Virus record (IMG/VR): IMGVR_UViG_3300040801_002960
Coordinates: 1 to 26,145 of that record
Source of the DNA: a virus
Length of the DNA stretch: 26,145 bases
Strand: one strand, 5' to 3'
Shown here: positions 1-26,145 of the stretch, piece by piece
Layout: each line of letters begins with the position of its first letter
How positions within the stretch are numbered: position 1 is the first letter of the stretch
Notes under the pieces: model-generated
What the model saw: only the letters and a program-made list of their open reading frames with translations
Databases searched by the model: none
What the model was told of the DNA's origin: nothing
Program-made: the position numbers and the translations under genes

Positions 1-10
1 AGTTCTTCAT
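1..10 (-). CDS. Start of a truncated downstream gene (window edge)
   Basis: Only the first three codons (Met-Lys-Asn) of a possible leftward gene lie in the window. The ATG at 10-8 is preceded on the minus strand by a strong Shine-Dalgarno sequence (GGAGG, about 8 nt upstream), and it follows the 55-residue gene ending at 49 with a 38-nt gap. This suggests that the leftward operon continues past the left edge. Nothing can be said about the product. Confidence 0.3.
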
Positions 11-48
11 CAGTCAGCCTCCGTGGTCTCCCGCTGCGGTTGTGCAAG

Positions 49-216
49 TTAGGCCATGCCTCGTCTATCGCACCAAGCATCAATGGCATGATGCCACTCC
101 TCGCGGGTCATGCCGTCGCCGTCCAGCCCATGCTCGACAAGCTCGTAGACGATGGGCCAGCCGTTGATGACGAACATCTTGAGGACGCGCCAGAGGAATG
201 CGAGTTTGGTCATCAT
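49..216 (-). CDS. Small hypothetical protein, 55 aa
   Basis: A 55-residue frame starts at ATG 216, overlapping the TGA of the exported Fn3-like gene (ATGA junction), and ends at TAA 51-49. The N-terminus (MMTKLAFLWRVLKMFVING) is hydrophobic and basic and could be a membrane-associated helix. The C-terminal half is acidic with several His and Trp residues (GDGMTREEWHHAIDAW). The phrase DGDGMTREEW resembles an EF-hand-like or helix-cap acidic loop, but no family is recognised. The translational coupling to the gene before it is the main reason to believe it is real. Its place beside possible lysis or envelope genes hints at a membrane role; this is inference only. Confidence 0.6.
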   Translation of the reverse strand: MMTKLAFLWRVLKMFVINGWPIVYELVEHGLDGDGMTREEWHHAIDAWCDRRGMA

Positions 217-512
217 GGCGTCGAGATAACCACTTTGACACCTGGAGCGACCAGTTCAAAGTCCGCTGGCTGCGACTGCGGGCTGGAGTCCTCTCCCCGG
301 TAAGCCGTCATCGTGATCGGTCCAGGTCCAGGGACCAGGCCAAGTGCCGCGCAGTCCCCGGCTCTGTCAGCGGGTGCCGCCGTGCCGACTTGCTCGCCAT
401 CCTGGTAGACGCGAAAGCCTTCGAGCCAGTCGGAGTCGCCGTACTCCCATTGCAGCTCGCAGGCCAGGGCTGTCAGGGGAAACATCGCAAGCATCATCAG
501 GGTCTTTTTCAT
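213..512 (-). CDS. Exported protein with a fibronectin type III-like domain, 99 aa
   Basis: Residues 1-18 look like a signal peptide: two lysines, a hydrophobic core (TLMMLAMFPLTALA) and an ALA-C junction, which could be a type I site or a weak lipobox with Cys18 as the modified residue. The remainder (CELQWEYG...GFRVYQDGEQVG...TMTAYRGEDSSPQSQP) follows the beta-strand pattern of a single fibronectin type III domain. The start overlaps the stop of the preceding gene (ATGA, 509-512). Fn3 domains are common in phage surface proteins, but an exported stand-alone one beside a membrane-anchored coiled-coil gene suggests an envelope-acting product, perhaps a spanin partner or a surface-exclusion lipoprotein. 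The domain call is moderate and the role is a guess. Confidence 0.6.
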   Translation of the reverse strand: MKKTLMMLAMFPLTALACELQWEYGDSDWLEGFRVYQDGEQVGTAAPADRAGDCAALGLVPGPGPITMTAYRGEDSSPQSQPADFELVAPGVKVVISTP

Positions 513-760
513 CGGATCATCCTATGTTGGAGCAGGTTCTCCTCATGGGCAGCAGAAAACTTCGGGGCCAACGCTTTTCGGTTTTCCTCCCGTTGTCGCA
601 CCTCAGCGATCTGCCAGGAAAGCTCATCGAGCAGGTCTTCAAAGGTCTCGCCGTGCCCGGTTGCAAAGCTGTTTTCGAGCATCCACTCAGCAAGCTTTTT
701 GCGCGTCCTCTTACGCTCAAGGGACAACACGAACTTCGTCTCGTCTGAAAAGTCGCTCAT
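509..760 (-). CDS. Hypothetical helical protein, 83 aa
   Basis: An 83-residue, highly charged, mostly helical protein (MSDFSDETKFVLSLERKRTRKKLAEW...) with no signal peptide or membrane segment. It overlaps both neighbours by four bases: its ATG sits in the stop of the 161-aa membrane protein (757-760) and its TGA overlaps the ATG of the Fn3-like gene (509-512). These overlaps indicate translational coupling inside the leftward late operon. A basic patch (ERKRTRKK) is followed by an acidic patch (ETFEDLLDEL). No family is recognised, and a DNA-binding or chaperone role cannot be told apart from the sequence. Confidence 0.65.
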   Translation of the reverse strand: MSDFSDETKFVLSLERKRTRKKLAEWMLENSFATGHGETFEDLLDELSWQIAEVRQREENRKALAPKFSAAHEENLLQHRMIR

Positions 761-1242
761 TTCCTCACCTTGCCGTTACCGTTTGCCCGGCCAAAAGTCT
801 CGATCTCCAGAGCGTCGAGTCGCCGGTCGTGGTGACGAAGCTCAGCATCGACGACATCGGCTCGCTTTCGCGCATCTGTGCCAGTGTAAGGGTCTGGTCT
901 GGCGCCGGAATTGGAAAGCAAACCACTGACCTTTCTCTCAATGTCATTAACCCGGTCTTCGTTCGACCCAATTCTTCGGATGTGAACGTCCGCCTCTCGA
1001 CGGTGCGCATCCATGTTTGCAATAGCCGATCCGACGCTGATGAGTGCGCCATCCACCTTTGCCTCAATTCTTTCGTCGTGGACTTTGATGTCGCGGACAG
1101 TTCCGGACATGACCTCGCACCGCTCGTTAAAGCGAGCCAGGTCTGCATCCCTGACAGCCCATAGAGCAGCAGTAGAAATAGAAGCAAGGATGGAGATCCC
1201 AGCAACTGCAATCTCTTTCCACCCGACACTATCCTCTGCCAC
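757..1242 (-). CDS. Membrane-anchored coiled-coil protein, candidate spanin or holin-associated, 161 aa
   Basis: Residues about 9-30 (KEIAVAGISILASISTAALW) form one hydrophobic segment near the N-terminus, followed by a long, charged, helical region rich in heptad-like spacing (DADLARFNERCEVMSG...DERIEAKVDGALISVG, then RRIGSNEDRVNDIERKVSGLL). One N-terminal anchor plus a periplasmic coiled coil is the plan of inner-membrane spanins and of some phage holin-neighbour proteins. It sits at the distal end of the structural operon next to an exported small protein, where lysis genes are often found. No endolysin is beside it; the amidase is in the other arm. The topology is visible in the sequence, while the lysis role is inferred and unproved. 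Confidence 0.65.
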   Translation of the reverse strand: MAEDSVGWKEIAVAGISILASISTAALWAVRDADLARFNERCEVMSGTVRDIKVHDERIEAKVDGALISVGSAIANMDAHRREADVHIRRIGSNEDRVNDIERKVSGLLSNSGARPDPYTGTDARKRADVVDAELRHHDRRLDALEIETFGRANGNGKVRK

Positions 1243-1257
1243 ATTTGCTTCTCTCTC

Positions 1258-2238
1258 TTACAGTAACCGCCACAAGGATGACCCAAGCGGCTGCATGGTG
1301 CCGTATGGATCGATGCCGATATAGGTGCTTGGGGTCGAAGGAGTTGGCCAATAGCCGGTGAACTCTCCTTCTTGGTCTCCAATGCGGATGGTCTCGCCAA
1401 GGGTCATCACCACGATCTCGCTCATGTTGTAGAGAGTGCCCGCGTAGCCGATGACGGTTACTCCGGTGTCGGTCCAGGTTCCGCCTGTCGAGCCTTGGAT
1501 GTTCTGCCAGAACAAATAGCGGCAGGATTCCTCATTGGCATAAAGCTGGCTCTTGCCGCGCAAGACGCCGGACTCTTGGACCGCGAAGTACCAATCTGCC
1601 TTCTCTGCTTGCCTATCACCATCCCAAGAGACGCAGTAGTAAACCGTCAGCGGGTTGCCGTCTGCATCGGTCTGCCATTCGCTCTGACCTTGTGAGAATG
1701 CGCCAGTTGTCCCGGCATACTGTGTCCACTCAGGATCGCTGTAGTGGTAGATCGCGTGGCCTGTCGGATCGCGGGTCGCAGCCGCGCCGTGAAGCTCGCA
1801 CCGCCAGCCCCACCCGGTCGCGGGATGACCCGCGCCGAAGTCGAACCACTTGTGCCTGAACTCCAAGTCGAAGGGTTCATTGGCTGCCGGGTACAGCCGC
1901 CCAGGCTCTAGTTCTCGTGGAGAATGTCCTTGGAAATTGGCGTATTGGAGGGGTCCGGTTGCAGTGCCATCGGCGTTGTTTCCGAGCGGTCGGAGTACCT
2001 CATACTCGGCCAGATCAGCGGCGATGTAGCTCCCGTCATATCCAGTGGAGGCGACAAGGATGGCATCCACAAGCTCAGGGCGTGAATCAATGTCGCCCTC
2101 TCCTGCCCAGACATAGACGTTCTCCCCGGTCTGCACGAAGTCTGCGACCGGTCCGCCCTTGGTTCCAGACGGCAAGTGGATCGCGTTATCGGTCAATTCG
2201 ACGGGACTGGTGGTCTTGATGATCTGGTTAATGGTCAT
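1258..2238 (-). CDS. Putative tail or fibre-associated virion protein, 326 aa
   Basis: A 326-residue soluble protein rich in Gly, Trp, Tyr and Thr with a beta-type composition (YVWAGEGDIDSRPELVDAI; HPATGWGWRCELHGAAA; TGGTWTDTGVTVIGYAGTLY). The C-terminal part (about residues 200-326) resembles the small, aromatic-rich beta domains of phage tail and receptor-binding proteins. Its ATG overlaps the stop of the BspA-repeat fibre gene (2235-2238), so the two are probably made together and may form one tail-tip assembly. No catalytic motif was recognised, and the assignment rests on gene order and composition. Confidence 0.55.
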   Translation of the reverse strand: MTINQIIKTTSPVELTDNAIHLPSGTKGGPVADFVQTGENVYVWAGEGDIDSRPELVDAILVASTGYDGSYIAADLAEYEVLRPLGNNADGTATGPLQYANFQGHSPRELEPGRLYPAANEPFDLEFRHKWFDFGAGHPATGWGWRCELHGAAATRDPTGHAIYHYSDPEWTQYAGTTGAFSQGQSEWQTDADGNPLTVYYCVSWDGDRQAEKADWYFAVQESGVLRGKSQLYANEESCRYLFWQNIQGSTGGTWTDTGVTVIGYAGTLYNMSEIVVMTLGETIRIGDQEGEFTGYWPTPSTPSTYIGIDPYGTMQPLGSSLWRLL

Positions 2239-4454
2239 GCCTCACCCCCATCAGTAATCGTCCACAGGTTCGGCGCTTCGGTCAGCACCCCACGAGCCGT
2301 AGCTGCATCAGATGGTGCGGCGGTGTAGGTCGAGCTTCCGAAGCTCCAAACTAGCCCACTGGTGACAGTCTGCGCGGACCAGGCGATAAGCGTGGCGTCG
2401 TATAGCGCGGTGGTAGTGGCAGCGAGCGCCATAAAACCCACGCTGCCGCCTGCCGTTATTGCCTCGACATTAAATCCACTTACGTCGATGGAAGTCAGAC
2501 TGGAGCAGTTATAGAACATGTAGAAAATCGTCGTAACACTAGAAGTGTCAAACCCACTCACATCCAGAGAAGTCAGGCTAGAACATCCATTGAACATGTA
2601 GCCCATGTTCGTGACGATTGAAGTGTCAAACCCACTTACGTCCAGGGAAGTAAGGCTAGAACAACCGGCGAACATTTGGAGCATGTTCGTGACGATTGAA
2701 GTGTCGAATCCACTCACATCCAGAGAAGTCAGGTTGGAGCAGTTTTGGAACATATAAGACATGTTCGTAACGCGTTGTGTATCAAACCCGCTCACATCCA
2801 GAGAAGTCAGGCTGGAGCAGTTTTGGAACATATAAGCCATGCTAGTAACGCGCGACGTATCAAACCCGCTCACATCCAGAGTCGTCATACTGGAGCAGTT
2901 GTAGAATGTACGGGTCATATCCGTAACGCTACTTGATGGCCCATCCGCAGCGTTTGCAGTAACTAGATTCGTTGCTCCTCTAAAAGCCGTTGACAAGCTA
3001 ACCTGCCCCAACTTACCCCACTGGTCGATTGACTTAACCAGCGCAGCAGAGGTTCGATTCTCCTCTTTCGTGTAATAGTCGATGTGCGTCCACAAACCTT
3101 TGATCGAGATTTGATACTCACCCGCCGAGGCATAGACGTGATGCCTATCCGCGTCATCATGCGCAGTGATCGTGGAGGTTGCTGACCCATCGCCCCAATC
3201 GACAACCGCGTTGTAGGTGCCAGAGGCGGAGGTCGGCAAATAGAAGTCGAATGCCGGGGTCGCGGTCTCGATGGTAAACAGCATCGGCGCTGCCCCATCC
3301 CGTACCCATACCTCGCCCCAAGCAGTCCCGACACCGGGCTCGCTGGTAGCTCCGGAGGTGTGGGTACTGATCGCCACATAGACCCAACCTGCGTACTGCA
3401 CCGAGTCACATGCGGCATAGCTGGTGCCGGTCGTCCACTCGCCGCGCAAATTGGGAGAGGCGCAACCCTCGTAGACCGTGAAGGAGTCGATGGTCAGCGG
3501 CTCATCCGCAACGAGGTCGGTGCCATTGGCGTAGCTGACCCCGCCGATCCAGTCGGTAGCGGAGTCGGACAGCGTGGTGGTGACAGCCTGGAAGAGATTC
3601 GGCGTGGTGATGCTCGCGTCGTCGTAGTCGATGGCGTCTGCTGCTCTGGTGAGTTCCGTGCCGGTGGTGAGGATGCGGGATGTTGGTTTGTCTCCAGCTT
3701 CCATCTGCGCCCATAGAATGTCGATGTACTCTGTTCCGTCCGGGTCTATCATTCTGTGAAGTGAAGAAACATCTGACATACCCATCTGCACAATAGACGA
3801 AAGGTCTGTATTTATGTCAAAGACAACGATGCAGCGCCAGGTTGAGGAATCCAAAGCGACCATGCTGGAGGAAACGTAACCAGTCGATGTAAAGGCATTG
3901 GTTGTGCCATTGATAAGGTCAAACGTAACCGATGCTCCGCCGTCAGACAATGCCCCAACAGAGAGCACAAAATACTGTGCACCCAAATTACCCTTATCTA
4001 CATCTGCCCAGGCGCAATACCTCCCGGCTTGTGGAAATGTATTAGCACTCGCAGGACGTGCCCCGGTTGCAAAATTGCCTGTCCCTGCTGTTGCGGTCAT
4101 TCTCGTGCCGCTCACCGTGCATTGCGTTTGCGCGACCCAATTATCTAATGCAGACGAATAGATAATCCGGTTCGTCGCACTCGGCTCCATCAGCGGCTTG
4201 CCCGTACCGGTATAGACCCCCTCGCTCACTCGCGTTGCGCCGTACCAACGAACCTCATTGACCGCACACTGCACATGCACCCCGCTCGGCTGCTCATGGT
4301 AAGCAGTCGAAGCGCGGCTGAAGGTCGCGGCGTCGTCGAGGGTCAGAGATTCGAGGAGGTCTTGGAAGAGGAACGCATCGCCGGCTGTGGCCGCAGCCAC
4401 AGAGCTGAAGCTATTAAACAACCGAAACCTATCAAGTGCGCGGAAGCCAGACAT
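2235..4454 (-). CDS. Tail fibre-like protein with BspA/DUF285 repeats, 739 aa
   Basis: Likely the receptor-binding or fibre protein. The N-terminal part (about 1-300) contains a phage tail pattern with a concanavalin/CBM-like section (ATFSRASTAYHEQPSG; EPSATNRIIYSSALDNW). At about 385-460 is a PKD/BspA-type lead-in (VVDWGDGSATSTITAHDD, then HHVYASAGEYQISIKG). From about 508 to 665 come six 26-residue units of the form VTxMxxMFxNCSSLTSLDVSGFDTS, the signature of the DUF285/BspA-like leucine-rich repeat family found on surface proteins of many bacteria. Each repeat is exactly 78 bp in DNA. A short capping domain follows (ALYDATLIAWSAQ...). It lies 9 bp downstream of a small virion gene and overlaps the 326-aa gene. 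The surface-recognition role is inferred from the family and its position. Confidence 0.75.
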   Translation of the reverse strand: MSGFRALDRFRLFNSFSSVAAATAGDAFLFQDLLESLTLDDAATFSRASTAYHEQPSGVHVQCAVNEVRWYGATRVSEGVYTGTGKPLMEPSATNRIIYSSALDNWVAQTQCTVSGTRMTATAGTGNFATGARPASANTFPQAGRYCAWADVDKGNLGAQYFVLSVGALSDGGASVTFDLINGTTNAFTSTGYVSSSMVALDSSTWRCIVVFDINTDLSSIVQMGMSDVSSLHRMIDPDGTEYIDILWAQMEAGDKPTSRILTTGTELTRAADAIDYDDASITTPNLFQAVTTTLSDSATDWIGGVSYANGTDLVADEPLTIDSFTVYEGCASPNLRGEWTTGTSYAACDSVQYAGWVYVAISTHTSGATSEPGVGTAWGEVWVRDGAAPMLFTIETATPAFDFYLPTSASGTYNAVVDWGDGSATSTITAHDDADRHHVYASAGEYQISIKGLWTHIDYYTKEENRTSAALVKSIDQWGKLGQVSLSTAFRGATNLVTANAADGPSSSVTDMTRTFYNCSSMTTLDVSGFDTSRVTSMAYMFQNCSSLTSLDVSGFDTQRVTNMSYMFQNCSNLTSLDVSGFDTSIVTNMLQMFAGCSSLTSLDVSGFDTSIVTNMGYMFNGCSSLTSLDVSGFDTSSVTTIFYMFYNCSSLTSIDVSGFNVEAITAGGSVGFMALAATTTALYDATLIAWSAQTVTSGLVWSFGSSTYTAAPSDAATARGVLTEAPNLWTITDGGEA
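2460..2930. repeat. Six tandem 78-bp coding repeats (DUF285/PARCEL type)
   Basis: The anchor CTCACATC or CTTACGTC recurs at 2479, 2557, 2635, 2713, 2791 and 2869, exactly 78 bp apart. In three units a GAACAT...ATGTTC inverted repeat marks the end of the unit (for example near 2592-2610, 2671-2690 and 2747-2766), and it is degraded in the outer units. Near-identical DNA between units suggests recent tandem duplication or conversion. Confidence 0.85.
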
Positions 4455-4463
4455 CAGAGCACC

Positions 4464-4718
4464 TTATAGAGTAACCACAAACATTGCAGTCACAGCAGAA
4501 GTTACGCGCGCGTAGAGGAAACCGGCTCCGATATTGTCTCGCGTGATGACCAGCTCCGACCCGCGCAGTTGATGTCCCACTACGGTCGGCGCAGTCTCCG
4601 TCGCCACCGCAGCACACTCCCATGTGACATCCGAGAGACACTGGATGAGAACTGGATCATCCGTATCGTCTGCCAGCTTTGTCCACGCCGTAGTAACCGC
4701 AGTGTTTGAAGTAGCCAT
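4464..4718 (-). CDS. Small putative virion or decoration protein, 84 aa
   Basis: An 84-residue Thr/Val/Ala-rich beta-type protein (MATSNTAVTTAWTKLADDTD, ending AFLYAR-like strands and VTAMFVVTL). Short proteins with this pattern, in which a polar N-terminal tail leads into a single beta domain of the type 'value, uncertainty, visible, TxxV', are commonly found between the connector and fibre genes of phages. Its start is 7 bp from the stop of the adaptor gene and its stop is 9 bp before the fibre start, so it belongs to the same transcript. No precise function is recognised. Confidence 0.6.
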   Translation of the reverse strand: MATSNTAVTTAWTKLADDTDDPVLIQCLSDVTWECAAVATETAPTVVGHQLRGSELVITRDNIGAGFLYARVTSAVTAMFVVTL

Positions 4719-4725
4719 TTGGATC

Positions 4726-5424
4726 TCACATTAAAGCTGAGGCGCCCACAATAGAGGGCACGTAATAACGTTTGAAGGCATGTTCGAGAGGGATACCGAT
4801 CAGCTGAACTCGTTCATTGAGCCGCTTCTGCGCACCCTCTGAGGAAAACTCCGCGGCAAAGAGTCGGAGAACCCGCCACTTAATCACGTCGTGGAAGTTT
4901 TCATGCCAGATCGGCTCATCATCCGACTGAGTGAATCGGCCTGGCTCCATCCACCACGTCGCATAAATATCGTAGATCGCAGAAGGAGTTGGATCAACTA
5001 GCCACTTCTTTTCCGGCGTCCGTACCAGCCATTGCGGCGCGCCACCCGAGTCCGAGTAAGCGCGCTCCTCTTCAACCCACGAGTCGTAAGACCGGACAAA
5101 GACCGGAAGCCGCGCCGTGGTCCCATCGAGCACTGCGTAGATGGAATGAATATCAATCTCTCGGACGCTGCTTTTCGTGTATTCTTGCGTCCCAGACACC
5201 GTAGTAAGAAAGAGTCCTCGCTTTGACATGAAGTCGGCCTGGATGCACTCCTGCTGGATTTGCAGGTTCACATCATTGACCCATCTCACGATGTTGCGCT
5301 GAGTCGGATCAGTCAGGTAATAGTTTCCTCCAGAGTCCTTTCCAAGATTCGTAGAGGTCAAAGTCAACGGGCGGCCGTTAGCTTCTTCCCACACGCTCTC
5401 GCAGATTTCTTTGAATGTAGGCAT
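4726..5424 (-). CDS. Head-tail adaptor (P22 gp4-like tail accessory factor family), 232 aa
   Basis: A 232-residue, mainly helical protein whose features fit the phage adaptor proteins that bind under the portal ring: a short N-terminal helix (MPTFKEICESVWEEANG), a helical face with NIVRWVNDVNLQIQQEC, a mid-protein beta section (TVSGTQEYT, then IHSIYAVLDG), a proline- and aromatic-rich stretch (IYDIYATWWMEPGRF) and a C-terminal helical pair (HDVIKWRVLRLFAAEFSS) that is typical of the family. Length is close to that of known adaptors of this type. It is encoded after the capsid and decoration genes and before the fibres, the expected position. It would join the portal to the tail and help to close the DNA-filled head. 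The call is by pattern, without a search. Confidence 0.65.
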   Translation of the reverse strand: MPTFKEICESVWEEANGRPLTLTSTNLGKDSGGNYYLTDPTQRNIVRWVNDVNLQIQQECIQADFMSKRGLFLTTVSGTQEYTKSSVREIDIHSIYAVLDGTTARLPVFVRSYDSWVEEERAYSDSGGAPQWLVRTPEKKWLVDPTPSAIYDIYATWWMEPGRFTQSDDEPIWHENFHDVIKWRVLRLFAAEFSSEGAQKRLNERVQLIGIPLEHAFKRYYVPSIVGASALM

Positions 5425-5453
5425 TAGTGTATGGCTAAAAAGCGCGCGATGTC

Positions 5454-5461
5454 CCGTATGG
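5454..5461. other. CCGTATGG motif in the gap 5425-5474
   Basis: The 50-bp gap between the adaptor gene and the 152-aa gene contains CCCGTATGGTTTTCCC, read on the minus strand as AAAACCATACGGG. The same AAAA(A/G)CC(A/G)TA(T/C)GG motif recurs in non-coding DNA of the rightward arm at 15906, 16194, 16451, 16745 and 17325. Its role is unknown. Confidence 0.4.
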
Positions 5462-5474
5462 TTTTCCCTACAAA

Positions 5475-5933
5475 CTACCTGACCATATCCTTGATCTTGT
5501 TATACCACTCCATCCCTTTCGGATTCGTGTCGCGGAAGTGATGAGGGTAGCGGAGCAGATTCGACGAGTCCTGAGTCTGCGTCGTGACACCATTCGCGGC
5601 GATCTTATAGCCGAAGTTCCATGCCTGGTGCTTGGCCGTGGCCAGAATCTCCAGCACGTAGCGTGGAACCTTCCGCCACTCGCCGCGGATGAAGTAGAAG
5701 GACTTGCCGTTAACGGAGATGTCAACAAGCCGCGTGGTATCGCTTTGGTCGTAAGACGGAAGGATCATCACCTCGATCTCTTCGGCCATGAAGGACAGCT
5801 CCTTCGCATAAGCATCCAGCTCTTCGACCTGCGCCTCGACAACCGGGGCGACCAGCGACTCTTCGTCCGAGACAACCGAACTGTGAACCTTTTTCGGCTC
5901 AGTGCTCTCATTCTTCTGGGTGTAAGTAGGCAT
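5475..5933 (-). CDS. Hypothetical virion-module protein, 152 aa
   Basis: A 152-residue protein. The first 35 residues are polar and probably disordered (MPTYTQKNESTEPKKVHSS), followed by an acidic helical stretch (VEELDAYAKELSFMAEEIEV) and a compact domain with aromatic residues (FYFIRGEWRKVPRYVLEILA; AKHQAWNFGYKIA; SSNLLRYPHHFRDTNPKGMEWYN). The pattern KxFYFIRGEWRKVPRYVLEIL is reminiscent of small proteins coded between the capsid and connector genes in many phages, which suggests a head-completion or connector-accessory role. It lies between the hairpin at 5953-5971 and the adaptor gene. No named family can be given. Confidence 0.6.
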   Translation of the reverse strand: MPTYTQKNESTEPKKVHSSVVSDEESLVAPVVEAQVEELDAYAKELSFMAEEIEVMILPSYDQSDTTRLVDISVNGKSFYFIRGEWRKVPRYVLEILATAKHQAWNFGYKIAANGVTTQTQDSSNLLRYPHHFRDTNPKGMEWYNKIKDMVR

Positions 5934-5952
5934 CGTAGTATTCTCGTGAGGA

Positions 5953-5975
5953 GGCGGGGACTAGCCCCGCCTTTT
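5953..5975 (+). terminator. GC-rich hairpin after the capsid/decoration genes
   Basis: A perfect 7-bp stem (GGCGGGG, 5953-5959, pairing with CCCCGCC, 5965-5971) closes a 5-nt ACTAG loop and is followed by TTTT on the plus strand. As a U-tract terminator it points rightward, against the late operon, and could stop antisense readthrough. On the minus strand the hairpin stands 20-40 nt upstream of the 152-aa gene without a U tract, where it may dampen transcription or protect the abundant capsid mRNA. Confidence 0.5.
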
Positions 5976-5985
5976 GGTTTCGGGC

Positions 5986-6354
5986 TTAGCCCATCGCAAT
6001 CCAGACAACATCATCGTTGTCTGTCTCGAGGCCCGCAGTCGCCACCGTAACAGCGAACTGTCGGCCCGAGGCGCCCTCAGTCGTCAGAACCGAGATACCG
6101 CCAGCCTCGTAGGTGCGAGTGCCAGCAGCCACGGTCTTCAGGCCGAAGACGTTGCCCGAGGTAGCGTCCAGGTTCGAGTCCACGAAGTACTCGATCTCGA
6201 CGCGATCGGTGAGGTTGACGACGCGGACGTACTTGGGAGCAAAGCCGGTCGTGATGGTGAAGTTTGCGGCGGTTCGAGTCCCCGTGCGGGAGCCCATCGC
6301 CACATTCGGCCCTTCCACGCGGGCCGGAAGCAGGACATTGGAAGTGAGTGCCAT
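5986..6354 (-). CDS. Putative head decoration protein, 122 aa
   Basis: A 122-residue beta-rich protein (MALTSNVLLPARVEGPNVAM; ITTGFAPKYVRVVNLTDRVE; GTRTYEAGGISVLTTEG; VWIAMG). The pattern TGFxPxYVxVxNxTDRVxIEY...TSGNVFGL...GTRTYExGGI is common for proteins coded just after the major capsid protein in phages of the N4-gp56 capsid type, where they are taken as capsid decoration or stabilising proteins. A GAGG ribosome site lies about 11 nt upstream. It is 11 bp from the 63-aa gene and near the hairpin at 5953. The decoration role is inferred from position and pattern. Confidence 0.6.
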   Translation of the reverse strand: MALTSNVLLPARVEGPNVAMGSRTGTRTAANFTITTGFAPKYVRVVNLTDRVEIEYFVDSNLDATSGNVFGLKTVAAGTRTYEAGGISVLTTEGASGRQFAVTVATAGLETDNDDVVWIAMG

Positions 6355-6365
6355 GAGAAAATACC

Positions 6366-6557
6366 TCAGTCGTCAATGATAGCGGAGACAGTGGTGACGA
6401 TGCTGGTTCCAGTCAGAGCAGCCTCGGAATCCAGCACAGCCCCCACAGCTTCGAGTGCGTCGAGAACGGCATCCATCCAGGCGGCCAAAGAGTCCGCCTG
6501 GACTGCACCGATTCCCGAACGAAGGACAGCCTTCGTATCTACGGTGCTAACTGCCAT
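6366..6557 (-). CDS. Small hypothetical protein, 63 aa
   Basis: The start is the ATG at 6557, which overlaps the TAA stop of the major capsid gene (TAATG), making translational coupling likely; longer upstream starts lie inside the capsid gene and are not chosen. The 63 residues are Ala/Val/Leu-rich and probably helical (VSTVDTKAVLRSGIGAVQAD; SLAAWMDAVLDALEAVGAVL), ending in a Thr/Ser/Ile-rich tail. Such small proteins between capsid and decoration genes are frequent in phages, but no family is recognised. Confidence 0.6.
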   Translation of the reverse strand: MAVSTVDTKAVLRSGIGAVQADSLAAWMDAVLDALEAVGAVLDSEAALTGTSIVTTVSAIIDD

Positions 6558-7615
6558 TAGTTCGCCTCCGTCGCCGTGTAGTAGACCGCCATCCAAGCGT
6601 CATTGAGGATCTTCTGAGCCTGCCACGTGATAGCGCCGACATAGCCCCGCTGGCCCAGCGGGTCACTCTTCGACTTCTCATTCGGAGCGATGTGCGAGAC
6701 ATCGACGGAGTTGAAGCCGCGCAGCGGGACTTGGCCGAAGGCGTCGCCACCGTTGATGCCCTTGCCCATCACGATCTGAGGATACACGTCGTAGTCGCCG
6801 CCCGTGGCCTTGTAGGTGGAGCCAGTGGCACCGGCGCCCGGCGCGTAGGTCAGGAGCGGGTTGATGATGACGCGGAACCGACCGAGGGCACCGATCTCGT
6901 ACTCAGGATCGAGCAGCTCGCGACCGCCGTAGTCCTGAATCTTGGTGAAGCCGTTGATGTTCTCGTAGGTCTTCTCCATATCGGTGTGGCAGTAGACCGG
7001 CCAGGAGGCCGCGACCGACTGCATCCCGAACATCGGGCCGCTCTTCAACGTCGAGTTCAGCATGATAGCGTGCTTGCCGAGCATGGCGCGCGAGATGTTC
7101 TGGAACTGCGCCTTTGACGGAAGCCCGTTCACCGTCGCCACCGAGGTACCCGTACCGCCGTAGAAGACGTTGGTGCAGCTTTTCAGCTCACCATACACCA
7201 TCATCTCGCGGCAGAGGGCCAGGCGCTGCGCGGTCTGGTCTTCCATCTCACGCGGGATCTCCATCCCTTCCTCATGCACGTACCGGGTCTTGTCCGTGTA
7301 GGAGTAGAGACAGCCGATCTGCTGAAGGGTCGTGGACAGCGTGGTGTAGGTCACGGAGTCGGGGGAGGGGGTCACACCCTCGGTGATCAGATGCGCCGTG
7401 ATGTAAGCCGTGTCGCCGCCCGCAGCGATCCACTGGTTATCGACACCGCCGTAAGGCAGGAAACGCATCCACTCGATGGTCTCCGACTTGTTCTGCGGCA
7501 TCTCGTCCATTGCGCCGAGCTTCGTGAGCATCTCACGCTTTTCGGCCTTCTTCAGAATCCGTCCCTTGAATTTCTCGTAACGACCAGCAACGGTCGAGTA
7601 AGTTTGACCTGCCAT
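6557..7615 (-). CDS. Major capsid protein, N4-gp56 family, 352 aa
   Basis: The capsid shell protein. It has the signature run of the N4-gp56 capsid family: an N-terminal helix (MAGQTYSTVAGRYEKFKGRI), then ETIEWMRFLPYGG, AHLITEGVTPSPDSVTYTTL and LQQIGCLYSYTDKTRYVHEE, followed by the helical P-loop-like section REMEDQTAQRLALCREMMV and a C-terminal part with RFRVIINPLLTYAPGAG, QIVMGKGINGGDAFGQVPLR and GQRGYVGAITWQAQKIL. Length (352) is usual for the family, which adopts the HK97 fold. It follows the scaffold gene by 14 bp, the canonical order. A GAGG ribosome site lies about 12 nt upstream. This is a secure call. Confidence 0.9.
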   Translation of the reverse strand: MAGQTYSTVAGRYEKFKGRILKKAEKREMLTKLGAMDEMPQNKSETIEWMRFLPYGGVDNQWIAAGGDTAYITAHLITEGVTPSPDSVTYTTLSTTLQQIGCLYSYTDKTRYVHEEGMEIPREMEDQTAQRLALCREMMVYGELKSCTNVFYGGTGTSVATVNGLPSKAQFQNISRAMLGKHAIMLNSTLKSGPMFGMQSVAASWPVYCHTDMEKTYENINGFTKIQDYGGRELLDPEYEIGALGRFRVIINPLLTYAPGAGATGSTYKATGGDYDVYPQIVMGKGINGGDAFGQVPLRGFNSVDVSHIAPNEKSKSDPLGQRGYVGAITWQAQKILNDAWMAVYYTATEAN

Positions 7616-7629
7616 TAGAGGAGCCTCAA

Positions 7630-8463
7630 TTAGTCAGCTTCATTGTAACCGGCGAGGAAGAACTCTTCCGCAGTTTGCGGTCCAGCAGTCCTCGTCCGGC
7701 GTCCTTGGCTAGAGGGCTGTTGCCCACCAGCGAGCCGCGTGGATTGTGCTCCAGCAGCCTTCTCCCTTTCCTTGTTGCGATCCTTCTCCCAACTCTCAAA
7801 CTGGCGCAGCGCATGGACGTAATCCGGGCCGAACTCGTTAAGAGCCTGGTGTGTTTCGTAACCCTGTTGCGAGTACCAGTCGACAAAATCCTTATGCCGC
7901 TGGCTCTGAGGATTCCAGCGACCATCGCTGATCTCTGGAATGATACCCGCAATCTGCTTGGGGCTGTAGTGAGCGAGCACGATCTTCTCGCCCATCTGCT
8001 CTGTCAGAGACTGCTGGAGGGGTTCGATAAAGGGCCGGATGGTATTCTCGTCCAGAGGACTAACATTCAGCGCTTCACTCAGGGCGGGGAGCAGAGCTTC
8101 ACTCAGCGCCCCTGTCCCATCATAAGCGTCCAGTGCCTTTTTCAACCCTTCCGTATTCAGCGAGACGCGCGTGGAGAGCGACTTTTCCAGGGTATTCAGC
8201 TTCTCCTGGAGCGGACCGAAGCGCCCGAACAGGCGGCTCTCAAGCCCGCGCATGTGATCGGGAAGCTGTTGGGCCTGCTTCAAGATACTATAGCCGGTAT
8301 CCTCGTCAAAGTCGCGGAGCCACTTCGGTTCCGGCTCATCGCCTCCGGCAGAGCTTCCCTCGAAGGAGGCAGGACCTCCCTCTACGGGCGAGCTACCTTC
8401 TGCGCCACCGGCTCCGTTATAGCCTTCTTCACCTTCCATCTCGTTCATCAGTCTGTAAAACAT
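7630..8463 (-). CDS. Capsid scaffold protein, 277 aa
   Basis: An acidic, Glu/Gly/Ser-rich N-terminus (MNEMEGEEGYNGAGGAEGSS) is followed by a long helical, coiled-coil-like middle (RGLESRLFGRFGPLQEKLNTLEK; SLTEQMGEKIVLAHY) and a basic C-terminal tail (WEKDRNKEREKAAGAQ; SQGRRTRTAGPQTAEEFF). Acid N-terminus, helical core and a basic capsid-binding tail are the plan of phage scaffolds, and the gene stands directly before the major capsid gene, its usual place. A GGAG ribosome site lies about 9 nt upstream of ATG 8463. Scaffolds are too divergent for motif proof, but order and composition agree well. Confidence 0.8.
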   Translation of the reverse strand: MFYRLMNEMEGEEGYNGAGGAEGSSPVEGGPASFEGSSAGGDEPEPKWLRDFDEDTGYSILKQAQQLPDHMRGLESRLFGRFGPLQEKLNTLEKSLSTRVSLNTEGLKKALDAYDGTGALSEALLPALSEALNVSPLDENTIRPFIEPLQQSLTEQMGEKIVLAHYSPKQIAGIIPEISDGRWNPQSQRHKDFVDWYSQQGYETHQALNEFGPDYVHALRQFESWEKDRNKEREKAAGAQSTRLAGGQQPSSQGRRTRTAGPQTAEEFFLAGYNEAD

Positions 8464-8487
8464 GATCTCAGCTCCACTTGGGCTCTG

Positions 8488-8739
8488 TTAAGTTATCGGG
8501 CCAGTCGGAATGACTGTCCCTGGCTCTCGGTCCTTGAGGGCCTGCATAAGAGATAGGACTTCCCACCTGAGACCGCGGCGGAACTCAGTTTCGTCATGAG
8601 ACAGATGGGGCTTCCCGATTTCATTGTTCAGGACGCTAACTCGCTTTTCGAGTAAGTCAAGCATGATAGAGTGGGGAATGTACTTTTCTCCCCCGCCTCC
8701 ATCCACAAGCAAAGTGCGCAGTGCTTTGTAATCCGACAT
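8488..8739 (-). CDS. Hypothetical protein between portal and scaffold, 83 aa
   Basis: The start is taken at ATG 8739 (MSDYKALRTLLVDGGGGEKY), just past the portal stop (8753); an earlier ATG at 8784 lies inside the portal gene. The protein is helical and charged (IPHSIMLDLLEKRVSVLNNE; DETEFRRGLRWEVLSLMQAL), without membrane segments or Cys clusters. Small helical proteins in this position of other phages have been taken for portal- or scaffold-associated factors, but no family is recognised here. Confidence 0.6.
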   Translation of the reverse strand: MSDYKALRTLLVDGGGGEKYIPHSIMLDLLEKRVSVLNNEIGKPHLSHDETEFRRGLRWEVLSLMQALKDREPGTVIPTGPIT

Positions 8740-8752
8740 TGTGAGAGGTCTC

Positions 8753-10912
8753 TCATTGGAGGCCGAGAGTTCCAAGCGCAGCATCTATATCCATCTCTGG
8801 AACTTCCGGCTGAGGTTGAGGCCGAGCAGGCAAGCCGGCCTTGGCCGCTGCTCCATCTTGCTTCATAGCTTCTTGTGTTATATTTGCGGCGGCCTGAGTC
8901 TCGACCGCGTCCCTCGCCTGCTCAATAGAGGCGCCCTTGGCTTGGGCATCCACATAGATCTTGAGCTTGTCCGTCGCATCTTTGAGCTGAGCGATCATCA
9001 CATTCCCTTGCGCCTCGATCTGAGCCACAACCACGCGCGGGTCAGGCTGGTTAGAGGCCTCCTCCATCTGCTTCCGTTCCTCCTCGCTCATCTGGAGGTT
9101 CTCGAAGTCAATCTGGAATCCTTCGAGGAAGGTCTGCATCCATTTCTGAGGTGATATGCCATACACCGGCTGCAAGACCCGGTCTCCAATCTGTAGTAGA
9201 GCCTGCATTTGCAGCTCTTTGACTAACAAGGTCGAGGACCCAAGTGCTACCGCAGTAGCATCTCCCTTCGCGTTCTCCGGTCCATAGAGCTGGCACCACT
9301 CGTATAAGTCGTTTATGTTTGGCTTGCATACAGAGTCATCCCAATTCTTGACGATCAGCCGCAAGTTCGTGGTGGAGTTGTTCATGAGCTGCTGCGAGAC
9401 GCCGACCGCATCCGTAGAGGCTTGGCCCTGAAGCAGCAGCGGAAGGCCGGTAGTGTCTTCGGCCATCTTCAGCCAGTAGGTGATGACCGGCATTATCTCG
9501 TTGAGATAGTTGGGGAACTCGAGGAACGTCATCGCCTTCGAGGGATCGGTGTCGGTGGAGACGCCCGGAAGCCCAGGTTTCACCGTCCAATGCTTATACG
9601 GCCGCATCTTGTAGTCATCGCCGTCTTTTGGCTCGATGAGGTCCTCAATCTCCAAGACTTGCGGCCCGACGGAGTAGCCCATGTTGTCCATCAGAGACCG
9701 GACTGCCGCGTTGAGGCCGCGCTGCGGAGTTTCGATCTGCTCGGGGATTCCGATTCCGGCCCAGTGGTCCTCGCGCGGCTCCCACAAGAGCATCCGGTAG
9801 GGAAAAGTCTTAGACTCTAGCATGGGCTCTGCGATCTTAATCACCCGTCCGTTGCAGAGTACGACAGTGAGGAAGGTGCAAGAGCTTTCTTCGGTTTCCT
9901 CCTCCATCTTTTCGAGAGCAGGAATCACATCGCTGAGATCCACGTCGCCAGTGCGAATCCATAAATCATAGCCATCTGTGGGCTTCCGCTTCTTTCCCGT
10001 ATGATCCTTCGGCCCCTCCTCGAGACACGCGCGGACCTGCGAGTCAAGATACGTGGGATCGTCCATCAGATCCTCGAGTCTGCGGCGCGAGACTTCAGGC
10101 ACCCGCTCGAAGAAGTATTTTCCGTTCTGGATGTCTCCGCCGCAGCCCGCAGCTGGATAGCAGTTCTCGACCTTTACACACTCGATAGACGGGAGGTAGG
10201 TTAAAAGGCTCTCAAGCTTCTTTTGGAGAGCCAGCCCGGCTTCAACATTATCGCCGAAGGTCAGAGGCACCATGTCGAGTGCCATCTGGAGATTCTTGGA
10301 TAGCTTGCGCTTCTGTGGAAAAGGCCCCTTCAGGACGCCGGTGCCGACTTTTCCACTCTCTGTGATCTGAGTCCGCACATGATTAAGCCAGTCAGTCTCT
10401 TTCAACCAATCCTTCAGGATGTTTTTCGCGTTCTCCATCGCGACCTTCGCAGTTTCCTCATCCTGCGTAAGGGCGGGGATGATTTGCGTCAGAGCCTGTG
10501 CAGTTTCGGGATACATCGCAAGCGTGTCGCGCAGAAGCTGCGTGTCCGAAACGGGAGAGAGCTGCAAATCCCACGGCATCTTGCCCGTCGGAAGAAGGAT
10601 GTCTGCGACTCGCGCGGTGCCCGCATTAGTATAGGGGCGCGTGATGTTGACGAAGACCGTAGAGCGGGACTCTTCTCCGGCCTTTCCAACCGGCGAGGAG
10701 ATATAAGCGGGAGAGTCCAGTGTCTCGCTCTTTTCGAGAGTGGACTTTAAGCGATCTCTGTTCTGCTCATCAATCCCCGCGTATTGCTCGCGGGCCTTGG
10801 ACCACACCTGCTCTATGCCAGAGGACTTTCGATCCTTTATGGCCTCATCCCGATCGCCGCAAAGCTTCTTTGCGAGAGGCGCGAGCAAGTCATCAGACAT
10901 TTCAGGCAGCAT
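8753..10912 (-). CDS. Portal protein, 719 aa
   Basis: The head-tail connector that forms the dodecameric gate for DNA. The N-terminal 100 residues (KLCGDRDEAIKDRKSSGIEQ; VFVNITRPYTNAGTARVADI; LLPTGKMPWDLQLSPV) and the middle (DLWIRTGDVDLSDVIPALEK; MLLWEPREDHWAGIGIPEQI; RGLNAAVRSLMDNMGYSVGP) match the pattern of large podovirus-type portals; PTGKMPWDL and WAGIGIPEQIE...RGLNAAVRSLMDN are typical. The C-terminal 150 residues form a helical barrel-like region with EEERKQMEEASNQPDPRVVV and a Gln/Ala-rich tail. Length near 720 residues agrees with large portals of short-tailed phages. It lies downstream of the terminase and before the scaffold. The start ATG 10912 overlaps the stop of the small gene before it; an internal ATG at 10900 is an alternative. 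Confidence 0.88.
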   Translation of the reverse strand: MLPEMSDDLLAPLAKKLCGDRDEAIKDRKSSGIEQVWSKAREQYAGIDEQNRDRLKSTLEKSETLDSPAYISSPVGKAGEESRSTVFVNITRPYTNAGTARVADILLPTGKMPWDLQLSPVSDTQLLRDTLAMYPETAQALTQIIPALTQDEETAKVAMENAKNILKDWLKETDWLNHVRTQITESGKVGTGVLKGPFPQKRKLSKNLQMALDMVPLTFGDNVEAGLALQKKLESLLTYLPSIECVKVENCYPAAGCGGDIQNGKYFFERVPEVSRRRLEDLMDDPTYLDSQVRACLEEGPKDHTGKKRKPTDGYDLWIRTGDVDLSDVIPALEKMEEETEESSCTFLTVVLCNGRVIKIAEPMLESKTFPYRMLLWEPREDHWAGIGIPEQIETPQRGLNAAVRSLMDNMGYSVGPQVLEIEDLIEPKDGDDYKMRPYKHWTVKPGLPGVSTDTDPSKAMTFLEFPNYLNEIMPVITYWLKMAEDTTGLPLLLQGQASTDAVGVSQQLMNNSTTNLRLIVKNWDDSVCKPNINDLYEWCQLYGPENAKGDATAVALGSSTLLVKELQMQALLQIGDRVLQPVYGISPQKWMQTFLEGFQIDFENLQMSEEERKQMEEASNQPDPRVVVAQIEAQGNVMIAQLKDATDKLKIYVDAQAKGASIEQARDAVETQAAANITQEAMKQDGAAAKAGLPARPQPQPEVPEMDIDAALGTLGLQ

Positions 10913-11090
10913 CGGAGGAATCCTGTGTTAGGAGCTTGTAAAGGAGCGTCGTGGATAGGGTTACAGTGCAGATGCCCTCGGGATGATCGAGGGCCGCCAG
11001 CTCAGCCAGAGTCCCCAGGCGCTGCTCGCCCTGATAATGGGCATCGAGCAGCGCAGAGAGCAGTTCGAGCTTATCGTGATGGGTTAGCAT
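10902..11090 (-). CDS. Small hypothetical protein, 62 aa
   Basis: A short helical protein (MLTHHDKLELLSALLDAHYQ...LAELAALDHPEGICTVTLST...) whose stop overlaps the portal start. The chosen ATG at 11090 gives a compact product after the end of the 221-aa gene; a GTG at 11123 would add 11 residues and overlap that gene. Neither has a good Shine-Dalgarno site, so the start is uncertain. Small genes at this point, between the terminase block and portal, are common and mostly of unknown function. Confidence 0.5.
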   Translation of the reverse strand: MLTHHDKLELLSALLDAHYQGEQRLGTLAELAALDHPEGICTVTLSTTLLYKLLTQDSSDAA

Positions 11091-11103
11091 CGCTGGAAGC
11101 TGC

Positions 11104-11769
11104 TCATCGGGAATAAACCTCACGCGACCCGAGGCGATCCAGCGGGTAGTGGAAGTCAAAGCCCTTGAAGAGGACATCTCCCGTAACATCGTTGTCGTCG
11201 CGGAAGAGCTTGAAGTCGAACCACGCAGAAACCCCGAGGGAGTCATCTACCTCGATGTCCGGGAACGGGAGGATCTGTAGCATTGAGTCAGAAGTGTAAG
11301 TGAAGATTCCCTCGCCCGTCGTGTCGATAGAGGCGAAGGCTGGAGGCGCCGCGCCGTTCGCATAGATGCGCTGAGACAGGGTAAAGGTCGGCATCGTCGC
11401 GCCGGTTTGGATATAGTGGATGTGAGGTTTCCACACCACGTCCGTCTCAATCATCGCGTGAGGCGTTTGATCGGTGACGTAGACTATCTCGCCGGTATTG
11501 TTTTGAGGAAAGAGCAGGCCGATGTTAGTGTAGTCGAAGTCCGGCTTGTCATTAGACCCAAGCTTGGTGCGCGTGGCCGGAAATCGCATGTCCTCCCACA
11601 CTGTGTCGGAGAGCATTAGCTCCTCAAAAACGGCTGCGCCCGTCGAGGTCAGGGTGCCCGTGGTCAGAAGCGTTTCAAAGGTTGCGGCAGAGAAAACAGC
11701 ATTGCGCTCGACTTCTATATCAAGCGCACGCAGCTTGTGGACGACAAGTTCTTCGATAAAGGTTGGCAT
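11104..11769 (-). CDS. Putative virion protein of jelly-roll type, 221 aa
   Basis: A 221-residue beta-rich protein coded between the terminase and portal genes. The middle carries WEDMRFPATRTKLGSNDKPD, then GLLFPQNNTGEIVYVTDQTP, HAMIETDVVWKPHIHYIQTG and a strand-rich C-terminus ending FHYPLDRLGSREVYSR. The pattern 'WEDMRFPAT...DFDYTN...F...PHxxxxxTDVVWKPHIHYI' recurs in phage proteins of unknown role that are predicted to form a jelly-roll and are often annotated as structural proteins; similar proteins sit near packaging genes. The ATG directly follows the TAG of the large terminase (TAGATG). The structural role is likely but unproved. Confidence 0.55.
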   Translation of the reverse strand: MPTFIEELVVHKLRALDIEVERNAVFSAATFETLLTTGTLTSTGAAVFEELMLSDTVWEDMRFPATRTKLGSNDKPDFDYTNIGLLFPQNNTGEIVYVTDQTPHAMIETDVVWKPHIHYIQTGATMPTFTLSQRIYANGAAPPAFASIDTTGEGIFTYTSDSMLQILPFPDIEVDDSLGVSAWFDFKLFRDDNDVTGDVLFKGFDFHYPLDRLGSREVYSR

Positions 11770-13374
11770 CTAATACCCCATCACTGCGTCGAGCGGACGC
11801 CAAGCTTTAGATCCCGAGAAGCCCGGAAACTTCTCTGCGGCGCTCGCAATTGGTTTGGATCGGTTTGGAATGAAAGTGAGCACAAAGGCGTCCCATCGGT
11901 CAGGCGAGCGGCCTGCACGCTTTTCCGCTTTCGACTTGCCCATTGCGAAGCGAGAGCGATAGTCGTCTTTCGACTCGATGAGGAGTAGCCCACCTTTGTA
12001 CTCGTATTGGATAGCTGTCGCTTGGGACGCGAAGGTATCGTCTCGCGGCAGGTGGATCTCGTTGGATTCCATATAGTCTCGCGCCTGGGCATGGAGCCAC
12101 GCGCGGAGGTTGTAATGCTCCCCGTCCGCTAGCTTAGCGCCTGTGTGAACGGCGCAAGTAACAGAGGCGAAGGGTCCGTATTTGAGTTGATCGGCACAGC
12201 TCCCACCAGGACCATCACGCTCGATTCCGATGAGCGCGACAGGCGCCGAGTCCAAAAGACGTTTACACTCCCTTTCGACGATAGTAGCGAGCTGTACTCC
12301 ATCGAGGTGACGAAACACCAGTGGAGGGAGGGAGAGTCGGCCGCGGCGCCTCCATACGATGATCTCGTCATTTCCAAGACCTGCTGCATCGACTCCGATG
12401 CGCCAAGGAGTTTGGGGCGGTTGGATGATAGAGGAGATGTGAGTTTCCTCACCCTGCCGAATCAGCTCGCTGCGGATAAAGGCATTTGCGACCGCCGCGT
12501 TGTAGTCGCGGTTTACCTGAGAGGCCAGCGTGGTGGGGAGCAGGTTTGCCTTTTGAGTGAGATACCACTCTTCCTCTTCGGGTGGGATCTCTGGATTGAT
12601 CCGCTTGCGCGGGTCGTCTGTCCAGTCGAAGATGAAGATCTGCTCGCGAGGAAGAAACTGCCGCAGCCGATAAAAAAGGTTGCCGACTCCGTTCACCGTA
12701 GAGATATAGATGCGGCAGTCGGTGTTCTGTGACAGGGCACTCTCTGCCATGTCTTGGTGCTCAAGATGCGCGAACTCATCAGCGAAGTAGATAGAGGATC
12801 GGCCACCGCGCCCGATTTCATCACCGATCTCGCCCTTTATCACTGCGCCATTTGAGCGGTTGGGGACAACCATCGACTTGCGCCCGTCTTCCCAATCGGG
12901 AGGCAGGAAGAACTCGGGCAGATTATCAATGAACATGCGGACCTTCCAGAAGATGGAGTCCGGGTCATCGTTGCCGTTGTCTACTAGCTCCTTTTTGCGG
13001 GAGCCAAATCCCACCACAGAGTTAGGCTCGAAGAGCCACATACACGCGGCGATTGCTGCGGAGAGCCAGGTGAAGCCTACCTCACGCGACTTCTCGCCAA
13101 GGCCGCGGCGGCGAGTCTTCCAGAGCTGGTAGACCCAGTTGACATATTCCTCTTGCTTTGGGAAGAGGATGAAGGGACTCTCTTTATCGTGATCCTTTCG
13201 CGGGTCGAAGGTCATGCCCCAATCGTTGATGAACTCGACCCAGTGAGTGCGATAGAACTCACGTGCTGAGGCTATCGCGCCGCGTTGCTTTAACAGGCGC
13301 AGGGCTGCTTGGCGCCGATACTCGTAGATCGGGCCGTAGTCGGGAGCAGAGAAGTCGATAGAGGGCCGCGGCAC
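11770..13374 (-). CDS. Terminase large subunit (ATPase/nuclease), 534 aa
   Basis: The DNA packaging motor. An adenine-binding Q motif (ILFPKQEEYVNW, about 69-80) is followed by a Walker A variant (EKSREVGFT, about 94-102), Walker B plus catalytic Glu (IYFADE, 195-200) and a coupling motif (STVNGVGN, about 225-232). The C-terminal nuclease begins with the first acidic strand (WRIGVDAAGLGND, Asp329) and continues with IGIERDGPGGSCADQL (about 390-405), which supplies further acids. Length (534) is normal. It starts at GTG 13374, three bases after the TerS stop, with only a weak ribosome site (GCGAG), so translation is probably coupled to TerS. The stop meets the ATG of the 221-aa gene. This is a secure call. 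Confidence 0.9.
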   Translation of the reverse strand: MPRPSIDFSAPDYGPIYEYRRQAALRLLKQRGAIASAREFYRTHWVEFINDWGMTFDPRKDHDKESPFILFPKQEEYVNWVYQLWKTRRRGLGEKSREVGFTWLSAAIAACMWLFEPNSVVGFGSRKKELVDNGNDDPDSIFWKVRMFIDNLPEFFLPPDWEDGRKSMVVPNRSNGAVIKGEIGDEIGRGGRSSIYFADEFAHLEHQDMAESALSQNTDCRIYISTVNGVGNLFYRLRQFLPREQIFIFDWTDDPRKRINPEIPPEEEEWYLTQKANLLPTTLASQVNRDYNAAVANAFIRSELIRQGEETHISSIIQPPQTPWRIGVDAAGLGNDEIIVWRRRGRLSLPPLVFRHLDGVQLATIVERECKRLLDSAPVALIGIERDGPGGSCADQLKYGPFASVTCAVHTGAKLADGEHYNLRAWLHAQARDYMESNEIHLPRDDTFASQATAIQYEYKGGLLLIESKDDYRSRFAMGKSKAEKRAGRSPDRWDAFVLTFIPNRSKPIASAAEKFPGFSGSKAWRPLDAVMGY

Positions 13375-13375
13375 C

Positions 13376-14014
13376 TTACTCGCTCTCTATGTCGAGGTCG
13401 CCGGAGCTGAGCAGCTCCATTAGGGAGTTAGCTTTCGGCTCCGACGATACATCAAGTGGGCCCTCGAGTATATCGTCATCGGCCTGGCCGTGGATGACTC
13501 GCAGATAGGACTCGCGCGGCGTGAGTTCACTGCCCTCATCCTCTGGCCTCCGTGCGCCGTGGACTCGAGCATTGATTACCAGCTCGCGGCGATCAGTCCA
13601 GTATTGGACGGGCTTTGATCCGGCGGGCTCGTCGGGGTCGAACTCAGGAATCTGCTTCAGCATGAAGGTGGGACCGGCTGGAGACCCACCCTCTGCGATC
13701 ATCGTCTCGTAGGAGTGGGCGACCGCAGTGAGGCAGCGCGAGATCATCCACCGTAGCTCTGGGCGGCGCTGCGCCAGCCGCTGGAGTGAGGTGGGACCGG
13801 GGACTCCAACCGCGAGCGAGAGGCCCGTGAGAGTGGGCCGGATGTCTCGCTCGTAGCAGGTAGTGAAGTAGTCGTTTGCACGATTTTGAATCTGGCGGAG
13901 GTCGCTTAGCGGGACGAAATCTGCGGGCCGCGTAAGCCACGGCCAGGGCGATTGAGCGGGAGGGGCTATTTCAAGCTTCTTTCCCTTCTTTCCTGTTATA
14001 TCCAAAGATGCCAT
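13376..14014 (-). CDS. Terminase small subunit, 212 aa
   Basis: DNA-recognition subunit of the packaging terminase. The start is ATG 14014 (MASLDITGKKGKKLEIAPPA), which overlaps the end of the nuclease gene by 19 bases; the frame stays open upstream, but that part is an out-of-frame reading of the nuclease gene. After a basic tail comes a helical region with the small-terminase pattern LRQIQNRANDYFTTCYERDI, RPTLTGLSLAVGVPGPTSLQ, RPELRWMISRCLTAVAHSYE and GPTFMLKQIPEFDPDEP: a helix-turn-helix (about 75-100) followed by an oligomerising helix pair. The acidic C-terminus (SSGDLDIESE) may contact the large subunit. Its position two bases before TerL is canonical. Confidence 0.82.
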   Translation of the reverse strand: MASLDITGKKGKKLEIAPPAQSPWPWLTRPADFVPLSDLRQIQNRANDYFTTCYERDIRPTLTGLSLAVGVPGPTSLQRLAQRRPELRWMISRCLTAVAHSYETMIAEGGSPAGPTFMLKQIPEFDPDEPAGSKPVQYWTDRRELVINARVHGARRPEDEGSELTPRESYLRVIHGQADDDILEGPLDVSSEPKANSLMELLSSGDLDIESE

Positions 14015-14442
14015 GTTGCCCACGGATAGATCTCGTCTAGTGAAAGAATCGGGGCGGGCGCGATGGGGTTGAGATTCCGGCAGACCGTGACCGGCACCGG
14101 CTCGTAGCCCATGAATTGCAGCGCCCGCAAGTATTTTGAGAGCTGGAGCGATGTGTCCGTCCAGGTGAGCTTGCACTCGAGCAATATAGAGTTGGGAGCT
14201 TGTGTGCTTTGCGACTCTGTGCTTTGCTCCTGTGGGCTCTCTGGTTGGGACTGGACGATGAAGAAGTCGGGCTGCAAGAAGCCCTCCGGCCCCTCGATCC
14301 ACCGATGGGAATGGAGCGTCCAGCCGCGGCGCGTGCACAGCGCGAGGAGATGCTTCTCCACCCGTCGCTCGTAAGCGGTACCACGGGCTCGTGTGCCTGT
14401 GAGCTTTGAAGCTGGAGGTTCATGCTCGGCCCATCGGTACAT
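13996..14442 (-). CDS. PD-(D/E)XK nuclease-like protein, 148 aa
   Basis: Reads as a small restriction-fold nuclease. The helix GTAYERRVEKHLLALCTRRG gives the first Glu (25 or 29), LQPDFFIV gives Asp59 of the PD motif, ILLECKLTW gives the Glu89-x-Lys91 pair, and TSLQLSKYLRAL supplies the usual Gln100/Tyr104 helix. Between Asp59 and Glu89 stands a polar insert (about residues 64-85, rich in Gln, Ser, Glu and Pro) that is the in-frame translation of a short repeat also found upstream. The start MYRWAEHEPP at 14442 comes 7 nt after the previous stop; an upstream ATG at 14529 lies inside the previous gene. It is placed right before the small terminase, so a role in packaging or in processing concatemers is plausible, as is a recombination or host-DNA role. 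Confidence 0.75.
   Translation of the reverse strand: MYRWAEHEPPASKLTGTRARGTAYERRVEKHLLALCTRRGWTLHSHRWIEGPEGFLQPDFFIVQSQPESPQEQSTESQSTQAPNSILLECKLTWTDTSLQLSKYLRALQFMGYEPVPVTVCRNLNPIAPAPILSLDEIYPWATWHLWI
14204..14240 (-). repeat. Copy 1 of a short AGCACAGAGTCGCAAAGC repeat, inside the nuclease gene
   Basis: On the minus strand this reads AGCAAAGCACAGAGTCGCAAAGC. Related copies lie upstream at 14684-14713 and 14843-14881 in non-coding DNA, all in the sense of the leftward transcript. Here it is translated as the Ser/Gln-rich insert of the nuclease. Confidence 0.7.
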
Positions 14443-14449
14443 CGCAGGG

Positions 14450-14647
14450 TCATAGACCGTATTTCTCTTCCAACCGCCGCAGCCGCTTGCGCGGGTCGAG
14501 GCTCTCCGGAAGCAAGGATCGCAGGCCACCCGCAGTGAGGGGCGGTTTCTCGGGAGCGATCATCGGGTCACGCTTTGCTTCTGTCTTCGCGGCTTGCTTC
14601 TGGCGACAATCCTTCGCCGCGTAAGGGGAATCACATGGACCGGGCAT
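14450..14647 (-). CDS. Hypothetical protein, first gene of the leftward operon, 65 aa
   Basis: The start ATG 14647 has a GGAG ribosome site about 8 nt upstream (GCGGAGCAAGCCATAATG), whereas the more distant ATG at 14911 has none and would add 88 residues that are mostly translated repeat DNA. The product is basic and polar (MPGPCDSPYAAKDCRQKQAA; SLLPESLDPRKRLRRLEEKY), ending in a probable charged helix. It ends 7 bases before the nuclease start. The frame remains open upstream to 14911, and both distant repeat copies are read in the same frame (PESQS-E), so the longer product cannot be excluded. No function is recognised. Confidence 0.5.
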   Translation of the reverse strand: MPGPCDSPYAAKDCRQKQAAKTEAKRDPMIAPEKPPLTAGGLRSLLPESLDPRKRLRRLEEKYGL

Positions 14648-14937
14648 TATGGCTTGCTCCGCAGTAGGGATTGGATGGTGCGAGGGCTCTGTGCTTTGCG
14701 ACTCTGGGCTTCGATCACCGCCGGGGAGGAGCGCATGGCCGCAGGCGGCGCCCGCAGGGCCGAGGAGAAAGCCGCCCGCAAGGCACTCAGCCGCGGCGCG
14801 CGTGGGGGAGAGGGAGGGCTCTGCTTCTGGCTCATGGCTTGAGGGCTCGAGGCTCTGCGACTCTGGGCTTTGCTTCTCTGGTACTCTGGCACGGATGGGG
14901 GAGGAAGTCAAGGGGATAGGGGATTGGCTCTTAATGT
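14648..14937 (-). other. Leader of the leftward operon with two repeat copies
   Basis: These 290 bases lie between the inferred leftward start site (near 14934) and the first gene. They hold two copies of the AGCCCAGAGTCGCA(A)AGC repeat (14684-14713 and 14843-14881) and very GC-rich DNA. A reading frame is open throughout on the minus strand, and a short plus-strand frame (14594-14842) also exists, but neither has a ribosome site or recognisable product. No other structure was identified. Confidence 0.5.
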
Positions 14938-15033
14938 GAAAGTATATAATTTTTGAGACCGAGGTAAATATGAAAGTGGGGAAAGTTTTGAGACCCCCTT
15001 TTGGAAAGTAGATGAAATTTTTGAGACCGAGGT
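14938..15033. promoter_or_regulatory. Three imperfect tandem operator-like repeats (GAAAGT-N7-9-TTTTGAGACC)
   Basis: The unit GAAAGT followed after 7, 8 and 9 bases by TTTTGAGACC occurs at 14938-14960, 14972-14995 and 15004-15028. Copies 1 and 3 share the 18-mer AATTTTTGAGACCGAGGT (14948-14965 and 15016-15033). TTTTGAGACC starts at 14951, 14986 and 15019, so the copies are 35 and 33 bp apart, about three helical turns. Copy 1 overlaps the leftward promoter. The arrangement fits cooperative binding of a regulator that controls the divergent arms. Confidence 0.6.
14941..14968 (-). promoter_or_regulatory. Leftward promoter of the structural operon
   Basis: On the minus strand a TTTACC -35 box (complement of 14963-14968) and a TATACT -10 box (complement of 14941-14946) are separated by 16 bp; start near 14934. 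It is embedded in the first operator-like repeat, so a protein bound there would block or tune it. This is the only good sigma70-like leftward promoter seen upstream of the structural genes. Confidence 0.5.
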
Positions 15034-15282
15034 CTATAGTACATACAGGCGCGCGGTAGAGATGGGTGGGGGGTCGCCTGCCTCACTGATTTGTACCCCC
15101 CCCCCTGGTTCGAGTGCCTGGTGCTGCGCGGCGCTGGTGCGCGGTGCGCTGGCGCTGTGCTCGTGGCGGCTGGCATGGTTATTGCTATTCGCGCGCGGTT
15201 CCTTAGATAGCGGCGCGGACAGGGGGGATAGATGGAACTGATAGGGCAATAGAAATATTTTCCATGTGTCTTTCCGTAGTTG

Positions 15283-15319
15283 TGCTAGTATTTGTATTGA
15301 GGGCTGCATGTCGCGGCCC
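15283..15319 (+). promoter_or_regulatory. Extended -10 and leader hairpin of the first rightward gene
   Basis: TGC-TAGTAT (15283-15291) is an extended -10 match without a clear -35, so the promoter call is weak. Just downstream, GGGCTGC (15301-15307) can pair with GCGGCCC (15313-15319) around the 5-nt loop ATGTC, giving a 7-bp stem with one G-U pair in the 5' leader. The stem is 16 nt before the start codon. Confidence 0.35.
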
Positions 15320-15335
15320 GTAACCGGAGATAGTA

Positions 15336-15866
15336 ATGAACGCAATTCTTTCAGCTAGCATTCGCGGTGCGGATTTCATTCTGCCAATCGAACTGCCCGA
15401 CGGGGTTAGCGATTTGGCAGTCGCCTTAATGCAGAAGGGTTACGGCGAAACGCTACGTGACGCGACGGCAAAGTATCCCGGCGACGAAGCCGAGCAGTAT
15501 GGCAGTATCTGCGAACGCAACGGCAAACTGTATGACGGATCGTACAGATTCGGCGGCGGCGGCGGCGGGACTCGCATGGATAGCGAGACCAAAGCGGATC
15601 TGAAATTCTGGAACGCGAGGCGCGGAAAGGGTGTGAAGCCATACAAGTCCAGCGACCTCGAGGACGTTTGGATTATGCAGACGGCATTGGTCCTCGTCGC
15701 AAACAAGGTTGCCACCGATACGGATAATGCGGTGGACATCATGTCGGACGAGCACATCCAGAAATACATGGATTACATCCGCGCGTTACCGCAATGGGTG
15801 AAAATCCACGAGGGCATAGTGGCCGAAAAGGGACCAAAGCCCTCTGATCTACCGCAGTTGTTCTGA
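15336..15866 (+). CDS. Hypothetical protein, 176 aa
   Basis: First gene of the rightward arm, preceded by CCGGAG 8 nt before ATG 15336. The protein has an N-terminal beta/helix part (MNAILSASIRGADFILPIEL), a glycine run (GGGGGG, about residues 73-78) that may be a linker, and a helical C-terminal half (DADLKF-like WNARRGKG, SSDLEDVWIMQTALVLVANK, YMDYIRALPQWVKIHEGIVA). The glycine linker between two modules is the most visible feature. No family is recognised. A strong bidirectional-type terminator follows within 10 bp, so it forms its own unit and may be made early in infection. Confidence 0.75.
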   Translation: MNAILSASIRGADFILPIELPDGVSDLAVALMQKGYGETLRDATAKYPGDEAEQYGSICERNGKLYDGSYRFGGGGGGTRMDSETKADLKFWNARRGKGVKPYKSSDLEDVWIMQTALVLVANKVATDTDNAVDIMSDEHIQKYMDYIRALPQWVKIHEGIVAEKGPKPSDLPQLF

Positions 15867-15873
15867 TCCGAGT

Positions 15874-15904
15874 AAAAACCGGGGGCGAAATCCCCCGGTT
15901 TTTT
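15874..15904 (+). terminator. Strong intrinsic terminator after the 176-aa gene
   Basis: A 12-bp perfect stem (AAAAACCGGGGG, 15874-15885, with CCCCCGGTTTTT, 15892-15903) around the loop CGAAAT, with six T (15899-15904). It is symmetrical enough to work in both directions. The motif CCATACGG lies directly after it (15906-15913). Confidence 0.9.
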
Positions 15905-15936
15905 GCCATACGGCTTTTCGTAACGGGAGAAACACA

Positions 15937-16131
15937 ATGAAAATCGAGACATTAGTCGATCTAGCACTCTACGATCTGGACAGACTAGGCTACTGGTACC
16001 TTGCAGAAGAAGCCCAAGCGTGCTGGGAGACGGGGCAACCAGCGCCGATTGCCTTATACGAGACAGACTTGCCGCCCGCGATCATCGCGGAAATCAATCT
16101 GATTAACGCCAGTATCCAGTTTGGTCTCTGA
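15937..16131 (+). CDS. Hypothetical protein, 64 aa
   Basis: A 64-residue acidic protein (MKIETLVDLALYDLDRLGYW...ACWETGQPAPIALYETDLPP) with a good ribosome site (GGGAG, 15925-15930 region) and the leader AACGGGAGAAACACA, almost the same as the leader of the 160-aa gene at 19473. It is probably a small helical protein of the host-interaction type. It is bracketed by two terminators, which marks it as an independent unit with readthrough or its own promoter. No function is recognised. Confidence 0.7.
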   Translation: MKIETLVDLALYDLDRLGYWYLAEEAQACWETGQPAPIALYETDLPPAIIAEINLINASIQFGL

Positions 16132-16149
16132 TCCACCTAAAATCCACTG

Positions 16150-16177
16150 AAAAGCCCCGTTTATCAGGGCTTTTTTT
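16150..16177 (+). terminator. Intrinsic terminator after the 64-aa gene
   Basis: AAAAGCCC (16150-16157) pairs with GGGCTTTT (16167-16174) around a 9-nt loop and is followed by a run of seven T (16171-16177). It ends the short transcript and insulates the repeat-rich region downstream. Confidence 0.88.
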
Positions 16178-16189
16178 GTTTTTGGAGTA

Positions 16190-16462
16190 AAAGCCATATG
16201 GTTTTGTTGCCCAACCCTCTACCAACCAGGGGGACAACCAACAACCAACCAATCCCGGACTTATCAACCAACAACCATACTTTCGCGCAAGGGAGTAAAA
16301 ACTCGGAATACGGTTTTCTCTCCAGAGTCCTCTCCCCTTCTTTCATTTATTATAAAAAATTTTTTATATATACAGCAAAACCCCACAGAGTTCTCTCAGC
16401 AGAGCACCCGAGCACCCGAGCGACCAAGCACCCGAGCCACCAAGCAAAAACCATATGGCTTT
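16190..16462. other. Repeat-rich region with an A+T palindrome, candidate replication origin
   Basis: Two 16-bp inverted copies of AAAGCCATATGGTTTT lie at 16190-16205 and 16447-16462. Between them are a 13-mer CAACCAACAACCA repeated exactly 30 bp apart (16235 and 16265) within a CAACC-rich tract, an 18-bp perfect palindrome TATAAAAAATTTTTTATA (16351-16368) in an A+T-rich stretch, and 8-bp tandem repeats (16403-16445). Iteron-like repeats plus an A+T unwinding segment are typical of origins; no experimental basis is available, and a complex control region is the alternative. No reading frame with a ribosome site was seen. Confidence 0.45.
16403..16445 (+). repeat. 8-bp tandem repeats (AGCACCCG)n followed by AAAAACC
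   Basis: AGCACCCG, AGCACCCG, AGCGACCA, AGCACCCG and AGCCACCA in direct order, then AGC-AAAAACCATATGG. The array at 17275-17320 has the same build: 8-bp units followed by AAAAACC and a CCRTATGG motif. Confidence 0.75.
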
Positions 16463-16508
16463 CGACTCAACCGACTTAACCCCCAAAACCCGAAACATTG
16501 GTTTTCTT

Positions 16509-16550
16509 TAGTTTCACCCTAGTTTCACCCTAGTTTTACCCTGCTATAGT
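16509..16550 (+). promoter_or_regulatory. Three 11-bp direct repeats before an extended -10 promoter
   Basis: TAGTTTCACCC (16509-16519), TAGTTTCACCC (16520-16530) and TAGTTTTACCC (16531-16541) abut each other, one helical turn apart, and end three bases before TATAGT (16545-16550), which has the extended TGC element (16542-16544). A start near 16557 is expected. No gene follows before 16801, so the product would be a long leader or a small RNA. Confidence 0.5.
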
Positions 16551-16729
16551 CTGAAATAGTATGGGTTTGGTTGATAATCGCCCGTCAAACACGCGGCGCC
16601 CGAACCCCTGCCCAGGGTACGCCGCACCGCCCGCGCGCGCCCCATCGCACGCCTAGCGTCCCACAGCCACACCATTAGATGCACCCGTTCCCCCGTACCT
16701 GCCCCCAAACAGGATACACCATACCGTAT
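16551..16729 (+). other. Gene-free GC-rich stretch between two promoters
   Basis: About 180 bp downstream of the promoter at 16545 and upstream of the promoter at 16730. It is GC-rich with many CGC runs, has no frame with a ribosome site, and shows no clear terminator. It could be transcribed as a leader or small RNA; nothing more can be supported. Confidence 0.3.
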
Positions 16730-16758
16730 TTGACATCCGCCCGCCCATATGGTAATCT
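16730..16758 (+). promoter_or_regulatory. Sigma70-type promoter of the 155-aa gene
   Basis: Consensus TTGACA (16730-16735), a 17-bp spacer and TAATCT (16753-16758) with an extended TGG element. The palindrome CCATATGG (16745-16752) fills the spacer end, so a protein binding it would control the promoter. Start near 16765, 36 nt before the gene. Confidence 0.75.
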
Positions 16759-16800
16759 GACCCTGCAACCGTAACCCGAGCAACAGAGGAGCACCAGCAG

Positions 16801-17268
16801 ATGAGCATCCTGAAAAATCGCACCCACAAGACCACCTCCGACGAGATCAGCTCCCGCATCGAGCTCCTCACCGAGGAGCTGCGCGTCCTAAAAACTGCGG
16901 CGGTCCGCAAAACTGCCGCGAAACACCCGGACTGCACCGTCCGCTTCACACCCGAAGGGTGCTACACAGAGTGCAGTGGCCGTGCCACTCATCCCACCGT
17001 AGAGTTCATCTGCAATATCCGCATCTATAGCGAAGACGACGAAGTCTTCGACCTCCTCGACATCACCCCGATCGCCGATAACGCGAACTCCAGCGAAATC
17101 CACGTCTCCAAGGTCCAGTCCGACCAGATGATTCGCGGCACTCGCATCATCTGTCTCACCACCGTGAGCCAGAAGTACACTGAAGACCAACGCCAAATCC
17201 TCAGAGGACTCGGCAAGCTCCAGCTCGAGCACACCTCACCCTTAACCTACGAGACGCTGGTCTGCTAG
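16801..17268 (+). CDS. Hypothetical early protein, 155 aa
   Basis: Starts at ATG 16801 after AGAGGAG (about 8 nt upstream), driven by a near-consensus promoter. The N-terminal 35 residues are a charged helix, probably a coiled coil (DEISSRIELLTEELRVLK). The rest is mixed alpha/beta with scattered Cys (Cys45, Cys54 and Cys58 among them, CTVRF...CYTECSG) and an acidic middle (IYSEDDEVFDLLDITPIADN). Strong promoter and position suggest early, high expression, such as a host-takeover or origin-binding function; no family is recognised. The stop lies inside the palindrome CTAGCGCGCTAG (17265-17276). Confidence 0.75.
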   Translation: MSILKNRTHKTTSDEISSRIELLTEELRVLKTAAVRKTAAKHPDCTVRFTPEGCYTECSGRATHPTVEFICNIRIYSEDDEVFDLLDITPIADNANSSEIHVSKVQSDQMIRGTRIICLTTVSQKYTEDQRQILRGLGKLQLEHTSPLTYETLVC

Positions 17269-17274
17269 CGCGCT

Positions 17275-17320
17275 AGAGCACCAGAGCACCAGAGCACCAG
17301 ATCATCAGAGCATCAGAGCA
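17275..17320 (+). repeat. 8-bp tandem repeats (AGAGCACC)n
   Basis: AGAGCACC three times (17275-17298), then AGATCATC, AGAGCATC and AGAGCA, running into AAAACC and the hairpin element at 17316-17362. It starts 6 bp after the stop of the 155-aa gene and is in the sense of the rightward transcript. Confidence 0.85.
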
Positions 17321-17362
17321 AAAACCGTATGGGGAAAATCCCGCATTTTCCCCATACACCCA
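17316..17362 (+). repeat. Hairpin element B, copy 1
   Basis: A 13-bp perfect stem (GTATGGGGAAAAT, 17327-17339, with ATTTTCCCCATAC, 17345-17357) around the 5-nt loop CCCGC. The whole 47-bp segment aligns with 20294-20340, which has the same stem plan with changed pairs. No U tract follows, so it is not a standard terminator; RNA processing, stability or a protein site are possible. Confidence 0.75.
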
Positions 17363-17415
17363 TCCCTCCACTACCCGAGAAACCAGAGAGTGAGAAACAC
17401 ACGTAAGAGGTCATC

Positions 17416-17631
17416 ATGACTAACCGTTTCACATCAGAAAGCCGCGACAATCTCGAAGCTCTACTCCGTAGGGCAATAGTGGCGATACGTCTCGGCGTGC
17501 ATCCCACTTCCGTAGCCGAAAGGCTACTAGCTGGTCTGCGCGGCGGACCGGAAGGCTCGTCCTACACATACGCCGATTCGGCTTTGGCGAGCGACATCGA
17601 GGACATCGCAGATCACTCCAAGGACAAATAA
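17416..17631 (+). CDS. Hypothetical protein, 71 aa
   Basis: ATG 17416 follows AGAGG by 8 nt. A 71-residue, mostly helical protein (RDNLEALLRRAIVAIRLGVH; SVAERLLAGLRGGPEG) with a polar acidic C-terminus (DIEDIADHSKDK). The basic amphipathic helix in the middle could bind nucleic acid or protein. Its stop is 1 base before the next ATG, so the two are co-translated. No family is recognised. Confidence 0.65.
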   Translation: MTNRFTSESRDNLEALLRRAIVAIRLGVHPTSVAERLLAGLRGGPEGSSYTYADSALASDIEDIADHSKDK

Positions 17632-17632
17632 C

Positions 17633-17869
17633 ATGTTACAAGACTTCATCGTCTCCTCAACCTCCACCTCCAACGAAGTCACCATCTACGTCGGAGCAAA
17701 GCACATGGTATTCCCAGGAATCACCGCCGAGCAAATGAGCCAAGGCTACGAGGCCTACCAGCAAGGCAAGCTGGTTCAAGAAGCCTTCCCCTTCCTCTCC
17801 CCGGACCAACGCGAGTTCCTCATCAGCGGCCTGACCCCCGAGGAGTGGGCCGAAATCTTCCCCACATAG
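17633..17869 (+). CDS. Small conserved-looking protein (FPFLSPDQREFL type), 78 aa
   Basis: A 78-residue protein starting one base after the preceding stop, with AAGGA as ribosome site. The N-terminal half is beta-rich (FIVSSTSTSNEVTIYVGAKH), while the C-terminal half has the motif EAFPFLSPDQREFLISGLTP-EEW, a pattern I know from many short phage and bacterial proteins of unknown role in which an aromatic/proline turn precedes a short acidic helix. It is probably a small soluble protein acting on a host or phage partner. The pattern is seen here; the wider distribution is recalled, not searched. Confidence 0.7.
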   Translation: MLQDFIVSSTSTSNEVTIYVGAKHMVFPGITAEQMSQGYEAYQQGKLVQEAFPFLSPDQREFLISGLTPEEWAEIFPT

Positions 17870-17883
17870 CCACGAGCGAGCGA

Positions 17884-17933
17884 GCGAAACCGGCCACGCG
17901 CCGGTCTCCCAAGGAGCCCAGGGACTGACGAGC
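17884..17933 (+). repeat. Hairpin element A, copy 1
   Basis: GCGAAACC, stem ACCGGC (17889-17894) with GCCGGT (17900-17905), then TCCCAAGGA...TGACGAGC (ending 17933). It aligns over 50 bases with 18618-18668, where the stem is ACCAGCC/GGCTGGT: G-C pairs are replaced by A-T pairs on both arms (compensatory), the loop becomes the GNRA tetraloop GCAA, and the tail TGACGAGC is kept. AGCACAGAG-type repeats follow both copies. Confidence 0.7.
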
Positions 17934-18047
17934 GACAAGGACCAGCACAGAGCACAGAGGAGCACCAGAACGGCTATACGCATTCATAACGGAGCAGAGA
18001 ACCCCGACACGGACGTCTTCACCCCCACAAGAGACCAAGAGACCATC
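17934..18047 (+). other. Leader with AGCACAGAG-like repeats before the exported-protein gene
   Basis: Holds AGCACAGAGCACAGAGGAGCACC (17945-17967 region), matching the tail of copy 2 upstream of the 80-aa gene. No promoter better than weak was seen, and the ribosome site before ATG 18048 is poor (AAGAGA). No other feature was identified. Confidence 0.45.
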
Positions 18048-18611
18048 ATGAAAAAGCTCACCGCAATCGCAATCGCCTCCCTCCTCACCTCCGCGGCCCT
18101 CGCCGGTGGCTACCAAGAGGACATCAGCAACAAGAGTTATAACAAGAACGACAACAAGAACTATAACAAGAACAGCCTTCGAAGCAACAGCAGCAGCTCC
18201 AGCCGTAGCTCCAGCAACAGCCGCAGCAACAGCTCCAGCTCCAGCTCCGCAACTGGAGGCACTTCCTCCTCTAACTCCTCCACCACCTTCGATGAGGGAT
18301 ACTACTATCCGCCCTCCCTTTCCATCTCCCCTTCCAACACCACGGCGCCCAACCAGAGCGCCCATTCAATCGGTATCTCCACGCCCTTCGGAGGCATCGG
18401 CACCTCCTGGACCGACCCCGACCCGATGAGCTGGAGTGTCACAGCCATTGACCTCGGACGAAAGTTAAACGATCCTGAGCTGGAACGTCTTGGCGTCGAG
18501 ATCTTAAAGCAGGAGCTGCAAGGCATGAAGAAAGATACGGCGCCGAAAAACACCTCACGAAGCCCTTCACAGAGCACATCACGAGGCACGTATCTCGGAA
18601 ACTTCCAATAA
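18048..18611 (+). CDS. Exported Ser/Asn-rich low-complexity protein, 187 aa
   Basis: The N-terminus MKKLTAIAIASLLTSAALA-GG is a clear Sec signal peptide with an ALA cleavage site near residue 19. Mature residues about 25-45 are Asn/Lys/Tyr-rich repeats (SYNKNDNKNYNKN), 48-85 are almost pure Ser/Arg/Asn (SSSSSRSSSNSRSNSSSSSS), then comes a Tyr/Pro patch (EGYYYPPSLS), a Gly-rich turn (GIGISTPFGGIGTSW, approximate) and a helical C-terminal part (DLGRKLNDPELERLGVEILK). No transmembrane segment follows. A secreted early phage protein of this composition might act in the periplasm or at the surface, for example in superinfection exclusion. The gene is bracketed by two hairpin-A elements. Function unknown. 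Confidence 0.75.
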   Translation: MKKLTAIAIASLLTSAALAGGYQEDISNKSYNKNDNKNYNKNSLRSNSSSSSRSSSNSRSNSSSSSSATGGTSSSNSSTTFDEGYYYPPSLSISPSNTTAPNQSAHSIGISTPFGGIGTSWTDPDPMSWSVTAIDLGRKLNDPELERLGVEILKQELQGMKKDTAPKNTSRSPSQSTSRGTYLGNFQ

Positions 18612-18617
18612 GTGTAA

Positions 18618-18668
18618 ACGAAACCAGCCGCAAGGCTGGTCGCCCACGGACCCTCGGGCCTGACGAGC
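18618..18668 (+). repeat. Hairpin element A, copy 2
   Basis: ACGAAACC, stem ACCAGCC (18623-18629) with GGCTGGT (18634-18640) closed by the tetraloop GCAA, then CGCCCACGGA...TGACGAGC (ending 18668). It is the counterpart of the copy at 17884-17933, with covarying stem bases. Confidence 0.7.
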
Positions 18669-18716
18669 CGCACGGAAGCGAAGCACAGAGAAACAGAGCA
18701 CAGAAGAGCAAGACAC
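18669..18716 (+). other. AGCACAGAG-like repeats before the 80-aa gene
   Basis: Contains AGCACAGAGAAACAGAGCACAGAAGAGC (about 18682-18709), matching the sequence after hairpin-A copy 1. It sits immediately before ATG 18717, and a degraded ribosome site (GAAGAGC) may be part of it. Confidence 0.45.
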
Positions 18717-18959
18717 ATGAGCACCCAAGTAAAATCCCACAGCACCCTCACCTCCTCCGAGATCATCGAGCAGCAGCAGAAGGAGATCGCTAAGCGCGAG
18801 AAACTTTTAAAATACATCATAAAGCTGATCGACAACGCCAACCTCCAAGTCCTAGACCCGTCCACCCTCGAGGTCCCCGATCTCCAAGTCGCCGCGCGCC
18901 TCCTGACACTCGACGCAGGCATTACAGGAGTTTATATGTATGCTGAGCAAGTTCTCTAA
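18717..18959 (+). CDS. Hypothetical helical protein, 80 aa
   Basis: An 80-residue protein with a long charged helix (SEIIEQQQKEIAKREKLLKY), likely a coiled coil, and a C-terminal helical part (LEVPDLQVAARLLTLDAGIT). It follows the repeat-rich leader and hairpin-A copy 2. No family is recognised. The ribosome site is weak, so expression may depend on the structured leader; this is inference. Confidence 0.65.
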   Translation: MSTQVKSHSTLTSSEIIEQQQKEIAKREKLLKYIIKLIDNANLQVLDPSTLEVPDLQVAARLLTLDAGITGVYMYAEQVL

Positions 18960-18992
18960 CCGGAAACGAAGCCACAAAGCCAGAAAGCCCAC

Positions 18993-19193
18993 ATGACCAG
19001 AGTAAAAACAGCCGCGGCCCGCGCCATCATGCGAGACTATCTCGCAGAAAACCCTTACGCTACCGCAACTCACCTTGCCGAAGAAGCGGCAATCAATCTT
19101 GACCACGACGAGTGGCTCGACATCGAGACCCACTGGATCTGGGATCTCGCCCTCGAGGAGTGGGACCAGCACGACGCACAGAGGCAATCATGA
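18993..19193 (+). CDS. Hypothetical protein, 66 aa
   Basis: A 66-residue, Ala- and acidic-rich helical protein (AARAIMRDYLAENPYATATH; EEAAINLDHDEWLDIETHWI). Trp residues near the C-terminus (HWIWDLALEEW) and the Asp/Glu surplus suggest a compact acidic protein, a composition seen in some DNA-mimic inhibitors, though nothing else supports that. The ribosome site is weak (AGAAAGCC); its stop overlaps the next ATG. No family is recognised. Confidence 0.6.
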   Translation: MTRVKTAAARAIMRDYLAENPYATATHLAEEAAINLDHDEWLDIETHWIWDLALEEWDQHDAQRQS

Positions 19194-19405
19194 CCTCCTA
19201 CCGCGTCACTTGCTCCTGCCGCAGAAAAGCCATCATCCGATGGGCTCCCCTTCTCCGGCACGGTCGCGGGCGCTACGTGACCCTCGAGCCCGGCTGGTCC
19301 CCTTCCATGCAAGGTTGGACCTGCGGGCGCGAGGGCCACAAGCAACTCGTCCCTCCCCAACCACTAGGAGCCAAAACCCCGCAGCTTCAAAAAATAACCG
19401 TCTGA
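19190..19405 (+). CDS. Small Cys/Arg-rich protein, 71 aa
   Basis: The start is ATG 19190, overlapping the previous stop (ATGA) with GAGG as ribosome site; an in-frame upstream extension lies inside the previous gene. The N-terminal part has Cys8, Cys10 (CSC) and, near residue 45, Cys (WTCGRE), enough for a possible small metal-binding fold but without a full Cys4 set. It is basic (CRRKAIIRWAPLLRHGRGRY), so nucleic-acid contact is possible. It ends 6 bp before a promoter for the next gene. Function unknown. Confidence 0.6.
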   Translation: MTSYRVTCSCRRKAIIRWAPLLRHGRGRYVTLEPGWSPSMQGWTCGREGHKQLVPPQPLGAKTPQLQKITV

Positions 19406-19410
19406 GCCCC

Positions 19411-19439
19411 TTTACCATCCCCACAAAATATGGTATAGT
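19411..19439 (+). promoter_or_regulatory. Sigma70-type promoter of the 160-aa gene
   Basis: TTTACC (19411-19416), a 17-bp spacer and TATAGT (19434-19439) with an extended TGG element. Start near 19446, 27 nt before the gene. The spacer end ATATGG resembles that of the promoter at 16730. Confidence 0.75.
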
Positions 19440-19472
19440 GCTATTTCCAGTGACATTCAACGGGAGAAACCA

Positions 19473-19955
19473 ATGACCGGCCTCATCATCCGAAAAACCC
19501 CCGAGCTAAAAGAGCGCCTCAGAAAGCTGAAGCTCGCCTCCGAGGCAAAGCCCGCAAGCTCAAAGCCTCGGTCCTCTGCTCCCCGCGTGAAGCGCTTTCT
19601 TCCCGGCGAAACCCGCGCCACTGTCGGCGCCGAAGGCTTCCGCGATCTTCGCCCCGACACCTACGGGCGAGCCACTGTTCGTAACGTCCTCTATGGCCAG
19701 GGCGGACTAATCGAGCGGGATCTCAATCCTCCTCGCCACACAGCACACGTGAACATCGGTGGCGAAGAGATCTCTCCCTGGTCCCTCGACTGCCACCAGA
19801 AGACGAGCATTCACCGCCTCTGCCGTCAGAAGCAGGGTGCAGAGTATATCAATAAATTCCTCACTTCCCTCCTCCACGCCGAGTACCGCGTCTGGAGCAT
19901 AAACGGCTGGACCTACCGCCAAGTCACCGCAGACACCTTCCCGCAGGAGATCTGA
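19473..19955 (+). CDS. Hypothetical protein, 160 aa
   Basis: Driven by its own promoter and a GGGAG ribosome site. The N-terminus is a basic helical segment (LKERLRKLKLASEAKPASSK) followed by a Ser/Pro/Lys-rich linker, then a mixed domain (RDLRPDTYGRATVRNVLYGQ; HVNIGGEEISPWSLDCHQKT; HRLCRQKQGAEYINKFLTSL) ending YRVWSINGWTYRQVTAD. Basic N-terminus and linker suggest nucleic-acid binding. It is coupled to the next gene (2-bp gap). No family is recognised. Confidence 0.7.
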   Translation: MTGLIIRKTPELKERLRKLKLASEAKPASSKPRSSAPRVKRFLPGETRATVGAEGFRDLRPDTYGRATVRNVLYGQGGLIERDLNPPRHTAHVNIGGEEISPWSLDCHQKTSIHRLCRQKQGAEYINKFLTSLLHAEYRVWSINGWTYRQVTADTFPQEI

Positions 19956-19957
19956 TA

Positions 19958-20308
19958 ATGAAAAGCTACCTCAACTTCCGCGAAAAGACAGAACTGGCAG
20001 AGAAGCTCAAGCAGCTTATAAACACCACGCCCGAGTCCAAGAACTGTGGATGGGAGGAACTCCCCCTCATCCTCAACGAAATCCACGGCACCGAGTATTC
20101 TGTCACTAACTGCCGCACCGTCGCCATCGCCCTCGGCCTCGACTCCTACTTCAAAGCCTCGCAGTCCCGAAAGGAGCGCATCGACACGCGCGTCTCCCAC
20201 CTCGAAGAGCAGCTCGCAGCCGTGACGCAGCGCCTCGAGATCTGCGAGCGCAAGTGGCTCCAGCACCTTCAGGGGCACACAGCACCCGCAACGGAGCAAA
20301 ACCCGTAG
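19958..20308 (+). CDS. Putative small regulator with a helical and coiled-coil plan, 116 aa
   Basis: A good AGGAG ribosome site precedes ATG 19958. Residues about 1-60 are helical with a compact arrangement (FREKTELAEKLKQLINTTPE; EELPLILNEIHGTEYSVTNC; RTVAIALGLDSYFKAS), and the segment TNCRTVAIALGL resembles the recognition part of a small helix-turn-helix. The C-terminal half is a probable coiled coil (RVSHLEEQLAAVTQRLEICE). DNA-binding domain plus coiled coil would suit a dimeric phage regulator, for example acting at the tandem operators, but this is inference. The stop lies in hairpin-B copy 2. Confidence 0.6.
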   Translation: MKSYLNFREKTELAEKLKQLINTTPESKNCGWEELPLILNEIHGTEYSVTNCRTVAIALGLDSYFKASQSRKERIDTRVSHLEEQLAAVTQRLEICERKWLQHLQGHTAPATEQNP

Positions 20309-20340
20309 GGCCAAAATCCTCGATTTTGTGCCCACACCAT
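20294..20340 (+). repeat. Hairpin element B, copy 2
   Basis: GGGCCAAAAT (20308-20317) pairs with ATTTTGTGCCC (20323-20333, T20329 bulged) around the 5-nt loop CCTCG. It aligns with 17316-17362; the GG next to AAAAT in copy 1 is CC here, with matching changes on the other arm. It overlaps the stop codon of the 116-aa gene. Confidence 0.65.
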
Positions 20341-20353
20341 TTACTCTAAAACC

Positions 20354-20461
20354 AGCGCCTAGCCGCGAGTGGCGCTTCAAGTAACTCGCGGCAGCCAAGG
20401 CGGCGCAGTCAGTCTTCGCCACTGGCTGCTCCTCCCCCCCAAGGGCCCGCCGTGACTTGGC
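20354..20461 (+). ncRNA. Candidate structured RNA leader with an H-type pseudoknot
   Basis: AGCGCC (20354-20359) pairs with GGCGCT (20371-20376), while GCCGCGAG (20362-20369), lying in that loop, pairs with CTCGCGGC (20385-20392): stems of 6 and 8 bp with joining loops of 2, 1 and 8 nt, a textbook H-type pseudoknot. Next, GCCAA (20394-20398) pairs with TTGGC (20457-20461), GGCGG (20399-20403) with CCGCC (20447-20451), and within it GCAGTCAGT (20405-20413) with ACTGGCTGC (20421-20429). It stands 46 nt before the start of an A+T-rich gene, so it may be a cis-regulatory element or an independent RNA. The family is unknown; the folding is by hand. Confidence 0.5.
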
Positions 20462-20507
20462 CAAGGGATCATCCAGCAAGGACGCTTTTATTCACAGGAG
20501 AAAACAA

Positions 20508-20825
20508 ATGAGTATTAATCTTACTTTAAAAAGATGTGATGAAATTGATAATTGGTATGTTTTAATAAATAAGGATACAGGAGACCGAGTTCCTTATTCT
20601 GTTTCCGTCGAAGGAACAAAAGAAGAGTGGATACTGATTTTAGCAGCAATTTTATCTGGTGTTGATGAATCATTTAAAAGATGTGCTGTTGGTGTTACTC
20701 GTTGCAAAGATAAAAAAGAATTTATTTTTTATAGTCCAAGAAATTCATATGAAACTTATGATTTTTATGAAGCTACTGATGAACAAGTTAAACAATTAAT
20801 AAAAAATGCCTTTGAAGAGGATTAA
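20508..20825 (+). CDS. A+T-rich, probably foreign gene, 105 aa
   Basis: ATG 20508 follows CACAGGAG by 7 nt; the frame extends upstream to a TTG at 20457 inside the structured leader, but the AGGAG/ATG pair decides the start. The codons are AAA/AAT/TTT-type, unlike the neighbours: G+C is 13 of 60 bases at 20521-20580 and 14 of 60 at 20701-20760, far below the rest of the arm. The protein (MSINLTLKRCDEIDNWYVLI; NKDTGDRVPYSVSVEGTKEE; YSPRNSYETYDFYEATDEQ) is compact alpha/beta with an acidic C-terminus. No family is recognised. Codon use points to a recent acquisition from an A+T-rich genome. Confidence 0.8.
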   Translation: MSINLTLKRCDEIDNWYVLINKDTGDRVPYSVSVEGTKEEWILILAAILSGVDESFKRCAVGVTRCKDKKEFIFYSPRNSYETYDFYEATDEQVKQLIKNAFEED

Positions 20826-20833
20826 ACAAACCC

Positions 20834-21214
20834 ATGATTACAGAACTTGATCTAGCTATAAAGCACTGGTGGGATAACGCCCGCAAACACGACGAAGGGC
20901 TACCCTACTCAATCTCAGCAGGTTCTTGTAGCCTGTGTATGAATCGAGAAACAGATTATGGTGTACTCTGCGACATGAAAGGAAGCCCATGTCCTATCTA
21001 CCAAGTCACTCAAAAAGAGGATTGTTTTGATACTCCGTGGTATGATATACTGCATAAGGAGTTACACCCAGTAGTCATGGCTTGGTGGCTGGAGGATCTC
21101 CGCGCCGGGCGCGCCAGCCCATTCCTATATGGGTCTCTGGCCTATTATTACCTTAAGCATGCCTTTCCATTTCGTGAGAATACCACTCCATTTAGAGAAT
21201 CAACAGAGTCATGA
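20834..21214 (+). CDS. Cys-rich protein, possible zinc binder, 126 aa
   Basis: ATG 20834 is 8 bp after the A+T-rich gene with AGAGG as ribosome site. The segment SAGSCSLCMNRETDYGVLCD with a following SPCPIY supplies four Cys (about residues 34, 37, 48 and 55) in a CxxC...C...C pattern that fits a zinc ribbon. Phage proteins with a 'CSLC...C...CPIY' section and an N-terminal helix (ELDLAIKHWWDNARKH) are familiar to me but unnamed. The C-terminus is hydrophobic and aromatic (MAWWLEDLRAGRA; LYGSLAYYYLKHAFPF). Composition is intermediate between the A+T-rich gene and the arm. Confidence 0.7.
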   Translation: MITELDLAIKHWWDNARKHDEGLPYSISAGSCSLCMNRETDYGVLCDMKGSPCPIYQVTQKEDCFDTPWYDILHKELHPVVMAWWLEDLRAGRASPFLYGSLAYYYLKHAFPFRENTTPFRESTES

Positions 21215-21453
21215 ACACCGAGCAAATCTGTCGCGCCCTCCGCATCGACTGGAAGGTCGCCCACCAAGCAACAACCCGCGAGGACCAAATCCACCGCTGG
21301 AGATCCATCGTCGGAGTAATCGACGGCCTCATCCTCGCCCTCATCTACTGCCTCGACGAGCCGCTTCCTGACGAGATCTACGAGGAACTCCGAGGCGAAC
21401 TCGAACTCCTCCGCGCCATCGCCTACGATCACCTGTATTGGAGCCTCTTATGA
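21211..21453 (+). CDS. Hypothetical helical protein, 80 aa
   Basis: Starts in the stop of the preceding gene (ATGA, 21211-21214) and ends in the next ATG (21450-21453). The 80 residues are helical and acidic, with two amphipathic segments (RSIVGVIDGLILALIYCLDE; YEELRGELELLRAIAYDHLY). The first could be a peripheral membrane helix. It belongs to the overlapping mini-gene run; no family is recognised. Confidence 0.65.
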   Translation: MNTEQICRALRIDWKVAHQATTREDQIHRWRSIVGVIDGLILALIYCLDEPLPDEIYEELRGELELLRAIAYDHLYWSLL

Positions 21454-21659
21454 AAACCCGTCGCGTCTTCACCCAAGACGAAGTGATCGAGCTGGTCGAT
21501 CCCCTCGGCAACTCCGTGCTCAAAGCCCACGTGACAAGAGGCGCGCGCGGAAACCTCCAAGTCCTCGTCTATTCTCAGCCGGGCGCGCGCGTCCACCTCG
21601 ACCCGCCGCAAAGCGCTCTCCCCATCATCCTCTCTGAAGACTGGCTGCCAGAGGAGTAA
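21450..21659 (+). CDS. Hypothetical protein, 69 aa
   Basis: The true start is ATG 21450 after GGAG, overlapping the previous TGA; an in-frame TTG upstream is not used. The 69 residues are beta-rich (RRVFTQDEVIELVDPLGNSV; HVTRGARGNLQVLVYSQPGA; DPPQSALPIILSEDWLPEE), like a small SH3- or barrel-type fold, with no Cys and no membrane segment. Possible roles are protein or RNA binding, which the sequence does not decide. Confidence 0.65.
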   Translation: MKTRRVFTQDEVIELVDPLGNSVLKAHVTRGARGNLQVLVYSQPGARVHLDPPQSALPIILSEDWLPEE

Positions 21660-21662
21660 GAT

Positions 21663-21857
21663 ATGTCCCACTCCGACTCAGCCGCCCGCCTTGCGCGCGA
21701 GCTAATCCGCGACAAGCTCCTAAGTGAGATCGATAATCCCCACTCCCCCGAGTGGGCCATTCGCGAAAGCGATGAAGTCGCTCTGCTCTGCCTCAAGGCC
21801 ATCAAAGAATCAACCGAGATCCATCTCTCCATTCACCGCACCAAGAGGAAATCATGA
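21663..21857 (+). CDS. Hypothetical protein, 64 aa
   Basis: ATG 21663 follows GAGGAG by 8 nt and starts 3 bp after the previous stop. The 64 residues are helical (SAARLARELIRDKLLSEIDN; AIRESDEVALLCLKAIKEST), with a Lys/Arg C-terminus (RTKRKS). The stop overlaps the ATG of the coiled-coil gene. No family is recognised. Confidence 0.65.
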   Translation: MSHSDSAARLARELIRDKLLSEIDNPHSPEWAIRESDEVALLCLKAIKESTEIHLSIHRTKRKS

Positions 21858-22171
21858 ACATCTCCCACCTCACTCTCGACGAAGCCCTCAGCACCTACAA
21901 TTCTCTTGACTCCAGCAAGGAGCGCGACGCACTGGCACACCATCTCGTCTCCTTTCTTGAAGAGAAGGAAGAAGAGATCCTTTCCCTCACCAACGGCCTA
22001 GAAAACTCCGAAGAGAAGATCTCAAGCCTCGAGCAGCAACTCGAAGGCCGCGACGACGAGATCATGGGACTCCGCGACGAGATCGCAGACCTCGAGACAG
22101 AGAAAGCAAACCTCGAGGACGAGATAGAGAAGCTCGAAAACCAGATCGCAGAGCTGGAGGACCAGCTATGA
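21854..22171 (+). CDS. Coiled-coil protein, 105 aa
   Basis: Almost the whole protein is a heptad-repeat coiled coil from residue 33 on (LVSFLEEKEEEILSLTNGLE; SLEQQLEGRDDEIMGLRDEI; LETEKANLEDEIEKLENQIA), rich in Glu and Leu, with regular a/d Leu/Ile positions. The first 30 residues (MNISHLTLDEALSTYNSLDS) form a short globular head. It probably oligomerises as a rod and may scaffold another product of this cluster; the next gene codes for a tiny membrane protein. It overlaps both neighbours by 4 bases. Function unknown. Confidence 0.7.
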   Translation: MNISHLTLDEALSTYNSLDSSKERDALAHHLVSFLEEKEEEILSLTNGLENSEEKISSLEQQLEGRDDEIMGLRDEIADLETEKANLEDEIEKLENQIAELEDQL

Positions 22172-22281
22172 GCCTCGACAACCTGTTCCTGCTTCTCGCC
22201 GGGCTGGCCTGCTTCATGGGGGCCTTGGCCATCGGCGCTTATTTGGCCGAACTCGGCGAAAGCCGGGGGTGGTGGAGATGA
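22168..22281 (+). CDS. Tiny membrane protein, 37 aa
   Basis: ATG 22168 overlaps the previous TGA (ATGA) and has GGAGG nearby. The product is 37 residues: a short polar N-terminus, one hydrophobic segment (LFLLLAGLACFMGALAIGAY, residues about 6-25) and a charged tail ending RGWWR. Small single-pass proteins of this size in phages often act on host membranes or as regulators of lysis or stress. The end at 22281 overlaps the start of the next gene. Too short to classify. Confidence 0.6.
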   Translation: MSLDNLFLLLAGLACFMGALAIGAYLAELGESRGWWR

Positions 22282-22493
22282 TGAGACTACGGCTAACTCA
22301 CCGCACCAGACAGACATTTGGCTCAGGATACTCTCGCCACATTTGGGTAGGTCAGCAGTGGAACGCTCTTACTGAGCAGTGGGAAGACCGGACCAGCACA
22401 TATCCTACTGCTCGCGACGCAGAACTCACATTGCTGCGCAACATCGTGGATGTTGAGTTTGAGCCAACGCTAGAGATGGGAGAAACCTTATGA
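22278..22493 (+). CDS. Hypothetical protein, 71 aa
   Basis: The ATG at 22278, overlapping the preceding TGA, is chosen over a GTG at 22269; a second ATG at 22281 is possible. The 71 residues are mixed, with Arg- and aromatic-rich beta-like segments (RLRLTHRTRQTFGSGYSRHI; WVGQQWNALTEQWEDRTSTY) and an acidic helix (EFEPTLEMGETL). The composition is unlike a membrane protein. The stop overlaps the next ATG (22490-22493). No family is recognised. Confidence 0.6.
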   Translation: MMRLRLTHRTRQTFGSGYSRHIWVGQQWNALTEQWEDRTSTYPTARDAELTLLRNIVDVEFEPTLEMGETL

Positions 22494-22690
22494 GCGCCTG
22501 CATCGGATGGGCCGTTATGGCTTTCCTCTTCGGAGGAGCGGGGATGTTCTTCCTGATGGTCGGGATGCTGCATCGACACCGCTATGACGAAACCGAGGAT
22601 GATGGCCCGCGCACTTCAACGAGCAGCATCAAGCACCAGTCCGGCCCCGCGCCAGACTTCGCAGACGACGACGAAAGGAGATATTTCTAA
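22490..22690 (+). CDS. Small membrane protein, 66 aa
   Basis: Starts in the stop of the previous gene after GGGAG. Residues about 4-27 (CIGWAVMAFLFGGAGMFFLM) are a single membrane segment followed by a charged cytoplasmic or periplasmic tail (HRHRYDETEDDGPRTSTSSI). One anchor and a hydrophilic tail would suit a holin-type or accessory membrane factor, and the endolysin gene is two genes on, but there is no specific match. The lysis link is inference. Confidence 0.65.
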   Translation: MSACIGWAVMAFLFGGAGMFFLMVGMLHRHRYDETEDDGPRTSTSSIKHQSGPAPDFADDDERRYF

Positions 22691-22691
22691 T

Positions 22692-22901
22692 ATGACTAAC
22701 ACCAACTCAAAAGCCCCAACAATGCATTGCCGTCTGTGTGGGCAAAACGTACACAAGATTGCTGAAAGAGGGGCCTATCTAAAAAGGACCAGTCCAATCG
22801 GCACCCCGTTTATTGGAGAGTGTTATCCAAGCTGCGATGGCGAGCATGGAGACCAGGACGATGCATTAATTGCGGCGATCGAAGGCAACTTGGGAGGATG
22901 A
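22692..22901 (+). CDS. Cys-rich small protein, possible zinc ribbon, 69 aa
   Basis: The start is ATG 22692 after AGGAG, one base past the previous stop; an in-frame upstream extension (from 22584) lies inside the previous gene and is rejected. The motif MHCRLCGQNVHKIAERG carries two Cys (CxxC) and CYPSC two more (about residues 51-55), so a single zinc site of the ribbon kind is plausible. The C-terminus is acidic (DQDDALIAAIEGNLGG). It precedes the amidase by 6 bp. Confidence 0.65.
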   Translation: MTNTNSKAPTMHCRLCGQNVHKIAERGAYLKRTSPIGTPFIGECYPSCDGEHGDQDDALIAAIEGNLGG

Positions 22902-22907
22902 CAAGTC

Positions 22908-23555
22908 ATGAAAACCGACAAACCACTAAACCTGCCCGATTCATCGGCCAAGCAGATCGTCGCTCACTGGACCGGGGGGTCTTACGTCCCTTCGTCCCTT
23001 GACCGGAACCACTACCACTTCCTCGTAGACGGGGAAGCGGTGGTGCACCCCGGCGAGTTCTTGGTCAGCGCAAACGATTTTTTAGTGACCGGAGAGTATG
23101 CCGCACACGTCCGCTACTGGAACACCAAAACAATCGGCCTTGCGGTGTGCTGCATGGCCGGGGCCAAGGAAAAGCCATTCGACCCAGGCCGATACCCAAT
23201 CAAGCGCATCCAGTGGGACACGCTGGCAGAGTTGGCGGCAACGCTCTGCGTGCGCTACGGCATCCCGATTACAGAGAAGACCGTGCTGATGCACAGTGAG
23301 GTCGAGCCAACCATCGGCATCCCGCAGCGCGGCAAGTGGGACATCAACGTGATGCCGGGTGGCCATGCGCCGATGGACCCACAAGATGCAGGCGCGCAGC
23401 TCCGTAATGACGTGCGAACCGCTTACGCCAAGCTGACTTCTCCGCCCGCCACCGAATCCCGTGAGGTCACGGCAGCAGACATCCTTGCCATGCGAGACGA
23501 GTTGATACGGAAGATAGAAGACTCGTGCGAAGAGATGCTCGAAAAACTGAAATAG
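22908..23555 (+). CDS. N-acetylmuramoyl-L-alanine amidase-type endolysin, 215 aa
   Basis: Cleaves the amide between MurNAc and L-alanine in peptidoglycan at lysis. It reads as the T7-lysozyme/PGRP-type amidase fold (Amidase_2): AKQIVAHWTGGSYVP gives His20, HYHFLVDGEAV the typical substrate strand, VRYWNTKTIGLAV the segment usually near 'NxxSIGIE', HSEVEPTIGIPQRGKWDINV the second His (129) with Lys143 and Asp145, the usual third zinc ligand being Cys or Asp. About 150 residues of catalytic domain are followed by an acidic helical tail (EVTAADILAMRDELIRKIED), with no signal peptide, so export needs a holin. Its place in the early or middle arm is unusual. Confidence 0.8.
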   Translation: MKTDKPLNLPDSSAKQIVAHWTGGSYVPSSLDRNHYHFLVDGEAVVHPGEFLVSANDFLVTGEYAAHVRYWNTKTIGLAVCCMAGAKEKPFDPGRYPIKRIQWDTLAELAATLCVRYGIPITEKTVLMHSEVEPTIGIPQRGKWDINVMPGGHAPMDPQDAGAQLRNDVRTAYAKLTSPPATESREVTAADILAMRDELIRKIEDSCEEMLEKLK

Positions 23556-23564
23556 GAGGCAACC

Positions 23565-24059
23565 ATGAAAATCGAACTCGACCTTTCCGACATCTTCTAC
23601 GAAGGCGACGATCCCTGCGATTTGCAGGAAGCGATTAAAGCCGAAGTAGTCCGCGTAATCACGGGCAAAATACACAAAGGCATCGGACATGCTGTTGAGA
23701 TCGAGACAGCCAAGGTGATCCAAGATGAACTCCAATCCGCCGTCCGCGACCAGATGCCCGCGCTCATCGAAGACCTGATGAATGCGGAATACACTTCAGT
23801 CGATCGATACGGCAGCCAAGGCGGGCCGACCACCTTTCGAAAGGAACTGATCGCTGAAATCAACCGCAACATGGTCTACAAAGCAGCTCGCTACGACAGC
23901 GAAAAGAACGCCTTCACAAAGGCCGTAGACAGCACGATGGCCGAGAAGCTGCGGGAGTTCAAGCAACTTTTCAACAAGACCGTTGACTCCACCTTCGTCG
24001 CAGAGGCAATGGACTTCGCGGCGAAGAAGCTCGCCGAACGGCTGAAGATCAGCAAATAG
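23565..24059 (+). CDS. Hypothetical helical protein, 164 aa
   Basis: GGAGG precedes ATG 23565, 9 bp after the endolysin. A 164-residue, mostly helical acidic protein (MKIELDLSDIFYEGDDPCDL; EAIKAEVVRVITGKIHKGIG; AEKLREFKQLFNKTVDSTFV), with an N-terminal strand and several amphipathic helices. Phage genomes often carry a small acidic helical protein starting 'MKIELDLSxIF', of unknown role, and this one fits that description, by memory. It ends 9 bp before the next gene and belongs to the same transcript. Confidence 0.7.
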   Translation: MKIELDLSDIFYEGDDPCDLQEAIKAEVVRVITGKIHKGIGHAVEIETAKVIQDELQSAVRDQMPALIEDLMNAEYTSVDRYGSQGGPTTFRKELIAEINRNMVYKAARYDSEKNAFTKAVDSTMAEKLREFKQLFNKTVDSTFVAEAMDFAAKKLAERLKISK

Positions 24060-24068
24060 GAGACCACC

Positions 24069-24284
24069 ATGCCATACGTCATTTACCGAATCACCAGAGA
24101 CGGGAACATGCAGGCCCTGCACGAAACCGACACCTTCGAGGAATTACGTTTTCACGCCCTCAAGTATGGATATCGGTGCAGCCAGGACGTCTTCTACGGA
24201 ATGTGCAACACAGAGCGCCAGGACATCGGCATGGAAGATGGCCTGACCGACGAAGAGCGTGAAAACCTCCCACCAGGACTCTAA
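24069..24284 (+). CDS. Hypothetical protein, 71 aa
   Basis: A clear AGGAG ribosome site precedes ATG 24069. The protein begins with a beta strand (MPYVIYRITRDGNMQALHET) and has two Cys (RCSQD, MCN) and an acidic C-terminus (MEDGLTDEERENLPPGL). It is probably a small soluble alpha/beta protein. The TAA ends one base before the next ATG. No family is recognised. Confidence 0.65.
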   Translation: MPYVIYRITRDGNMQALHETDTFEELRFHALKYGYRCSQDVFYGMCNTERQDIGMEDGLTDEERENLPPGL

Positions 24285-24285
24285 G

Positions 24286-24537
24286 ATGACCATAGAATGC
24301 TACACCAAGGCCTGCCCCTATCACACTTGCCACACAGACCCAGAAGATGGCCCCTTCTGTTACGAGGATAACTGCCGTTTCGTTTCTGGTGCAGAAGTAT
24401 TCGCAGAGATCCGAGAATCCATCCTTTTCGGTTATCTCTGCGGCGGACCGACCAAAGACGGATACTGGCTGATAGCTGCGAGTGACGGAGATGGGTATCT
24501 CGTACACAATTCCATTATCACCCTGAGAAAACCATGA
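24286..24537 (+). CDS. Cys-rich protein, 83 aa
   Basis: The start ATG 24286 (MTIECYTKACPYHTCH) is chosen over an upstream in-frame ATG inside the previous gene. Five Cys cluster in the first 30 residues (CYTKACPYHTCH, then FCYEDNCRF), with two His between, which could hold one or two zinc ions. The rest is beta-rich (SILFGYLCGGPTKDGYWLIA; GDGYLVHNSIITLRKP). The stop overlaps the helicase ATG (24534-24537). Function unknown. Confidence 0.65.
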   Translation: MTIECYTKACPYHTCHTDPEDGPFCYEDNCRFVSGAEVFAEIRESILFGYLCGGPTKDGYWLIAASDGDGYLVHNSIITLRKP

Positions 24538-25994
24538 TCTACACCCCACAACAAGAAGCCTTTTTCGACACCGCGGCCTCTCGCGACAGCATCGCTCTGA
24601 AAGCGAGGGCCGGCAGTGGCAAAACCTTCTCCCTGCAAACCTGGGCTACCAAGTGTCAGTCCTCCGGCCTGTCCACCTCCTTCTCCAAGTCCACCGTCAC
24701 CGAGCTGGGCAAGAAGATGCCGCGCAAGTTCCCCGCGCAGACCCTTCACTCCATCGGCCTCGCCGCAATCCGCAACAGCGGCAAGTTCACCAAGATCGAG
24801 AAGTCCAAGCTCTACGACATCACCAAGCTCGTGATAGAGGACGCGGAGGCCGGATGGGATCTCCAATCCCCGGTCATGAAGCTCGTATCTCTCGCCAAGA
24901 CCTTCGGCATCATACCCGGCCAACTCACTACTCCCGCCCTGCTCCCCGACACCCCCGAGGAGTGGGAGAACCTGGCCGACCAATACGACATAACCTTCAA
25001 CGATGAGATCCTCTCCATCTGCCGCAAGGTCCTCACCATATCGAACACATCATCCCTAAAAGACGGGCTCATCGACTTCGATGACATGCTCTACATCGCC
25101 CTCCTCTGGCCGCATCGCTTCCCGCGCTTCCCCACCCTCATCGGAGACGAGGTGCAGGACTGGAACACCCTCCAACACATGATGGCTGGAAGACTTCTGC
25201 TCCCCGGCGGTCGCATCATAGTCGCGGGCGACCCTCGCCAAGCCATCTACGCCTTCCGTGGCGCCCTCGCAGACTCCTACTCTGCCCTCATCTCCCGCTT
25301 CAAGATGCAGGAGCTTCCGCTCACAGTCTCCTTTCGCTGTCCCAAGGCCGTGATCCAAGAAGCTCAACGCTGGGTTCCCGACATCGAAGCCGCGCCCGAC
25401 GCAATCGAGGGCCGCGTAGAGACCCTAAGCGACCTCCACATCCAGTCCGTCCCTCCTATCGTCCTCTGCCGCAACAATGCACCGCTTATCCGCCTCGCAC
25501 TCAAGCTCCTGATCTCGGGCCGAACCGCTGAGGTCGCGGGCCAAGACATCGGCAAGGGTTTAATCTCCCTCACAAAGCGGATCACTAAACGAAATCTGTC
25601 CTCAAGTGACTTCATCGACCGCCTCCAGAAGTGGGCCGACCGCGAAATCTCCCGCAAGCCCCGCTCCAAAGGCCGCGTTGAGGACAAAAAGCTGGCTCTC
25701 ATCGCCCTCGCAGAGCACCACAAGGACCTGAAGGGGGTTCAATCCCACCTCTCCAGCCTCTATCCCAACCCAAATGATCGAAGCTATCGGCCCGCAGAGG
25801 TCCAACTCTCCACCATCCACCGGGCAAAGGGCCGCGAGTGGCCGCACGTCCTCTTTCTCGACCCTCACCTGCTCCCCAGCAAGTACGCGGAACAGGAATG
25901 GGAACTGGTTCAAGAGGATAACGTTGCCTATGTGGGAGTAACCCGCTCCCAGGACACCCTCCAATACATCAAGTCCGAGGAAATCTATACATGA
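24534..25994 (+). CDS. Superfamily 1 DNA helicase, UvrD/Rep-like, 486 aa
   Basis: Unwinds DNA with ATP during replication, recombination or repair. Motifs in order: Q motif (YTPQQEAFF, residues 3-11), motif I/Walker A (ARAGSGKT, 24-31), motif II/Walker B (DEVQD, 205-209), motif III (AGDPRQAIYAFRG, about 231-243), motif IV (LTVSFRCPKAV, about 263-273), motif V (STIHRAKGREW, about 424-434) and motif VI (VAYVGVTRSQDTL, about 464-476). All key residues are present. At 486 residues it is shorter than bacterial UvrD (about 720), a compact form like phage Dda. It overlaps the previous gene (ATGA) and the next. Confidence 0.92.
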   Translation: MIYTPQQEAFFDTAASRDSIALKARAGSGKTFSLQTWATKCQSSGLSTSFSKSTVTELGKKMPRKFPAQTLHSIGLAAIRNSGKFTKIEKSKLYDITKLVIEDAEAGWDLQSPVMKLVSLAKTFGIIPGQLTTPALLPDTPEEWENLADQYDITFNDEILSICRKVLTISNTSSLKDGLIDFDDMLYIALLWPHRFPRFPTLIGDEVQDWNTLQHMMAGRLLLPGGRIIVAGDPRQAIYAFRGALADSYSALISRFKMQELPLTVSFRCPKAVIQEAQRWVPDIEAAPDAIEGRVETLSDLHIQSVPPIVLCRNNAPLIRLALKLLISGRTAEVAGQDIGKGLISLTKRITKRNLSSSDFIDRLQKWADREISRKPRSKGRVEDKKLALIALAEHHKDLKGVQSHLSSLYPNPNDRSYRPAEVQLSTIHRAKGREWPHVLFLDPHLLPSKYAEQEWELVQEDNVAYVGVTRSQDTLQYIKSEEIYT

Positions 25995-26145
25995 GCCGTA
26001 CCATCTCAGAAAACACAGAGTACGCCCTCCAAAGCATCTTCGAGCAAGCCGCCGAAGCCGAAAGCGGAGTAATCCTCTATCCGTGTCAGCCGAGCCGCGC
26101 CATCTATCTCTATAACATGGCAGTAGCTCTCCGCGTAGAGAGCAC
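25991..26145 (+). CDS. Gene truncated by the window edge, 51+ aa seen
   Basis: ATG 25991 overlaps the helicase stop (ATGA) after GAGGAAA. The visible 51 residues are helical and acidic at first (SENTEYALQSIFEQAAEAES), then a beta-like piece (GVILYPCQPSRAIYLYN). The spacing and ATGA junction indicate co-translation with the helicase, so a replication or recombination partner is a reasonable guess. The frame is still open at the window end. Confidence 0.6.
   Translation, partial: MSRTISENTEYALQSIFEQAAEAESGVILYPCQPSRAIYLYNMAVALRVES

Follow-up and report, generated by a model that had tools for sequence, protein, structure and literature searches.

A probable divergent relative of the Proteo-phage-1 RNA (RF03044) upstream of an A+T-rich orphan gene in a virus record

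A probable Proteo-phage-1-like RNA

The window analysed here is a linear virus record, 26,145 bases in length. It carries a predicted structured RNA which, judged from the sequence and its relatives, is probably (probability about 0.78) both a divergent, sub-threshold relative of Proteo-phage-1 (RF03044), without being a formal Rfam member, and unlinked to the A+T-rich gene that follows it. RF03044 is an uncharacterised RNA of Pseudomonas phages. The region had been assigned to an unknown class in a first-pass annotation; this relationship replaces that assignment.

Structural genes (terminase, portal or head-tail adaptor, tail) occupy the minus strand from approximately 1.2 to 14.3 kb, and the plus strand from approximately 15 kb onwards encodes an amidase-type endolysin and a UvrD-like helicase alongside numerous small genes. 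The RNA element is intergenic, flanked by plus-strand genes at 19958-20308 and 20508-20825; a simple ORF caller applied to the direction of flanking genes proved too noisy in G+C-rich DNA and was set aside. The closest phage relatives by terminase are L143-L147 (66-74% identity) and by helicase L142 (45%). The RNA was not found in these, but they are fragments lacking the early region, so its absence is uninformative. The features of the region are as follows.

20308-20333, plus strand: 5' hairpin GGGC-CAAAATC-CTC-GATTTTG-(T)-GCCC (fold -14.4 kcal/mol), immediately at the upstream gene's stop codon
20349-20466, plus strand: homologous core S1-S2-P3 (model R2, built without the window)
20354-20359 with 20371-20376, plus strand: helix S1, AGCGCC/GGCGCT, perfectly paired and covarying in relatives
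20362-20369 with 20385-20392, plus strand: helix S2, GCCGCGAG/CTCGCGGC, perfectly paired, with two-sided changes in relatives
20368-20371, plus strand: conserved AGTG of the pseudoknot
20377-20384, plus strand: A-containing loop L3
20394-20399 with 20456-20461, plus strand: stem P3, GCCAAG/CTTGGC, beyond the 3' limit of the Rfam model (CAGCC)
20400-20403 with 20447-20450, plus strand: P3 inner helix, GCGG/CCGC
20405-20413 with 20421-20429, plus strand: 9-bp inner hairpin of P3
20452-20455, plus strand: conserved GTGA bulge, directly before the 3' strand of P3
20472-20482, plus strand: weak candidate hairpin P4, TCC-AGCAA-GGA (3 bp only, from sequence inspection)
20508-20825, plus strand: A+T-rich orphan gene (105 aa), interpreted as cargo outside the RNA element

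An Rfam scan of the window gave no match at the gathering threshold; below the threshold, RF03044 was the best match to the region (20303-20396, 18.6 bits against the curated gathering score of 42). The site was not recovered when the whole window was searched with RF03044 with filters on, and a DNA similarity search of the region against phage records returned no match. In the RF03044 alignment, the AGCCG..AGTG..AAC..CGGCAGCC of the window falls on the conserved letters of the family, and the S1 helix around AGCCG..AGUG is present. The hairpin directly 5' of S1 (Rfam P0) is missing from the window, and several divergent relatives differ here too. The hairpin at 20308-20333 is a possible counterpart of P0: it is spanned by the weak RF03044 match and lies 20 nt from S1, whereas P0 adjoins S1 in the family.

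The Rfam model as printed pairs only S1 and the upstream hairpin and treats the positions of S2 as unpaired. Two further models were used, neither of them trained on the window. With R1, a core model scoring S2 only, the RNA site ranked first in the window (E 0.013). With R2, which was made from relatives and scores S2 and P3 with S1 excluded, 20349-20466 again ranked first (25.9 bits, E 5.5e-5), and S1 contributes six Watson-Crick pairs beyond anything that R2 scores. The second-best R2 match (4038-4141, 17.1 bits) runs antisense to a tail gene; it was treated as a chance match. A literature search, whose scope did not extend to the original description of 2017, returned nothing on this RNA.

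Fold and covariation among relatives

An H-type pseudoknot had been drawn from the letters of the sequence, and both stems stand exactly where it placed them, perfectly paired and with joints of 2, 1 and 8 nt: S1 consists of six Watson-Crick pairs, and S2, pseudoknotted with it, of 8 bp. The window, L048, L126 and phage vB_Pae_U7 have an S1 register in common, one that takes in the G of AGUG. Folding of the 148-nt RNA gave -61.2 kcal/mol (z = -3.05 against shuffles). The covariation of the relatives, the independent profile and the comparison with chance matches all back the view that this is a genuine structured pseudoknot RNA. The further stem with a 9-bp inner hairpin, also proposed earlier, is present and corresponds to P3 (GCCAAG/CTTGGC, GCGG/CCGC).

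Scanning viral contigs for the pattern of conserved words yielded more than 120 records, and 17 of 18 that were tested scored 64-81 bits with RF03044. Across 20 genomes the scores form a gradient that takes in accepted and divergent members, from 82 bits in phiAH14a through 55 (L021), 41.7 (L014), 33.7 (L048 and phage U7), 28.9 (PMG1) and 23.2 (L126) to 18.6 in the window. Proteo-phage-1 RNA was detected in 36 of 149 Pseudomonas genomes and in two of 369 genomes sampled across the class, one of the two being the centre Pseudomonas genome. Pattern scans for nearer relatives found only L126 and the L294/L323 type, the latter sharing a CT-AGCC joint and a P3 of GCCATAG/CTATGGC. A genome-wide word scan gave mostly chance matches and was kept as a background set. 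In one Pseudomonas genome (G532) RF03044 occurs four times on a single chromosome, presumably in several prophages. The RNA of Pseudomonas phage PP9W2 (L272) has lost part of the pseudoknot core but retains its 5' part and its terminal hairpin.

Covariance analysis, which could have spoken against the pseudoknot, revealed compensatory changes in S1, S2 and P3 of the relatives. In alignment A4 (diverse family members, window included), two-sided changes affect 5/5 pairs of S1 and 5/6 pairs of S2, with a covariation score of 0.518, compared with 0.129 for shuffles and no more than 0.171 for slid registers. S2 occurs as GCCGG/CCGGC, GCGGG/CCCGC (PMG1, U7), CTCGG/CCGAG (L284) and TGCGG/CCGCA (L280). 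In an alignment without the window, four of the six P3 pairs are altered on both strands; in relatives the stem runs from the GCC of CAGCC to GGC, with variants such as GCCAAG/CTTGGC (window, L021), GCCATC/GATGGC (L045), GCCGGG/CCCGGC (L048) and GCAGCG/CGCTGC (PMG1). Its 3' strand is preceded by a bulge of GTGA, GCGA or ACGA in many members. The window has the same arrangement, with P3 starting at the GCC of CAGCC and a [GA]NGA bulge, here GTGA, before the 3' strand. CTTGGC is thus the conserved partner of GCCAAG, and CTTGGCCAAG, once suggested to be a competing strand that could switch the fold, is part of a static one as the normal 3' strand of P3 after the conserved GUGA bulge. The position of the candidate P4 is that of a GNRA-like hairpin following P3 in relatives.

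Transcription context and possible role

No promoter-like site was seen on the plus strand between 19959 and the RNA, nor any terminator-like site at 19900-21300 of the window. An extended -10 promoter-like site (TTTACC-17-TATAGT with TG) is located at 19411-19439, 34 nt upstream of the gene at 19473; judged by its sequence, it could be the source of an RNA-containing transcript.

In phages the RNA occurs as one copy per phage in two settings, the early operon or the lysis side. The PS-1 copy belongs to the early leftward operon, and those of phiAH14a and Solano have replication or nin genes on one side and lysis genes on the other; in annotated phages the RNA is co-directional within long operons. 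For the lysis-side group, an intrinsic terminator was found upstream in 64/86 sites (6.5% at control positions), approximately 57-66 nt before AGCC, and downstream in 51/86 (control 16%), these counts covering all records, related ones included, with control positions of random strand. In the early-operon group, such terminators were found in 3/24 on either side. The RNA of Solano begins approximately 20 nt past the T-run of the upstream terminator, with no promoter-like site between. In a group with TGGAC before S1 (e.g. L018, L004, L273), two intrinsic terminators bracket the RNA and leave almost no room for a promoter. In both settings the RNA, which lacks an evident promoter, therefore seems to arise through read-through, within longer transcripts.

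The functional RNA may extend over 20303-20490, around the homologous core at 20349-20466. It would be carried on the early operon transcript of the phage with no promoter of its own and would itself be the functional product, not a sensor for the gene that follows; the A+T-rich gene would be mosaic cargo at its 3' border, as unrelated genes are in Pseudomonas phages. It is tentatively proposed, at somewhat less than even odds, that a stable structured RNA is released from the operon transcript and acts in trans by binding a protein of the host or the phage.

Such a processed, trans-acting RNA is favoured over a cis element similar to put of phage HK022, in which the nascent pseudoknot and P3 would modify RNA polymerase so that downstream pauses and terminators are ignored. 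The co-directional location within long operons fits a cis element, as do the terminators of the lysis-side group with little promoter room between them, and put RNA itself acts alone in cis against intrinsic and Rho-dependent termination (PMC9378689). Nevertheless, the upstream terminator must be passed before the RNA exists, early-operon members including that of the window have no or few flanking terminators, and the terminator counts include related records. Furthermore, put, an RNA of approximately 70 nt, has two stem-loops and is located near early promoters (PMC9378689), whereas these RNAs are pseudoknotted and lie kilobases into an operon. A cis role is regarded as the next most likely, at odds well below even. 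It is less likely still that Proteo-phage-1 RNAs, including that of the window, form a second natural class of antiterminator RNAs that work without protein, in which the pseudoknot and P3 would ride on RNA polymerase past the terminators flanking lysis-side members.

Chance resemblance and the downstream gene

That the pseudoknot arose by chance in a G+C-rich intergenic stretch and resembles RF03044 by coincidence is considered very improbable. In 4.76 Mb of other DNA, perfect pseudoknots of the same geometry occur at 11 distinct sites, so that about 0.12 would be expected per window; geometry alone is therefore not decisive, and the pseudoknot is held to be more than chance on account of homology and covariation. 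The RF03044 score is below threshold, and control matches holding the conserved words, drawn from hundreds of gigabases, scored between 20 and 27 bits in R1 and as high as 28 in R2. Since these exceed the R1 score of the window and resemble its R2 score, family membership rests on the joint evidence. Among 137 such chance matches, none combined an S1 of at least 6 with an S2 of at least 8, and none had S1, S2, P3 and the bulge together; the window has both combinations. While the comparison sites were picked from whole collections, here a single record of 26 kb combines the words with S1, S2, P3 and the GUGA bulge, at an intergenic site in a phage early operon, as in relatives.

The contrast in base composition described earlier holds, the gene at 20508-20825 having 29% G+C and the RNA 63%. 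The proposed link between the two was refuted as far as it could be tested. Searches of Pfam, PHROGs, PADLOC, NCBIfam, viral contigs, phages and plasmids turned up no relative of the 105-aa protein, and near-identical RNAs with a similar ribosome-binding stretch are followed by differing genes in PMG1, U7, Marin, P7869, PAE2 and D14O. The RNA is thus not associated with one gene or pathway, as a riboswitch or gene-specific leader would be; the varied downstream genes indicate that the A+T-rich gene is cargo and the RNA not its private leader. Nothing was found in favour of a riboswitch, ribozyme or guide-type function.

A riboswitch-like or autogenous translational repressor of the A+T-rich gene with CTTGGCCAAG as switch strand, to which the closeness of the RNA end to a ribosome-binding site (AGGAG) and start codon and the occurrence of H-type pseudoknots in autogenous control (T4 gene 32) would lend themselves, is very improbable and already largely refuted, because elsewhere the same RNA precedes unrelated genes, tRNA-Gly genes, or terminators and lysis genes, CTTGGC is engaged in P3, and the 105-aa gene shows no co-occurrence.

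Several individual 3' neighbourhoods were also recorded. In Pseudomonas phage Marin (L275), IS66-type transposon genes lie shortly 3' of the RNA. A tRNA-Gly(TCC) lies directly 3' of it in L007 (2162-2238), L025 (2432-2508) and L015 (2854-3011), L015 also having a tRNA-Met. In one group of relatives, e.g. L009 (minus strand) and L045, a long hairpin (TGCATCGG.../...CCGATGCA) comes after the RNA. Its apex is highly variable and in L009 resembles a tRNA, although ARAGORN did not call it.

Significance and comparison with known systems

Comparison across genomes establishes that the predicted fold and its location are conserved and that the RNA is independent of the next gene. An RNA considered unknown is now placed in a family, and covariation backs a pseudoknot and an additional stem, neither of which is scored by the Rfam model used in the scan; S2 and P3 are compared here with that model and not with the original description (Nucleic Acids Res. 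2017). The Proteo-phage-1 family would thereby extend to a phage type unlike its usual Pseudomonas carriers. The genomic pattern (single copy, two settings, terminators flanking lysis-side members on both sides, and swapped neighbours) makes the function of the RNA testable in ordinary Pseudomonas phages and with laboratory reporters.

With Proteo-phage-1 the RNA of the window shares S1, the AGCCG..AGUG words, an A-rich loop with AAC, CGGCAGCC and the location in a phage, and with its relatives also S2 and P3. It differs in having no 5' hairpin adjoining S1, in an S1 that takes in the G of AGUG, in an S1-S2 joint of UA instead of GAUNA, in an S2 of 8 bp and in a score far under the Rfam cut-off. 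Like HK022 put, it is a phage-encoded structured RNA embedded in an operon, and its action is possibly analogous, although no sequence relation was found and put gave no match in the Rfam scan. The leader of T4 gene 32 is a gene-specific H-type pseudoknot that binds the product of its own gene. It resembles the present RNA in being an H-type pseudoknot that precedes a start codon in phage mRNA; there the element is specific to one gene, whereas here the downstream gene varies.
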